A stretch of DNA of 64,000 bases from Candidatus Faecalibacterium faecigallinarum (lineage in GTDB: Bacteria > Bacillota > Clostridia > Oscillospirales > Ruminococcaceae), in contig DWWN01000060.1 of assembly GCA_019119685.1 (NCBI GenBank), positions 1-64,000 on the forward strand, read 5' to 3'. Positions 1 through 64,000 of the stretch are shown one piece after another. The position numbers and the translations under genes are program-made. Under the pieces are notes generated by a model. The model searched no databases. It worked only from the letters and a program-made list of their open reading frames with translations, and was not told the origin of the DNA. Numbering within the stretch: position 1 is the first letter of the stretch; every line of letters starts with the position of its first letter.

Positions 1-750
1 CAGGAGCCGATTATCAGCGAACAGGTTTTCCGGCAGGTACAGGAGCAGATCGCAAGCCGCCGGAGGGAGCGCAAGAATGGCACGACACAGATTTTTGCGG
101 GGCTGATAAAGTGTGCGGACTGCGGCTGGTCGCTGGCCTACGGGGAGAACAGACAGAACAGCAAGCCCTATGGCTACTACCATTGTAGCAAGAACGGGCA
201 AGGCACACGCCAATGCTCCATGCACTACATCCGCTATGATGTGCTTTACGCCTATGTCCTCTCCCGTCTGCAATACTGGTCGGCGCTGGTACAGCACGAT
301 GAAGAACAGCTTTTGAAACGGCTGCTGAACGCCAATGACAAAGGACAGGCCGCCGCAAGAAAAAAACAGGCTGCTGAACTGAAAAAAGCGGAGAAGCGGA
401 AAGCCGAGGTCGATACCCTGTTTGCCCGGATGTATGAGGACTGGGCGGCGGGGCGTATCACAGAATACAACTTCAATATGCTGTCCGGGAAGTACCAAAG
501 CGAACAGGCGGAACTGGAAGAAAAGATTGAACAGCTTCAATCTGCTATTGCCGCTGAAAGCCAGAGTGCCGCAGACGCAGAAAAATGGATTGCCTTGATG
601 AAAGAGTGCGTCAATCCCACGGAACTCACCGCTGAACTCTTGAACACGCTGATTGAAAAAATCCTTGTCCATGAGGCGGTCAAGAACGAGGACGGAAGCC
701 GGGAACAGGAGGTAGAAATCTTCTACCGCTTCATCGGCAAAATTGATTGA
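1..750 (+). CDS. Large serine recombinase, C-terminal part (5' truncated by window edge); zinc-ribbon plus coiled-coil/DUF4368-like tail
   Basis: Frame 1 is open from base 1 to TGA at 748-750. It has CADCGWSLAY...YYHCSKNGQGTRQCSMHYIRYD (recombinase zinc ribbon) followed by a K/E-rich coiled coil and a conserved tail. The ORF-track start at 220 is internal. Confidence 0.88.
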   Translation, partial: QEPIISEQVFRQVQEQIASRRRERKNGTTQIFAGLIKCADCGWSLAYGENRQNSKPYGYYHCSKNGQGTRQCSMHYIRYDVLYAYVLSRLQYWSALVQHDEEQLLKRLLNANDKGQAAARKKQAAELKKAEKRKAEVDTLFARMYEDWAAGRITEYNFNMLSGKYQSEQAELEEKIEQLQSAIAAESQSAADAEKWIALMKECVNPTELTAELLNTLIEKILVHEAVKNEDGSREQEVEIFYRFIGKID

Positions 751-781
751 ATGACACCAATATCTTTAAGTATGTGATACC

Positions 782-1402
782 GGTCTGAGCCTGCCGGACA
801 CGGCCCTGCTCATCCCGCTGGCCGAAGCGCTGGACGTGACAGTGACCGAGCTGCTGCTCTGCCGCCGCTGTCCCGCCGCCGAGCCCATCGCCCCGGACAC
901 GGTCGAGCACGCGGTCAAGGCCGCGATCCGCTACCCCGATTCCATCCATACGTCCAAGCGGGCGTGGCAGCAGCGCCCCAGGGGGATCGTTTGGTTTGCC
1001 GCGGCCCTGGCCGCCGGGGCCGCAGGCGTTTACGCCAACTTCCGGCTGGGCAACCCGCACGCCGAAACAGTGCAGCTGCTTGCGATCATGGCCGCCGTTT
1101 TCGGCGCGTACTTCTGGCTGCTCGTGCCGGTCCGCCTGCCGGACTTCTACGACGAGAACCAGCTGGGCTTTTTCTGGGACTACATCTTGCGTATCAACGT
1201 CCCCGGCGTGGCCTTCAACAACGCAAACTGGCCCCGCATCGTGAGGGCGCTGCGGGTCTGGTCCTGCCTGGTCCCGGCGCTGCTTCCTCTGGTCAATCTC
1301 GCGTTGGGCTGGCTGTTTCCCGCCTTCCGGCCCAGCCAGCTGTATCTCCTGCTGTTTTTGGGCAGCCTGTTCGGCCCGCTTTACATCGCCGGCCGGCCAT
1401 AA
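782..1402 (+). pseudogene. Truncated XRE-family HTH regulator with C-terminal membrane domain, 5' end displaced by the integrated element
   Basis: The frame reads (T)GLSLPDTALLIPLAEALDVTVTELL, which is the end of an HTH_3 domain, then a multi-TM segment. There is an in-frame stop at 767-769 and no HTH N-terminus upstream. GC content rises sharply at about 780. Confidence 0.7.
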
Positions 1403-1454
1403 GTGCAGTGCGGCAGGCTCCGACGACACTCTCTCATTCTCTTATCGCCACGCT

Positions 1455-1725
1455 GAGCCTTGTCCGGTTGGACAGGGCTTCAGCGTGTCGCAAAAGCGCC
1501 ACGCTTTAGGGGGAACCCATTTCTGCGCGCAGCCGCGCGGCAGAAATTCCTTCCCCCTAATATTCCCCTGGGGACAAAATTTAGCGCTGAACCGCGCACT
1601 CACCGCAAAAGCGGCTCGCACACTCTCAGCGCCAAATTTCCCTGTATGTGTCCCGTCCATCCGCACATGTCGGCTGGACGGGACTTTTTCGACAGTCTGG
1701 AGCCTTGTCCGGTTGGACAGGGCTT
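1455..1725. repeat. Dispersed intergenic repeat copy A, bounded by 26-bp perfect direct repeats (1455-1480 and 1700-1725)
   Basis: gagccttgtccggttggacagggctt occurs at both ends. The interior matches an inverted copy at about 16165-16440. Confidence 0.8.
1647..1690 (+). terminator. Terminator-like hairpin inside repeat copy A
   Basis: GTCCCGTCCA...TGGACGGGAC followed by TTTTT. Confidence 0.6.
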
Positions 1726-1751
1726 TGGTTATTTTGTTGCCTTTTTCCCAG

Positions 1752-1776
1752 CAAAAAAGCCCCGCCGGCACGGGGC
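1752..1776 (-). terminator. Intrinsic terminator of the flavin reductase gene
   Basis: Minus strand gccccgtgccggcggggc followed by TTTTTT. Confidence 0.7.
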
Positions 1777-1799
1777 CGGGGGGCGGGGGCGCTATGCAG

Positions 1800-2366
1800 T
1801 TATTTTTTCAGCCGGAGGCCGTCCCGGAAGGCTTCGCCCACCCGTTCAGCCACACGGTAATACCCGTGGGTGTAGGGGTCAAAGGCGATCGCGTTTACAC
1901 GGGAGATGTCCACTTTGTCCCCTTCCATGACGCTTTCATCGGCGGTGATCCGTACCACCTTGCCGATGACGCCGCAGCCATATTCGTTCGTTTGATACTC
2001 AAGGAACCGGCACTCCAGGCAAAGGGGGAATTCATGGATGATCGGCGCATCCACCACCGGGGAGCGGGTGGCCGTCAGGCCGCTGTTAGCAAACTTATCG
2101 GGGGTCTGGTTGCCCGAGGCCATCCCGAAATAGTCGGCTTCCACCACATGGGCCGCGTCTGCAATGCTCACCGTGAAGGCTCCGCGGGCCTTGATGTTCT
2201 GCACGGTCTTGTGGGTCTCCGTCAGGTTAAGGGCCACCGTATCCCTCTCCTGCATGGTGCCCCAGGCAGCGTTCATCACATTGACCGTGCCGTCCTCGTT
2301 GTAAGTGGCCACCATCAGTACCGGCATCGGGAAGATGCCTTCCGTTAAGGGGAGCTGTTTTCTCAT
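1800..2366 (-). CDS. Flavin reductase family protein (FMN-binding split barrel)
   Basis: MPVLMVATYNEDGTVNVMNAAWGTM...DYFGMASGNQTPDKF pattern of DIM6/flavin reductase-like proteins. Confidence 0.85.
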   Translation of the reverse strand: MRKQLPLTEGIFPMPVLMVATYNEDGTVNVMNAAWGTMQERDTVALNLTETHKTVQNIKARGAFTVSIADAAHVVEADYFGMASGNQTPDKFANSGLTATRSPVVDAPIIHEFPLCLECRFLEYQTNEYGCGVIGKVVRITADESVMEGDKVDISRVNAIAFDPYTHGYYRVAERVGEAFRDGLRLKK

Positions 2367-2392
2367 CGCATTTTACCTCGCTTTCTCCGGCA

Positions 2393-2421
2393 TTGACATC
2401 TGCAACGCCTGCTTCTATAAT
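2393..2421 (+). promoter_or_regulatory. Sigma-A type promoter of the HxlR gene
   Basis: TTGACA (2393-2398), 17 bp, TATAAT (2416-2421). Confidence 0.75.
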
Positions 2422-2495
2422 GATTATAGCAGGCAGGCAGCAAAAGACAAGTACTGTCATATAAGAAAGGTACTATCTCTGAGGAAAGCAAAACT

Positions 2496-2828
2496 ATGAT
2501 CCAGAACTATATCGAGCACGCCAATTTTGAGGACACCGGCTTCAGCTATACCCTCTCTCTGATCTCGGGCAAGCACAAAATGGTGATCCTGTATTGCCTG
2601 ATGGAGTTCCGGGTGGTGCGCTTCAATGAGCTGAAGCGGTATTTGAAAACCGTTTCGGACAAAACGCTCAGCCGCAACCTGAAAGAGCTGGAGCGGGACC
2701 AGCTTATCCTCCGTCAGGAATACCCACAGATCCCGCCCAGGGTGGAGTACCGCCTCAGCGAGCGGGGCCTGTCCCTGATGAAGATCCTCGACCAGCTGTG
2801 CGTCTGGGGAGAAGAAAACCGTCTTTAG
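2496..2828 (+). CDS. HxlR-family winged-helix transcriptional regulator
   Basis: ISGKHKMVILYCLMEFRVVRFNELKRYLKTVSDKTLSRNLKELERDQLILRQEYPQIPPRVEYRLSERG is an HxlR signature. Confidence 0.92.
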   Translation: MIQNYIEHANFEDTGFSYTLSLISGKHKMVILYCLMEFRVVRFNELKRYLKTVSDKTLSRNLKELERDQLILRQEYPQIPPRVEYRLSERGLSLMKILDQLCVWGEENRL

Positions 2829-2877
2829 CATCCGGCTCACGGCCGGCCGCGGGAGTAACGGCCGGTACAACGCCAAA

Positions 2878-2932
2878 GGGCCCCATCTGTCCGTACAGGA
2901 GTGCGGCAGATGGGGCCCCGTTTTTCTTTTTT
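2878..2932 (+). terminator. Intrinsic terminator after hxlR
   Basis: gggccccatctg...cagatggggccc then cgtttttctttttt. Confidence 0.85.
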
Positions 2933-2936
2933 AGTT

Positions 2937-3725
2937 TTAGCGCTCCTGGGCGTAGCGGGCCAGGAACTGTTTGGTACGCTCCTCCCGCGGGCGCTCGATC
3001 ACCTGGCGGGCAGGGCCTTGTTCCACGATGACGCCGCCGTCCATGAAGATGATCTGGTCGGCTACGTCGCGGGCAAAGGCCATTTCGTGGGTGACAATGA
3101 TCATGGTGGTCTTTTGTTCGGCCAGGGAGCGGATCACCTTCAGCACCTCGCCGGTCAGCTCGGGGTCCAGGGCGCTGGTGGGCTCGTCAAAGCAGAGGAT
3201 ATCCGGGTGGAGGGCCAGCGCCCGGGCGATAGCCACCCGCTGCTGCTGTCCGCCCGAAAGCTGGTGGGGATAGTGGTTGGCGCGGTCGGCCAGGCCCATC
3301 CGATGCAGCAGCTCCCGGCCCTCGGCCTCGATGGCGGCGTTGATCTCCTTTTTGCGGGCCTTGTAGTCGGGCTGCTCCTGGGCCAGCAGCTGCTTTGCCA
3401 GCATGACGTTCTGCAAAGCGGTGTACTGCGGGAACAGGTTGAAGGACTGGAACACCAGCCCGAAGTGCAGCCGCTTGCGGCGCACTTCCGCCTCCCGCTG
3501 GGTGGCGGGGTCGGCGGCGTCAAACAGGGTCTCGCCGTTGACCACGATCTGCCCCCGGTCGGGCGTCTCGAGGAAGTTCAGGCAGCGCAGCAGGGTGGTC
3601 TTGCCGCTGCCCGACGACCCGATGATGGCCAGGGCCTGGCCCTGCTCCAGATCGAAGCTGATGTCCTCCAGCACACGGGTTGCGCCGAAGTGCTTTTCAA
3701 TGTTCTTGACTTCCAAAACAGGCAT
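2937..3725 (-). CDS. Polar amino-acid ABC transporter ATP-binding protein (GlnQ-like)
   Basis: Walker A GSSGSGKTTLLRCLN, signature LSGGQQQRVAIARAL, Walker B DILCFDEPTSALDPELTGEVL. Confidence 0.95.
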   Translation of the reverse strand: MPVLEVKNIEKHFGATRVLEDISFDLEQGQALAIIGSSGSGKTTLLRCLNFLETPDRGQIVVNGETLFDAADPATQREAEVRRKRLHFGLVFQSFNLFPQYTALQNVMLAKQLLAQEQPDYKARKKEINAAIEAEGRELLHRMGLADRANHYPHQLSGGQQQRVAIARALALHPDILCFDEPTSALDPELTGEVLKVIRSLAEQKTTMIIVTHEMAFARDVADQIIFMDGGVIVEQGPARQVIERPREERTKQFLARYAQER

Positions 3726-3738
3726 GGCGCTCCCCTCC

Positions 3739-4395
3739 TCAGCGGAAATAATCCAGCTTCTTTTCGGCCCAGCGGAACAGCAGCGTCAGAATGCCGTTGA
3801 CCACCAGGTAGAACACGGCGGTGTAGAACAAGGGCCAGATCATCCCTTTTTTGATGTAGGACTCGCCCATCCAGATGATCTCGTACACCGAGATGACACG
3901 CACCAGGGCGGTGTCCTTGACCAGGGTGATGAACTCGTTGCCCATGGGCGGGACGATCCGCTTGATCACCTGCAGCAGCGTCACCTTGAAAAAGATCTGG
4001 CTCTTGGTCATGCCCAGCACCTCGCCGGCCTCATACTGGCCTTTGGGGATGGACTGGATGCCGCCGCGGTAGATCTCGGAAAAATAGCAGGCGTAGTTGA
4101 TGACGAAGGACAGCAGCGCCGCCCCGAACCGCGGCAGCAGCGGCAGGTCAAACAGAAGGCCCGGCCCGTAAAAGATGATGAGGATCTGGATCATCAGGGG
4201 GGTGCCCCGCACCACCCACACCACCGTGCTGACCAGCCAGCGCAGGGGGGTGATCCGGCTCATGGCCCCCAGGGCGATGACAAGGCCCAGAGGCAGCGCG
4301 AACAAAAGGGTCAGGGCAAACAGTTTCAGGGTGGTGCCCAGCCCTTCCAGCAAAGTCAGGGTGACGGTCAGCAGCATAGGCGGTTCCTCTCTCAC
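3739..4395 (-). CDS. Amino-acid ABC transporter permease
   Basis: VVRGTPLMIQILIIFYG...EIYRGGIQSIPKGQYEAGEVLGM, a HisM/GlnP family signature. Confidence 0.95.
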   Translation of the reverse strand: MREEPPMLLTVTLTLLEGLGTTLKLFALTLLFALPLGLVIALGAMSRITPLRWLVSTVVWVVRGTPLMIQILIIFYGPGLLFDLPLLPRFGAALLSFVINYACYFSEIYRGGIQSIPKGQYEAGEVLGMTKSQIFFKVTLLQVIKRIVPPMGNEFITLVKDTALVRVISVYEIIWMGESYIKKGMIWPLFYTAVFYLVVNGILTLLFRWAEKKLDYFR

Positions 4396-4449
4396 AGCAC
4401 AAGCCCGGCTCCCTGGCGGGGCCGGACTTGCCTTTTGGTTTTCGGCAGT

Positions 4450-5334
4450 TTACTTTTCGATGACGGATTCCTGGACGCCGTAGGTGGTGGCGGTCTCCAT
4501 CACGGTGCCGTCGTCATAGGCTTCTTTCCAGAAGGTATTGAACGCGTCCACCAGGTCCGACCCCTTGCGGAAGCCCACGCCGTACTCCTCGCTGTTCAGC
4601 TGGACGGTGTAAGTCAGGTCAGGGTAGCTGGTGCCCTCGCCGATCATGGCGCCGGCCATCAGCAGGTCGATGACGCAGGCATCCGACGCGCCGGAAGCCA
4701 CTTCCATCAAAGCGTCCGCCTGGGTGGACTTGGCCACATAGGGGATGCCCAGGGCGTCCAGCTGTTCCGCGCCGGCCGAGCCGTTCTCGACCGCAAAGCT
4801 CAGGCCGGACAGGCTCTCCACATCCTGGTAGTCCGCGGCCTTGTCGGCGGACACGACCACCACCTGGCCGTTGTTGCAGTAGGGCTCGGACACCGAAGCG
4901 CCGTTGGTCACTTCATCGGTGATGGTCATGCCGTTCCAGATGGCGTCCACGCCCTTGGTGTCCAGCTCCATCAGCTTGTTGTCCCAGTTGATCTCCAAAA
5001 ATTCCGCCTCGACTCCCAGGTACTCGGCAAAGGCCTTGGCCATGTCGGCGTCAAAGCCGATCCACTCGCCGCTGTCGTTCCGGTAGTCCATGGGGGCAAA
5101 GTCGGTCATGCCCACCACCAGCGTGCCCTTGTCCTGAACGTAGGCGACGTCGCTCTCCGTGAAGCTGGCAACGTTTTCGCTAGCGGCGGCGCTGTCAGCG
5201 GCGCTCTCCGCTTCGCTGGAGCCGGCCGTGCCGGATGCGCTGGACGCACTGGACGCCGAGCCGCCGCACGCCGCAAAGGACAGGGCCATGGCCGCCGTCA
5301 GCATCAGGGATACTGCTTTTTTCCACTTTCTCAT
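4450..5334 (-). CDS. Amino-acid ABC transporter substrate-binding lipoprotein
   Basis: Start placed at MRKWKKAVSLMLTAAMALSFAACGG (lipobox), followed by an SBP_bac_3 pattern (LVVGMTDFAPMDYRNDSGEWIGFDADMAKAFAEYLG). Confidence 0.93.
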   Translation of the reverse strand: MRKWKKAVSLMLTAAMALSFAACGGSASSASSASGTAGSSEAESAADSAAASENVASFTESDVAYVQDKGTLVVGMTDFAPMDYRNDSGEWIGFDADMAKAFAEYLGVEAEFLEINWDNKLMELDTKGVDAIWNGMTITDEVTNGASVSEPYCNNGQVVVVSADKAADYQDVESLSGLSFAVENGSAGAEQLDALGIPYVAKSTQADALMEVASGASDACVIDLLMAGAMIGEGTSYPDLTYTVQLNSEEYGVGFRKGSDLVDAFNTFWKEAYDDGTVMETATTYGVQESVIEK

Positions 5335-5373
5335 CTTGAACTCCTCCTTGACATCCGCTGTGCTTCCCGTCTC

Positions 5374-5407
5374 TATCACTATGCCGTGATAAAGCGATGC
5401 AGTGATA
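5374..5407. promoter_or_regulatory. Candidate operator: TATCAC-N6-GTGATA dyad plus a third GTGATA half-site
   Basis: tatcactatgccgtgata at 5374-5391 and gtgata at 5402-5407, between the promoter and start of the ABC operon. Confidence 0.4.
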
Positions 5408-5416
5408 ACGCTTTGC

Positions 5417-5445
5417 ATTGTAACACACACCGCCGCGATTGTAAA
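5417..5445 (-). promoter_or_regulatory. Promoter of the amino-acid ABC operon
   Basis: Minus strand TTTACA, 17 bp, TACAAT. Confidence 0.65.
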
Positions 5446-5524
5446 GACGCGAAACGCCTCCGGCGCGATTTTCAGCCTTTTTCACAAATCGGCGCGCGCA
5501 TCCCGCCGCGTTTTGCCAAAAACA

Positions 5525-5559
5525 ACAAAAAAAGACGGGCGCTTTTCAGCATCCGTCTC
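5525..5559 (-). terminator. Terminator of the tRNA pair
   Basis: Minus strand agacggatgctgaaaagcgcccgtct followed by a T run. Confidence 0.75.
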
Positions 5560-5560
5560 T

Positions 5561-5636
5561 TGGTCGGAGCAGCGGGATTTGAACCCACGGCCTCCTAGTC
5601 CCGAACCAGGCGCGCTACCAGCTGCGCTATGCCCCG
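5561..5636 (-). tRNA. tRNA-Pro (CGG), CCA encoded
   Basis: Minus strand cggggcatagcgcagctggtagcgcgcctggttCGGgaccaggaggccgtgggttcaaatcccgctgctccgaCCA folds as a cloverleaf. Confidence 0.93.
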
Positions 5637-5665
5637 AAAATACCGCAGCTTTTGCAGCTGCGGTT

Positions 5666-5739
5666 TGGTTGGGGATGAGAGAATCGAACTCCCACAAGTA
5701 GAGTCAGAGTCTACCGCACTACCACTATGCAAATCCCCA
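5666..5739 (-). tRNA. tRNA-Gln (CTG), CCA encoded
   Basis: Minus strand tggggatttgcatagtggtagtgcggtagactCTGactctacttgtgggagttcgattctctcatccccaACCA. The anticodon stem is GTAGA/TCTAC. Confidence 0.92.
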
Positions 5740-5784
5740 TCGGTGATTCTCCGCGGCAGGTGGGCCCCGCCGCTGACAAGGGAT

Positions 5785-5813
5785 ATTATACCTGAATGGA
5801 GCGGCGTTGTCAA
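5785..5813 (-). promoter_or_regulatory. Consensus promoter of the tRNA-Gln/tRNA-Pro pair
   Basis: Minus strand TTGACA, 17 bp, TATAAT. Confidence 0.8.
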
Positions 5814-5927
5814 CTGTTTTTTTCGGATTTTCTCCCGCCTTTCGGGCGGTCAGCTTTTCAGCCCTGCCCGGCAGGCACAGAAAAGACGGCGGCACCATCA
5901 TTTTTTACAAAAAAAGTTTCAAAAACC

Positions 5928-5956
5928 TTGACAGATGAAGCATTTCAGACTACTCT
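5928..5956 (+). promoter_or_regulatory. Probable pfk promoter
   Basis: TTGACA, 17 bp, TACTCT. Confidence 0.5.
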
Positions 5957-6033
5957 TAATACATCTATAAGAAGGGCGCGGGCGGCGCCTGTGCCCGGGC
6001 ACACGAACAGTGAAATGAAAAGAGGGTTCTGCA

Positions 6034-7113
6034 ATGAAGAAACGTGTTGGCATCCTGACCGCCGGCGGCGACTGCCCCGGCCTGAACGCGACCATCCGCG
6101 GCGTGGCCAAAGCGCTGTACGTCCGCATGGGGGATAACGTCGAGATCATCGGCATCCTCAACGGCTACCACGGCCTGATCAACGGCGACTACAAAAAGAT
6201 GCAGCCGGACGATTTCCGCGGCCTGCTGACGCTGGGCGGCACCATCCTGGGCACCAAGCGCACCCCCTTCAAGATGATGCAGGTCATCGAGGAGGACAAG
6301 GTGGACAAGGTCGCCGCCATGAAAAAGACCTACAACGACCTCAAGCTGGACTGCCTGCTCTGCCTGGGCGGCAACGGCACCCACAAGACCGCCAACCTGC
6401 TGTCCAGGGAGGGGCTGAACATCATCGGCCTGCCCAAGACCATCGACAACGACATCTACGGCACCGACGTCACCTTTGGTTTCCACACCGCCGTCGAGAT
6501 CGCGACCGAGGTCATCGACCGCATCCACACCACCGCCGGCAGCCACAGCCGGGTCATGTGCATCGAGATCATGGGCAACAAGGCCGGCTGGCTGACCCTG
6601 TATGCCGGCATTGCGGGCGGCGCGGACATCATCCTGCTGCCCGAGCTGCCCTACGACATCGACCGCGTCTGCGCCGCTGTCGAGCGCCGCGCCAAGAACG
6701 GCTCCAACTTCTCCATCATCGCGGTGGCCGAGGGCGCCCTGAACGCCGAGGAAGCCCGCATGAAGCGCAAAGAGTGGACCGCCAAGCGGGCCGAGGCCGG
6801 TTTCGGCGCCACCGCCACCAACCGCATCGCCACCGCCGTCCAGAAAAAGACCGGCTTTGAGACCCGCGTGTGCATCCCCGGCCATATGCAGCGCGGCGGC
6901 ACTCCCTGTGCTTACGACCGCGTTTTGTCCACCCAGTTCGGCAGCCATGCCGCCAAGCTGGTGGAGGCCGAGCGCTACGGCGTCACCGTGGCCATGGTCA
7001 ACGGCCGCGTGGTGGAAAACCGCCTGGAGGACGTTGCCGGCAAGAGCCGCAACATCCCCGAAAGCTGCGACCTGCTGACCGTCGCCCGCCGGATGGGGAT
7101 CAGCTTGGGCTGA
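6034..7113 (+). CDS. pfkA: 6-phosphofructokinase family protein
   Basis: MKKRVGILTAGGDCPGLNATIRG, GGNGTHKTANLL, PKTIDNDIYGTDVTFGFHTA, LGHMQRGG-like PGHMQRGGTPCAYDR. Confidence 0.93.
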   Translation: MKKRVGILTAGGDCPGLNATIRGVAKALYVRMGDNVEIIGILNGYHGLINGDYKKMQPDDFRGLLTLGGTILGTKRTPFKMMQVIEEDKVDKVAAMKKTYNDLKLDCLLCLGGNGTHKTANLLSREGLNIIGLPKTIDNDIYGTDVTFGFHTAVEIATEVIDRIHTTAGSHSRVMCIEIMGNKAGWLTLYAGIAGGADIILLPELPYDIDRVCAAVERRAKNGSNFSIIAVAEGALNAEEARMKRKEWTAKRAEAGFGATATNRIATAVQKKTGFETRVCIPGHMQRGGTPCAYDRVLSTQFGSHAAKLVEAERYGVTVAMVNGRVVENRLEDVAGKSRNIPESCDLLTVARRMGISLG

Positions 7114-7513
7114 CGAGCCGAGCGCGTCCTGCGGACGAAGCAGCGAGGCGAGTCAGGCGCAGCCGTCCAAATTTCCAAGCGGGCGCCGTCCCGCGCCGGA
7201 AATTTGGGCAACGGCAAGAGGGGAAGTTTTCCGGCCAGCACTGCCTCCCTACACCTTGCTTTTTCGCCCCGCCGGGCCAGAGGGCCAGGGAGGGTGTTTC
7301 GACTCCCCCTCCCTAGGCCCTCTGGACTCCCTACCCACCCGCAACGACCAGGGCGGAGCCCTGGACCCAAAAGAGGAAGGTCGCTCTGGGCGTCTGGCTG
7401 AAAAAGCTCTTTACTGCGCTTTAGAGGAATTGCGCATCGCTTTTTCCGGGCGTCAGCCGCCCGCCGCTCCGATTTCGTATGCGCGCCCTGCGGGCGCGCC
7501 GGCATCTAACACA

Positions 7514-7549
7514 CAAAAAAATCCCCGTCCGGGTTTCCGGGCGGGGATT
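7514..7549 (-). terminator. Terminator of the rml cluster
   Basis: Minus strand aatccccgcccggaaacccggacggggattttttt. Confidence 0.85.
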
Positions 7550-7564
7550 CCTTTATCTGGCGGC

Positions 7565-8629
7565 TTACTTATTCTTGTACATTTCCTCGTAGTACTTCTG
7601 GTAGTTGCCGCTGGTGACGTTGTTCATCCAGTCCTCGTGGGCCAGGTACCAGTCGATGGTCAGGACGATGCCCTTTTCAAAGGGGGTCTCGGGATACCAG
7701 CCCAGATCGTTCTTGATCTTGGTGGGGTCGATGCCGTAGCGGCGGTCGTGGCCCAGACGGTCGGCCACGTGCTTGATCAGGTCCTCGCTGATGCCGTCGT
7801 CCTGCAGGCGGTCATGGAGCTGGGAGATGATGGTCTTGACGATGAAGATGTTGGGCCGCTCGTTGTGGCCGCCCACGTTGTACACCTCGCCGATTTTGCC
7901 GCCCTCGGCCACCATGTCGATGGCCTTGCAGTGGTCCTCCACATACAGCCAGTCGCGGATCTGCATCCCGTCGCCGTAGACGGGCAGCTGCTTGTGGTGC
8001 TTGACGTTGTTGATCATGAGGGGGATCAGCTTTTCGGGGAACTGGTAGGGCCCGTAGTTGTTGGAGCAGCGGGTGATATTGATGGGCATCCCGTAGGTGT
8101 CGTGGAAGGCCATGACGAACAGGTCGGCGCTGGCCTTGGAGGACGAATAGGGGCTGTGGGGCGACAGCGGGGTGGTCTCGGTGAAGTAGCCCTCGGCACC
8201 CAGCGCGCCGTACACCTCGTCGGTGGAGACCTGCAGGTATTTCTTGCCCGGCTTCCAGGTCTTGGCGGCGGGGTCGTACCAGGCTTCCTTGGCCCGCTGC
8301 AGCAGGTTCACGGTGCCCATGACGTTGGTCTGGACGAAGATCTCGGGGTTGGCGATGCTGCGGTCCACGTGGCTCTCGGCGGCAAAGTTAATGACGTAAT
8401 CGAAGTCATATTTCTGGAACAGCCCTTCGACCAGTTCCTTGTCGCAGATATCGCCCTGCACAAAGACGTGGCGCGGGTCGCCCTCGACGCCCTTCAGGTT
8501 TTCCAGGTTGCCGGCATAGGTCAGCTTGTCCAGGTTGACCAGCAGGATGTCGTCATGCTTTTTCAGCATATAATACACGAAGTTGGAGCCGATGAAACCG
8601 GCGCAGCCGGTGATGAGATAGGTTTTCAT
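7565..8629 (-). CDS. rfbB: dTDP-glucose 4,6-dehydratase
   Basis: TGCAGFIGSNFVYYML, AAESHVDRSI, TDEVYG, YSSSKASADLF, and the usual RmlB C-terminus. Confidence 0.96.
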   Translation of the reverse strand: MKTYLITGCAGFIGSNFVYYMLKKHDDILLVNLDKLTYAGNLENLKGVEGDPRHVFVQGDICDKELVEGLFQKYDFDYVINFAAESHVDRSIANPEIFVQTNVMGTVNLLQRAKEAWYDPAAKTWKPGKKYLQVSTDEVYGALGAEGYFTETTPLSPHSPYSSSKASADLFVMAFHDTYGMPINITRCSNNYGPYQFPEKLIPLMINNVKHHKQLPVYGDGMQIRDWLYVEDHCKAIDMVAEGGKIGEVYNVGGHNERPNIFIVKTIISQLHDRLQDDGISEDLIKHVADRLGHDRRYGIDPTKIKNDLGWYPETPFEKGIVLTIDWYLAHEDWMNNVTSGNYQKYYEEMYKNK

Positions 8630-8648
8630 AGCGTTTTTCGTTCCCCTC

Positions 8649-9566
8649 TTAGTCTTTCATGCCGTTGTCCCCGTCCCAGTGCTGGAAGAAGCAGGCAAGC
8701 GCCTCCTGCCAGGGACGGACCTGGTTGCCGATGGAGCAGCGCAGCCCCCGGTTGTCCAACGCGCTCCAGTGGGGGCGGTCGGCGCTGTCGGGGTGCTTTG
8801 CCTTATACTCGGCGCTGGTGCAGGGCGCGACCGACGCGTCCACCCCGGCCAGCCGGATGATCTCGCAGGCAAAGTCATACCACGAACAGATGCCCTCACC
8901 GGTGCAGTGGTACAGCCCATACTCGTGGGTAACGCACAGCTGCAGGATCTCGTGGGCCAGGTCCACCGCGTTGGTGGGGTTGCCCAGCTGGTCGTTGACC
9001 ACTTCCAGCTTGCCGTACTTTTTGCCGGCGTTGACGATGGTTTTGACAAAGTTTTTGCCGTAATAGCTGTACAGCCACGCGGTGCGGACGATGAAGTGCC
9101 GGTGGCAGAACCGCTCGACGTACTTCTCCCCCATCAGCTTGGTAGAGCCGTAGGCGCTGATGGGCCCGGGCAGGCAGGCTTCATCCTGCGGAATGCCGCC
9201 GTTCTCCCGGCCCGAAAAGACGTAGTCGGTGGAGACATGGACCAGCCGCGAGCCCATCTTTTCGGCGGCCTGGGCCAGATTGCGGGGGCCCAGGGCGTTG
9301 GCCTTGTAGGCGGCGTCGTGGTTCACCTCGCAGCCGTCCACGTTGGTGTAGGCGGCGCAGTTGATGATGACGTCGGGCTTATACCGGCGGATGAAGTCGT
9401 CCACCGCTTTGTAGTTGGAGATGTCCAGCTCAGGCAGGTCCACCGCGATGACGGTGGCGTTCAGCAGCTTTTCGGGGATGGGGCCGATCTCGCTTTTGCC
9501 TTCCCGCAGCTGCTTGATGATCTCGGTGCCCAGCTGCCCCTTGCAGCCTGTGACGATGATTTTCAT
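8649..9566 (-). CDS. rfbD: dTDP-4-dehydrorhamnose reductase
   Basis: MKIIVTGCKGQLGTEI, CAAYTNVDGCEVNHDAAYKANALGPRNLAQ, STDYVFSG. Confidence 0.95.
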   Translation of the reverse strand: MKIIVTGCKGQLGTEIIKQLREGKSEIGPIPEKLLNATVIAVDLPELDISNYKAVDDFIRRYKPDVIINCAAYTNVDGCEVNHDAAYKANALGPRNLAQAAEKMGSRLVHVSTDYVFSGRENGGIPQDEACLPGPISAYGSTKLMGEKYVERFCHRHFIVRTAWLYSYYGKNFVKTIVNAGKKYGKLEVVNDQLGNPTNAVDLAHEILQLCVTHEYGLYHCTGEGICSWYDFACEIIRLAGVDASVAPCTSAEYKAKHPDSADRPHWSALDNRGLRCSIGNQVRPWQEALACFFQHWDGDNGMKD

Positions 9567-9608
9567 AGTTTACCTCTCCGTTTGCGTGTCGGGAACGTGC
9601 CGGCCGGC

Positions 9609-10496
9609 TCAGTAGCGCAGCTTGCCGTCGGCGACGTTCTTCAGGTGCTGCCCGTAGGGGGACTTGCCGTACCGCGCGGCGGACTCCAGCAGCTTGTCCC
9701 GGCTGATCCACCCATACTTGAAGGCGATCTCCTCGGGGGCGCTGATCTTGATGCCCTGCCGCTTTTCGATCATGCGGACAAAGTCGGCGGCGTCCACCAG
9801 GCTGTCCATGGTGCCGGTGTCCAGCCAGGCAAAGCCGCGGCCCAGCAGCTGGACGTCCAGCTCGCCCTGCTTGAGGTACATATCGTTCAGGGTAGTGATC
9901 TCCAGCTCGCCCCGGGCGGAGGGCTTGACCTGCTTTGCCATCTCGGCGACTTTATGGTTGTAGAAATACAGGCCGGTGACGGCGTAGTTGCTCTTGGGAT
10001 GCGCGGGCTTTTCCTCCACGCTCAGCACCTTGCCGTCGGCGTCGAACTCGACGATGCCGAACCGCTCGGGGTCCTGGACGTAGTAGCCAAAGACGGTGCA
10101 GCGGCCATTGTGCTCGGCGTTGTGGACCGCGTTCTTCAAAATGCGGGAGAAGCCGTTGCCATAGAAGATATTGTCGCCCAGAATCATCGCGCAGCAGTCG
10201 CCGCCGATGAACTCCTCGCCCAGGATGAACGCCTGGGCCAGGCCGTCGGGGGAAGGCTGGACTTTATACTGCAGGTGGATGCCGTACTGGCTGCCGTCCC
10301 CCAGCAGGTGCTCGAAGCGGGGGGTGTCCTCCGGCGTCGAGATGATGAGGATATCCTGGATGCCGGCCAGCATCAGGGTGGACAGAGGATAATAGATCAT
10401 GGGCTTGTCGTAGACCGGCAGCAGCTGTTTGCTGGTAACCATGGTCAGCGGGTAAAGCCGGGTGCCGGCGCCGCCGGCGAGAATAATGCCTTTCAT
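9609..10496 (-). CDS. rfbA: Glucose-1-phosphate thymidylyltransferase
   Basis: [46 protein letters not shown]. Start trimmed from the ORF-track start. Confidence 0.96.
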
Positions 10497-10609
10497 TACG
10501 TGCACTCCTTTTTTCAAGATAAAGGTTGTGCAGCTCCCAGGCAGCCCGCGCGGCAACGCCGGCGTCTGCCCGATCACAAAGCGGAGGCTGCGTCCGCTGT
10601 AAACAACGC

Positions 10610-10654
10610 AAAAGGCCCGCCCCCTCCCGAACCTTGGGGCAGGCAGACGGGCCT
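10610..10654 (-). terminator. Probable terminator after the upstream glycosyltransferase
   Basis: Minus strand aggcccgtctgcc...gggcgggccttttg. Confidence 0.6.
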
Positions 10655-10703
10655 ATTCTTATTTTACACTGCCGGAAATGAAAAATCAACCGTTACAGCC
10701 CTC

Positions 10704-11495
10704 TCAGAACTTGAACCCCCACTTTTTGAAGTAGCGGCACAGGCTGCGGGTCTGCTGCACCATGGGGCCGAGGCTGCGGTGGGCCGCCCGGTGCCAGACG
10801 TGCACGGCGGTGTACTGGGGCACCAGCCACACCTGCCCCCGCTGCAGCATCTTCTGGGTCAGGTCGGCGTCCTCCACGTACATGAAGTATCCCTCGTCGA
10901 AGCCGCCGGCCGCCTTGAAGGCGCTGGTCCGCACAGCGGCAAAGCTGCCGGTGCAGAATTCGATCTGCCGGGGCCGCGTCAGGTCCTCCCCGGCCATGAC
11001 ATAGGCGTCGTTATATTTTTTTAGGAAGGACAAAAAGCTCAGCTGCCGGTAGACCATGGGCCGCAGGCTGCACCGCCGCAGGGGCAGCACCTGCACCCGC
11101 CCATCCGGGAAGCACAGGCTGGGCCGGGCCATCACCGCCGCCGGGTGGGCCTGCATCCATTCGGCCAGGTCCGAGAGGGTGTCCTCCCGCAGCAGGATAT
11201 CGGGGTTGAGGATAAAGTGGTAGTCGCTGGCCAGCTCGGGCAGCACGGTGTTGTGCCCGGCCCCAAAGCCCACGTTCGTCTCCTTGCGGATGACCCGGAC
11301 GGTCTGCCGGGGGCCGGGGGCCAGTTTGCCGCTGGCAACCGCTGCTTCCAGGGCCTTGCCGGTGCCGTCGGTGCTGGCGTTGTCCACAAGGTAGAGGGCC
11401 AGGGGGTGGCGGCGGGTGTGTTCCAGCACCGAGACGGCGGCCCGTATGGCCTCGGCCTGGTCGTTATAGGTCACGATCGACGCAGACAGGTTCAA
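10704..11495 (-). CDS. Family 2 glycosyltransferase (rhamnosyltransferase-like)
   Basis: LSASIVTYNDQAEAIRAAVSVLEHT...LYLVDNASTDGTGKAL...FILNPDILL. Confidence 0.9.
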   Translation of the reverse strand: MNLSASIVTYNDQAEAIRAAVSVLEHTRRHPLALYLVDNASTDGTGKALEAAVASGKLAPGPRQTVRVIRKETNVGFGAGHNTVLPELASDYHFILNPDILLREDTLSDLAEWMQAHPAAVMARPSLCFPDGRVQVLPLRRCSLRPMVYRQLSFLSFLKKYNDAYVMAGEDLTRPRQIEFCTGSFAAVRTSAFKAAGGFDEGYFMYVEDADLTQKMLQRGQVWLVPQYTAVHVWHRAAHRSLGPMVQQTRSLCRYFKKWGFKF

Positions 11496-11523
11496 AACAA
11501 CGTCCTCCCTCTGCTTTATGCAA

Positions 11524-14010
11524 TCAGTCCAGGGGTTTCAGCTTGATGCGGAAATCGTCCCGGTCGATATCGAAGTTGGGGTTCAGGCAGGGGTCGCCCG
11601 CGGCCAGCTCCGCCTTCCAGCGGGTCTGGAAGCGGGTCACCTCCGAGACGAAGCGGGCCCGCTTTTCGGGGGCCTCGTCCAGGCCGCGGCTCTTGCTCTC
11701 ATAGTGGTACAGCATGGCAAAGGGGGTGAACAGGTTCTGATAGCCCGCTTTGCGCACCCGGACGCAGAAGTCCACGTCGTTGAAGGCCACCGCGAAGCTC
11801 TCGTCCAGGCCGCCCACCGCCTCGTACACCTCCCGGCGGACCATCAGGCAGGCCCCGGTCACGCCGTAAACGTCGTGGGCGTACACCAGCCGGCCCATAT
11901 AGCCGGGGTTGGCCACCGGGAAATTCTTGTGCATATGGGCCGCCAGAGTCAGGTAGCCGAAGCCCAGGCCGGCGTGCTGGATGGTGTCGTCGGGGTACAG
12001 CAGCTTGGCGCCCACGCAGCCGATCCGCTCCTGCTGGGCGAACATGACCATCTCCTCCAGCCAGCGCGGGGTGATGACCTCGGTGTCGTTGTTCAGCAGC
12101 AGGATATAGTCGCCGGTGGCAAACTTCTCGCCGAAGTTGTTCAGGGCGCTGTAGTTGAAGCCGGCGCCCTCCCACCGCACCACCCGGAAGGTGCCGGGGT
12201 GCTGCTTTTCCAGCCGCTCGTAGGTGCGGAAGGTCTCATCCTCTTTGCTGTTGTTTTCGATGACGATGATCTCAAAGTCTGGATAAGTGGTCTTGGCGTA
12301 GATGGAATCCACGCAGGTGCGCAGGTCTTTGGCGTGGTCGCAGCTGGGAATCAGGATGCTGACCCGGCCGGGCTTTTCGATGGTGTAGTCGGTCTTGTAA
12401 AAGCCGGGGGTGTCCGGGATGGACGACACCTCGTCCACCGCCACCCCTTCCCGGGCATAGTGGGCGTACAGGGCCTTGATGGCCGCCTCGATGCAGTAGA
12501 GCTTGGCCTCGATGCCGCCCGCCACGCTGGTGGGGCTGGCCCGCCAGTAATAGAGCACGTGGGGGATGTGCACCACCTTTTCGGCCTGTTCGGTCAGGCG
12601 GAGGTAGAGGTCATAGTCCTGGCTGCCGTTGTACTCGCTGCGCTCGCCGCCGCCGGCCGCCTGCAGCAGGGCGGCCTTGAACACGCTCAGGTGGCAGATA
12701 TAGTTGTTGGCCCGCAGGTTATCCAGCATGAAATCGGGCTTGAGGTGGTACAGGGTGGTGTGCTCCACCTCCCCTTCAAAGGTCACCTCATCGGTGTAGA
12801 CAAAGTCCGCCCCCTGCTCCGCAATGGCCTTTGCCACATACCACAGGGCCGACGGGTGCAGGATGTCGTCGTGGTCCAGCAGGGCGATATACTCCCCTTT
12901 GGCCAGGGCAAAGCCGGCGTTGGTGTTGCCAGCGATGCCCTCGTTTTTGTCCAGCTTCTGGTAGCGGATGCGGGGCTCCTGGGCCATGCGGGCGGCCACC
13001 GCCCGACCCACCTTTTCATCCTGGCCGGCATCCACCAGGCACAGCTCCCAATTCTGGTAGGTCTGGTTGACCACCGAGTCCAGCAGCTCGGTCAAAAAGT
13101 TGAGCGGGGTGTTGTAGAGGGGCACCACGATGCTGATGAGGGGCCCTGCCGGCTGGTTTTGGGCCTGGCGGACCAGCAGGTCCACCGGGGCCAGACGGTC
13201 GGCCTTGAAGGTCTTGCCGGGGAAATGCTCGTTGAAGTAGGCCCGGTCGGCCCGGCGGCGGGCGATGCCGGCAAAGCCTTCCCGCCGCAGCTGGCCCAGC
13301 CAGGCCAGCAGGGGCAGGGCCGTCAGCAGGGCCCGCGCCTTGCTGAGCAGATAGCGCACGGGCCAGGTGGCCTTCCAGCAGTGGGACTGGGTGACGCTGT
13401 TCAGCGCGGTCTCCAGCTGCTGCTCGTGCTCATGGGCGGCCGACAGCTCGCTGCGCTGATGGTCGGTCAGCTTCTGGTAGTCGCGGCAGCTCTGCTCGGC
13501 CCGGTCCAGCTTGAGGCGCAGCGCGTCCAGGGCGTTCTCGTAGTCCTCCATCAGGGTGCTGTCCGCCTCCGGCTGCGCAGGGCGGAACAGGGCCGCGCCG
13601 TTCAGCGTGCCCCAGCTCTTCCAGGCAAAGTCCCGGCGCAGGCCCGCCGCCTCCAGAGCGCCGGCCCACGCCGGCAGGACCGAAGCCGCTTCCGGCTCCC
13701 CTGCCGGGAACAGCACCCGCTGCGCGGGCAAAGCCTCCGGGCAGGGGGCGTCCTCCCCCTGCACCACCATCAGGTCATACCGGCGGGGCCAGCGGGCGGG
13801 CAGCGTCCAGCCTGTGGACAGCCAGCTCTCCCCCGCCTGCTCCGCGCCCAGGCCCCAGGCGTCGATCTGGCGGTCCCGCAGCGCCTGCGCCAGGCCGCTG
13901 TCCCCCACCACCAGGACCCGGCCGGGCCGGAACTCAGGCTCGATGATGCGGGCGAGCTCCCGCTGGCGTCTGGCCCGTTCCTTCTGCTTCAAATCCTCTG
14001 CGCTCTGCAT
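11524..14010 (-). CDS. Multidomain glycosyltransferase: N-terminal Rossmann (degenerate methyltransferase-like) segment plus two GT2 domains
   Basis: Two GT2 starts: ISIVVPLYNTPLNFLTELLDSVVNQTYQNWELCLVD and VSILIPSCDHAKDLRTCVDSIYAKTTYPDFEIIVIENNS. Start placed at MQSAEDLKQKERARRQ. Confidence 0.88.
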   Translation of the reverse strand: MQSAEDLKQKERARRQRELARIIEPEFRPGRVLVVGDSGLAQALRDRQIDAWGLGAEQAGESWLSTGWTLPARWPRRYDLMVVQGEDAPCPEALPAQRVLFPAGEPEAASVLPAWAGALEAAGLRRDFAWKSWGTLNGAALFRPAQPEADSTLMEDYENALDALRLKLDRAEQSCRDYQKLTDHQRSELSAAHEHEQQLETALNSVTQSHCWKATWPVRYLLSKARALLTALPLLAWLGQLRREGFAGIARRRADRAYFNEHFPGKTFKADRLAPVDLLVRQAQNQPAGPLISIVVPLYNTPLNFLTELLDSVVNQTYQNWELCLVDAGQDEKVGRAVAARMAQEPRIRYQKLDKNEGIAGNTNAGFALAKGEYIALLDHDDILHPSALWYVAKAIAEQGADFVYTDEVTFEGEVEHTTLYHLKPDFMLDNLRANNYICHLSVFKAALLQAAGGGERSEYNGSQDYDLYLRLTEQAEKVVHIPHVLYYWRASPTSVAGGIEAKLYCIEAAIKALYAHYAREGVAVDEVSSIPDTPGFYKTDYTIEKPGRVSILIPSCDHAKDLRTCVDSIYAKTTYPDFEIIVIENNSKEDETFRTYERLEKQHPGTFRVVRWEGAGFNYSALNNFGEKFATGDYILLLNNDTEVITPRWLEEMVMFAQQERIGCVGAKLLYPDDTIQHAGLGFGYLTLAAHMHKNFPVANPGYMGRLVYAHDVYGVTGACLMVRREVYEAVGGLDESFAVAFNDVDFCVRVRKAGYQNLFTPFAMLYHYESKSRGLDEAPEKRARFVSEVTRFQTRWKAELAAGDPCLNPNFDIDRDDFRIKLKPLD

Positions 14011-14145
14011 ATTCTCGCTCCTATCCTGAATGTTCAATCGTCTTAGTATAGCAGATTTTACCCGGTTTGAGAAGCGTCTGGGCAAAATCCGTGCCAAATC
14101 CCCCTATCCCGCCCCCATCACCGAAAATCCGTCCCACACACAGAA

Positions 14146-14173
14146 GCAGGGGCCCCGTAAAAAGGGCCCCTGC
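14146..14173. terminator. Strong terminator-like hairpin in the GT-gdhA intergenic region
   Basis: gcaggggccccgtaaaaagggcccctgc. Confidence 0.55.
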
Positions 14174-14279
14174 TCCCGTGTTTAGGATAGGAAAGAGGAT
14201 GGCTGTAAAAAGCGGCGAACAAAAAGGCGTCCCTGCGGGGCGCAAAAACCCCAGCAGGAACGCCTTTGTTCCCTGTATA

Positions 14280-14495
14280 TGCTCCCCTCTCAGTCTCGAC
14301 GCCCTGGCGGGCGTCTCGCCAGCTCCCCCGCGGGGGGAGCCAAGTGTACGTGTATCAACCCCGGTAAACGGAGCGGTAAGGCAAAGCTGTAAATAAGTTT
14401 TCCTTACCACCTCTTAGCCGTCACCCACGGGCGTGCTCTTGCCTCCCCCGGTGGGGGAGGTGGCACGGCGCTTCAGCGCCGTGACGGAGAGGGCA
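14280..14495. repeat. Pair of related palindromic elements in inverted orientation
   Basis: cctctcagtctcgacgccctggcgggcgtctcgccagctcccccgcggggggagcc matches in layout the reverse complement of gcctcccccggtgggggaggtggcacggcgcttcagcgccgtgacggagagg. Confidence 0.65.
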
Positions 14496-14510
14496 GCCGG
14501 CAGGCATCAC

Positions 14511-15932
<1,422 letters not shown>

Positions 15933-16004
15933 TTACCAGGCCCTGCCGTTTGAACCTGCCCTTGTCTGAACGGGCGGTTCCCCTCTTGTGCAGGGTGCTT
16001 TATC

Positions 16005-16033
16005 ATTATAAAGCATTCAGGAAAAATTTTCAA
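16005..16033 (-). promoter_or_regulatory. gdhA promoter
   Basis: Minus strand TTGAAA, 17 bp, TATAAT. Confidence 0.65.
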
Positions 16034-16164
16034 TAGCAGGATGAAGGAAATTTTAGAAAAAGCAAAATAAAACCATTTGCCGCTTCAGAAAACCAAAAAT
16101 AAAACAGAAAAAGAAAAGTCCGCCTTATAAAATAAAGCAATGACGCAGACCTCAGACCATCAAA

Positions 16165-16440
16165 AAAGTCCCGTCCAGCCGACATGTGCGGATGGACGGG
16201 ACACCGACAGGGAAATTCAGCGCTGAATTTTGTCCCCGGGGGAATATTAGGGACTGCGAAGCTGAGGCGCGTCCAGCGGACGAAACAGCCGAAGCGGAGC
16301 AGGGGCAGCGGTCTGCTTTTTGCAAGCGGGCTTCTGCCCGCGCAGTAAAAACAGGGCACCGCAACCAAGAGAATTTCTGCCGCGCGACTGCGCGCAGAAA
16401 TGGGTCCCCCCTAAAGCGTGGCGCTTTTGCGACACGCTAG
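16165..16440 (-). repeat. Dispersed intergenic repeat copy B (inverted relative to copy A), carrying an extra module at about 16252-16366
   Basis: The reverse complement shares agcgtgtcgcaaaagcgccacgctttaggggg...cccatttctgcgcgcag, ctaatattcccc.ggggacaaaatt.agcgctgaa and gtcccgtccatccgcacatgtcggctggacgggactttttt with 1481-1699. Confidence 0.85.
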
Positions 16441-16444
16441 CCGT

Positions 16445-17197
16445 TTACGCCGGTTTGACCGCCCGGACGGCGATAAAGCAGGGGATGCCCATTTCGTGCA
16501 ACCGGCCGGAACCGTTGGTGTCCTCGTAGAGGTCCGTCAGGCGGAAGCCGGCTTCCAGCTGGCCGCCCAGCTGCTCCTCCATGGTGTGGGAGAACTGGAC
16601 CCCGCTGTCGGTCTCCTGCAGCTCGCGCATCTGCTCCGGGTTTTTCAGGGGGTTGAAGGGCAGGCTGTAGATGACCCGCTCCTCGGCCTCGTCCACCGTG
16701 TAGCCGAAGCCGTTGTCGTAGCCGCCCAGCAGGACGCCGCCGGGTCTGAGCACCCGGTAGCACTCCCGGAAGATGGGGCGCACTTCTTCCACATAGCAGT
16801 TGGACACCGGGTGGAAGATCAGATCAAAGCTCCCGTCCGCAAAAGGCAGGGGCTTTGTCATGTCGGCCCGGACGATCTTTACAGCATAGCCTTCCCGCGC
16901 GGCCACCAGCCGCTCGCTCTCCAGCTGCTTTTCGGAGTAGTCCAGCACGGTGCACTCGGCCCCCAGCGCCGCGAAAATGGGGATCTGCTGTCCCCCGCCG
17001 CTGGCCAGGCCCAGCACTTTTTTGCCTTTCAGCTCCCCAAACCAGGCGTGGGGCACGGGTTTGGTGGGGGTGAGCAGGACGTCCCACTCGCCCCGCAGGG
17101 CCGCCGCATACTGGGCATGGGTGATGGGTACGCCCCACTCCCAGCCCTGCTCGACCCAGCGGTCGATGGCGCGGGCGTTTTCGTCTTGGTAGTTCAT
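16445..17197 (-). CDS. Class I SAM-dependent methyltransferase
   Basis: GKKVLGLASGGGQQIPIFAALGAECTVLDYSEKQLESERLVAAREGY (SAM motif I/II). Start placed at MNYQDENARAIDRW. Confidence 0.88.
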   Translation of the reverse strand: MNYQDENARAIDRWVEQGWEWGVPITHAQYAAALRGEWDVLLTPTKPVPHAWFGELKGKKVLGLASGGGQQIPIFAALGAECTVLDYSEKQLESERLVAAREGYAVKIVRADMTKPLPFADGSFDLIFHPVSNCYVEEVRPIFRECYRVLRPGGVLLGGYDNGFGYTVDEAEERVIYSLPFNPLKNPEQMRELQETDSGVQFSHTMEEQLGGQLEAGFRLTDLYEDTNGSGRLHEMGIPCFIAVRAVKPA

Positions 17198-17242
17198 GGG
17201 TGTTGCTCCTTTCCGCGCCCGCTGCAAAAAGAGCAGGGCACG

Positions 17243-18067
17243 TCAGATCAGCTTCTGGACCGCGTCGGCGGCGCCCTCCAGGAACTCGCCGCCATACGTC
17301 TCGATGCGGCCCTCGTCGGCCAGTTTGGCCAGCTCGGGGTCGATGGGCATTTTGGCAAGCACCTTCAGGCCGTGCTTGGCGGCGATCTCCTCCACATGGC
17401 TCTCGCCGAACAGGGAGATGTGCTTGCCGCAGTCGGGGCAGACCAGATAGCTCATGTTCTCGATGATGCCCAGGATGGGAATGTTCATCATCTGGGCCAT
17501 GTTGACCGCTTTGGCCACGATCATGCTGACCAGCTCCTGGGGGCTGGCCACCACGATGATGCCGTCCACCGGCAGGCTCTGGAACACGGTCAGGGGCACG
17601 TCGCCGGTGCCCGGGGGCATATCCACAAAGAGGAAGTCCACGTCCTTCCAGACCACATCGGTCCAGAACTGCTTGACCGCCCCGGCGATGACCGGGCCGC
17701 GCCAGACCACGGGGTCCTCCTCGTTTTCCACCAGCAGGTTGATGCTCATGACATCAATGCCCATGCGGCTCTGGATGGGCCAGCAGCCCTGGCTGTCGGC
17801 CATGGCGCGGCCATGGATGCCAAACAGCTTGGGGATGGACGGGCCGGTGATGTCGGCGTCCAGGATGCCGCAGTGGTAGCCGCGGCGGCGCATGGCGCAG
17901 GCCAGCAGGGCGCTGGTCATGCTCTTGCCGACGCCGCCCTTGCCGGACACCACGCCGATCACCTTTTTGACGCTGCTGTTGGGGTTGGGTGCCTCATGCT
18001 GCGGGCCCTGCCGGCTGGGGCAGTCCAGCCCGCAGCTGGAACAATCATGGGTGCATTCTTCGCTCAT
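17243..18067 (-). CDS. Mrp/NBP35-family ATP-binding iron-sulfur carrier
   Basis: VIGVVSGKGGVGKSMTSALLA, DADITGPSIPKLFG, VDMPPGTGDVPLTVFQS; Cys-rich N-terminus MSEECTHDCSSCGLDC. Confidence 0.94.
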   Translation of the reverse strand: MSEECTHDCSSCGLDCPSRQGPQHEAPNPNSSVKKVIGVVSGKGGVGKSMTSALLACAMRRRGYHCGILDADITGPSIPKLFGIHGRAMADSQGCWPIQSRMGIDVMSINLLVENEEDPVVWRGPVIAGAVKQFWTDVVWKDVDFLFVDMPPGTGDVPLTVFQSLPVDGIIVVASPQELVSMIVAKAVNMAQMMNIPILGIIENMSYLVCPDCGKHISLFGESHVEEIAAKHGLKVLAKMPIDPELAKLADEGRIETYGGEFLEGAADAVQKLI

Positions 18068-18244
18068 TCTTCTCTTTCCCGCGCCCAAAGGGCGCTGCCT
18101 CCTGTTCAGAATCATTTGCCGCACAGGTGGTCTCCCCGCGCGGTCTGTTTTTTATGATACCACAAAAGCACGCACGTTACAAGGCGACATACAACAAAGC
18201 CGCCGCACCCGAAGGCACGGCGGCAAACGCTGTATTTTTTCAGA

Positions 18245-18326
18245 ACGGGTTCCGGGTTGCGGTGCAAACCACCAGCGGGTTCCGGGTTGTAGTGCAAACC
18301 ACCAACGGGTCCCGGGTTGCGGTGCC
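18245..18326. repeat. 30-bp tandem repeat (about 2.7 units)
   Basis: acgggttccgggttgcggtgcaaaccacca / gcgggttccgggttgtagtgcaaaccacca / acgggtcccgggttgcggtgcc. Confidence 0.85.
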
Positions 18327-18428
18327 CTGCTTTTGCTTCGGGCGTCGCCGCGCCCTTGCAAAAGACAGACCGCGGCCCCTGTTCCGCTTCGGCTGTTTCT
18401 GCCGCAGGCAGCGCCTCAGCTTCACAGC
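18315..18428 (+). repeat. Second copy of the module inserted in repeat copy B; overlaps the 3' end of the SpoIID-like gene
   Basis: ggttgcggtgccctgctttt...cttgcaaaagacagaccgcggcccctgttccgcttcggctgtttc...gcgcctcagcttcacagcc matches the reverse complement of 16252-16366. Confidence 0.8.
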
Positions 18429-19525
18429 CAGCCGAACAGGAAGTCCCACAGGTTGAACCCGCCGGAGGAGATCCTGCCGTCCGAGCTGTCCATCAGGGAA
18501 GCGCCGGTGTAGTAGGTGGAGAGGATCTGCCGGTAGTCATAGCCCCGCTCCTGGGCAAAGCCCACCGCGCCGCACTGGCTCATGCCCACCCCGTGGCCGT
18601 AGCCGTAATAGGCCATGGCGGGGGTGCCGTTGGCGTCGGCGGTAAAGTCGAAGCAGTACCGCGAGCTGACGAACTGGTTGAGGTAGCGGTAGCTGCGCCC
18701 GTTCACCACCAGGGTGTTGTACTGGACAAAGCCGCCCAGGCTCTTGTGGCTGGTGTCGGCGCTGACGTAGGGCTCGTCGGGGTGGCGGCTGTCGTTGTAC
18801 TCCAGCATCCGGTAGTCCTTGCCCACCACACGGCGCAGGATGTTGTGGTACTGCTCCTCATAGGGGCTTTCCACGCTCTGCAGGTAGGGCACATCGGTGC
18901 CCCAGGCATCCCTGGCCGAGCAGGTGCCGTAGACGCCGGTCTGGGTGTTATAGCCGCCGCTGCAGGAAAACACCGCGTCGCAGACCGAATAGCCGCTGCC
19001 GGTGTCGTAGACCAGGATGAGGTCCGCCACTTCCTTGATGGCCTTTTCCATCTGCTTGCGGGTGGAGGACGGGATCTGGTTCACCGGGGTGTAGGTCAGG
19101 GCGTTGGCCGAGGACCCGTACTGGTTTTGATATTCCAGATACGAATGGATGGCGATGGCCTGCGCCTTCCATGCCTCGGCGGCGGCGCGGTCGGAAATTT
19201 CGGCAAAGTTGCCGATGGAGCCCAGCTCGGTGTAGGTGATGCCCACCAGGCAGTCCACCAGATTCAGCCGGATGTTCCGTCGCAGGCCCTGGCCCTTGAC
19301 GTTGAGGTAATCCACCGTGATCTTGTCCTTGCCGCCCAGACCCAGCAGGTCCAGCAGCCACTGGATGCAGTTTTCCTGCTCCAGCTCCTGCGAGACGGGC
19401 ACCTGCGCGGTGTCCGCCCCGCCGATGGTGTCGGCGGCCAGGGCCTGGGGGGCTGCCGCAAAGACGAGGGCCCCGGCCAGCGCCAGGGACGCCAGCCGCT
19501 TTGCCATGTGCGTTTTGATCTTCAA
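18422..19525 (-). CDS. SpoIID/LytB-domain exported protein
   Basis: Signal peptide, then AAEAWKAQAIAIHSYLEYQ, VFSCSGGYNTQ, YGYGHGVGMSQCGAVGFAQERGYDYRQILSTYYTGA. Confidence 0.9.
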   Translation of the reverse strand: MKIKTHMAKRLASLALAGALVFAAAPQALAADTIGGADTAQVPVSQELEQENCIQWLLDLLGLGGKDKITVDYLNVKGQGLRRNIRLNLVDCLVGITYTELGSIGNFAEISDRAAAEAWKAQAIAIHSYLEYQNQYGSSANALTYTPVNQIPSSTRKQMEKAIKEVADLILVYDTGSGYSVCDAVFSCSGGYNTQTGVYGTCSARDAWGTDVPYLQSVESPYEEQYHNILRRVVGKDYRMLEYNDSRHPDEPYVSADTSHKSLGGFVQYNTLVVNGRSYRYLNQFVSSRYCFDFTADANGTPAMAYYGYGHGVGMSQCGAVGFAQERGYDYRQILSTYYTGASLMDSSDGRISSGGFNLWDFLFGWL

Positions 19526-19600
19526 ACCAGTTCACCTTCCTGTATTGCTTTTATTATGGTAAAGTGTACCATAACCCGTCCCTCAGAGCAAGGATGAATT

Positions 19601-20848
19601 TTAATCGGCTGCGTCCGGGTCCGGCAGGGGCGTCTGGGGGTAGATGGAGTGCCCGCCGTTGCAGGCGTAGGCCAGGACGCAGACCAGGAAGAAACTGCCG
19701 AAGTATTCCCCGCCGAACAGTTCCAGCCCCACCAAAAGGGGCGCGGCCAGCGTGTTGGTGCCGGCGGCAAACACCGCCGCATAGGCCAGCGCCGCCCCCA
19801 GCGGCACAGGCAGGCCCAGAGGCGCGGCCAGCACGGCCCCCAGACACGCCCCGATGGTGAACAGCGGGGCCACCTCGCCGCCCTGAAAGCCGGCTGCCAG
19901 GCAGACGGCGGTCAGGCAGAGCTTAGCCAGCCAGTCCCAGGCGTAGAGGCTGCCCCCTGCCAGAGCCGCCGCCGAAAGGCCCTCGCTCAGGCCGTTGTAG
20001 CGGCTGCCGGTGGCCAGGCCGAACAGGGCCACAAGCGCCCCCACCAGAATGATCCGCTGGTAAGCGTTCGGCATCCAGCGGCCGAAACGGTCTTTCAGGC
20101 CGTGGAGCAGGGCCACGAACAGCCGCCCCGCCAGCCCGCAGGCCGCCCCCAGCACCACCAGAGCGATCAGCGTTTCCACCGTGAAGGCGGGCACAGCCGC
20201 GCCCAGCACCGCCGTGGCCGGGCTGACCCCCAGCGCCCCGCTGACCGCCGAGGCAGTCAGCGCCGCCGTCACCGCCGGCAGCAGGGCGTCGTACTGGGCG
20301 ACGCCGGTGTGGAACAGTTCCAGCGCAAAGAAGGCCGCCGCCAGCGGGGTGCGGAACAGCCCCGCAAACCCTGCCGCCACCCCCGCGATCAAAAGCTGCC
20401 GACGGTCTTTGGGGCAAGACAGCGCCGGCGTCAAAAAGCCGGCCCCCGCCGCGGCGATCTGGACCGCCACCCCTTCGCGCCCGACGCTGGCCCCCAGCAG
20501 GTGGCCCAGCCAGGTGGCCCCCACCGCCAGCGGGATCAGCCGCGCCGGGACGTTGTTCCGGCGGCCGGCCGCCGCGTCAAAGACCAGGGCCATCCCCCGG
20601 CCGCACTCGCCGCCCCATCGGGCATAGACCGCGCAGATCAGCGCCCCGCCCGCCGGCAGCAGCACCAGCAGCAGCGGCCAGCGCTCCCGCAGGGCCGTCA
20701 CCGCCAGCACGCCGTGGCCGAACACCGCCGTCAGCACGCCGCCCACGGCCCCCGCCGCCGCCGAAAGCGCCAGCAGCAGCAGGACCCGCCGCGCCCCGGC
20801 CAGCCAGACCGGCGCCTTTTCCGTCCATTGTTGTTTCATCTTCCCCAC
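19601..20848 (-). CDS. CLC-family anion transporter, probably CLC-F (fluoride/proton antiporter) type
   Basis: GASVGREGVAVQIA, FQGGEVAPLFTIGACLGAVLA, NNVPARL in place of GSGIP; about 415 aa. Confidence 0.82.
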   Translation of the reverse strand: MGKMKQQWTEKAPVWLAGARRVLLLLALSAAAGAVGGVLTAVFGHGVLAVTALRERWPLLLVLLPAGGALICAVYARWGGECGRGMALVFDAAAGRRNNVPARLIPLAVGATWLGHLLGASVGREGVAVQIAAAGAGFLTPALSCPKDRRQLLIAGVAAGFAGLFRTPLAAAFFALELFHTGVAQYDALLPAVTAALTASAVSGALGVSPATAVLGAAVPAFTVETLIALVVLGAACGLAGRLFVALLHGLKDRFGRWMPNAYQRIILVGALVALFGLATGSRYNGLSEGLSAAALAGGSLYAWDWLAKLCLTAVCLAAGFQGGEVAPLFTIGACLGAVLAAPLGLPVPLGAALAYAAVFAAGTNTLAAPLLVGLELFGGEYFGSFFLVCVLAYACNGGHSIYPQTPLPDPDAAD

Positions 20849-20950
20849 AGTCCTTTCTCTGTTCGGGGCGTTTCGAGGCGCGCCCCGTTTACAAGCAGTC
20901 TACCACAATCCCCCGCGCCGGACAAGGCCGCCGGCAAAGTTTGGCAAAAA

Positions 20951-20983
20951 GAAAAGACCGCCAGCTGTTGCTGACGGTCTTTC
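20951..20983 (-). terminator. Terminator of tRNA-Pro(GGG)
   Basis: Minus strand aaagaccgtcagcaacagctggcggtctttt. Confidence 0.8.
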
Positions 20984-21061
20984 TGGTCCGAGTGGCGAGA
21001 ATCGAACTCACGGCCTCTTGAACCCCATTCAAGCGCGCTACCAAAACTGCGCTACACCCGG
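20984..21061 (-). tRNA. tRNA-Pro (GGG), CCA encoded
   Basis: Minus strand ccgggtgtagcgcagttttggtagcgcgcttgaatGGGgttcaagaggccgtgagttcgattctcgccactcggACCA. Confidence 0.92.
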
Positions 21062-21102
21062 ATATCTGCCCCGGCCCGGTCTGAACCGGGGCGACGAATA
21101 GT

Positions 21103-21131
21103 ATTATACTCAGGCTGGGGCGGTTTGTCAA
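21103..21131 (-). promoter_or_regulatory. Consensus promoter of tRNA-Pro(GGG)
   Basis: Minus strand TTGACA, 17 bp, TATAAT. Confidence 0.8.
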
Positions 21132-21140
21132 CCGCTTTTT

Positions 21141-24014
21141 TCAAATTTCTTCCAGACGGGCCTGTTTGTCCCGCTCCAGCAGGGGTTTGAGGTACTGGCC
21201 GGTAAAGCTGCCGGCCACTTTGGCCACCTGCTCGGGAGTGCCCGCGGCGATCACCTTGCCGCCGGCGCTGCCCCCCTCGGGGCCCAGATCGATGATATAG
21301 TCGGCGCACTTGATGAGGTCCAGGTTGTGCTCGATGACGATCACCGTGTTGCCCGCGTCCACCAGCTTTTGCAGCACCTCGATCAGGCGGTGGACGTCGG
21401 CGATGTGCAGGCCGGTGGTGGGCTCGTCCAGGATATACACCGTCTTGCCGGTAGAGCGGCGGGCCAGCTCATTGGCCAGCTTGACCCGCTGGGCCTCGCC
21501 GCCCGAAAGGGTGGTGGCGCTCTGCCCCAGCGTGACATAGCCCAGGCCCACGTCCAGCAGGGTCTGCAGTTTGCGGGCGATCTTGGGCTGGTTGGCAAAG
21601 AACACCACCGCTTCTTCCACCGTCATGTTCAGCACGTCGGCGATGGTCTTTTCCTTGTATTTAACTTCCAGCGTTTCGCGGTTGTAGCGCGCGCCCTTGC
21701 ACACCTCGCAGGGGACGTAGACGTCGGGCAAAAAGTGCATCTCGATCTGCAGGATGCCGTTGCCCTCGCAGGCTTCGCACCGGCCGCCCTTGACGTTGAA
21801 GCTGAACCGGCCAGGGCCGTAGCCCCGCATCTTGGCGTCCTGGGTCTGGGCAAACACCGCCCGTATGTCGTTGAACACCCCGGTGTAGGTGGCGGGGTTG
21901 GAGCGGGGGGTGCGCCCGATGGGCTGCTGGTCGATGCCGATGACCTTGTCCACATATTCCAGCCCGTCCACCCCGTCGCTCTTGCCGGGGCGGCTGCGGG
22001 CGCCGTTCAATTCGCCCGCCAGGGTCTTGTACAGGATCTCGTTCACCAGGCTGGACTTGCCGCTGCCCGAAATGCCGGTGACACAGGTGAAGGTCCCCAG
22101 CGGGAAATCCACCGTGATGCTCCGGAGGTTGTTTTCCCGGGCCTTGTTCACCCGCAGGCAGTGGCCGTTGCCGGGGCGGCGGGTCTGGGGCACGGCGATC
22201 CGCTTGCGGCCGGACAGGTAATCGCCGGTCACGCTGCGCTTGGCCTTGCAGATATCCTTGACGCTGCCGGCGGCCACGATCTCGCCGCCGTGCACCCCCG
22301 CGCCGGGGCCCACGTCCACGATGTAGTCGGCGGCGCGGATGGTGTCCTCGTCGTGCTCCACCACGATCACCGTGTTGCCCAGGTCCCGCAGGTGCTTGAG
22401 GGTGGCGATCAGCTTGTCGTTGTCCCGCTGGTGCAGGCCGATGGAGGGCTCATCCAGCACGTACAGCACCCCCGACAGGGCGCTGCCGATCTGGGTGGTC
22501 AGCCGGATGCGCTGGCTCTCGCCGCCCGACAAGGTCCCCGCCGAGCGGGCCAGGGTCAGGTAGTCCAGGCCCACGCTCTGCAAAAATTCCAGCCGGGTAC
22601 GGATCTCCTTCAGGATCTGCCCGCCGATCTGGCGCTGCTTGTCGGTCAGGGGCTCGGCGCCGCGGCCCTCCTCGCTGGCGCGGATAAAGTCCAGTTCCTC
22701 GCGGATGGACATCTCGCAGAACTGGCTGATGTTGACGCCCCCCACCGTGACCGCCAGCACCACCGGCTTGAGCCGCTGGCCCTTGCAGGCCGGGCACTTG
22801 ACCCCCGACATCACGCCGGCGATCTCCTCCTTGACCCACTCGCTGTTCGTTTCGCGGAAGCGGCGCTCCAGGTTCTCCACGATACCCTCGAATTCGCCGT
22901 AATATTTGCCGCTGCCGAACTCGTTGGTCCGGTGCAGCTCCAGCTTTTCGCCGTTGGTGCCGTAGAGCAGGGCGTTGCGCGCCTCGGTGGAAAAGTCCCG
23001 CAGAGGGGTGTCCAGGGTGAAGCCGTACCGCTTGCCCAGGGCGAGGTAGTACATCTCGCTCACCGAGCCCTCGGCGTAATACCAGCCGCTGGCCTTGATG
23101 GCCCCCTGCCGGATGGACAGGCTGCGGTTGGGGATGATGCGGTCCTCGTCCACTTTCATGAAGATGCCCAGGCCGGTGCACTTGTCGCAGGCGCCCTGAG
23201 GGTTGTTGAAGGAGAACAGCCGCGGGGTCAGCTCGCTGATCGAGACGCCGTGCTCCGGGCAGGCGAAGTTCTGGCTGAAGGTCATGGTCTCGCCGCCGAT
23301 CACCTCCACTTCGGCCACCCCGCCGGTCAGGCTGAGGGCCGTTTCCAGGCTGTCGGCCAGGCGGCTGCGCACCCCGTCCCGGATGACCAGGCGGTCCACC
23401 ACCACCTCGACGGTGTGCTTGATGTTCTTTTCCAGGGTGATCTCCTCGTCCAGGTCGTAGAGGCTGCCGTCCACCTTGACGCGGGTATAGCCGGCCCGCC
23501 GGGCGGCGTCCAGCTCCTTCTGCTGGGTGCCCTTGCGCTGGCGGACCACCGGGGCCAGCACCTGGAAGCGTGTTCCCTCCTCCAGTTTGAGGACGGCGTC
23601 CACCATCTCGTCCACGCTCTGCTGGCTGATGACCCGGCCGCAGACCGGGCAGTGGGGCACGCCGATGCGGGCGTACAGCAGGCGGAGGTAGTCGTAGATC
23701 TCGGTCACGGTGCCCACCGTGGAGCGGGGGTTGTGGCTGGTGGTCTTCTGGTCGATGGAGATGGCCGGGGAAAGCCCGGTGATCTCGTCCACGTCGGGCT
23801 TGTCCATCCGGCCCAGGAACATCCGGGCATAGCTGGACAGGCTTTCCACATAGCGGCGCTGGCCGTCGGCGTAAATGGTGTCGAAGGCCAGGCTGGATTT
23901 GCCCGACCCCGACAGCCCGGTCATGACGATGAACTTGTCCCGCGGGAGGGTCAGGCTGACGTTTTTCAGGTTGTGCTCCCGCGCGCCCTTGATGACGATT
24001 TTATCGTTTGCCAA
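21141..24014 (-). CDS. uvrA: Excinuclease ABC subunit A
   Basis: Two ABC modules, zinc-binding CPVCGRVI and [11 protein letters not shown] start overlaps the uvrB stop. Confidence 0.98.
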
Positions 24015-26064
24015 AGTATTTTCTTCCTTTTCTCTGTGTCTGTGCGTGGTTCTGGCGGCGTTCGGCCTCGGCGTCCGAGTCGGCGGTGGGGTTCTCGCCC
24101 CGGCGCAGCCGGTCGATCTGGTCCCGCAGGAAGGCCGCGTGCTCGAACTGCAGCAGCTTGGCCGCCTCTTTCATCTCCCGGGTCAGCCGCTCGATGGCTG
24201 CTTCCCGCTCCTTCTTGCCCATCCGGCGGGTGTTGGCCTTGGCGTTTTCGGCCTTGTCGCTGATCTCGATGGAGTCGCGTATCTCCTTGACGATGGTCCT
24301 GGGGGTGATGCCGTGGGCCTGGTTGTAGGCCGTCTGGATGGCGCGGCGGCGCTCGGTCTCGGTGATGGCCCGCTCCATGCTGTCGGTGACGGTGTCGGCG
24401 TACATGATGACCAGGCCGTCCGCGTTGCGGGCCGCCCGGCCGATGGTCTGGATCAGGCTGGTCTCGCTGCGCAGGAAGCCCTCCTTGTCCGCGTCCAGGA
24501 TGGCCACCAGGCTGACCTCGGGCAGGTCCAGCCCTTCGCGCAGCAGGTTGATGCCCACGATCACGTCGATGGCGCCGGTCCGCAGGTCGCGGATCAGCTC
24601 CATCCGCTCAAAGGTGTCCACCTCGTGGTGCATATATTTCACCTTGACCCCCTGGCCGGTGAGGTAGTCGGTCAGGTCCTCGGCCATCTTTTTGGTCAGG
24701 GTGGTGACCAGCACCCGCTCACCCCGCGCCACACGGGCGTTGATCTCACCCAGCAGGTCGGTGACCTGGCCCTCCACCGGCCGCACCGAGATGGGCGGGT
24801 CCAGCAGGCCGGTGGGCCGGATGACCTGCTCGGCCACCTGGGTGCTGTGGGCCTGCTCATAGGGGCCGGGGGTGGCCGAAACGAAGATGGTCTGGTTCAG
24901 CTTGCTCTCCACCTCCTCGAATTTGAGGGGGCGGTTGTCGAAGGCCGACGGCAGCCGGAAACCGTATTCCACCAGGGTCTTTTTGCGGGCGTAGTCGCCG
25001 CCGTACATGGCCCGCACCTGGGGCAGGGTGACGTGGCTCTCGTCCACAAACAGCAGAAAGTCCTTGGGGAAGTAGTCCAGCAGGGTGGTGGGCATACTGC
25101 CGGGGGCCCGCCCCGACAGCACCGCCGAATAGTTCTCGATGCCCTTGCAGACACCCACCTCGTTGAGCATCTCGATGTCGTAGTTGGTGCGCTGGGCGAT
25201 GCGCTGGGCCTCGATCAGCTTGCCCCCGGCGGTGAACTGCTTGACCTGCTGGTCGCACTCAGCCCGGATCTTTTCGATGGCGGCGGCCTTTTTCTCGGCG
25301 CTGACGATGTAGTGGCTGGCCGGGAAGATGGCCACATGCTTGACGATGTTCTGCTTGGTCCCGGTGACGGGGTTGAACTCGGTGATGCGGTCGATCTCGT
25401 CGCCGAAAAACTCCACCTTGATGGCCAGCTCGCTCATATAGGCCAGGTAGATATCCACCGTATCGCCCCGGACCCGGAACTTGTTGCGGATGAAATTCAC
25501 GTCGTTGCGCTCATACTGCAGGTCCACCAGGCGGCGGCACAGGTCCTCCCGGCTCATCTCCATGCCGGGGCGCAGGCTGATGACCATGCTGCGGTAGTCA
25601 ATGGGGTCGCCCAGCGAGTAGATGCAGGACACCGACGCCACGATGATGACGTCCCGCCGCTCAGACAAAGCCGCCGTCGCCGAATGGCGCAGGCGGTCGA
25701 TCTCGTCGTTGATGGCGCTGTCCTTTTCAATATAGGTGTCGGTGCTGGGGATATAGGCCTCGGGCTGGTAGTAGTCGTAGTAGGAGACGAAGTATTCCAC
25801 CGCATTTTCCGGGAAAAACGCCCGGAACTCGGTGCACAGCTGGGCGGCCAGGGTCTTGTTGTGGGCCAGCACCAGGGTGGGGCGGTTGCACCGGGCGATG
25901 ACGTTGGCCATGGTAAAGGTCTTGCCGCTGCCGGTGACGCCCAGCAAAGTCTGGCACTTGTCCCCGCGCTGGACCCCTTCCACCAGCTTTTCGATGGCCT
26001 GGGGCTGGTCGCCGGTGGGCTGGTATGGCGACACCAGTTTGAAGCGGTTTTCTTCTGTCGGCAT
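24001..26064 (-). CDS. uvrB: Excinuclease ABC subunit B
   Basis: [62 protein letters not shown]. Confidence 0.98.
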
Positions 26065-26151
26065 GGAACTCCCCCTTTTCGCCGCGCTTTTACAATCAAT
26101 GGTTGTCATTTCATCTCAAATTATACCACATTCGTTTTCTTTTGTATAGCC

Positions 26152-26883
26152 TCAATCTTCCCGCAGCTGGAAGATGCGCAGCCGCTCGTTGCCGGCCTCC
26201 GGCAGCTCGCTGCGCTGGCGCAAAGAGAGGTATTCCGTCTCGGTGACGATGATGTGGTCCAGCAGCTCGACGCCCACCACGAACATCCCGCGGGCCAGCT
26301 CGGCGGTGGCCTCGATGTCCTGCCGGGAGGGCAGGGCGCTGCCGCTGGGGTGGTTGTGGCACAGCACCACCCAGTGGGCTTTGAGCCGCACCGCCTGGGC
26401 GATGGCCTCCCGGATGGGCAGTTCCACCATGTCGGCGGTGCCGCTGCCCAGCCACGAAGTGCAGGTGATCCGCCGCTGGCGGTCCAGGCAGACCAGCAGC
26501 ACCCGCTCCCGGACGGTGCCCCGGAACCGTGCCATCAGGTACTCCCCCATCTGCTCCACCGTCTGCAGCCTGCGCCGGTCCCGGGTCAGGCTGCGGTGGT
26601 AGCAGGCGCTGATCTGGGGCAGCAGGTGGAGGAACCGGGCCGAAGCCGGGCCCATCCCCTCCACCAGGCACAGCTCCTCCTCGTCCGCTTCCAGCACGCC
26701 GGCAAAGTCCCCAAAGCGCTCCAGCAAAGCGTGGGCGATGGGGTTCGTATCCCGCCGGGTGATGGTGAAGTAGAGCAGATATTCCAGCATCTCGTGTTCG
26801 GCCAGGCTTTCCAGGCCGTACTTCTGCACCCGCTCGTGCATCCGCTGGCGGTGCCCCGCGTGGATCTGTTTTTCACCTGCCAT
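26152..26883 (-). CDS. radC: RadC family JAB-domain protein
   Basis: HRQRMHERVQKYGLESLAEHEMLEYLLYF; JAMM HNHPSGSALPSRQD. Confidence 0.92.
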   Translation of the reverse strand: MAGEKQIHAGHRQRMHERVQKYGLESLAEHEMLEYLLYFTITRRDTNPIAHALLERFGDFAGVLEADEEELCLVEGMGPASARFLHLLPQISACYHRSLTRDRRRLQTVEQMGEYLMARFRGTVRERVLLVCLDRQRRITCTSWLGSGTADMVELPIREAIAQAVRLKAHWVVLCHNHPSGSALPSRQDIEATAELARGMFVVGVELLDHIIVTETEYLSLRQRSELPEAGNERLRIFQLRED

Positions 26884-26980
26884 AGCGCATCCCACCTCCT
26901 GTCCTTCCCTTTTCCGTCCCTTTTAGGATACTTTTCTTTTGGAAAAAAGACAAGCCTTTCGGGCAAATTTTCTTTCGCGA

Positions 26981-27009
26981 TTGACTTGCATCCCCAAATC
27001 GTTTATCAT
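26981..27009 (+). promoter_or_regulatory. Promoter of the pseudouridine synthase gene
   Basis: TTGACT, 17 bp, TATCAT. Confidence 0.65.
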
Positions 27010-27042
27010 GGTCTTAAAGTGAGACACGATGAGGATACGACT

Positions 27043-28029
27043 ATGAAACGATTTACCGCAACCGCCAACGACGAGGGCGTCCGGCTGTCGCGCTTTGTCC
27101 AGAGCGTGACCACCGGCCTGCCCACCAGCCTGCTGTACAAGAGTTTCCGCAACAAGCGGATCAAGGTCAACGGCAAAAAGGCCGCCCCCGACGCAAGGCT
27201 CTGCGCCGGGGACCTGATCGAGCTGTACATCAACGACGAGTTTTTCCCGCCCGAGGCCGCCCCGGCCCGGCCCGCAAAGCCCAGCCGGCCCAAACAGCCC
27301 AGAGTGCAGGTGGTCTACGAGGACGGGAACATCGCCGTCCTCTATAAGCCCGCTCACCTGCTGTGCCACAGCGACCGCACCGGCGACGCCAACTTGGTGG
27401 ACGCCTTCACCCAGTACCTGGCCGAAAAGGGCGAGTATGTTCCCGGCGGGGAGAACCGCTTTGCCCCCGCCCTGTGCAACCGGCTGGACCGGGGCACCGA
27501 GGGCCTGGTCATCGCGGCCAAGAATTACGCCGCCCTGCGGGACATGAACGAGATCATCCGCACCGACCGGCTGAAAAAGGAATACTACACCATCACGGTG
27601 GGCATCCCGCCGCGGGGCCGCTTCACCGCCTGGTGGGAGCACGACGAAAAAGCTAACAAGGTCAGCATCCACGCCCACCCCGACCAGGCCGGCCGCCGCA
27701 AGCAGATCGTCACCGATGTGGACGTGCTGCGCACGGCCGGGCCCTATGCCCTGTGCAAAATCGGGCTGGTGACCGGGCGGACCCACCAGATCCGGGCCCA
27801 CCTGGCCTACCTGGGGCGGCCGGTGCTGGGGGACATCAAATACGGTAACCGCAAGGCCAACGAGCGGGCCGGGGCAAAGACCCAGGCGCTGTGCGCGGTG
27901 CGGGTCAGCTTTTTGGACATCCCCGAGGAAAACACCCTCCATTACCTGACCGGCAAGGTCATCAAGCTGAAGGACCCGCAGATCGTGCGGCAGTTCGACG
28001 CGCTGGACAAATCGAAACAGGCCGGCTGA
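27043..28029 (+). CDS. RluA/RluD-family pseudouridine synthase
   Basis: Start ATG at 27043 (MKRFTATANDEGVRLSRFVQ); S4-like N-terminus; CNRLDRGTEGLVIAAKN. The 1384-aa ORF in the track is an artificial upstream extension. Confidence 0.93.
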   Translation: MKRFTATANDEGVRLSRFVQSVTTGLPTSLLYKSFRNKRIKVNGKKAAPDARLCAGDLIELYINDEFFPPEAAPARPAKPSRPKQPRVQVVYEDGNIAVLYKPAHLLCHSDRTGDANLVDAFTQYLAEKGEYVPGGENRFAPALCNRLDRGTEGLVIAAKNYAALRDMNEIIRTDRLKKEYYTITVGIPPRGRFTAWWEHDEKANKVSIHAHPDQAGRRKQIVTDVDVLRTAGPYALCKIGLVTGRTHQIRAHLAYLGRPVLGDIKYGNRKANERAGAKTQALCAVRVSFLDIPEENTLHYLTGKVIKLKDPQIVRQFDALDKSKQAG

Positions 28030-28048
28030 CCGGCAGGAAGGAGCCTCC

Positions 28049-29593
28049 ATGTACGCACTGTTGAACAGTTTTGGATTGAACGGCCTGCAGGGCTTCGGCG
28101 TCGCCGTGGAGGCCGATGTCTCGAGCGGGATGGACGCCTTTACCATCGTGGGCCTGCCGGATTCGGCGGTGCGGGAGAGCGCCGACCGCATCCGGGCCGC
28201 CGCCCGCAACCTGCACTACCGCTGGCCCAGCGGCCGCGTCACCGTCAACCTGGCCCCTGCCGACGTCCGCAAGACCGGCCCGGTCTACGACCTGCCCCTG
28301 CTGCTGGCCATCCTGACGGCGGCGGGGCAGATCCAGCCGCCCCCGCGGGACGCCGCCTTCCTGGGCGAGGTGGCCCTGGACGGCACCCTGCGTCCGGTGG
28401 CGGGGGTGCTGCCCATGGCCCTGACCGCCGCCGAAAAGGGGGTGCGCGCCCTCTACCTGCCCGCCGGCAACGCCGCCGAGGCCGCCGAAGCCTGCGGCCC
28501 GGACGGGATGCAGGTCTATCCGGCCCGCAGCGTCGCCGAGGTGGTGGATGCTTTATCCGGCCGCAGCCCCATCCAGCCGGCCCGGCCCCATCCCTTTGAC
28601 CCGGACCAGGGCTGGGCCGCCTACCCCGACTTTGCCGATGTGCTGGGCCAGGCCATGGCCCGCCGTGCCATGGTGGTGGCGGCGGCCGGCGGCCACAACG
28701 TGCTGCTGATCGGCGCGCCCGGCACCGGCAAATCCATGCTGGCCAAGCGTCTGCCCGGCATCCTGCCGCCCCTGACGCGGGAGGAATCCCTCGAGACGTC
28801 CAAGATCTATTCCATCGCGGGGCTGCTGCCCCGGGACGGCGGCCTGATCACCGCCCGGCCCTTCCGCAGCCCCCACCATTCGGCCAGCCCTGCCGCCCTG
28901 GCGGGCGGGGGCAGCTTTTTCCGCCCGGGCGAGTGCAGCCTGGCCAACGCCGGCGTCCTCTTTCTGGACGAGCTGCCCGAGTTCCTGCGGGAAAGCCTGG
29001 AGGTGCTCCGCCAGCCTCTGGAGGACGGCCAGATCACCATCAGCCGGGCCGCCGGCAGCGCCACCTACCCCAGCCGGTTCCAGCTGGTGGCCGCCATGAA
29101 CCCCTGCAAGTGCGGCTACTACGGCCACCCCACCCGGCCCTGCACCTGCAGCCTGCACGCGGTGCGGCAGTACCGCAGCCGCATTTCGGGCCCGCTGCTG
29201 GACCGCATCGACCTGTGCGTCGAGATGGACCCCATCTCTTTCAACGAGCTGCACGGGGTGGGCCAGAGCGAGACCAGCGCCCAGCTGCGCCAGCAGGTGC
29301 TGGCCGCCCGCGCCGTCCAGACCCGGCGCTTTGCCCAGCATGGCTACGAGGGCATCCACTGCAACGCCCAGCTGACCGCAGGCCAGGTGCGGCAGGTCTG
29401 CCGCCTGACCCCCGGCGCCCAGCAGGTGCTGCGGGCGGCCTACGACCGGCTGGGCCTGTCGGCCCGCAGCCACGACCGCCTTTTGCGGGTAGCCCGCACC
29501 ATCGCCGACCTTGCCGGCAGCGCCCTCATCGCGGAGGACGCCCTGCTGGAGGCTTTGCAGTACCGGATGCAGGACAAGCTGGAAGTGCGCTGA
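28049..29593 (+). CDS. YifB/ComM family Mg-chelatase-like AAA ATPase
   Basis: FTIVGLPDSAVRESADRIRAA, GAPGTGKSMLAKRLPGILPPL, FRSPHHSAS, MNPCKCGYYG. Confidence 0.96.
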   Translation: MYALLNSFGLNGLQGFGVAVEADVSSGMDAFTIVGLPDSAVRESADRIRAAARNLHYRWPSGRVTVNLAPADVRKTGPVYDLPLLLAILTAAGQIQPPPRDAAFLGEVALDGTLRPVAGVLPMALTAAEKGVRALYLPAGNAAEAAEACGPDGMQVYPARSVAEVVDALSGRSPIQPARPHPFDPDQGWAAYPDFADVLGQAMARRAMVVAAAGGHNVLLIGAPGTGKSMLAKRLPGILPPLTREESLETSKIYSIAGLLPRDGGLITARPFRSPHHSASPAALAGGGSFFRPGECSLANAGVLFLDELPEFLRESLEVLRQPLEDGQITISRAAGSATYPSRFQLVAAMNPCKCGYYGHPTRPCTCSLHAVRQYRSRISGPLLDRIDLCVEMDPISFNELHGVGQSETSAQLRQQVLAARAVQTRRFAQHGYEGIHCNAQLTAGQVRQVCRLTPGAQQVLRAAYDRLGLSARSHDRLLRVARTIADLAGSALIAEDALLEALQYRMQDKLEVR

Positions 29594-29607
29594 CCGGCCC
29601 GCCAGAC

Positions 29608-29650
29608 AAAAAGACCCGCTGCGTTGGATAACAGCGGGTCTTTGCTTTTT
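29608..29650 (+). terminator. Intrinsic terminator (possibly bidirectional)
   Basis: aagacccgctgcgttggataacagcgggtcttt. Confidence 0.85.
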
Positions 29651-30002
29651 ATATGCGCTGAAAAGAGATGTACCGGGTGCCCTGAAAGGTCAGGCGTCCC
29701 CTGTCCCCCTCCGCCAGCAGGCCGTATTCCGTACCGGGCACGCTCAATTCCATCCGGTCGCCGCTCTCCACCTGGAACGTCATGTAGTAGCTGGTGCTGG
29801 AATGGACTCCGCCGTTCTGATGGTGATGGCTGTGCACCTCCATCCGCTTGGCCGAAACCAGCGCTTCCACCGTCAGGCGGGGCGAGTGATTGTTCTTGTT
29901 CCATGTGCTCACCGAGCGCACCAGCATAACGGCCATCATCCCGAAGATCAGGCAGAACGCGAGCGTAAAGAGGATCGGAAAAAGATCGAACAGAAAATAC
30001 AC
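29649..30002 (-). CDS. DUF2500-like membrane-anchored protein
   Basis: N-terminal TM then VSAKRMEVHSHHH...TSYYMTFQVESGDRMELSVPGTEYGLLAEGDRGRLTFQGTRYISF. Confidence 0.75.
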   Translation of the reverse strand: MYFLFDLFPILFTLAFCLIFGMMAVMLVRSVSTWNKNNHSPRLTVEALVSAKRMEVHSHHHQNGGVHSSTSYYMTFQVESGDRMELSVPGTEYGLLAEGDRGRLTFQGTRYISFQRI

Positions 30003-30105
30003 ACTGAACCCTCCCTGTTGTTTTCTGCCTTAAATACGGACCAGCCGCGCCAAATATTGCACATACGAAAGGCCCGTCCGCATGGGAGCGCGGCGGGCCT
30101 CTGGT

Positions 30106-30519
30106 TTATTCGCTGGTATCGCTGCCGGCGTCATCGTCCGCGTCCGGGCGGGACTCCAGCTCTTTGCGCAGCTTGCGGATGCGCTTTTTTTCGCTCTCCG
30201 CGTGCCGCCAGGGCCAGGCGTGGCCCTCATGCTCTTTGCACCAGCGGCTGAGGGGGTAGAAGGCGAAGGCCAGCCCGAACACGTACAGCAGCACATACAG
30301 CAGGCCGTCCAGCCAGCCCAGCGCGTCCAGCGCCGCGATGATGCACATGACAAAGCCCGCCTTCATGAAGAACAGGCCGTTCTGTTTGGCGTACTCGGTA
30401 AAATTTTCGGCCTTGACGCTCCGGCGGCCCTGGTCGCCCCAGACGCGGGGGTTTTTCATCACCGTGTAGCCGTAGTAGAGCAGCATCATGCCGCAGGTCA
30501 GCTGAAAACCAAAAAACAT
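30106..30519 (-). CDS. Uncharacterised small integral membrane protein with charged C-terminal tail
   Basis: Several TM helices, tail EKKRIRKLRKELESRPDADDDAGSDTSE. Good frame in the minus-strand gene run. Confidence 0.65.
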   Translation of the reverse strand: MFFGFQLTCGMMLLYYGYTVMKNPRVWGDQGRRSVKAENFTEYAKQNGLFFMKAGFVMCIIAALDALGWLDGLLYVLLYVFGLAFAFYPLSRWCKEHEGHAWPWRHAESEKKRIRKLRKELESRPDADDDAGSDTSE

Positions 30520-30552
30520 CTCTCTTGCCTCGCTGTCTGGTCCCCGAAGGGG

Positions 30553-31854
30553 TTATTTCGTCTCGTCCTCGCCGGGGAACATGGTCTTGTAATAGGGGGT
30601 AAAGTCCAGGGTGGCAAAGTAGTCCCGCGGGGTCTCGGCGCGGCGGATCAGCCGGTGGCCGCCATCCTCGCACAGCAGCACCTCGGCGCTGCGCAGCTTG
30701 CCGTTGTAGTTGTAGCCCATGGCCGAGCCGTGGGCGCCGGTGTCGTGGATATAGATCAGATCCCCGATGTCGATCCTAGGCAGCATCCGGTCCACGGCGA
30801 ACTTGTCGTTGTTCTCGCACAGGCCGCCCACCACGTCGTATTTGTGGTCGCAGGGGGCGTCCTCCTTGCCCAGCACCGTGATGTGGTGGTAGGCGCCGTA
30901 CATGGCCGGGCGCATCAGGTTGGCGGCGCAGGCGTCCAGGCCGATGTACTCCTTATAGATGTGCTTTTCGTGGATGGCGGTGGCGATCAGCGCGCCGTAG
31001 GGCCCGGTCATGAACCGGCCCATCTCGGTAAAGATGGCAATATCCCCCATGCCGGCGGGGACCAGGATCTCCTCAAACTTTTTGCGGACCCCCTCGCCGA
31101 TGGCGTAGATATCGTTCTCCCGCTGGCCGGGGCGGTAGGGGATGCCCACGCCGCCCGACAGGTTGATGTAGCCCACATGGACGCCGGCCGCCTGGGACAC
31201 CCGCACCGCCAGCCGGAACAGGATGCCGGCCAGCTCGGGGTAATACTCGTCCGAAATGGTGTTGGAGGCCAGGAAGGCGTGGATGCCAAAGTGTTTGGCC
31301 CCTTTGGCTTTGAGCTGTTTGAAGCTGTCCACCATCTGCTGTTCGGTCATGCCGTACTTGGCTTCGCCGGGCTTGTCCATCACCTGGAAGCCTTCTTCGC
31401 TCTCTCCCAGGCGGAAGGTGCCGCCGGGGTTATACCGGCAGAACACCGTCTCGGGCACGCCGGCCACCCGGTCCAGGAAGCCCACCATGGTGGCGTCGTC
31501 CAGGTTGATGTAGGCCCCCAGTTCACGGGCCTTTTTCATATCCTCGCTGGGGGTCTGGTTGGAGGAAAACATGATCTCCTCCCCGCCGAAGCCCACGGCC
31601 TCGCTCAGCATCAGCTCGGTCAGGGAAGAGCAGTCCACCCCGCAGCCTTCCTCCCGCAGGATCTCCAGGATCGCGGGGTTGGGCAGGGCCTTGACCGCAA
31701 AGTATTCCTTGAAGCCCTTGTTCCAGCTGAACGCCTCGTTGATGCGGCGGGCGTTGGCGCGGATGGCCTTCTCATCGTAGATGTGGAAGGGGGTCGGCAC
31801 GTCGGGCAGGATCTCCTGCACCTGGGCCTCGGTCAGGAATGGTCTTTTTTCCAT
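30553..31854 (-). CDS. lysA: Diaminopimelate decarboxylase family (fold-III PLP)
   Basis: TPFHIYDEKAIRANARRIN, YFAVKALPNPAIL, GVDCSSLTEL, GLDACAANLMRPAMYGAYHHI. Confidence 0.88.
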   Translation of the reverse strand: MEKRPFLTEAQVQEILPDVPTPFHIYDEKAIRANARRINEAFSWNKGFKEYFAVKALPNPAILEILREEGCGVDCSSLTELMLSEAVGFGGEEIMFSSNQTPSEDMKKARELGAYINLDDATMVGFLDRVAGVPETVFCRYNPGGTFRLGESEEGFQVMDKPGEAKYGMTEQQMVDSFKQLKAKGAKHFGIHAFLASNTISDEYYPELAGILFRLAVRVSQAAGVHVGYINLSGGVGIPYRPGQRENDIYAIGEGVRKKFEEILVPAGMGDIAIFTEMGRFMTGPYGALIATAIHEKHIYKEYIGLDACAANLMRPAMYGAYHHITVLGKEDAPCDHKYDVVGGLCENNDKFAVDRMLPRIDIGDLIYIHDTGAHGSAMGYNYNGKLRSAEVLLCEDGGHRLIRRAETPRDYFATLDFTPYYKTMFPGEDETK

Positions 31855-31877
31855 GGTATTCACGTCCCTCTCTTGGT

Positions 31878-33785
31878 TCACTGTTTCTGTTTCAGCTGGT
31901 CCCGCACCGGCGTAAAGGTGGGGATCATCTTCTGCAGCTGCCGGACCACGCCCTCGTCGTTGTGCTCGGCAGCGTGGAACAGCTCCTGCAGTTCCTGATA
32001 GAACACGTCCAGTTTGATGTCCCGCGGCGGCGCGACAAAGATCTTGTTGTGCTCGGTGCGGCGCATCTTGTCCTGCTCCTCGTCCATCATCAGCTCCTCG
32101 TAGAGCTTTTCGCCGGGGCGCAGGCCCACGATCTTGATCTCCATGTTGACCCCCGGCTCATAGCCGTAAAAGCGGATCAGCTGGCGGGCCAGGTCGATGA
32201 TCTTGACCGGCTCGCCCATATCCAGCACATAGATGCTGCCGCTTTCGGCCAGGGCCCCGGCCTGCAGCACCAGCTGGGCCGCCTCGGGGATGGTCATAAA
32301 GTACCGCTCGATGTTGGGGTCGGTCAGGGTGACGGGGCCGCCCTGCTTGATCTGGGCTTCGAACAGGGGGATGACGCTGCCGTGGCTGCCCAGCACGTTG
32401 CCGAACCGCACCGCCACGCACTTCATCTCGGTGTTCCGGGCGAAGGTCTGGATCAGCATTTCGCACAGCCGTTTGGTGCAGCCCATAACGCTGGTGGGGT
32501 TGACCGCCTTGTCGGTGGAGAGCTGGACCAGCCGCTCCACCCCGTGCTCGCTGGCGCTGGTCAGCAGGTTCTTGGTGCCCATGACGTTGTTCTTGACCGC
32601 CTCGGCCGGGCTGACCTCCATCAGCGGCACGTGCTTATGGGCCGCGGCGTGGAACACCACCTGGGGGTGGTAAGTCTCAAACACCTCGTCCAGCCGCTTT
32701 TTGTCCCGGATGGAGCCGATCAGCACCTCGATGGGGGCCTCGCGGCCGTACTTGCGCTGCAGTTCCATCTGCAGCTCGTAGGCGCAGTTCTCGTAGATGT
32801 CAAAGATCAGCAGTTTGGCCGGGCCGAACCGCATCACCTGGCGGCACAGCTCGCTGCCGATGCTGCCGCCGCCGCCCGTCACCAGCACCACCTTGTCCTT
32901 CAGGTAGCCGCTGATCTTCTCGGTGTCCAGGGTGACTTCGTCCCGGGAGAGGAAATCGGCGGTGTTCACCTCGCGGAAGGCGTGGGCCGGCGCGCCGGCC
33001 GTGCCCACCGACTGGGGGTCGCTCAGGACCTGCACCTTGCAGTGGGTGGACATACACAGGTCGATGACATGGTTCAGCCGGCTGCCCCGCAACGTGGGAA
33101 TGGCGATGATGATGCCGTAGATGTTGTAGCGGGTGCACAGCTCGGGGATATCCTCCAGGGTACCCTTGACCGGCACGCCGTGAATGGTCTGGTTCAGTTT
33201 TTCAGGGGCGTCGTCCGCCACCACCACCGGGTGGCCGTAGGTCTTGTTGGACTTGCAGACGTTGATGGCCCAGGCACCGGCCTCCCCCGCGCCCACGATC
33301 AGCATGGGGCGGTTGGGGTCGTTGCTGGTCACACCGCGCAGGGCCGCCCCCAGGGGGTGGTCCAGGAACATCCGCCACACCAGGCGGATGCCGCCCACGA
33401 ACAGCAGGATGAACACCGCCGCGATGCAGTTGGCCGAGTTGAACAGCACCCCGTGGACGAACAGCCGGTTGACGAAGTAGACCGCCACCGTGGGCACGGC
33501 CACCATCACGCCCAGCCGGAACAGGTCCCGCTCGCCGGCATACTTCCACAGAATGGTATACAGCCCGCCCGCCAGGAAGGACAGCATATACAGCGCCGCG
33601 ATCCAGGGCAGGTTTTCATACAGCAGCGCCAGATTGTGGGGCCACCAGACGTCCACATCCGGCGCGCCGTCGGCGCGGAGCAGCAGCCCCAGGTAAAAGC
33701 TGAAGCAGACGATCAGCAGGTCGATGACGAACAGCAGGCCCCGCCGCAGCAGAATCGCGCCTTTGCGCTTTGTTTCCTTTTTCAA
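31878..33785 (-). CDS. Membrane-bound nucleoside-diphosphate-sugar epimerase/dehydratase (CapD/FlaA1-like)
   Basis: Four N-terminal TMs, VVLVTGGGGSIGSELCRQVM, FHAAAHKHVPLME, STDKAVNPTSVMGCTKRLCEM. Confidence 0.95.
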   Translation of the reverse strand: MKKETKRKGAILLRRGLLFVIDLLIVCFSFYLGLLLRADGAPDVDVWWPHNLALLYENLPWIAALYMLSFLAGGLYTILWKYAGERDLFRLGVMVAVPTVAVYFVNRLFVHGVLFNSANCIAAVFILLFVGGIRLVWRMFLDHPLGAALRGVTSNDPNRPMLIVGAGEAGAWAINVCKSNKTYGHPVVVADDAPEKLNQTIHGVPVKGTLEDIPELCTRYNIYGIIIAIPTLRGSRLNHVIDLCMSTHCKVQVLSDPQSVGTAGAPAHAFREVNTADFLSRDEVTLDTEKISGYLKDKVVLVTGGGGSIGSELCRQVMRFGPAKLLIFDIYENCAYELQMELQRKYGREAPIEVLIGSIRDKKRLDEVFETYHPQVVFHAAAHKHVPLMEVSPAEAVKNNVMGTKNLLTSASEHGVERLVQLSTDKAVNPTSVMGCTKRLCEMLIQTFARNTEMKCVAVRFGNVLGSHGSVIPLFEAQIKQGGPVTLTDPNIERYFMTIPEAAQLVLQAGALAESGSIYVLDMGEPVKIIDLARQLIRFYGYEPGVNMEIKIVGLRPGEKLYEELMMDEEQDKMRRTEHNKIFVAPPRDIKLDVFYQELQELFHAAEHNDEGVVRQLQKMIPTFTPVRDQLKQKQ

Positions 33786-33887
33786 GTTACGTCCTCTTAT
33801 TCTCCGGCGGCAAGCCGCCGTTTATTGCAGCCCGCGGGGGGCAGATCACTTTCCCCTGCAGATACACATCCTATATTATACTCAGTT

Positions 33888-35471
33888 TCACAGCTGGTGT
33901 CCAGAACTTTCCGGTTTTCCTCCGGTTTCCTTGGCGGCGCGGCGGGGCAGGCAGGCCTCCCGCAGTTCGGCCCCAAGGCCCAGCGGCCACCCCGCCGCCA
34001 GACAGACCGCGCACATCCCGGCGCCGCCGGCGGCCACCGCCGCCAGCTGCATCCACCGGCTTCCCGCCAGCGGGACGGCCAGCGCACGCCGCAGCCCCCA
34101 CCCGGCCAGCGCCGCCGCGCCGGCCGCAAAGGCGGGCCCGGCCAACCAGCCTGCCCAGTCGGGCCGCAGCCCTGCCGATGCAAGCATCTGCCGGGTGTTG
34201 GCCGCGCAGGTGAACAGGCTGGACAGGATCATGACCAGCAAAAAGCCCCGCATCCCCAGCCGGGGCAGCAGGACCGCCACCCCCGCGATCCGCAAAATGG
34301 AGTCCCACACGCTGTAGCGGAAGGCGGCCTTCTGTTCCCCCAGCCCTTTCATGGCCCCGTCCACCATGCTTTCAAGGTAAAGCAAAGGCATGGCCGGCGC
34401 GAGGATCTCCAGATAGGCCCCCGCCTCGCTGCTGCCGTAGAGGGCGGCGGCCAGCGGACGGCCCCACACCCAGAACGCCGCCCCGGCCAAAGCCGAGACA
34501 TACATGGTCAGTTTGACCATCCGCCCCAGCAGAATCTCCAGCCGGCGGCTGTCGCGGCGCAGGCAGGCCCGGGCGATCTCGGGCATCAGCAGCACCCCCA
34601 GACTGCCCAGCAGCCCAAACGGGAAGTTCACCAGCGGCAGGGCCATCCCCTTCAGCACGCCGTACTGGCTCACCGCCGCGGCCCGCTGGCCCAGGTAGAC
34701 CGTCAGGCAGGCGGGCACCAGCATATTTTCGGCGGTGTGCAGGGCGCTGGCCACACACCGGCCGCCCCCGACCGGCCACAGGATCTCCCACAGGCGCTGC
34801 CCGGCGTGGAGCGGGGCCTCGGCCCGGTCGTGGCCAAAGGCGCGGGGCGCTTCCCGCCTGCAGAAAGCGGCCATCAACAGAGCGGACACCGCCTCGCTGG
34901 CCGCCGTCGCGCCCAGCACCACGGCGCAGCGCACCCCTGCATCCCGGCCCTCGGTCAGTTCCAGGGCCGCCGCCATCACCCCGATGCGGAACGCCTGTTC
35001 CACCATCTGGCTGGCCACGTTGGGGCCCACCCGCTGCCGCGCCACAAAAAAGCCGCGCAGCACCGCCGACACCGCCATGAAAGGCATCCCGAAGGCGGCC
35101 GCCCGCAGCGCCGCCGCGGCCCGCGCGTCCCCCAGCCACCACCGGGCCGCCACAGGGGCCAGCAGCCACTGGCCCGCCATCGCCGCGCACCCCAGCCCCA
35201 GAGCCGCCGCACACAGCCGGGCCAGCATCCCACGGGCCCGGGCCGGGCGGCCGGCCAGCTCCTCGGCCATCAGCCGGGTGGACGCCGCCGACACCCCCGC
35301 CGTGGCCAGCGTGACGAACAGGGAATACACCGCCAGCACCAGCTGGTACAGGCCCATCCCCTCCCCGCCCAGGGCGTTGGCCAGGTAGATGCGCAGCCCC
35401 ATCCCTGCCAGGCGGAGCACGACATCCGACCCGGTGAGCAGCGCGGCGTTTTTCAGGTAGCTCTGCCGCAT
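33888..35471 (-). CDS. Polysaccharide flippase / SpoVB-like MOP superfamily protein
   Basis: About 527 aa polytopic protein starting MRQSYLKNAALLTGSDVVLRLAGMGLRIYLANALGGEGMGLYQLV. Confidence 0.88.
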   Translation of the reverse strand: MRQSYLKNAALLTGSDVVLRLAGMGLRIYLANALGGEGMGLYQLVLAVYSLFVTLATAGVSAASTRLMAEELAGRPARARGMLARLCAAALGLGCAAMAGQWLLAPVAARWWLGDARAAAALRAAAFGMPFMAVSAVLRGFFVARQRVGPNVASQMVEQAFRIGVMAAALELTEGRDAGVRCAVVLGATAASEAVSALLMAAFCRREAPRAFGHDRAEAPLHAGQRLWEILWPVGGGRCVASALHTAENMLVPACLTVYLGQRAAAVSQYGVLKGMALPLVNFPFGLLGSLGVLLMPEIARACLRRDSRRLEILLGRMVKLTMYVSALAGAAFWVWGRPLAAALYGSSEAGAYLEILAPAMPLLYLESMVDGAMKGLGEQKAAFRYSVWDSILRIAGVAVLLPRLGMRGFLLVMILSSLFTCAANTRQMLASAGLRPDWAGWLAGPAFAAGAAALAGWGLRRALAVPLAGSRWMQLAAVAAGGAGMCAVCLAAGWPLGLGAELREACLPRRAAKETGGKPESSGHQL

Positions 35472-35521
35472 GGCGACCCCCTCCCTTCCCGACAGGATAT
35501 GCGCCGGGGGCGGGAAACAGA

Positions 35522-35555
35522 ACCAAAAACGCCCCTTCCAAAGCCGGAGGGGCGT
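35522..35555 (-). terminator. Intrinsic terminator of the kinase-like gene
   Basis: Minus strand acgcccctccggctttggaaggggcgtttttgg. Confidence 0.8.
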
Positions 35556-35564
35556 AAAATGTTT

Positions 35565-37268
35565 TTATTCTGCCGGGGGTTCTTCGTCCGGGGCCGGGGC
35601 AGTGCTGGCGGCCTGGCTCTCGGCGTCCTCGGGCGGGGCGTCGGGGGTGGCCGTGATCTGGACGTCCCGGTCGGCGGCGATATACACCACGATGGTGCTG
35701 CCCGCCTCCACCATGGTGCCGGGCTCGACGCTGCAGGCCACCACGCAGCCCGAAGCGTAGGAGCCGTCGTTCACCACCATGAAGCAGCTGGGCACAAGGC
35801 CCCGGCTCTCCAGCTCCCGGATGGCCCCCTCCTGGGTAAAGCCGATGGTGTTGGGCATCTCGACCATCTCGGGGCCCTTGCTGATGACCAGCCGGATGGT
35901 GGGGTTGTCCCCTTCGGTGATGGCGGCGCCGGCGGCCGGCTCCTGGGTCAGGACGGTGCCGGCGGGGGCGCTGTCGCTGTAGGCCTCGGTGACGTAGAAC
36001 AGGTAGATGCCGGTATACTGGCGGTTGTTCTGGATCTGGGCGTAGCTCATCCCCACAAAGTCCGGCACATAGTGGACGGTCACGGCGCTGGGGGCGCTGT
36101 CCGCCTCGGAGGAGGACGGCGCGGGCTCGGCAGAGGGCTGGGTCTGGCCCAGCAGGTTCCACAGCGTCAGCAGGGTGAGGACGGCCAGCAGGATCAGGAT
36201 GCCGGTCAGGATGGCCGTCAGGCTGAGGGTGGGGCGCTTACCCTTCAGGTCCTCCCGGGCGCGGCGGCGGCCGGCGGCGTGGAGGGTACGGGCCTCCTCC
36301 TCGGCGGCCTCGGGGGAGGCCAGGGCCCGCGCCAGCTGGGGCACCGTCTGGATGCGGCTGGCGGGGTCCAGCCGGAGGCCCAGGTCCAGCGCGTCCGACA
36401 CATAGACGGGCACCGCAGGGTTCACGGTGTGGGCCGAAGGGTTCGAGTCGGTGACCATGCGCTGGGCCGCCGGGACAGGGCTCTGGCCGCAGACCATCCG
36501 GTAAAAGACCGCCGACAGGCTGTAAACGTCGGTGTAGCGGCCCTCAAACTCCACGGCGGAATACTGCTCGGGGGCGGAGTAGCCCTCGTAGAGCTGGCCG
36601 TGCAGGCCGCTGCCCGCCGTCCGCAGGCCGATGGTGGCGTAGCCGGTCAGCCGGGCGCGGCCATTTTCCAGCACCCGGATGTTTTCAGGGCAGATGCCCC
36701 GGTGTACCAGCCCCACCTGGTGCATGGCCGCCACCCCGTTAAAGACCGGCTGCAGCATGGCGCAGGCTTCCTCAGGGGTGACCAGCTTGCGCCGCTTGTC
36801 CAGCCACTGGTCCAGGGGGACGCCGCCGGGGTTTTCCAGCACCGCATAGACGGTGTTGTTGGCCTCCACCACATCCAGCACCGCCTCCAGTCCGGTGGCC
36901 GGGGTGATCCGCTGGATGGAGCGGTACAGGTCCCCGAAATCCATCCGGGTGGTCTTGAGCAGCACCTCGCTGCCGGGCTTGGGCCGCAGCTGGTAGTCGG
37001 TCCCGCGCTCGGCCGAGAGGGTGATGGGCAGGTACTCCTTGATGGTCACCCGGAAGCGGCCGCGGTTCTCCATGCCGCGGTAGAGGATGCCCTCGCCGTC
37101 GATGCTCAGCATCTCCCCCACCGTGTAGCGGCCGGCCAGCAGGGTGCCCACCGGCAAAGCCCCGGTGGGGTTGCGCCCGGCAAAGCTGCGCCGGCAGTGA
37201 GGACAGCTCCCGGCCCCCTCTTTCAGCTCGGCCCTGCAGTACGGGCAAAGGATCATGTGCTCGTCCAT
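35565..37268 (-). CDS. Zinc-ribbon / protein kinase-like (probable pseudokinase) / TM / PASTA protein
   Basis: CPYCRAELKEGAGSCPHC; VTIKEYLP; HRGICPENIRV; GYSAPEQYS..RYTDVYSL; TM; PASTA-like repeats VPDFVGMSYAQIQ and MPNTIGFTQEGAIRELESRGL. Confidence 0.88.
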   Translation of the reverse strand: MDEHMILCPYCRAELKEGAGSCPHCRRSFAGRNPTGALPVGTLLAGRYTVGEMLSIDGEGILYRGMENRGRFRVTIKEYLPITLSAERGTDYQLRPKPGSEVLLKTTRMDFGDLYRSIQRITPATGLEAVLDVVEANNTVYAVLENPGGVPLDQWLDKRRKLVTPEEACAMLQPVFNGVAAMHQVGLVHRGICPENIRVLENGRARLTGYATIGLRTAGSGLHGQLYEGYSAPEQYSAVEFEGRYTDVYSLSAVFYRMVCGQSPVPAAQRMVTDSNPSAHTVNPAVPVYVSDALDLGLRLDPASRIQTVPQLARALASPEAAEEEARTLHAAGRRRAREDLKGKRPTLSLTAILTGILILLAVLTLLTLWNLLGQTQPSAEPAPSSSEADSAPSAVTVHYVPDFVGMSYAQIQNNRQYTGIYLFYVTEAYSDSAPAGTVLTQEPAAGAAITEGDNPTIRLVISKGPEMVEMPNTIGFTQEGAIRELESRGLVPSCFMVVNDGSYASGCVVACSVEPGTMVEAGSTIVVYIAADRDVQITATPDAPPEDAESQAASTAPAPDEEPPAE

Positions 37269-37373
37269 CTGCTCTCCCCCTTTCGGTAATGCTACAGAAA
37301 AAGCCGGGTCTGTGCCCGGCTCGGTTTCTTTCATACGGTCTGCCTCAAAGCAGCGGAAAAGGATCCCGCACTC

Positions 37374-38111
37374 TTATTCCGGCAGGTCCTCCTCGTTTTC
37401 GAGGCTGTGCCAGACGTTCTGGACGTCGTCGTCGTCCTCCAGGGCGTCCAGCAGCTTGCCCATCAGCTTGAGCTGATCGGGGTCGGTCAGGCGGGTGGTG
37501 GTCATGGGCACCATGGCCAGGTCGGCCGAGATGAACTCGTACCCCTTGGCCTCCAGGGCGTTGCAGACGGCCGAGAAGCTGTCGGGATCGGTGGTGATCT
37601 CGGCGGCCTCCTCGCCGGCGTCAAAGTCCTCGGCGCCGGCGTCCAGAGCGTCCATCATGGCCTCGTCGGGGTCCTTGTCCTCCAGGGAGATGTCGATGAC
37701 GCCCTTCTGGGTGAACAGGAAGCCCACACAGCCCAGTGTGCCCAGATTGCCGCCGTTCTTATCAAAATAGTGGCGCAGGTCGGCGGCGGTGCGGTTGCGG
37801 TTGTCGGTCAGGGTCTCCACCATGACGGCCACGCCGCCGGGGCCGTAGCCCTCGTAGTTGATGGCTTCGTACTCGGTCTTGTCGCCGCCCTCGGCCTTCT
37901 TGATGATGCGCTGGATGTTGTCGTTGGGCACGTTCATCCGCTTGGCCTTGCTGATGAGGTCAGCCAGCTTGCTGTTGGAAGCGGGGTCGGGGCCGCCGTT
38001 GCGGACCGCCACGCTGATCTCGCGGCCGATCTTGGTAAACACCTTGGCGCGGGCGCCGTCGGTCTTTTCCTTCTTGCGCTTGATATTGTTCCATTTGCTA
38101 TGTCCAGACAT
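37374..38111 (-). CDS. yebC: YebC/PmpR family protein
   Basis: MSGHSKWNNIKRKKEKTDGARAKVFTKIGREISVAVRNGGPDPASNSKL. Confidence 0.97.
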   Translation of the reverse strand: MSGHSKWNNIKRKKEKTDGARAKVFTKIGREISVAVRNGGPDPASNSKLADLISKAKRMNVPNDNIQRIIKKAEGGDKTEYEAINYEGYGPGGVAVMVETLTDNRNRTAADLRHYFDKNGGNLGTLGCVGFLFTQKGVIDISLEDKDPDEAMMDALDAGAEDFDAGEEAAEITTDPDSFSAVCNALEAKGYEFISADLAMVPMTTTRLTDPDQLKLMGKLLDALEDDDDVQNVWHSLENEEDLPE

Positions 38112-38189
38112 TGGGGTAAGCCTCCTAGCTGTATGTTTCACAAAGCCGCCCTGCCTGGGGGCGGTGCGTTGGATCAGACTGTCTTATTG

Positions 38190-38218
38190 ATTTTAGCACA
38201 AACGTGGCGCGTATTCAA
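38190..38218 (-). promoter_or_regulatory. yebC promoter
   Basis: Minus strand TTGAAT, 17 bp, TAAAAT. Confidence 0.6.
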
Positions 38219-38226
38219 GCAGTTTT

Positions 38227-39684
38227 TCACCCCAGCAGGCGCAGGGCCTTGGGGTAGTGGTTCTTGATCCGGCCGCCCGAAACCTTGCCCCCGCCCAGGG
38301 GGCAGCCGTCCACCGTCACGCAGCACCAGCCGTTCCCGGCGGCGCGGGCCTCGATCTCCTGCCCCAGCAGCCAGGCGCGGCAGCGAGGGTCGTCCCGGGT
38401 CAGCGGCTCGATGTTGGTGCACAGGGCCCCATAGGCGGTGAACAGGTGGTGCCCCGGCACAAAGCGCCCCTTCTGGACCGTGCCGGCCAGCACCCCCGCC
38501 CGCAGGATGTGTAGCCCCAGGGGCGGACAGGCCGGCGGCAGCAGGACGCTCTCCCCCAGCACGGCGGCGGGCTTTTCGGCCAGCTGCGGGAAACTTTCCC
38601 GCGCAAAGGCCCGCCACGCTTCCAGCGTCTGGGCCGGGCCGGCGGGGGCGGGCTGCTTTTTGCCCCGCACCTGTTTGGACGCGGGTCGGCGCCGGTCGGG
38701 CTGGGGGCGCTGCATCCGGGCCAGCCAGGCGGCTTCCTCGGCGGCGCGGGCGGCGGGGTCCGCCGGGGCCCCCGCCTTGACCAGCCGGGCCACGAAGTGC
38801 CCTTCCCCGCCCTGGCAGGGCCAGATCCGCCGCACCAGCGACACATCCAGCGGCAGGCCGCCGGTGCGGTTTTCCTCGCCGGGGCTGCCGAATGGGGCGA
38901 AAGCCCGCTCCATCACATCGGCCAAGGTGAACTCGGGGTGCCGGGCCAGGAAAGCCGCCACCTGGCCCTCGTCCTCCTCGGGGGCGAAGGTGCAGGTGGA
39001 ATAGACGATCTCCCCGTCGGGGGCCAGGGCTTCCGCGGCGCTGTCCAGGATGGAGGAGCCCAAAGCCGCGCACTGGGCCACCAGCGCCGCCGAGTGCTGC
39101 CGGAGCGCCTCCGGCTCCTTGCGGAACATCCCCTCCCCCGAACAGGGCGCGTCCACCAGGATGCGGTCGAAAAAGGCGGGCAGGGCTTCAGCGATCCGCT
39201 CGGGGCTCTCGTTCAGGACGACGGCGTTCGCCACGCCCATCCGCTCGAGGTTGTTTTTCAGCACGTCGGCCCGGGCGGGCACGTACTCGTTGGCCACCAG
39301 CAGCCCTGCGCCGTTCATGGCGGCGGCCAGCTGGCTGGTCTTGCCGCCGGGCGCGGCGCACAGGTCCAGCACCCGCATTCCCGGCTCAGCGCCCAGCAGG
39401 GGCGCGGCCGACGAGGCCGAAGGCTCCTGCGAATAGAACACGCCGGCGTGGTGCCAGGGATGGCGGCCGGGCCTGAAATCCGGCTGGCGCACCAGAAAGC
39501 CTGCTCGGCAGAAGGGCGACGGCTCCACCGCAAAATCCACCCCGGCCGCAAAGGCCTCGGGCGTCATCCGCAGGGCCGACACGGTCACGCCGCGGGCCGC
39601 CTCGGCGGCGGGCGGGGCGTACAGCATTTCGTAGCGGGGGCCGAGCAGGGCCCGCTCCCGCGCTTCAAAGTATTCGATGGGCAT
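38227..39684 (-). CDS. RsmB/RsmF-type (NOL1/NOP2/Sun) RNA m5C methyltransferase
   Basis: VLDLCAAPGGKTSQLAAAM, ILVDAPCSGEGMFRKEPEA, YSTCTFAPEEDEGQV. Confidence 0.95.
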   Translation of the reverse strand: MPIEYFEARERALLGPRYEMLYAPPAAEAARGVTVSALRMTPEAFAAGVDFAVEPSPFCRAGFLVRQPDFRPGRHPWHHAGVFYSQEPSASSAAPLLGAEPGMRVLDLCAAPGGKTSQLAAAMNGAGLLVANEYVPARADVLKNNLERMGVANAVVLNESPERIAEALPAFFDRILVDAPCSGEGMFRKEPEALRQHSAALVAQCAALGSSILDSAAEALAPDGEIVYSTCTFAPEEDEGQVAAFLARHPEFTLADVMERAFAPFGSPGEENRTGGLPLDVSLVRRIWPCQGGEGHFVARLVKAGAPADPAARAAEEAAWLARMQRPQPDRRRPASKQVRGKKQPAPAGPAQTLEAWRAFARESFPQLAEKPAAVLGESVLLPPACPPLGLHILRAGVLAGTVQKGRFVPGHHLFTAYGALCTNIEPLTRDDPRCRAWLLGQEIEARAAGNGWCCVTVDGCPLGGGKVSGGRIKNHYPKALRLLG

Positions 39685-39792
39685 AGGGGAACACCTCCGT
39701 GCATAAACCGCCCTTGCGCGGCCACACTAATACCAGCGGGGGCAGCCGCCCCTGCAAAACCCGATCTTGATCCTGAAAGGAGCAATCACACC

Positions 39793-39984
39793 ATGGAAAA
39801 CCGCAGCAACAACTGCAAGACCCAGTCCAATAACCGCACTTCCACCAGCAGCCGCAGCACCAACGCCGCCACCAACGAGCACAAGCACCCCAACCAGTAC
39901 ACCAAGGGCGCAGACGACGAGGGCGCAAAGAACCTCAAGACCACCGACAGCAAGTCCGCCAAGAACTGCAAGAACTGCCGCTGA
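39793..39984 (+). CDS. Small Asn/Ser/Thr/Lys-rich protein (63 aa), uncharacterised
   Basis: AAAGGAG SD about 9 nt before ATG; MENRSNNCKTQSNNRTSTSSRSTNAATNEHKHPNQYTKGADDEGAKNLKTTDSKSAKNCKNCR; terminator follows. Confidence 0.75.
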   Translation: MENRSNNCKTQSNNRTSTSSRSTNAATNEHKHPNQYTKGADDEGAKNLKTTDSKSAKNCKNCR

Positions 39985-40000
39985 GGCTGACGCCCCGGCG

Positions 40001-40027
40001 GCCGGTCTCCTGACCGGACCTTTTTCC
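40001..40027 (+). terminator. Terminator of the small ORF
   Basis: gccggtctcctgaccggacctttttcc. Confidence 0.7.
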
Positions 40028-40054
40028 TTTCCCTGACCTTTCACACAACCAAGA

Positions 40055-40107
40055 AAGCCCGCTGCCTCCCCTTTTGCACGGTTCGCCGTGCGGGAAGCAG
40101 CGGGTTT
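40055..40107 (-). terminator. Terminator after mrnC
   Basis: Minus strand aacccgctgcttccc...gggaggcagcgggctttc. Confidence 0.65.
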
Positions 40108-40121
40108 TCCCGTCGCATCGG

Positions 40122-40547
40122 TCAGTCCTTCGGAGCGGCGGGGTCGTAGCCCGCCCACATGGCCTCGAACAGCTCCTGGATGCGGGCGGTGTCCCCCCGC
40201 AGGTAGAGCCAGCCCAGCAGGCACTCGAAGCCGGTGGACGCCCGGTACTCCTCGGGGGTGGCGTGCTTGGAGACGGCGGTCCGGCTGGCGTTGCGCCCGC
40301 GCCGGAACATATCCAGCTCTTCCTCGGTAAAGAGGGGTTCCAGCAGCTGTTCCTCCCGGAACTGGGCCCGGGCCGATACATATTTGATCTTTTCAGCGTT
40401 CAGTTTGCCGGGGGCCAGCCGGTGGTATTCCACCAGACGCCGGCGGACCAGCAGTTCCAGCACGCTGTCCCCCACAAAAGCCAGGGCCAGGGGGCTCATT
40501 TCCCGCAGCTCGATCTTCCGGGCCGGGGCCTTGTTTTCATCTGACAT
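40122..40547 (-). CDS. mrnC: Mini-ribonuclease III
   Basis: SPLALAFVGDSVLELLVRRRLV...ISARAQ-like YVSARAQFREEQLLEPLFTEEELDMFRRGRNA...STGFECLLGWLYL. Confidence 0.92.
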   Translation of the reverse strand: MSDENKAPARKIELREMSPLALAFVGDSVLELLVRRRLVEYHRLAPGKLNAEKIKYVSARAQFREEQLLEPLFTEEELDMFRRGRNASRTAVSKHATPEEYRASTGFECLLGWLYLRGDTARIQELFEAMWAGYDPAAPKD

Positions 40548-40608
40548 AAACGTTTTTCCAATTCCAATCTGTTCTGGGCGGATGACATGTGCGCCTCGCA
40601 GCGCGCTT

Positions 40609-41892
40609 TTAGAAGATATAGTCGAACTGGTAGTCGCCGATCAGGATGGTGTCATTCTCCTCGACGCCCTTTTCCACCAGCGCATCCAGAATGCCGCTCT
40701 CGCCCAGCTGCCGCTGGAAGAACTGCAGGCTCTCGTAGTCGTCCACGTTGCTGCCCGCCAGGATGCGCTCCAGCCAGGGCGCGTCGATGGACCAGCGGTG
40801 GGCCTCCAGCCGGGTGATGGTGAAGGCGCGGCCGTCGGCCTTTGCCTCCGGCTTTTTGTACTCGGCCGCAAAGACCGGCACCGGCGGGATATCCTTCAGC
40901 CGGTTGTAGATCAGGCCGGGCAGGGCCTTGACCCCCTGCATGGTGGCCGCCGAGATGGGCACAAAGGTCAGCCCCTGGCCCTCGATATACTGGCGGAAAT
41001 GGTCGATCTGCTCGGGGGTGGCCAGGTCGCACTTGTTGCCCACCACGATCTGCGGCCGGGCCGCCAGCGCCGGGCTGAACCGCTCCAGCTCCTGATTGAT
41101 CTTTTCAAAGTCGTCGATGGGGTCGCGGCACTCGCTGCCCGAGACGTCCACCACGTGCAGCAGCAGGCGGCAGCGCTCCACATGGCGCAAAAAGTCATGC
41201 CCGAGGCCCACGCCCTCGCTGGCGCCCTCGATCAGGCCGGGGATGTCGGCGCAGACGAAGCTGGCCCCCTCCCCCACCGACACGACGCCCAGCGTGGGCA
41301 CCAGAGTGGTGAAGTGGTAGTTGGCGATCTTGGGCCGCGCCGCGCTGATGGTGGAGATCAGGGTGGACTTGCCCACGTTGGGGAAGCCGATCAGGCCCAC
41401 GTCGGCGATCAGCTTCAGTTCCAGCGTGACCTGGATGTCCTCGCCGGGCAGGCCCGGCTTTGCAAATTTGGGCACCTGGCGGGTGGGGGTGGCAAAATGC
41501 GCGTTGCCATAGCCGCCGCGGCCGCCCTTCGCCACCACCACCGGCTCGTGGTCGGACAGGTCGGCGATGACCAGCCCGCTGGCGGTGTCCTTGATGACGG
41601 TGCCCATGGGCACCTTGATGATAAGGTCGGGGGCGTTGGCGCCGTGGCAGTTGCTGCCCCGGCCGTTGCCGCCGGCCTCTGCGGTATACTTGCGCTTATA
41701 GCGGAAATCCATCAGGGTGGAAAGGTTATCGTCCACCACAAAGATGATGTTGCCGCCGCGGCCGCCGTCGCCGCCGTCGGGGCCGCCGGCCGCCACGAAC
41801 TTTTCGCGGTGGAAGCTGACCGCCCCGTCGCCGCCCTTGCCCGCGTGGAGCCAGATGGTGGCGATATCAATAAAATTGGTTTGTGCTGCCAT
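40609..41892 (-). CDS. obgE: GTPase Obg
   Basis: FIDIATIWLHAGKGGDGAVSFHREKFV, VGLIGFPNVGKSTLISTISAARPKIANYHFTTLVPTLGVV. Confidence 0.97.
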   Translation of the reverse strand: MAAQTNFIDIATIWLHAGKGGDGAVSFHREKFVAAGGPDGGDGGRGGNIIFVVDDNLSTLMDFRYKRKYTAEAGGNGRGSNCHGANAPDLIIKVPMGTVIKDTASGLVIADLSDHEPVVVAKGGRGGYGNAHFATPTRQVPKFAKPGLPGEDIQVTLELKLIADVGLIGFPNVGKSTLISTISAARPKIANYHFTTLVPTLGVVSVGEGASFVCADIPGLIEGASEGVGLGHDFLRHVERCRLLLHVVDVSGSECRDPIDDFEKINQELERFSPALAARPQIVVGNKCDLATPEQIDHFRQYIEGQGLTFVPISAATMQGVKALPGLIYNRLKDIPPVPVFAAEYKKPEAKADGRAFTITRLEAHRWSIDAPWLERILAGSNVDDYESLQFFQRQLGESGILDALVEKGVEENDTILIGDYQFDYIF

Positions 41893-41950
41893 GTGTTTCT
41901 CCTTTGGCCTTGCAGACCTGCCGCGCCCGGCAGACAAAGCGGTTAGACCG

Positions 41951-41980
41951 CAAAAGAGCCGGGCCAAACGGTCCGGCTCT
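41951..41980 (-). terminator. Terminator between rpmA and obgE
   Basis: Minus strand agagccggaccgtttggcccggctctttt. Confidence 0.8.
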
Positions 41981-42010
41981 CTGGTTTGCAGTTATCGGGT
42001 CCTTGCAGGC

Positions 42011-42262
42011 TTACAGCTTGACGCTGCACTTCTTGCCGGACTTGCCCACGCGCTCGAAACGGACGGTGCCGTCCACCAGAGCGAACAGGGTGTCATCGCT
42101 GCCCTTGCCAACGTTCTCACCCGGCATGATGTGGGTGCCGCGCTGCCGGACCAGGATGTTGCCGGCCAGAACCTTCTGCCCATCGGCACGCTTCACGCCC
42201 AGACGCTGGGCCATGGAGTCGCGGCCGTTCTTCGTGCTGCCTACGCCTTTCTTGTGTGCCAT
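42011..42262 (-). CDS. rpmA: 50S ribosomal protein L27
   Basis: [52 protein letters not shown]. Confidence 0.98.
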
Positions 42263-42276
42263 TTGTAACTTCCTCC

Positions 42277-42588
42277 TTAGCCGTTGATCGCAGTGATCTC
42301 AACCTTGGTGTAGGGCTGACGATGGCCCATGCGGCGAGCACTGTGCTTCTTGGGACGATAGGTGATGATGTTCAGCTTCTTGCCCTTGCCATTCTTGATG
42401 ACCTTGGCAGAAACGGAAGCGCCCTCGACGACGGGAGCGCCCACCTTGACCGAGCCCTCCTCGCCCACAGCGAGGACCTGATCGAACTTCACTTCGGAGT
42501 CAGCTTCAGCGTCCAGCTTCTCGATGTAGACGATGTCGCCCTGCTCCACGCGGTACTGCTTACCGCCGGTAACGATGATTGCGTACAT
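42277..42588 (-). CDS. rplU: 50S ribosomal protein L21
   Basis: [25 protein letters not shown]...[22 protein letters not shown]. Confidence 0.97.
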
Positions 42589-42678
42589 ATGTTTCATCCT
42601 TTTCTGTGTACTCGCTGGCCGTCGAGGCAGGCCCGGGGACCCGGGCCATTTCAGGCGCCCACGCCAAGCGGCTTAGAT

Positions 42679-42707
42679 AGTATACCAGAAACGCCGGAGG
42701 AATGCAA
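42679..42707 (-). promoter_or_regulatory. rplU-rpmA promoter
   Basis: Minus strand TTGCAT, 17 bp, TATACT. Confidence 0.7.
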
Positions 42708-42742
42708 GAGGATTTTTCGATTTTCCGGCGTTTATTTTTGGG

Positions 42743-43813
42743 TCACGCCTGGCTTTCCCCTGCCGGCCCGTTCAGACGCGCTTCCAGCTCTGCCTTGATT
42801 TTGGCGTTGTAGGCCGCGGTGCGGGACAGGAACTCGGCGCGGGGCAGCTCGGCGTAGGCTTCTTCCACCGGCAGGACGACGCTGTCCTGGGGCACGCCCT
42901 CTTTTTTGGCCACCTGGGCCTGCAGCTTGCGGTTATCAGCGGAGACGGCCAGGGGCACCATGAGAGCCTTGCCGCCATACCGGCGGCTGAGGACGATCTC
43001 GGCGGCGATGCCCGCCACCACGGCAAAGCCTGCCACCAGCTGGGAGGCGCGCAGCCCCAGCGAGGGCACCAGCAGCAGGCTGTCGGTGCGCAGGCCCTCG
43101 ATCCAGAAGCGGCCCGCGCCGTACCAGATGGCGTACAGCAGGGCGATGTCGCCGTTGAAGCGGCGCTTTTTCATGTAGAGCCGCAGGGCGACAAAGCCCA
43201 CCAGGCACCACAGGCTCTCGTACAGGAAGGTGGGGTGGACCGGCATCGTGGGGTCGATGGTGACCCCCGCCGGCACGGTGACGGTGCTGCCGCGCAGATA
43301 GGCCTCGGTCGCGGCGCTGTACATCCCCCAGGGCAGGGTGGTGTTGCAGCCAAAGGCTTCCTGGTTGACAAAATTGCCCCAGCGGCCGATGCACTGGCCG
43401 ATCAGAAAGCCCATGCCGGTCAGGTCCAGCATGGCGGCCACCGGGACTTTGCGCCAGCGGCAGGCCAGCCCGCCGAAGATGACCGCGCCGATGATGCCGC
43501 CGTAAATGGCAAGGCCGCCCTGGCGGATGTCCAGCATATCCCAGATGCTGTCGTAGGCAAAGGGCGACATGGCCACATAGTACACGCGGGCGCTGATGAT
43601 GGCCATGACCACGCCCACCACGATGACGTCGGTCATGGAATCGCCGTCGATACCGAACTCGGCGCAGTGGCGGAACGCGAACAGGATGGCCAGCACGATG
43701 CCGGCGGCGATCAGCACGCCGTACCAGTAGATGTTCATGCCGCCGATGGTGAAAGCCACCCGGTTGACCTCAAAGCTCAGGCCCAGCCCCGGGAAGGTGA
43801 CAAGGTTCGTCAT
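42743..43813 (-). CDS. lgt: Prolipoprotein diacylglyceryl transferase with C-terminal extension
   Basis: LDIRQGGLAIYGGIIGAV, GQCIGRWGNFVNQEAFG, HPTFLYESLWCL. Confidence 0.96.
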   Translation of the reverse strand: MTNLVTFPGLGLSFEVNRVAFTIGGMNIYWYGVLIAAGIVLAILFAFRHCAEFGIDGDSMTDVIVVGVVMAIISARVYYVAMSPFAYDSIWDMLDIRQGGLAIYGGIIGAVIFGGLACRWRKVPVAAMLDLTGMGFLIGQCIGRWGNFVNQEAFGCNTTLPWGMYSAATEAYLRGSTVTVPAGVTIDPTMPVHPTFLYESLWCLVGFVALRLYMKKRRFNGDIALLYAIWYGAGRFWIEGLRTDSLLLVPSLGLRASQLVAGFAVVAGIAAEIVLSRRYGGKALMVPLAVSADNRKLQAQVAKKEGVPQDSVVLPVEEAYAELPRAEFLSRTAAYNAKIKAELEARLNGPAGESQA

Positions 43814-43816
43814 AGT

Positions 43817-45100
43817 TCATTCCTCCGTTTCAGCCCCGTCGGGCAGGATCTTGACGTAGGCCGCCCGGTCCGGCTGCAGGATGGCCTGCAGGGCCGCGTC
43901 GGCGTCGTCGGCGGTCAGGCCCGCCAGCATTTCCACCTGCTGGGGCACCGTCTGGCCCAGCAGGGCAAAGTCCGCCATCTGGCTGGCGGCGTCCTCGACG
44001 TTTTCGAGATTTTCCACCAGCTGGCCGTATTTTTCGTTCTTGCACAGGGTAAAGACCTCCCGGTCCACCCCTTCGGCCCGGATGCGCTCGATCTCCTCCA
44101 GCAGCATCTGCCGAACGGTGTCGGGCTGGTCGCTCTCGCCGGTGAACAGGATGCAGCAGCACCCGTCCACCCGCAGCACCTCGCCCCCAAAGCCGGGGTT
44201 GACCAGCCCTTCGTCGTACAGGCGGCGGTACAGGGTGGACATCCCACCGCACAGGCAGCAGAGGATCAGGTCGTACAGCGCCTCGGTGCGGCCGTCGCCG
44301 GGGGCCAGGGGCACCTCCTTGTAGCCGATGCCGAAGCAGGGCTTGGCCACCGCCATGCGCAGGGTCTTTTCGGTCCGGACCAGGGTCATGGGCTCGTCGT
44401 CGCAGATGCGCTGGGCGGCGGGGGCCGCGGCGGGCTTGTCCAGCCCGGCCCGGGCGCAGGCGTCCAGCACCTGCCGGGCGGTCAGGTTGCCGGCAGCCGC
44501 CAGCACCAGATTGGAGGGCGCATAAAACGCCTTGCAGCAGTCGTAGAGCATGGCCGGGGTGATGCGGGCGATGCTCTCGCAGGTGCCCGCGATGTCGCTG
44601 CGGATGGGGTGGCCATGGTACAGGCACTGGCACAGCTCGGTGACGAGCCGCCAGTCGGGGCTGTCCTCGTACATTTTGATCTCCTGCGCGATGATGCCCT
44701 GTTCCTTGGCCACCGTCTCGTCGGTGAAATAGGGATGGGTCAGCATCCCCAGCAGGACGTCCAGGCTCTCGTCCACCGCGCTGGTGGCCGAGAAGTAATA
44801 GCAGGTGCGGTCAAAGCTGGTGAACGCGTTGGCGTTGGCGCCGGTGCGCGCAAATTTGGCAAAGGCGTCCCCTTCCTGGTCCTCGAACATTTTGTGTTCC
44901 AGGTAATGGGCCACGCCGGCCGGCAGGGTCAATTCCTGTTCGCCGAGGCGGAAATGGACGTCGATGGAGCCGAATTTGGCCGCCACGATGGCGTGGGCGG
45001 CGGCGTAGCCCGGCATGGGCCGGACCAGGACGGTCAGGCCCGAAGGCAGGACGTAGCGCTCGTTGCCGGCGCAGTCCAGCACAGCCAGATGTTCAGGCAT
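43817..45100 (-). CDS. M16 family zinc peptidase (YmfH-like, active-site containing)
   Basis: HXXEH motif VAHYLEHKMFE. Confidence 0.9.
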   Translation of the reverse strand: MPEHLAVLDCAGNERYVLPSGLTVLVRPMPGYAAAHAIVAAKFGSIDVHFRLGEQELTLPAGVAHYLEHKMFEDQEGDAFAKFARTGANANAFTSFDRTCYYFSATSAVDESLDVLLGMLTHPYFTDETVAKEQGIIAQEIKMYEDSPDWRLVTELCQCLYHGHPIRSDIAGTCESIARITPAMLYDCCKAFYAPSNLVLAAAGNLTARQVLDACARAGLDKPAAAPAAQRICDDEPMTLVRTEKTLRMAVAKPCFGIGYKEVPLAPGDGRTEALYDLILCCLCGGMSTLYRRLYDEGLVNPGFGGEVLRVDGCCCILFTGESDQPDTVRQMLLEEIERIRAEGVDREVFTLCKNEKYGQLVENLENVEDAASQMADFALLGQTVPQQVEMLAGLTADDADAALQAILQPDRAAYVKILPDGAETEE

Positions 45101-46373
45101 AGGGCCCCTCCTTCCTTGTCAAAAGATAGCTGACCGAGAGGCTGAACCGGCGCAGCACGGCCCGGACCTGCTCCTCGGTGACGGCGGCCAGGTCCGCGCG
45201 GGCCTGGGCCGGGGTGGTGATGGCGCCGCCCCGGATGATCTCCATGCCGTACCAGCTCTCGATGCCGCCGAGGGAATCCTCGATGCCCTCCAGCCCGGCG
45301 ATCAGGCCGCGGCGGCAGTCCTCCAGTTCCTGGGTGGTGATGGGCCCGGTGCACAACGCGGCCAGCTCCTCGAGGATGGCCTCCTCGGCCCGGGCGGCGT
45401 TGCCCGGCTCGATGCCGCTGGAAACGGTCATGCTGCCGGTAAAGCTCTGGAAAGAGGAGGAGCAGTAATAGCACAGGTGGTCCCGCTCCCGCACATGGAG
45501 GAACAGCCGGCTGGTGACGCTGCCGCCGTACAGAGCCATGGCCAGACGGCAGGCCGCCATGTCGGCCAGGTCCATGGGCTGGCCCAGGGTAAAGGCCATG
45601 CAGAGCTTGGCCTGGACCATATCGAAGTGTTCGGTCCGGTGGACGGGGGTCTGGCGGGGCATGGCCCCAAAGGGGGCCAGGGGGACGGGCTGCCGGCGGA
45701 TGGCCGCCAGCTCGGCCAGAAAGGCCCGGACCACCCGGTCCGTCTCGGCGGGGGTGCAGCCCAGCACCATCAGCTCGATGGAGGCGGTGCGCAGCATCTC
45801 GAAGTAGGCCGCGGCCAGGTCCGCCCCGGTCACGGCGTCCAGCTCATCGAGGCAGCCTTCCTGCCGGATGCCCATGGGGCTGTCGCCGAAAAAGAGGCGG
45901 GCGGTCTGGCGCATACAATACAAACGCTTGTCGTTCAGTTCGTCCTCGAGGGACTGGCGCAGCATCTGCTTTTCGATGGCCACGGCCTCGGGGTCGAAGC
46001 CGCCGTCCGCGATGCAAGGGTGGAACGCCACCCCCAGGGCCAGCTCGGTGTAGGCGGCGCAGAGGTCCTCTCCGGCCAGGGCAAAGCGGTCCTTGATGCC
46101 GGTGACGCTGATGCAGACGTTGCGGTTGGCCCCCATGGGGCGGCCGTCCACCGTCAGGTCGGCCCCGTACAGCCGGGCCAGCTTTTTGGTCAGGCCGGTC
46201 ATGTCGGGGCAGCCGGCGTACCCCCGCTCCATGACCAGGGGCAGCAGGGCGTGGGCCGTGGCGCTCTCGCGCCGGATGGGAAAGGTGAAGTGGATGCTGA
46301 TCCGGCAGCGGTTGAGCTTTTCGGCCGGGTCCCAGGAGAGATGCACCCCAGGTGCAAGCTGTTTTCGTTCCAA
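45093..46373 (-). CDS. M16 family protein (YmfF-like, without HXXEH)
   Basis: Same fold and gene pairing. The motif region reads ATAHALLPLVMERGY, with no HXXEH. Confidence 0.88.
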   Translation of the reverse strand: MERKQLAPGVHLSWDPAEKLNRCRISIHFTFPIRRESATAHALLPLVMERGYAGCPDMTGLTKKLARLYGADLTVDGRPMGANRNVCISVTGIKDRFALAGEDLCAAYTELALGVAFHPCIADGGFDPEAVAIEKQMLRQSLEDELNDKRLYCMRQTARLFFGDSPMGIRQEGCLDELDAVTGADLAAAYFEMLRTASIELMVLGCTPAETDRVVRAFLAELAAIRRQPVPLAPFGAMPRQTPVHRTEHFDMVQAKLCMAFTLGQPMDLADMAACRLAMALYGGSVTSRLFLHVRERDHLCYYCSSSFQSFTGSMTVSSGIEPGNAARAEEAILEELAALCTGPITTQELEDCRRGLIAGLEGIEDSLGGIESWYGMEIIRGGAITTPAQARADLAAVTEEQVRAVLRRFSLSVSYLLTRKEGPYA

Positions 46374-46393
46374 TGGTATCCTCCGTGTCAGGG

Positions 46394-47233
46394 TCAGCCC
46401 AGCTGGCTGACCGCAAGGAATTCTTCCAGCGAAAGGCCGCTGGAAGCGATGGCGCGGGCATTTTCGACCCCCACATACCGCCAGCGCCAGGGCTCGAACA
46501 CCATGCCGGTGGCGGCCTGGCGGTCCTCCGGCCAGCGCAGGATGAAGCCGTAGTCAGCGGCGTAGGCCGACAGCCAGCGGAAAGCGTCGGTGTTGGCAAA
46601 GCCGGTATCCATCGTGTCGTAGCCTTCGGCCAGGATGGACGCCGCCAGGCCGGTGACGCTCTCGTTGCAGCCGGGCCGGGGCACGATGGAAGCCGCCCGG
46701 GCGTCCGCGTCGGCGTCGCTCATCCCGCTGTCCAGATAGCCCTGTTTGCGGGCGTCGAACGCCTGCTGGGCCTGCTCGGGGGTCTGGTACCCTTCCGCCA
46801 GGTGCAGCTGGATGCCCACTTCCCCGGCCGCGGCGGCCATGGCGCGGTAGGCAGCGGCGGCCGCCTGTTCCAGCTGCTGGCCGGTGGCGTCGTCCGCCGT
46901 GGCCAGGGTGGGGGCAGGGGTCTCGGTCAGGGGCAGGTTGTTGTTCACCAGCACCAGGTAGGGGTCGGCGGGGTCGCAGACATAGCCGGACAGGTCGTAG
47001 CTGGGGGCGGTGAATTCCTGCCGGCCCCCCAGCAAAGCCCCGGCCCGGGGCAGCACCCAGAGGATGAGCCCGGTCATCAGCCCCACCGCCGCGCCGCAGG
47101 CCGACAAAAAAAGGACCCAGTTGCGGATCAGGCGCAGCCGTTTGCGCCGGCGGCGGGCCAGCCACTGCTCCCGCGTCAGGCGCGGCCGGCCAGCCGGCTC
47201 GGCCGCAGGGCGTTGTCTTTGTTGTTGTTCCAT
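46394..47233 (-). CDS. VanY/M15-family D-Ala-D-Ala carboxypeptidase homologue lacking zinc ligands
   Basis: LAEGYQTPEQAQQAF, PGCNESVTGLAASI, YGFILRWPEDRQAATGMVFEPWRWRYVGVENA. Membrane anchor near the N-terminus; start at MEQQQRQRP. Confidence 0.8.
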   Translation of the reverse strand: MEQQQRQRPAAEPAGRPRLTREQWLARRRRKRLRLIRNWVLFLSACGAAVGLMTGLILWVLPRAGALLGGRQEFTAPSYDLSGYVCDPADPYLVLVNNNLPLTETPAPTLATADDATGQQLEQAAAAAYRAMAAAAGEVGIQLHLAEGYQTPEQAQQAFDARKQGYLDSGMSDADADARAASIVPRPGCNESVTGLAASILAEGYDTMDTGFANTDAFRWLSAYAADYGFILRWPEDRQAATGMVFEPWRWRYVGVENARAIASSGLSLEEFLAVSQLG

Positions 47234-47346
47234 GATCGAAAGCTCCACGCTTTGGTAAAGTTGCTTTGTTTTGGGTGAAACCCATGGGGTTAGTATACCT
47301 CTTTTGGCCTTTTCTGTAAACAGGCGAATTTGCGGAGGGGTCCCGC

Positions 47347-47769
47347 TCAAAAGAACACGTCGTAGCTGTCGTACTCCTCCGCCTCGGCCCGCTTGGCCTC
47401 GATCACGGCGGCCGCCTGGGCCAGCTGGCCGGGGGTGGCCCCGCACTCGCTGACCAGGGCCCGCACCGCGGCCGCCAGGTCGCCGCCGAACAGGGTGTCC
47501 AGCCGCTGGCGCATACAGGCCACGCCGTAGGCCCGCCGGGTGACGGTGGGGGTGTAGACGTTGTGGTTGGCCTCCTTGGCGGCGGTCAGCCAGCCCTTGG
47601 CCTCCAGCCGCGTTAAAAAAGTCAGGACGGTGCCCCCCGTCCAGCCGCGGCCTTCCAGCCGGCGGCACACCTCGCGCCGGGTGACGGGCTGGGGGGTGTC
47701 CCACACCGCCAGAAGGACCTGTTCCTCCGCCGCCGAGAGGGGTTTGCAGCGCGCTGGTATCCCGTACAT
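47347..47769 (-). CDS. BlaI/MecI-family transcriptional repressor
   Basis: LSAAEEQVLLAVWDTPQPVTRREVCRRLEGRGWTGGTVLTFLTRLEAKGWLTAAKEANHNVYTPTVTRRAY. Confidence 0.92.
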   Translation of the reverse strand: MYGIPARCKPLSAAEEQVLLAVWDTPQPVTRREVCRRLEGRGWTGGTVLTFLTRLEAKGWLTAAKEANHNVYTPTVTRRAYGVACMRQRLDTLFGGDLAAAVRALVSECGATPGQLAQAAAVIEAKRAEAEEYDSYDVFF

Positions 47770-47794
47770 GGGTCCTCTCTCCTTTTCTTTTGCA

Positions 47795-47804
47795 TACATT
47801 TGTA
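47795..47804. promoter_or_regulatory. BlaI-type operator dyad TACATTTGTA downstream of the blaI -10
   Basis: Matches TACAnnTGTA; lies 12 nt past the blaI -10. Confidence 0.65.
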
Positions 47805-47816
47805 TTTGTTTTGCCC

Positions 47817-47845
47817 ATTATACCACCTTTGCAGGCGGCCTGCAA
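47817..47845 (-). promoter_or_regulatory. blaI promoter
   Basis: Minus strand TTGCAG, 17 bp, TATAAT. Confidence 0.7.
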
Positions 47846-47888
47846 GGGCGGTTTTGGGGTTGAAACGGGGCTTTTTGGCTCTATCTCA

Positions 47889-47931
47889 TACAGTTGTATG
47901 CAATATTGTACGCATATAGCGCACATTTGTG
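47889..47931. promoter_or_regulatory. Second BlaI-type dyad TACAGTTGTA (47889-47898) and degenerate CACATTTGTG (47922-47931)
   Basis: Same dyad architecture in the blaI-serC divergent intergenic region. Confidence 0.5.
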
Positions 47932-47985
47932 TGTTCTGTGGCCGCACACCCCCGGCGCAGGCTCTCTTTTTGTGCAAAAGGGCTC

Positions 47986-48015
47986 TTGTTTTTGGGCCGC
48001 CAAAACCTTTATACT
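47986..48015 (+). promoter_or_regulatory. serC promoter
   Basis: TTGTTT, 18 bp, TATACT. Confidence 0.5.
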
Positions 48016-48078
48016 ATTCATGCGGCGCGGGCCAGCAGCCCCGTCCCGCGGCAAGCTAAGAGAAAGAGGGAATGTACC

Positions 48079-49161
48079 ATGGCTAGAGTATACAATTTCA
48101 GCGCCGGGCCCAGCATGCTGCCCGAGCAGGTGCTTAAGACGGCCCAGGCCGAGATGCTGGACTACCACGGCAGCGGCCAGAGCGTGATGGAAATGAGCCA
48201 CCGCAGCAAGTGGTTCGAGGACATCATACAGAACACCGAGGCCAGCCTGCGCCGGCTGATGCAGATCCCCGACAACTACAAGATCGGCTTTTTCCAGGGC
48301 GGCGCGACCCAGCAGTTCGCCATGGTGCCCCTGAACTTTATGACCACCGGCAAGGCCAACTACATCGTCACCGGCAACTTCTCCAATCTGGCCGCCAAAG
48401 AGGCCGCCAAGTTCGGCGAGGCGAAGGTGGTCGCCTCCAGCAAGGACAAGAACTTCACCTATATCCCCGACGTCAGCGCCATCCCCTACGACTCCGACGC
48501 CAGCTACATCCACATCTGCCAGAACAACACCATTTTCGGCACCCAGTATGTGGAGATCCCCCAGGTGGAGGGCATCCCTCTGGTGGCGGACATGAGCTCG
48601 ATGATCCTGTCCCGCCCGGTGGACGTGACGAAATACGGCTGCATCTACTTCGGCGTCCAGAAAAACGTCGCCCCCGCCGGCATGGCCATCGCCATCATCC
48701 GGGAGGACCTGCTGGGCCATGCCGCCGACACCGTCCCCACCATGATGAACTACACCACCCTCATCAACAAGGACAGCATGTACAACACGCCTCCCTGCTG
48801 GTGCATCTACATGACCGGCCTGGTGCTGGACTACCTCGAGCATGAGGTGGGCGGCCTGGCGGCCATGCAGCAGATCAACGAGGCCAAGGCCAAGGTGCTG
48901 TATGACTACCTCGACAGCCAGAACTTCTATAAGAACCCCGTCGAGCCCCGCTACCGCAGCACCATGAACGTCACCTTTACCAGCCCCGACCCCGACACCG
49001 ACAAAAAGTTCTGCGCCGAGGCCACTGCCGCCGGCCTGGTCAACCTGAAGGGCCACCGGCTGGTGGGCGGGATGCGCGCCTCCATCTACAACGCCATGCC
49101 CCCCGCCGGCATCGACAAGCTGGTGGAATTTATGGAAGCGTTCCGCAAAGCCAACGCCTGA
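48079..49161 (+). CDS. serC: Phosphoserine aminotransferase
   Basis: VYNFSAGPSMLPEQVLKTAQAEMLDYHGSGQSVMEMSHRSKWF; FFQGGATQQFAMVPLNF. Confidence 0.97.
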   Translation: MARVYNFSAGPSMLPEQVLKTAQAEMLDYHGSGQSVMEMSHRSKWFEDIIQNTEASLRRLMQIPDNYKIGFFQGGATQQFAMVPLNFMTTGKANYIVTGNFSNLAAKEAAKFGEAKVVASSKDKNFTYIPDVSAIPYDSDASYIHICQNNTIFGTQYVEIPQVEGIPLVADMSSMILSRPVDVTKYGCIYFGVQKNVAPAGMAIAIIREDLLGHAADTVPTMMNYTTLINKDSMYNTPPCWCIYMTGLVLDYLEHEVGGLAAMQQINEAKAKVLYDYLDSQNFYKNPVEPRYRSTMNVTFTSPDPDTDKKFCAEATAAGLVNLKGHRLVGGMRASIYNAMPPAGIDKLVEFMEAFRKANA

Positions 49162-49179
49162 GCGCAGGGAGGAAAAAGT

Positions 49180-50340
49180 ATGTTTACCATCCAGACACTG
49201 AACGCCATCAGCCCGGTGGGGCTGGCGAAGCTGCCCAAAAACCTGTTCGAGGTGGCGGTGGAGACCGACGCCCCCGACGGCATCCTGGTGCGCAGCGCCG
49301 ACTTGCTGAACGCAGACTTCAAGGAGAACCTGCTGGCCATCGCCCGGGCGGGCGCAGGCGTCAACAACATCCCCCTCGACCGGTGCAGCGAACAGGGCAT
49401 TGTGGTCTTTAACACCCCCGGCGCCAACGCCAACGCCGTGGCCGAGTTGGTGGTGGGTATGCTGATCGCCGGCAGCCGCAACGTGCCGGCGGCCGCGGCC
49501 TGGACCCAGGACCTGGCCGGGGACCCCAACCTGAAAAAAGACGTCGAAAAGGGCAAAAAGCAGTTCGTGGGCAACGAGATTGCCGGCAAGACCCTCGGCG
49601 TCATCGGCCTGGGGGCCATCGGCTCCCGCGTGGCCAACTGCGCGCTGAGCCTGGGCATGGAGGTCTACGGCTACGACCCCTACATCTCCATCGACGCCGC
49701 CTGGAACCTGAGCCGCCGGGTGCACCACTGCGTCAATCTGAACGATATGCTGCCCCTGTGCGACTATCTGACCATCCATGTGCCCTACCTGCCCACCACC
49801 CGCGACACCATCAACGCCCAGACCCTGGCCCTGTGCAAGGACGGCGTCAAGGTGCTGAACTACGCCCGCGGCGAGCTGGTGAACAACGCGGCCATCCTCG
49901 ACGCGCTGGAAAGCGGCAAGGTGTCGGCCTACATGACCGACTTTGCCGCCGAGGAGCTGCTGGGCAAGCCCGGCGTCATCTGCACCCCGCACCTGGGCGC
50001 CTCCACCCCCGAAGCCGAGGACAACTGCGCCATTATGGCCGCGCAGGAGCTGAGCGACTACCTGCGCAACGGCAACATCACCCACTCGGTGAATATGCCC
50101 GACGTGCAGCAGCCCCGCGCGGGCGGACGCCGCATCTGCGTCATCCACCGCAACGAGCCGGGCGTCATCAGCCAGATCACCGCCCTGACCACCGCCGCCG
50201 GCCTGAACATCGAGAACATGGTCAACAAGTCCAAAAAAGACATGGCCTACACCATGCTGGACGTCACCGGCACCACCGACGGCACCCTCCGGGAGAAGCT
50301 CTCCGGCATCCCCGCCGTCATCCGGGTGCGCATCCTGTAA
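49180..50340 (+). CDS. serA: D-3-phosphoglycerate dehydrogenase with ACT domain
   Basis: GAGVNNIPLDRCSEQGIVVFNTPGANANAVAELV, LGVIGLGAIGSRVAN, ACT tail RICVIHRNEPGVISQITAL. Confidence 0.95.
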   Translation: MFTIQTLNAISPVGLAKLPKNLFEVAVETDAPDGILVRSADLLNADFKENLLAIARAGAGVNNIPLDRCSEQGIVVFNTPGANANAVAELVVGMLIAGSRNVPAAAAWTQDLAGDPNLKKDVEKGKKQFVGNEIAGKTLGVIGLGAIGSRVANCALSLGMEVYGYDPYISIDAAWNLSRRVHHCVNLNDMLPLCDYLTIHVPYLPTTRDTINAQTLALCKDGVKVLNYARGELVNNAAILDALESGKVSAYMTDFAAEELLGKPGVICTPHLGASTPEAEDNCAIMAAQELSDYLRNGNITHSVNMPDVQQPRAGGRRICVIHRNEPGVISQITALTTAAGLNIENMVNKSKKDMAYTMLDVTGTTDGTLREKLSGIPAVIRVRIL

Positions 50341-50364
50341 AAGCGCCCCTCCCCTGAACGCCAA

Positions 50365-50408
50365 CAGCCCCCGCCTTTCCCAAGTGGAAGGACGGGGGCT
50401 GTTTTTTG
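50365..50408 (+). terminator. serCA terminator
   Basis: cagcccccgcctttcccaagtggaaggacgggggctgtttttt. Confidence 0.85.
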
Positions 50409-50411
50409 GCT

Positions 50412-51893
50412 TTATTCCAGGTTGATCTCTTTGGCGTATTCTTCCAGCAGCTCGCGCTCGAGGAAGGGGGTCTTGACCCCCATGCGGTCCCGGTAGGTCT
50501 CGTGGCCCTTGCCGATGACGGCAATCAGGTCGCCGGGCTGGGCGTGGTCCACCGCGTAGTGCAGCGCGTCCAGCCGGTCGGGGATCTCGACGAACTTGGC
50601 ATCGGGGTTGCCTTTCAGCATCCCCTGCCGGATGTCGGCCAGGATGTCCTCCACCTTTTCAAAGCGGTTGTTGTCCTCGGTCAGGATGGAGAAGTCCGCC
50701 ATTTTGGCGCAGATCTCCCCCATGCCGTACCGGCGCAGCTTGGAGCGGTTGCCCCCGCAGCCGAACACCACCACCAGACGGTGGGGGTGGTAGGCCCGCA
50801 GGGTGGTCAGCAGGCTCTCGGTGGACACTTCGTTGTGGGCGTAGTCCAACAGGATGGTGAATTTTTTGCTGATGGGCACCAGCTCCACCCGGCCCTTGAC
50901 CACGCAGCGGCCCAGGCCGTCGTGGATGGCGCTGTCGGGCAGGCCCAGTTCCCGGCCCACCGCCAGGGCGGCCAGCGCGTTGTAGACGCTGAACTCGCCC
51001 GGCATATTCACCTTGACGTCCATCTCATCCTTGCCGCTGACGTGGAAGGCCACGCCCAGAAAGTCGTGGTCCCGCAGCAGGCGGCAGTCCGAAGCGCGGT
51101 AATCGGCCTGCTGGTGCATCCCGTAGGTCACCAGGCGGCAGGTGTGGCCTTCCAGCAGGGCCTCGGTGTTGGGGTCGTCCGCATTGACGATGCCCAGGCT
51201 GCACCGCTGGAACAGCTGGCCCTTCCAGCTGCGGTATTCCTCAAAGCTGGCGTGCTCGCCGGGGCCGATGTGGTCGGGAGAAAGATTGGTGAACACCCCC
51301 ACGTCGTAGTGGATGCCCCCCACCCGGTCCATCATCAGGCCCTGGCTGGACACTTCCATCACCACCGTGTCACACCCGGCGTCCACAAAGGTGCGGAAGA
51401 TCTTCTGCAGCTCGTAGCTCTCGGGGGTGGTGTTGGCGGTGTCCTCGTGGCGGCCCATGTAGTACACGCCGTTGGTGCCGATCATGCCCACCTTGTGCCC
51501 GGCGGCTTCCAGCACGCTGCGGATCATGTGGGCGGTGGTGGTCTTGCCCTTGGTGCCGGTGACGCCGATCATGGTCATCTGGCGGGAAGGGTTGCCGAAC
51601 AGGTTGGCGCTCATCAGGGCCATGGCATGGCGGCTGCTGGCCACCTTGAGGACCGTGACCCCTTCCAGCCCGGTCAGGTCGATGTCGTGCTGGATGACCA
51701 GGGCCGCCGCCCCTTTGGCGGCGCAGTCGGCCGCAAAGTCGTGGCTGTCCCGCTGGGTGCCCACGATGCAGACGAACAGCACCCCCGGGGCGGCCTTGCG
51801 GCTGTCGTAAATGACATCGGTGATCTCGGTGTCCATGCTGCCCTGTACCAGGGTGCAGTCCACCCCCTGCGTCAACGCGGATAACTTCATCAT
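50412..51893 (-). CDS. murE: UDP-MurNAc-tripeptide ligase (MurE)
   Basis: GVTGTKGKTTTAHMIRSVL, TTPESYELQKIF, FGCGGNRSKLRRYGMGEI...TEDNNRFEKVEDILADI, IGKGHETYR. Confidence 0.94.
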   Translation of the reverse strand: MMKLSALTQGVDCTLVQGSMDTEITDVIYDSRKAAPGVLFVCIVGTQRDSHDFAADCAAKGAAALVIQHDIDLTGLEGVTVLKVASSRHAMALMSANLFGNPSRQMTMIGVTGTKGKTTTAHMIRSVLEAAGHKVGMIGTNGVYYMGRHEDTANTTPESYELQKIFRTFVDAGCDTVVMEVSSQGLMMDRVGGIHYDVGVFTNLSPDHIGPGEHASFEEYRSWKGQLFQRCSLGIVNADDPNTEALLEGHTCRLVTYGMHQQADYRASDCRLLRDHDFLGVAFHVSGKDEMDVKVNMPGEFSVYNALAALAVGRELGLPDSAIHDGLGRCVVKGRVELVPISKKFTILLDYAHNEVSTESLLTTLRAYHPHRLVVVFGCGGNRSKLRRYGMGEICAKMADFSILTEDNNRFEKVEDILADIRQGMLKGNPDAKFVEIPDRLDALHYAVDHAQPGDLIAVIGKGHETYRDRMGVKTPFLERELLEEYAKEINLE

Positions 51894-53308
51894 TCTTCCT
51901 CCTGTTGTGTCCCGGCGGGCTGCGTCTCCTGGCCGGCTGCGTCGTCCGCACCGGCCTCCCCGCCGTCCTCCGGGCCTTCTGCCGGGACGCCGTCCGTCCC
52001 GGGCTGCTCCTCTGCCGCACCGGTCTCACCGGCGGGCAGTTCCGTCCCGGTCGTGTCCTCCTCCGGGACGACGTAGCCCGAAGGCAGGGTCGGGCTGCCC
52101 TGTGCAAAGATCGCCTGCAGGCTGCCGTCGGTGCGCAGGTGGCTGCAGTCCAGCCGGCCGGTGTCGGTGGGGGCGCAGCCCTTGCCCTCCTTGTTCAGCA
52201 GCATATATTCGGCGTAGTCCAGTTTATAATCCAGCTCGTTCAGGGTGCCCAGCAGCACGCTGATGCGGTCCTGATACAAAAAGGCCAGCTGTTCCACGTC
52301 GGCAAATTCCACCCGCGTCACATCCGCCATCAGGTCCCGCTGTTCCAGGGCATCCAGCAGCGTCTGCAGCGCCTGGATGCGGCTGTCCGTCTGGGGCTCC
52401 GCCGCCTGCTGGCTGGACGCCGCAGTGCTTCCGGCGCTGTCCGCCGTCTCGGGCGGGACATAGGACAGCTGGTCGCCGGGGGTCGTGCTGACCGGGTCCC
52501 CGCCGTAGAGGACGGGCAGGTCGGGCTGTTCCGTCTCGGCCGAGAGGATCTTGAGGTCCGCCGACAGGCTGATCCAGCCGCCGGGGGACGGCATGGTGTA
52601 AACGGGGGTGGCGGGCGTCACCCGGACCACCACCGTGCTGGGGTAGATCCGCTCCACCGAGATGTGTTCCAGCAGGGGGAACGCCTTTTCCAGCGCCGCG
52701 GCCTTGGCGGCTGGGTCAAAGCTGAAAATGTTTTCTTCCAGCTGGACCCCGAGGGCGTCCAAAATTTCGCTGCTGGTATAGGGGCTGGACTGATCCAGCG
52801 CAGCGCCGGACGCCGTCTGCACCTGGATGGCGTTGATCTTGAACAGCATGGTCATGGTCAGATAGACGCCGGCGGCGGCCACGCAGAGCACCAGGGCTAT
52901 GGCGGTCAGCCGGCGCAGCATCCGGCGGCGGCGCAGCATCTTGCGGGTGACTTTGCGCCGGCGGCGCACTTCCCTGCGCTGCACGGTCTGGGCCGGACGC
53001 TGCCGGACCGGCCGTGCCTGCTGAGGGCGGCCGGACGCCGCCGGGCGGGGCCTCTGCCCCGAAGGCCGCTGGTTCGCCGGACGGGCCGATGGCCGGGCCT
53101 GCCCGGTGGGGAACTGGACTGTATTGTCCCGGTAGCCGCCCCCCACATGGTAGGACGGGGCCGGGTTCTCTACGTCGTAGAGTGCAGGCCGGCGGCCGCC
53201 GCTCACCTCCAGCGGAGGGCGGGACGGCCGGCTTTGGGCAGGGCGCCTCGCCTGCCCTGCCGCGGGGCGGACGGGCTGCCCAGTCCGCTTTCGCTTTTTA
53301 GCGGGCAT
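51890..53308 (-). CDS. ftsQ: FtsQ/DivIB-type POTRA division protein with long basic N-terminus
   Basis: R/P/Q-rich N-terminus, one TM (LTAIALVLCVAAAGVYLTMTMLF), POTRA-like INAIQVQ...YTSSEILDALGVQLEENIFSFD...LEHISVERIYPSTVVVRVTPATP. Lies between murG and murE. Confidence 0.85.
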   Translation of the reverse strand: MPAKKRKRTGQPVRPAAGQARRPAQSRPSRPPLEVSGGRRPALYDVENPAPSYHVGGGYRDNTVQFPTGQARPSARPANQRPSGQRPRPAASGRPQQARPVRQRPAQTVQRREVRRRRKVTRKMLRRRRMLRRLTAIALVLCVAAAGVYLTMTMLFKINAIQVQTASGAALDQSSPYTSSEILDALGVQLEENIFSFDPAAKAAALEKAFPLLEHISVERIYPSTVVVRVTPATPVYTMPSPGGWISLSADLKILSAETEQPDLPVLYGGDPVSTTPGDQLSYVPPETADSAGSTAASSQQAAEPQTDSRIQALQTLLDALEQRDLMADVTRVEFADVEQLAFLYQDRISVLLGTLNELDYKLDYAEYMLLNKEGKGCAPTDTGRLDCSHLRTDGSLQAIFAQGSPTLPSGYVVPEEDTTGTELPAGETGAAEEQPGTDGVPAEGPEDGGEAGADDAAGQETQPAGTQQEEE

Positions 53309-53336
53309 ACCGCGCCGCCTCCTTTCTATGATGTGC

Positions 53337-54464
53337 TTACGGCGTGCGCACGAGGGCGCGCAGGCGGGACGTGATCTGGTCCAGACTGTCGTCCACCGAG
53401 AGGGTGCGGGCATTGCGGCCCATCCGGGCCAGCTTGCCGTCCTCGTCCAGCAGGGTCTTGACCTCGGCCACCAGCTTTTCGCCGGTGAGGTCCTTTTCCT
53501 CAATGACCACGGCGGCGTCCACCTTGGCCAGCTCGAGGGCGTTGTAATACTGGTGGTTCTCGGCCACGTTGGGGCTGGGGATCAGGATGGCCGCCCGGCC
53601 GGCGGCTTCCAGCTCGGCCAGGGTGAGCGCGCCCGCCCGGCTGATGACCAGGTCGGCCGCCGACAAAAGTTCGGGCATATTGTCGATGTATTCCCGCACC
53701 ACCAGGCTGTCCCCGCGGGCAAAGCCCTTCTGCTTTTCCAGGTCCTGGAACAGCTGCACCCCGTACTGGCCGGTGGCGTGCAGATGGAGGATGTTCCGCT
53801 TTTCCTTCTGCTCCCAGGCGCACAGGCCGGCCACCACCTCGTTGATGCGGCGGGCCCCCAGGCTGCCCCCGAAGGAGAGGATGACGGTCCGGTCCCCGGC
53901 GTTCAGTCTGGCGCGGGCCTCATCCCGGCGGCGGGCCCAGTCGAACACCTCAGGGCGGACGGGGTTGCCCACCACCACGGTCTTGTCGGGGGCTCCCAGC
54001 CGGTCGGCCCCGGCCTGGACCGCCGCAAACACCAGGTCCACCTCGGGGGCCAGCAGCTTGTTGGTCACGCCGGGAAAAGCGTTCTGTTCATGGATGGCCG
54101 TCTTGATGCCCCGCTTGGCCGCCGCGCGGACCACCGGTCCCGAGACATAGCCCCCGCACCCGATGACCAGGTCGGGGTCCACCTCATTGAGGATGGCCTT
54201 GCACCTCGGCCCCGAGCGGGCCAGGTTCCAGATCGTGACGGCGTTGCGCCGCAGGTTTTCCAGCGAGGGCCGCCGCTGGAAGCCGGTCACTTCGATGTGG
54301 TGGAAGGGGTATCCCGCCTGGGTGACCAGACGGTACTCCATCCCCTCTTTGCGGCCGGCAAAGTGGATCTCGGCGGCGGGGTCGGCCGCACGCAGCGCCC
54401 CCGCGATGGCGAGGGCCGGGTTGATATGGCCGGCCGTGCCGCCGGCAGCGATCAATACGCGCAT
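53337..54464 (-). CDS. murG: Undecaprenyldiphospho-MurNAc-pentapeptide GlcNAc transferase
   Basis: MRVLIAAGGTAGHINPALAIAGAL; LSFGGSLGARRINEVV; SRAGALTLAELEAAGRAAILIPSPNVAENHQ. Confidence 0.97.
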   Translation of the reverse strand: MRVLIAAGGTAGHINPALAIAGALRAADPAAEIHFAGRKEGMEYRLVTQAGYPFHHIEVTGFQRRPSLENLRRNAVTIWNLARSGPRCKAILNEVDPDLVIGCGGYVSGPVVRAAAKRGIKTAIHEQNAFPGVTNKLLAPEVDLVFAAVQAGADRLGAPDKTVVVGNPVRPEVFDWARRRDEARARLNAGDRTVILSFGGSLGARRINEVVAGLCAWEQKEKRNILHLHATGQYGVQLFQDLEKQKGFARGDSLVVREYIDNMPELLSAADLVISRAGALTLAELEAAGRAAILIPSPNVAENHQYYNALELAKVDAAVVIEEKDLTGEKLVAEVKTLLDEDGKLARMGRNARTLSVDDSLDQITSRLRALVRTP

Positions 54465-54561
54465 GATTGATTCCTCCTGTCCGGGTGTGCCGGACCGCGC
54501 AAAAAATCCCGTCCGTCTTGGTTTACAGGCGGGATATAAGCTGTTTTGCTGTACGCCCCGT

Positions 54562-55881
54562 TCAGTTCAAACCTCCGGCGCGGCGGCTGCCGGGCCGGCG
54601 GATGCCGTCCAGAGTGATGGGCGGGCGGGACGCCTGCCGGGCCTTTTCCTCCTGGGCTTCGCGCGCGGCGCGGCGGATCGCCGACACCTTCGCGCCGTTG
54701 CGCCCGATGTGGATCATGACGCCCATCTCGGCCATGAGCAGCAGCAGACTGGTGCCGCCCGAGGAGAAGAAGGGCAGGCTGATGCCGGTGTTGGGCAGGG
54801 TGTTGGTGACGACGGCCACGTTGCAGAACACCTGCCAGCCCACCTGGGCCATGATGCCCACGCCCACCAGGGTGCTGAAGCGGTCCCCCGCCTGGAAGGC
54901 GATCATGAACCCCTGCACCAGCAGCAGCACGAACAGCAGGATGACCACCACGGCCCCCACAAAGCCCAGCTCCTCACAGACGACGCTGAAGATAAAGTCG
55001 TTGGTGCACTCGGGCAGCCAGAGCTGCTTTTCCACGCTGTTGCCCAGGCCCAGGCCGGTCAGCCCGCCCGAGCCGATGGCGTACAGGCTCTGCAGGGTCT
55101 GGTCGGTCATCTTGCTCATGTCGCTGGTCCAGCCGTCCAGTCGGTCCTGCAGGTAGGGGATGGAGTCGATGTGGGACAGCAGCGTCTCCAGCAGAAACAC
55201 CGCGCTGACCGCGCCGCCGTAGGTGATGATGCCGCCGCTGCCGTTCAGCAGCAGGATGCTGCCCACGATGGCGCACATCAGCACGATGCCCGACATATGG
55301 GGCTCCAGCACCAGCAAAAGCACCACCGGCACCAGCGGCAGCAGGGGGATGGCCAGTTCCCGGACGAGCTTCTGGTACAGCCACCCGCCCGCTCCCAGAT
55401 GGGCGCCGCCCTCCCGCGGGATGGGACGGCGGGTGCGGCTGGCCAAGTGGGCGGTGAGCAGGATCATTTCAAACTTGACCAGCTCCGACACCTGCAGGGT
55501 GGGCAGGCCGCGGATGTTCAGCCAGCGGCGGCAGCCGTTGAGCGGCTCGCAGAACAGCACCGCCACCAGCAGCACCAGGCTGACGAGGTAGCCCGCCCAC
55601 ACGAACTTGCGGATGAACCGCAGGTCAAAATACGAAAACAGGAACATCACCCCTACCCCGATCAGGGCGTAAAGGGCCTGCGACTTGATGTAGTGAAAGC
55701 TGTCCCCCATGCGGAGATAGCCGGTGGTATAGCTGGCGCTGAACAGCATCACCAGCCCGAATATGACGATCAGCGCCAAAGTGGCCAGCCAGCTGATGAG
55801 CAGCGGGGTCCAGGGGCCGGGGTCGCGCTGAAGGATCACCACCGGCCCGCCGGGGTCGGCGCGGCGTCTTGCTATCGCCAT
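54562..55881 (-). CDS. ftsW: FtsW/RodA/SpoVE family SEDS protein
   Basis: VMLFSASYTTGYLRMGDSFHYIKSQALYALIGV...WLNIRGLPTLQVSELVKFEMILLTAH...NVAVVTNTLPNTGISLPFFSSGGTSLLLLM. Confidence 0.95.
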   Translation of the reverse strand: MAIARRRADPGGPVVILQRDPGPWTPLLISWLATLALIVIFGLVMLFSASYTTGYLRMGDSFHYIKSQALYALIGVGVMFLFSYFDLRFIRKFVWAGYLVSLVLLVAVLFCEPLNGCRRWLNIRGLPTLQVSELVKFEMILLTAHLASRTRRPIPREGGAHLGAGGWLYQKLVRELAIPLLPLVPVVLLLVLEPHMSGIVLMCAIVGSILLLNGSGGIITYGGAVSAVFLLETLLSHIDSIPYLQDRLDGWTSDMSKMTDQTLQSLYAIGSGGLTGLGLGNSVEKQLWLPECTNDFIFSVVCEELGFVGAVVVILLFVLLLVQGFMIAFQAGDRFSTLVGVGIMAQVGWQVFCNVAVVTNTLPNTGISLPFFSSGGTSLLLLMAEMGVMIHIGRNGAKVSAIRRAAREAQEEKARQASRPPITLDGIRRPGSRRAGGLN

Positions 55882-55893
55882 AACAGCACCTCC

Positions 55894-56916
55894 TTACAGC
55901 TGCGCGGTGCGCAGAGCAGCCAGCACGCCGGCCAGCGCCAGCGCACAGAAAACGTAAAAAGCCGATACCGGGCCGCCCTTTTTGCGCAGCCAGGCATCCA
56001 GGCTGCCGGCCTTGAACAGGGGCCGGCCCCGGAACCGCCGCCAGACGCCCTGCAGCAGGGCGGCCAGCCCCTCGGCCCAGAAGGGCAGCCCCAGCACCAG
56101 GGCCAGGTCGCCCCGGCCAATGGACAGGGGGATGCCCCCCACCGCCCCCGCCAGGAACAGGCAGCCCACCGCGCCGGGCAGCAGCCGGGCGGGGTAAAAA
56201 TTCCACAGCAGAAAGGCCATCAGCGCCCCGGCCAGCGCCGCCGGCAGCACCGCCAGCGGGAAAAAGCCCAGGATCGTCTCGGCCCCCATCAGGCCCAGCA
56301 TGGCCACAAAGGCCGCGCCGGCCGCAGCCCCGTCGGCAGAGCCCGCCAGCCGGACCGATTCGGCCAGGGCCAGCAGCATCGCCGCCCAGAGGGGCGCGGC
56401 TGCGGCTCCCAGCTCGCAGTAGCCCAGGATGGGCAGGGTCAGGCCGGTGGGCATACAGCCGCCCAGCCAGAGGGCCCCCACCGTCACGGCGGCGGCCAGA
56501 GCCTCCAAAGCCAGGCGGACGCCTGTGCGCAGGCCCAGCACCTGCCGGGGCCGCAGCCGGGCCAGATCGTCGGCCAGGCCCGCCGCCCCCAGCAGGAAGC
56601 CGCCGCCCAGCCCCAGCATCAACCGGCCGGTCAGCCCGCCGCCCAGCAGCTCGGGCTGGATCATGCAGACCACCGCCCAGCCCACGCCCACCGCGGCCAG
56701 CGTCCCGATGATGAAGCACAGGCCGCCCATGGTGGGCAGGCCGCGGGGCGCAGGCGGCTCGGGGGGCTGTTCTTCCGGCTGGCCGGGCTTTGGGGCGGGG
56801 CCGTTCTCCTTTTCAGGCGGGACAAGGGCCCGCAGCAGGGGGACCAGTAAGTTCCCGACCGCGGCGGTCAGCGCAAAACCCAGCACCGACGCCACGATCA
56901 AGGCAAAACGTATCAT
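55894..56916 (-). CDS. MraY-family (PNPT superfamily) membrane protein with degenerate active site
   Basis: PRGLPTMGGLCFI and GLADDLARLRPRQVLGLRTG align to MraY. The NLTDGLDG, FMGDTGS and HHH motifs are lost. Confidence 0.8.
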   Translation of the reverse strand: MIRFALIVASVLGFALTAAVGNLLVPLLRALVPPEKENGPAPKPGQPEEQPPEPPAPRGLPTMGGLCFIIGTLAAVGVGWAVVCMIQPELLGGGLTGRLMLGLGGGFLLGAAGLADDLARLRPRQVLGLRTGVRLALEALAAAVTVGALWLGGCMPTGLTLPILGYCELGAAAAPLWAAMLLALAESVRLAGSADGAAAGAAFVAMLGLMGAETILGFFPLAVLPAALAGALMAFLLWNFYPARLLPGAVGCLFLAGAVGGIPLSIGRGDLALVLGLPFWAEGLAALLQGVWRRFRGRPLFKAGSLDAWLRKKGGPVSAFYVFCALALAGVLAALRTAQL

Positions 56917-56934
56917 GTGTGTACACTCCGAATG

Positions 56935-58341
56935 TTATGAATTTTCGCTGTTTTCAGCGGCGATGGCCTCGGCGTCCTTCAAAGCCTGCAGCTGCTGCAC
57001 GGCGTTTTCCAGCGCCATGGCCCGGCTGCCCTTGAACAGGACGGCGTCCCCCGGGACGGTGATCTTTGCCAGGAAGCCGGCGATCTCCTCGTAGCTGTGG
57101 GCGTGGATGGTGCGCACCCCCTTGGCCGCAGCCACCGTCGCGGTGCGGTGGGCCAGTTCGCCGTAGGTGATCAGGCAGTCGATGCCGCTCTGGGCCACCA
57201 GACGGCCCAGCTCCTCGTGCTCGGTGCGGGCCTCGTCCCCCAGCTCCAGCATATCCGCCAGGACGGCGAACCGCCGCTTGCAGGGGTAATCCTTGAACAT
57301 TTCCAGCGCCGCCCGCATACTGGTGGGGTTGGCGTTGTAGCAGTCCTCGATGATCCGCACCCCGTGGCAGTCCAGCATATGCTGGCGCATCCCGGTCTGC
57401 CGGAACTCCTTCATCTGCTGGATGGCCTCCTTGGGGGTCAGGCCCAGCTGGCTGGCGGCGCAGTAGGCCGCCAGGGCGTTGGCCACGTTGTGGCGGCCCA
57501 GCGCCGGGATGTGCACCATGAAGCAGCCGTTCTCGGCGTCGTCCAGCAAAAAGCTCATGCCGTCGTTCTCCTGCCGGATGGCGGAGGCGTACACATCGGC
57601 CTCCTGGCTGATCATGCTGTACCAGACGGGGCGGACGTGGGCGGGCAGCTCGGCCTTGCGCAGGAAAGGGTCGTCGTAGTTCAAAACGAGGGGCGCGCCC
57701 TCGGGCATCCCGTCGCAGATCTCGAGCTTGGCCTTGCAGATATTCTCCTGGCTGCCCAGGTTGCCGATGTGGGACAGGCCGATGCAGGTGATGACGCCCA
57801 CGTCCGGCCTGGCGCAGCGGGACAGCCGGCTGATCTCGCCGGCGTGGTTCATGCCCATCTCGATGACGGCGTACTGCGTCCCGGCGCCGATCTGGAACAG
57901 GGTGCGGGGCAGGCCCAGCTCGTTGTTCTGGTTGCCCTCGGTCTTGATGGTGGCGCCCAGGGCGCTGAGGGCCGTGGCGCAGAACTCCTTAGTGGTGGTC
58001 TTGCCCACGCTGCCGGTCACGCCCACCACTTTGGGGGCAAACTGGGCCCGGTAGTTGGCCCCCATCTGCATCATGGCCTGGTAGCTGTCCGGGCAGAGGA
58101 TGGTCTTTTCCTCGGGCACGCCCTCCACCGGGTGGTTGAGCACCACCCATTCCGCGCCTGCCGCCAGGGCTTTGGCGGCAAAGTCGTGCCCGTCAAAGTG
58201 TTCGCCGGGGAAAGCTACAAACACGCACCCGGGCCCGGCCTCCCGGCTGTCGGTGGTCACCAGCGAGACGGTCTGCTCCGCGTTGATGCGTTCGGCGGGC
58301 GTCAGCCCCGCCAGAAGGGTTCTTGCTGCGATTTTTTCCAT
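56935..58341 (-). CDS. murF: UDP-MurNAc-tripeptide--D-Ala-D-Ala ligase
   Basis: VTTDSREAGPGCVFVAFPGEHFDGHDFAAKAL, VGVTGSVGKTTTKEFCATAL, ALGRHNVANALAAYCAA, DCYNANPTSMRAAL. Confidence 0.97.
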   Translation of the reverse strand: MEKIAARTLLAGLTPAERINAEQTVSLVTTDSREAGPGCVFVAFPGEHFDGHDFAAKALAAGAEWVVLNHPVEGVPEEKTILCPDSYQAMMQMGANYRAQFAPKVVGVTGSVGKTTTKEFCATALSALGATIKTEGNQNNELGLPRTLFQIGAGTQYAVIEMGMNHAGEISRLSRCARPDVGVITCIGLSHIGNLGSQENICKAKLEICDGMPEGAPLVLNYDDPFLRKAELPAHVRPVWYSMISQEADVYASAIRQENDGMSFLLDDAENGCFMVHIPALGRHNVANALAAYCAASQLGLTPKEAIQQMKEFRQTGMRQHMLDCHGVRIIEDCYNANPTSMRAALEMFKDYPCKRRFAVLADMLELGDEARTEHEELGRLVAQSGIDCLITYGELAHRTATVAAAKGVRTIHAHSYEEIAGFLAKITVPGDAVLFKGSRAMALENAVQQLQALKDAEAIAAENSENS

Positions 58342-58450
58342 TCGTTCCTATCCCCTTTCCATATGTTTCCAAAATGGTCTGTCCTTATTATAAATGGTAC
58401 GCTGCGGGCAAGGCAAGTAGAGCTCTGCGGTTTTCGCCCATCCTTCACTT

Positions 58451-60943
58451 TTACCCGCAGGTAATGGTCACGATGGTGCCAAGCTGGACCCGGTCGCCGG
58501 GGGCGGCGCTCTGGCTCTGGACCAGGCCGGCGGCGCTGCCCTCCACGATGCAGTTGAAGCCTGCCGCGTGCAGCATCTGGCTGGCAAAGTCGGCGCTCTT
58601 GCCGGTCAGGTCGGGCACCTCGGCGGTCTGGCCGCTGTAGGTGTCGGTGTAAAGATAGATGGTGGTGCCGCTGGGCACCTCGGTGCCCGCCGTGGGGTAC
58701 TGCCAGGTGACGGGGGCGGCGGTGTTGCCGCTCTCGCTTTCCACCAGATGGTGGGCCAGGCCGCGGATGTTCAGGTTGACCTGGGCGTTTCTCCACTCGG
58801 TGCCGATCAGGTTGGGCACCTTGACGGTCTGGCCGCTGCGGTCCACGCCGTCGGTGGCGATGCCCAGATACGGCGCGATCTCGCTGATGATGTTGCCCAC
58901 CACCGGCGCGGCCAGCACCGAGGAATAGTCGCTGTTGGCGTTGTTGGGGTCGTCCAGCATGACGTAGACCAGGATCTGGGGGTCGTCGGCGGGCAGCACC
59001 GCCACGAAGGAGGCCGCCTTTTTGTAGTCGCCGTCGGCGCGGCGGTCCATGTTCAGCAGCTCGGAAGTGCCCGATTTGCCGCCGATGCGGTAGCCCGCCA
59101 CATAGGCGCGGTAGCCGCCGCTGCGGGTGGTGCCGTCGCCCACCTCATGCTCCATGATCTGGCGGATGGTCTGGCTGGCGCTGCCGCTGATGACCTGGCG
59201 GCGGACGTTCGGGCCGATCTGCTCCACCACGTTGCCGTTGGCGTCCACGATCTGATCCACCACATGGGGGGTGACGAGGTAGCCGCCGTTGACCGCGGCC
59301 GACACCGCCGTGCACACCTGCAGGGGCGTCACCGCCATGGACTGGCCGAAGGCCGAGGAGGCCAGCTCCACCTCGCCCATGGTCTGGTCGGTGTAGTACT
59401 GCATATAGCCCGTCTCGTTGGGCAGGTCCACGCCGGTGCGCTCGGTGAAGCCGAACGCCTTGAAGTAATCGTAGAATGTATCGACGCCGATCCGCTGGCC
59501 CAGCTGGATGAGGTAGATGTTGCAGCTGTTCAGCAGGGCGTCGGCCAGGTTCTGGGTGCCGTGGCTGTGGCGTCCGGCGCAGTGGTAGGTCTGCTTGGCG
59601 ACGGCATAGGCGCCGCTGCAGTTGAAAGTCGTGTTGTAGGTGGCGTTGCCCGAGTCCACACCCATGGCGGCGGTGATGACCTTAAAGACGCTGCCGGGGT
59701 AGTACAGCTCGGTGATGTTCTTGTTTTTCCACATGATGTCCCGGAAGTAGCCCGAGTAGTCGGCTTCGGGGTCCAGGATCCTGTTCCCGTTCTCGTCGGT
59801 GACGAAGGTGCCGTCCTCGTTTTTCAGGTAGATGCCGTAGAGTTCCGGCTCGGCCCGGACCAGCTCCTCCAGATAGGCCTGGTTGGCGGTGTAATTATTG
59901 GGGTCATTGGGGTCGAAGTCGGGCTTGGAGGCCATGGCCAGGATGCCGCCGGTGTTCACGTCCATCACGATGGCGCAGCCGCGGTTTTCCACCGTGTTGG
60001 CGGCGATGGCCTCGTTCAGGTACTTTTCCACCACTTCCTGGATGGTGGTGTCCAGCGTCAGGACCAGGCTGTCGCCGTCCTTGGCGTCGTAGGTGACGGC
60101 GCTGCTGTCGGCGATGGCGTTGCCCCGGGCGTTGCGGATGGTGACGGTCCGGCCGTCGGTGCCGGACAGAATGTCATCGTAGGATTTTTCCAGCCCGTAA
60201 AAGCCGTCCCCGTCCGCATTGGTAAAGCCCAGCACCGACGCCGCAAACGCCCCATAGGGGTAGTTGCGCTGGTAGGTGCGGGAGGAGGAGAGGGACAGCC
60301 GGCCGGTGCCCTTGATGGCGTTGCGGTCGGACACATACTGCTCGATGGACTCCTTGACGGCGTTGTTGACCTTTTCGGCCAGCACCTGGTAAGAGGAGTC
60401 GATCTTGCTCAGGGCCTCGTAGACGGCCTCGTACTGCTGAAGGTAGGCCTGGGAGGTGGTGTCCACCTTGTCCAGACTGACGCCGTCCCCTGACAAAAGG
60501 CGCAGCGTCAGCTCCCGGCTGATCTCGCCGCAGGCCGCGGCGTCCAAGGTGTGGACGGTGGACTCCACTTCCGCGCCGGTGGCGGGGTCGGTGGAGGTGA
60601 TGGTCTGGCTGTCGTAGAGGGCGCTGGAATAGCTGGGATCGCACCAGATATCCCACACCACGCTGGTGGACGCCAGCACCTTGCCGGTGGCGTCGTAGAT
60701 CTCGCCGCGGGTGGCCTGGATGGTGGTGTCCAGCAGCTGCTGGTCGCTGGCATAGCGGCTGTACATCTCGCCGTTGCGGATCTGGATATTGTAAAGGCTG
60801 CCCACCACGATGGCGGTGGCCGCCAGGACTGCGCCGATGGATACCGCCACCCCGATCTTGCGGGTCCTGGCAGGGATGGGGGCCGAGTCGGGGGCGCGGT
60901 AAAGGCCGCCCCCCCGCCGGCGCCGGTTGGTTGCTTCTTTCAT
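58451..60943 (-). CDS. Penicillin-binding protein 2 / SpoVD-like transpeptidase with two PASTA domains
   Basis: YPGSVFKVITAAMG (SxxK), NSCN (SxN), GGKSGTSELL (KSGT), C-terminal PASTA repeats. Confidence 0.95.
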   Translation of the reverse strand: MKEATNRRRRGGGLYRAPDSAPIPARTRKIGVAVSIGAVLAATAIVVGSLYNIQIRNGEMYSRYASDQQLLDTTIQATRGEIYDATGKVLASTSVVWDIWCDPSYSSALYDSQTITSTDPATGAEVESTVHTLDAAACGEISRELTLRLLSGDGVSLDKVDTTSQAYLQQYEAVYEALSKIDSSYQVLAEKVNNAVKESIEQYVSDRNAIKGTGRLSLSSSRTYQRNYPYGAFAASVLGFTNADGDGFYGLEKSYDDILSGTDGRTVTIRNARGNAIADSSAVTYDAKDGDSLVLTLDTTIQEVVEKYLNEAIAANTVENRGCAIVMDVNTGGILAMASKPDFDPNDPNNYTANQAYLEELVRAEPELYGIYLKNEDGTFVTDENGNRILDPEADYSGYFRDIMWKNKNITELYYPGSVFKVITAAMGVDSGNATYNTTFNCSGAYAVAKQTYHCAGRHSHGTQNLADALLNSCNIYLIQLGQRIGVDTFYDYFKAFGFTERTGVDLPNETGYMQYYTDQTMGEVELASSAFGQSMAVTPLQVCTAVSAAVNGGYLVTPHVVDQIVDANGNVVEQIGPNVRRQVISGSASQTIRQIMEHEVGDGTTRSGGYRAYVAGYRIGGKSGTSELLNMDRRADGDYKKAASFVAVLPADDPQILVYVMLDDPNNANSDYSSVLAAPVVGNIISEIAPYLGIATDGVDRSGQTVKVPNLIGTEWRNAQVNLNIRGLAHHLVESESGNTAAPVTWQYPTAGTEVPSGTTIYLYTDTYSGQTAEVPDLTGKSADFASQMLHAAGFNCIVEGSAAGLVQSQSAAPGDRVQLGTIVTITCG

Positions 60944-61039
60944 TCGCTTCTCCTGCCTGACGCCCGCCGCCAAGACGGCACGGGGCGTCAGAAACCGAAA
61001 AAGCGTGCGCAGGCGCACGCTTCCCCGGGTATCGTTGGT

Positions 61040-61561
61040 TTATTCTGCAGCGTCCGCCGGCGGGTCGATGGTCCGCAGCAGGGACGAGACGCCGGCCTGG
61101 AGGGTATCGGTCCACTTTTCCACCGCAGACTCGCGGCGGGTGAGCACGCTCTGGTCGTCCAGCCGGATGTAGGTGATCTGGCTGTCGTCGATCTTCATCA
61201 GGCCCAGGCGGCCGGCCACGTTCTCCACGTTGGAAATGCTGGACTGGACGTTGAGGGTGGTGGTGTAGTAATCGTTCTGGCTCTGGGCCGAGATCAGAGT
61301 CGCCTTTGCCTGGCGGATGTCCCCACTCAGCTCCACGATGCGGGCCTCGCTGAACAGCAGCGCCACCGACAGCCCTGCCAGAAGCCCCAGCGCAAGGATC
61401 TGCACGCCGTGCTGCATCATGGCGCGCAGGGGCGAGATGGCGGCCTTGCCGCCCTGCTCGACCCGCAGGTTGGGCCGCCGCTCGGGCTGGGGCTCCGGGC
61501 GGCGGACTGCCTGTCCTAAAGTGATGCCGTTGTAATTGTAATCGTATGCAGGCTGACCCAT
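61040..61561 (-). CDS. ftsL: FtsL-like septum protein
   Basis: Single TM followed by coiled coil; position between rsmH and the PBP gene. Confidence 0.75.
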   Translation of the reverse strand: MGQPAYDYNYNGITLGQAVRRPEPQPERRPNLRVEQGGKAAISPLRAMMQHGVQILALGLLAGLSVALLFSEARIVELSGDIRQAKATLISAQSQNDYYTTTLNVQSSISNVENVAGRLGLMKIDDSQITYIRLDDQSVLTRRESAVEKWTDTLQAGVSSLLRTIDPPADAAE

Positions 61562-61608
61562 GACTTGTATCTCTCCTCTTTCCGCGCACCCTGTGTGAGG
61601 GGGTGCGC

Positions 61609-62577
61609 TCACAATTTTTCAAGGACCCGCAGACGGGCCGAGCGGCTGCGCCGGTTGTCGGCCAGCTCGCCGGGCTTTGCTTCGATGGGCTTGCGGGTGA
61701 TCAGCTTTGCCTTTGCCTTGCCGCCGCAGACACAGACCGGGAACTCGGGCGGACAGGTGCAGGCGGTGGCCCAGCGGCGGAACTTGTTCTTCACCAGCCT
61801 GTCCTCCAAAGAGTGGAAGGTGATGACGCAGAACCGCCCGCCGGGTCGCAGGGCGCTGAAAATGGCGTCCAGGCCCTCGTCCAGGGCGTCCAGCTCATGG
61901 TTCACCGCGATGCGCAGCGCCTGAAAGCTGCGCCGGGCCGGGTTTTTGTCCTTGCGGCGGACCGCCGGAGGCATGGCCGACGCCACCAGCCCCGCCAGCT
62001 GCAGCGTCGTCTCGACGGGAGCCTCCTGCCGGGCCTCCACGATCTTGCCGGCGACCTGCCAGGCATAGGGCTCCTCGCCGTAATCCCGCAGGATGCGGGC
62101 CAGTTCTTCCCGGTCGAGCGTGTTGACCAGGTCGGCGGCGGTGGTGCCCTCCTGGCTCATCCGCATATCCAGCGGCGCGTCGGCCCGGTAGGAAAAGCCC
62201 CGCTCTGCATCGTCCAGCTGGTGGCTGGAGACGCCCAGGTCCAGCAGCGCTCCGTCGATGGCCTCCACCCCGACCGAGGCCAGGGCGCCGGCCGCATAGC
62301 GGAAATTGGTCTGCACCACAACGGCAGGCAGCCCCGCCAGCCGCTGGCGGGCCGTCTGGACCGCGTCGGGGTCCTGGTCCAAAGCGATGAGCCAGCCGCC
62401 GGCCGCGGCGTCCAGCCGGCTGGCAATGGCCCGGGAATGGCCCGCGCCCCCTGCCGTGCCGTCCAGATAGATACCGCCGGGGCGGATGTTCAGCCCTTCC
62501 AGGCATTCTTCCAGCAGCACAGGTACATGCTCGAAAGAAGCCGGGTCAAATGCCTGCTGGGTTTGTTCGTCGTTCAT
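61609..62577 (-). CDS. rsmH: 16S rRNA m4C1402 methyltransferase RsmH (MraW)
   Basis: HVPVLLEECLEGLNIRPGGIYLDGTAGGAGHSRAI, RGFSYRADAPLDMRMSQEG, FHSLEDRLVKNKFR. Confidence 0.97.
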   Translation of the reverse strand: MNDEQTQQAFDPASFEHVPVLLEECLEGLNIRPGGIYLDGTAGGAGHSRAIASRLDAAAGGWLIALDQDPDAVQTARQRLAGLPAVVVQTNFRYAAGALASVGVEAIDGALLDLGVSSHQLDDAERGFSYRADAPLDMRMSQEGTTAADLVNTLDREELARILRDYGEEPYAWQVAGKIVEARQEAPVETTLQLAGLVASAMPPAVRRKDKNPARRSFQALRIAVNHELDALDEGLDAIFSALRPGGRFCVITFHSLEDRLVKNKFRRWATACTCPPEFPVCVCGGKAKAKLITRKPIEAKPGELADNRRSRSARLRVLEKL

Positions 62578-62609
62578 GGGGCCCGCCTCCTTTCCTGTCG
62601 AAATATGTT

Positions 62610-63029
62610 TCAGATGTGGAGTTCCCGCAGGCGGGCGGCCCGCTGCTCGTTGGTCACGGCGGCCCGGCGGGCATCCCAGCGGGCGGCGTCCCAGATCTCG
62701 GCGTGGTTGCGGTTGCCGATGACGGCCACCGTCTTGCCCAGCCCAGCGTAGGCCCGCAGGCTGGCCGGCAGGAGGATGCGCCCCTGCTTGTCCGGCGTCA
62801 CCTCGCAGGCGGTGCTGAACAAATCGCCGGTGATCTCCCAGCTGTCCATCAGCTCGTCCGCGCCCAGCCGCTCCGAGATGCGTTCCACCTCGGCCATGGG
62901 CAGGGCGAAGAGGCACTGGTCCAGCCACTCCATCACCACAAAGCTCTCGCCCATCCCCTCCCGGAATTTGGCCGGGAAGTTCAGGCGGCCCTTGGCGTCG
63001 ATGGCGCAGTCATACCGTCCAAAGAACAC
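62610..63029 (-). CDS. mraZ: Transcriptional regulator MraZ
   Basis: V(GTG)FFGRYDCAIDAKGRLNFPAKFRE...DKQGRILLPASLRAYAGL. Confidence 0.95.
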   Translation of the reverse strand: MFFGRYDCAIDAKGRLNFPAKFREGMGESFVVMEWLDQCLFALPMAEVERISERLGADELMDSWEITGDLFSTACEVTPDKQGRILLPASLRAYAGLGKTVAVIGNRNHAEIWDAARWDARRAAVTNEQRAARLRELHI

Positions 63030-63064
63030 CCTGACCGCCCCCTTTTGTGGCCCGAGATGGGGTG

Positions 63065-63094
63065 TGCTCCCCACTTCTCCCTACTTTACTCCAC
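63065..63094 (-). promoter_or_regulatory. MraZ operator candidate: three 10-bp direct repeats
   Basis: Minus strand GTGGAGTAAA GTAGGGAGAA GTGGGGAGCA between promoter and mraZ start. Confidence 0.65.
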
Positions 63095-63104
63095 TGATAA
63101 AGTT

Positions 63105-63133
63105 ATTGTAACAAATCAGCCCGGTGAATGCAA
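63105..63133 (-). promoter_or_regulatory. mraZ/dcw promoter
   Basis: Minus strand TTGCAT, 17 bp, TACAAT. Confidence 0.7.
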
Positions 63134-63181
63134 TAGTTTTTGCCCGACTTTTTCCGCCAATTTTCCGCAGCCTGTCCAAAG

Positions 63182-63213
63182 AAAAGAACCCCTGCCGCTG
63201 TGGGCAGGGGTTC
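63182..63213 (-). terminator. Terminator of the coiled-coil gene upstream of mraZ
   Basis: Minus strand gaacccctgcccacagcggcaggggttctttt. Confidence 0.85.
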
Positions 63214-63240
63214 GGGATGGACAGCGCCGGGTCACGGCTG

Positions 63241-63696
63241 TTATTTCTTGGGCGGCTGGCGCAGGCTGGCGCGGACGTTCTTCACCTGGGAGGCGTTGGC
63301 GACCATCGTCTCCTCGGTGGTCTTGAGCATATTGTCGCAGTAATCCGCGGTGGTCTGGCGCAGCGTGCGGCTCTCGGCCTGGGCCTGGGCCATGATCTCC
63401 GAGGCCCGCTGCTGGGCGCTCTTGACGATTTCCGATTCGCTCACCAGCACGCGGGCCCGTTCCTCCGCCTGGCGGATGATGGCCTTGGCCTGGGCGTTGG
63501 CCGAATCCACGATCTGGCTGCGGTCGTTGACGATGGCCTGGGCCTGGCGCAGCTCGCCGGGGAGGTTGGCGCGGATCTCATCCAGATATTCCTGGATCTG
63601 GTCCACGTCTACGATCCGCTTGCCCCCCGACAGGGGCATATTGGCGCTTTCGGCCAGGGCATCCTCGATGGTATCCAACAGTTCATTGACGTTCAT
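63241..63696 (-). CDS. Coiled-coil protein (DivIVA / ATPase subunit-B-like)
   Basis: MNVNELLDTIEDALAESANMPLSGGKRIVDVDQIQEYLDEIRANLPGELRQAQAIVNDRSQIVDSANAQAKAIIRQAEERARVLVSESEIVK. Confidence 0.75.
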   Translation of the reverse strand: MNVNELLDTIEDALAESANMPLSGGKRIVDVDQIQEYLDEIRANLPGELRQAQAIVNDRSQIVDSANAQAKAIIRQAEERARVLVSESEIVKSAQQRASEIMAQAQAESRTLRQTTADYCDNMLKTTEETMVANASQVKNVRASLRQPPKK

Positions 63697-64000
63697 ACAG
63701 TTTCTCCCCCTTCCGCTTCGCTGGGGCGGGGCTTTGTGTACCGCCACAGCAGCACGCGGCCGTACCGGTACTGTTTGCGCAGCACCAGACTGCCCACCTG
63801 GGCGGGCAGGACCAGTTTTGCCTCGCTCTCACACAGGACGATGCCGCCGGGCGCGACGACTTTTTCCACCGCTGGCAGCACCTCCTCCAGCATCCCCTGG
63901 CGGAAAGGCGGGTCCAGCAGCACCAGGTCGAACTGCTCATGGCAGGCCGTCAGCCAGCGCGCGGCATCCCCCACGCTGACCCGGCTGCGGTCGAACAGGC
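63693..64000 (-). CDS. rsmD: RsmD-like 16S rRNA (guanine966-N2)-methyltransferase, C-terminal part (truncated by window edge)
   Basis: FDLVLLDPPFRQGMLEEVLPAVEKVVAPGGIVLCESEAKLVLP. The frame stays open to the window end. Confidence 0.85.
   Translation of the reverse strand, partial: LFDRSRVSVGDAARWLTACHEQFDLVLLDPPFRQGMLEEVLPAVEKVVAPGGIVLCESEAKLVLPAQVGSLVLRKQYRYGRVLLWRYTKPRPSEAEGGETV

Follow-up and report, generated by a model that had tools for sequence, protein, structure and literature searches.

Background

MraY generally counts as an essential enzyme encoded by one gene copy, and as an antibiotic target. It is the phospho-N-acetylmuramoyl-pentapeptide-transferase represented by the structures 4j72, 5jnq and 8g01, the last of which shows E. 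coli MraY bound by phage protein E. D117, D118 and D265 of MraY are described as critical for activity, with D265 coordinating Mg (PMC6606608), while W253, F254 and Q260 line the undecaprenyl-phosphate site at the dimer interface (PMC9046198). Residue numbering throughout is that of A. aeolicus MraY. As for peptidoglycan synthases of the dcw cluster, SpoVE and SpoVD have been described as synthases used in sporulation (PMC10693644). A literature search covering few subscription journals found no earlier description of bacteria with a second MraY, or an inactive one, of the kind presented here.

The MraY-position protein of the dcw cluster

The window, i.e., the whole stretch of 64,000 nucleotides from Candidatus Faecalibacterium faecigallinarum that was analyzed, carries a dcw cluster in the order mraZ-rsmH-ftsL-PBP-murF-slot-ftsW-murG-ftsQ-murE, where the slot gene (encoding the slot protein) is the MraY-position gene between murF and ftsW. 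In this cluster (50412-63074), ftsW follows the slot gene with no murD in between, and murE comes after ftsQ, not before murF. The features referred to below are the following.

62610-63074, minus strand: mraZ, first gene of the dcw cluster, with rsmH and ftsL next
58451-61018, minus strand: class B PBP (FtsI/SpoVD type)
56935-58341, minus strand: murF, upstream neighbor, 18 bp from the slot gene
55894-56916 (56916-55897 as coding span), minus strand: slot gene, encoding a catalytically degenerate MraY-family protein of 340 aa with an ATG start (family match and alignment)
56722-56736, minus strand: PTMGG entry motif, aa 61-65, kept (alignment)
56566-56571, minus strand: DD pair, aa 116-117, corresponding to D117/D118 of A. 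aeolicus MraY, kept (alignment)
56317-56367, minus strand: loop C, aa 184-200, LAESVRLAGSADGAAAG where NAVNLTDGLDGL is expected; N190 and D193 gone, D196 kept
56161-56205, minus strand: loop D, aa 238-252, WNFYPARLLPGAVGC where FMGDTGS is expected; Mg-binding D265 gone
55969-56028, minus strand: loop E, aa 297-316, GRPLFKAGSLDAWLRKKGGP where the HHH loop is expected
54562-55881, minus strand: ftsW, downstream neighbor, 12 bp from the slot gene
53337-54464, minus strand: murG

The original prediction, made from this stretch alone, was that the protein in the MraY position has lost its catalytic motifs, and the open reading frame, the family scores and the alignment to A. aeolicus MraY confirm it. 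The slot protein scores 55.9 bits against Pfam Glycos_transf_4 (PF00953; gathering cut-off 27), which places it in the PNPT superfamily. Its best NCBIfam family is mraY (TIGR00445), at 65.9 bits versus an equivalog cut-off of 192. PRGLPTMGG and the DD pair within GLADDLARLRPRQVLGL are retained as had been noticed, the segment ahead of PTMGG being a variable Pro-rich linker; D117, D118, D196 and G264 are kept in the alignment. The NLTDGLDG loop, FMGDTGSL including the third Asp, and the HHH loop had been read as replaced. Indeed, ESVRLAGSADGA is found at the NLTDGLDGL position, LLPGAVGCL at the FMGDTGS position and KAGSLDAWLRK at the HHH loop position. The alignment shows the replacements N190>R and D193>G, F262>L and D265>A, H324-326>D/A/W, and also K70>P. 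The DDD motif (D117, D118, D265) is therefore broken by D265>A, and neither the HHH loop nor the NLTDG loop of MraY is recovered. The frame is uninterrupted over its 340 aa and tightly spaced from both neighbors, also as described.

The MraY fold is predicted to persist. An AlphaFold2 model of the window slot protein (pLDDT 80, pTM 0.81) reaches a TM score of 0.80 to 6oyh, and that of a degenerate slot protein from another genus (pLDDT 86, pTM 0.87) a TM score of 0.84 to 8g01. In the genus alignment, the second Asp of the DD pair is invariant, as are W, F, PA, L and two G of loop D. This W.F.PA.L..G..G block aligns with MraY residues 254-267, where slot proteins of other genera also have invariant residues. 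The hint toward the undecaprenyl-phosphate site is weak, since R340, the other key residue of that site, is not kept in slot proteins as read from the alignment; R340 is not general in canonical MraY of the family surveyed here either.

A second, catalytically complete MraY

Exactly two PF00953 genes occur in the source genome: the slot gene and a gene on contig C66, here called MraY2. A second MraY, which the original prediction proposed to look for in canonical form, thus exists as a catalytically complete but divergent protein of 319 aa, with the motifs NCTDGVDG, MGDAGSR and PLHDH. Across an alignment of 56 MraY2 sequences, D117, D118, N190, D193, D196, D265 and H324 are invariant, H325 is Asp in all 56, Arg replaces T75 in 54 of them, and F262 gives way to Leu, Met or Ile. 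T75R, F262L/M and H325D, observed at the MraY2 loci (L001:1255-2211 and others), concern three positions that contact nucleoside inhibitors in canonical MraY.

MraY2 very probably makes lipid I, since it is the only PF00953 gene in genera g48 and g84 and in genome G138 of g38, where murE, murF, murG and ftsW are present. We infer this role rather than assign it, as the score of MraY2 against the NCBIfam mraY model (89.8 bits) is itself below the cut-off of 192. MraY2 is a distinct lineage that Lachnospiraceae have as well, a fact that lay beyond the sight of a single-stretch reading, as did the genus-wide extent of the degenerate state and its recurrence in other genera. In the MraY2 tree, members of the family surveyed here are intermixed with Lachnospiraceae, so that MraY2 has probably spread horizontally. 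An identity as WecA/TagO was considered and rejected: NCBIfam puts mraY first, and MraY2 is the sole PNPT in some walled genera.

Selection and conservation

Codon-based estimates (MG+F3X4, ten close species) yield an omega of 0.133 for the slot gene, compared to 0.091 for MraY2, 0.099 for ftsW and 0.085 for murF, and fixing omega at 1 for the slot gene is 390 lnL units worse. The proposed dN/dS comparison hence returns purifying selection. NG86 medians give the slot gene the same rank (0.24 versus 0.145-0.185); it evolves faster than its neighbors. In six further genera, slot-gene omegas are 0.04-0.29 and omega = 1 is worse by 21-142 lnL, figures that are rough as the sequences are very divergent, some comparisons offered too few rows, and two-sequence cases were run with one row entered twice.

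The active-site loops of MraY2 are its best-conserved parts (0.90-1.00 versus 0.84 for the rest). The slot protein shows the reverse within Faecalibacterium and for the same taxa: its loops A, C and E fall below the rest (0.53, 0.71 and 0.65 versus 0.75), and loop B with the DD pair stays conserved. As to conservation of the degenerate motifs among orthologues, which the original prediction asked about, the loop D block is invariant in the genus alignment, position 265 is A, S, M, C, K or R in Faecalibacterium, and the His loop shows no common replacement. Lost catalytic residues and purifying selection, which together mark a pseudoenzyme, are thus both found here. The original prediction had named two options, a pseudoenzyme that is retained and a relic in a genome whose functional mraY lies elsewhere, and the facts combine the two, with a complete MraY2 elsewhere and a slot omega of about 0.13.

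Low omega together with a relaxed active site argues for retention in a non-catalytic membrane role. We consider it probable that MraY2 took over lipid I synthesis and that the old MraY was kept as a non-catalytic membrane pseudoenzyme. Lipid I synthesis would have moved from the dcw-encoded MraY to the divergent MraY2 elsewhere, and the old MraY would have lost its Mg-binding and other catalytic residues with its ten-helix membrane body remaining under purifying selection. It would then act as a non-catalytic component at the MurF/MurG/FtsW site, its candidate roles being scaffolding, pairing with MraY2 in a heterodimer, and binding of undecaprenyl phosphate or lipid I. On sequence grounds, the takeover by MraY2 and the loss of catalytic residues in the slot protein appear well supported; the inactivity of the slot protein, lipid I synthesis by MraY2 and the non-catalytic role are what we infer from them. 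A wider proposal is tentative and on balance doubtful: MraY would have a non-catalytic function in the cell-wall machinery that normally goes unnoticed since the protein is also an essential enzyme, and for which most lineages kept the old MraY once a second MraY had freed it from catalysis.

The same conservation bears on the idea that a dead MraY serves as a decoy that soaks up MraY-directed phage lysis proteins. The complex with phage protein E (8g01) is among the structure matches, and the membrane body is the conserved part of the slot protein; a decoy would nonetheless be expected to diversify rather than be conserved, and we give this explanation hardly any credence, the least of those considered. 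Replacement of the MurJ flippase by the slot protein is rejected: MurJ/MOP-family matches are present in all 31 genomes searched (30 above the cut-off), so there is no sign of a missing MurJ that the slot protein would replace.

Distribution in Faecalibacterium

MraY2 occurs in 31 out of 31 Faecalibacterium genomes searched, and a slot homologue in 30 of them, including all high-quality ones (22/22). Every aligned Faecalibacterium slot protein lacks both D265 and N190, except that of genome G019, which keeps D265, so the degenerate slot protein is not an error of one genome. In G019, the slot protein is still close to canonical MraY. It retains HLTDGIDG and MGDTGS, with DD changed to ED and HHH to HAE, which makes it, by its sequence, an intermediate stage.

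Besides fragments at contig edges (G009, G018) and a single further genome (G024; L028), slot frames are open, with lengths of at least 332 aa for g1 and 342-384 aa for g40. G024 is a MAG of 79% completeness whose slot gene is split between two reading frames, apparently by a frameshift or through an assembly error. Slow decay of a relic without present function after the MraY2 takeover would account for this apparent frameshift, for the freely varying catalytic motifs, for the faster evolution relative to the neighboring genes and for the gene losses in other lineages described below. Against a relic stand the omega of 0.13 with omega = 1 strongly rejected, the open frames, and the full-length frames in other genera despite great divergence. 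We therefore regard decay as unlikely, and retention of the old MraY as a pseudoenzyme as the preferred reading.

Other genera and lineages

In a survey of 149 genomes of the family, a single canonical dcw MraY is the state of most genera. MraY2 accompanies a degenerate slot protein in sampled genomes of g20, g22, g25, g40, g45, g73, g76, g81 and g84 (with G069 as an exception for MraY2). In these other genera with MraY2, the slot protein is full-length despite great divergence and has lost D265 and N190; no aligned degenerate slot protein has either residue. Note that single-residue calls in the most divergent slot proteins depend on the alignment, D265, G264, N190 and D118 being in better anchored stretches. 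Canonical slot MraY together with MraY2 occurs among sampled genomes of g14, g27 and g44. One genome of g27 (G056; L096) that also has MraY2 carries an otherwise canonical dcw MraY with D265N (FMGNLGS), possibly a conversion at its first step.

All 22 aligned slot proteins of g40 lack D265 and N190 and have D118, D196, G264 and H324 constant, with Glu, Gln or Arg at position 265; in this alignment, D193/G194 are uncertain as they lie beside an insertion, and K70 is not used since its column is out of register, with D or N standing there in canonical proteins. Such constancy, along with the predicted fold and a D118 and G264 that are nearly always kept, would fit a divergent active enzyme that still transfers a phospho-sugar, either through different metal ligands or on a different substrate. 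Against this speak the loss of D265 and N190 in all degenerate copies, the assortment of residues at 265 and in the His loop within Faecalibacterium, and active-site loops that are no longer the best-conserved parts, which makes continued catalysis quite improbable. The canonical Lys-GTPTMGG gives way in g25, g40, g45 and g76 to a new N-terminal segment that is conserved among them, IG-x-R ... D ... P-x-x-GG (L097, L098, L099, L102, L105, L107, L108, L110 and L112); it may mark a new ligand site.

In g38 and g48, the slot gene is deleted and murF is followed directly by ftsW. Outside the family, the old mraY was likewise deleted in five genomes that have MraY2 only (three of Butyrivibrio, that of [Clostridium] fimetarium and one under the label Clostridiaceae), since no MraY-sized ORF lies between the PBP gene and murD, both named from ORF reading; a slot-gene remnant is thus rejected there. 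The slot role is consequently not generally essential. These junctions also bear on the notion that the frame is kept merely as operon filler for translational coupling of murF and ftsW. The gaps of 12 and 18 bp and the conserved murF-slot-ftsW order fit such a notion, but coupling would not preserve amino acids, contrary to the low omega and the predicted persistence of the fold, and g38 and g48 join murF and ftsW directly; we judge it very improbable.

MraY2 was not detected in two g40 genomes with a degenerate slot protein, G069 (99% complete) and G197 (80%). Judged by the slot protein, the genomes closest to them are G209 and G214, both of which have MraY2, so that assembly gaps are the likely cause. 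G093 (g64, 95% complete) yielded no MurG and no PF00953 gene, which may reflect an incomplete assembly or an unusual envelope.

Number of conversions

Mapping the degenerate state onto the MurG+MurF+FtsW+PBP tree takes seven or more changes on starred branches, read here as about six conversions, compared to just two changes on the slot-gene tree. A single origin of all degenerate slot proteins is disfavored by the free slot-gene tree, in which the Faecalibacterium proteins group with canonical g14 and g32 (96*), though one clade of all degenerate proteins is not rejected by the AU test on this tree (p = 0.485), where long branches may attract. A conversion of Faecalibacterium separate from the others appears better supported, given the near-canonical G019 and the position of the group with g14 and g32.

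Comparison with known systems

Here, MraY appears to be naturally divided between two proteins, a dead one encoded in the dcw cluster and an active enzyme encoded elsewhere, so that a structural role of MraY could be tested with lipid I synthesis left intact. If annotators or drug developers took the gene at the dcw position of Faecalibacterium for MraY, they would address the wrong gene, and the differences of MraY2 at three inhibitor-contact positions bear on nucleoside-inhibitor sensitivity as a testable question.

The slot protein resembles MraY (TIGR00445, PF00953) in its murF-ftsW position, ten-helix fold and PTMGG and DD motifs, but differs from it in the loss of D265, N190, D193, F262 and the His cluster and in scoring well short of the family threshold. 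MraY2 of the same genome shares its superfamily and, presumably, the reaction that the slot protein once catalyzed; unlike the slot protein, it has a complete catalytic set and is located outside the dcw cluster, and, unlike canonical MraY, it carries Arg at T75, Leu/Met/Ile at F262 and Asp at H325. SpoVE and SpoVD, the repurposed dcw peptidoglycan synthases of Firmicutes, offer a parallel as products of dcw-position genes without the expected vegetative job; these are synthases put to use in sporulation, whereas the slot protein has lost its catalytic residues.
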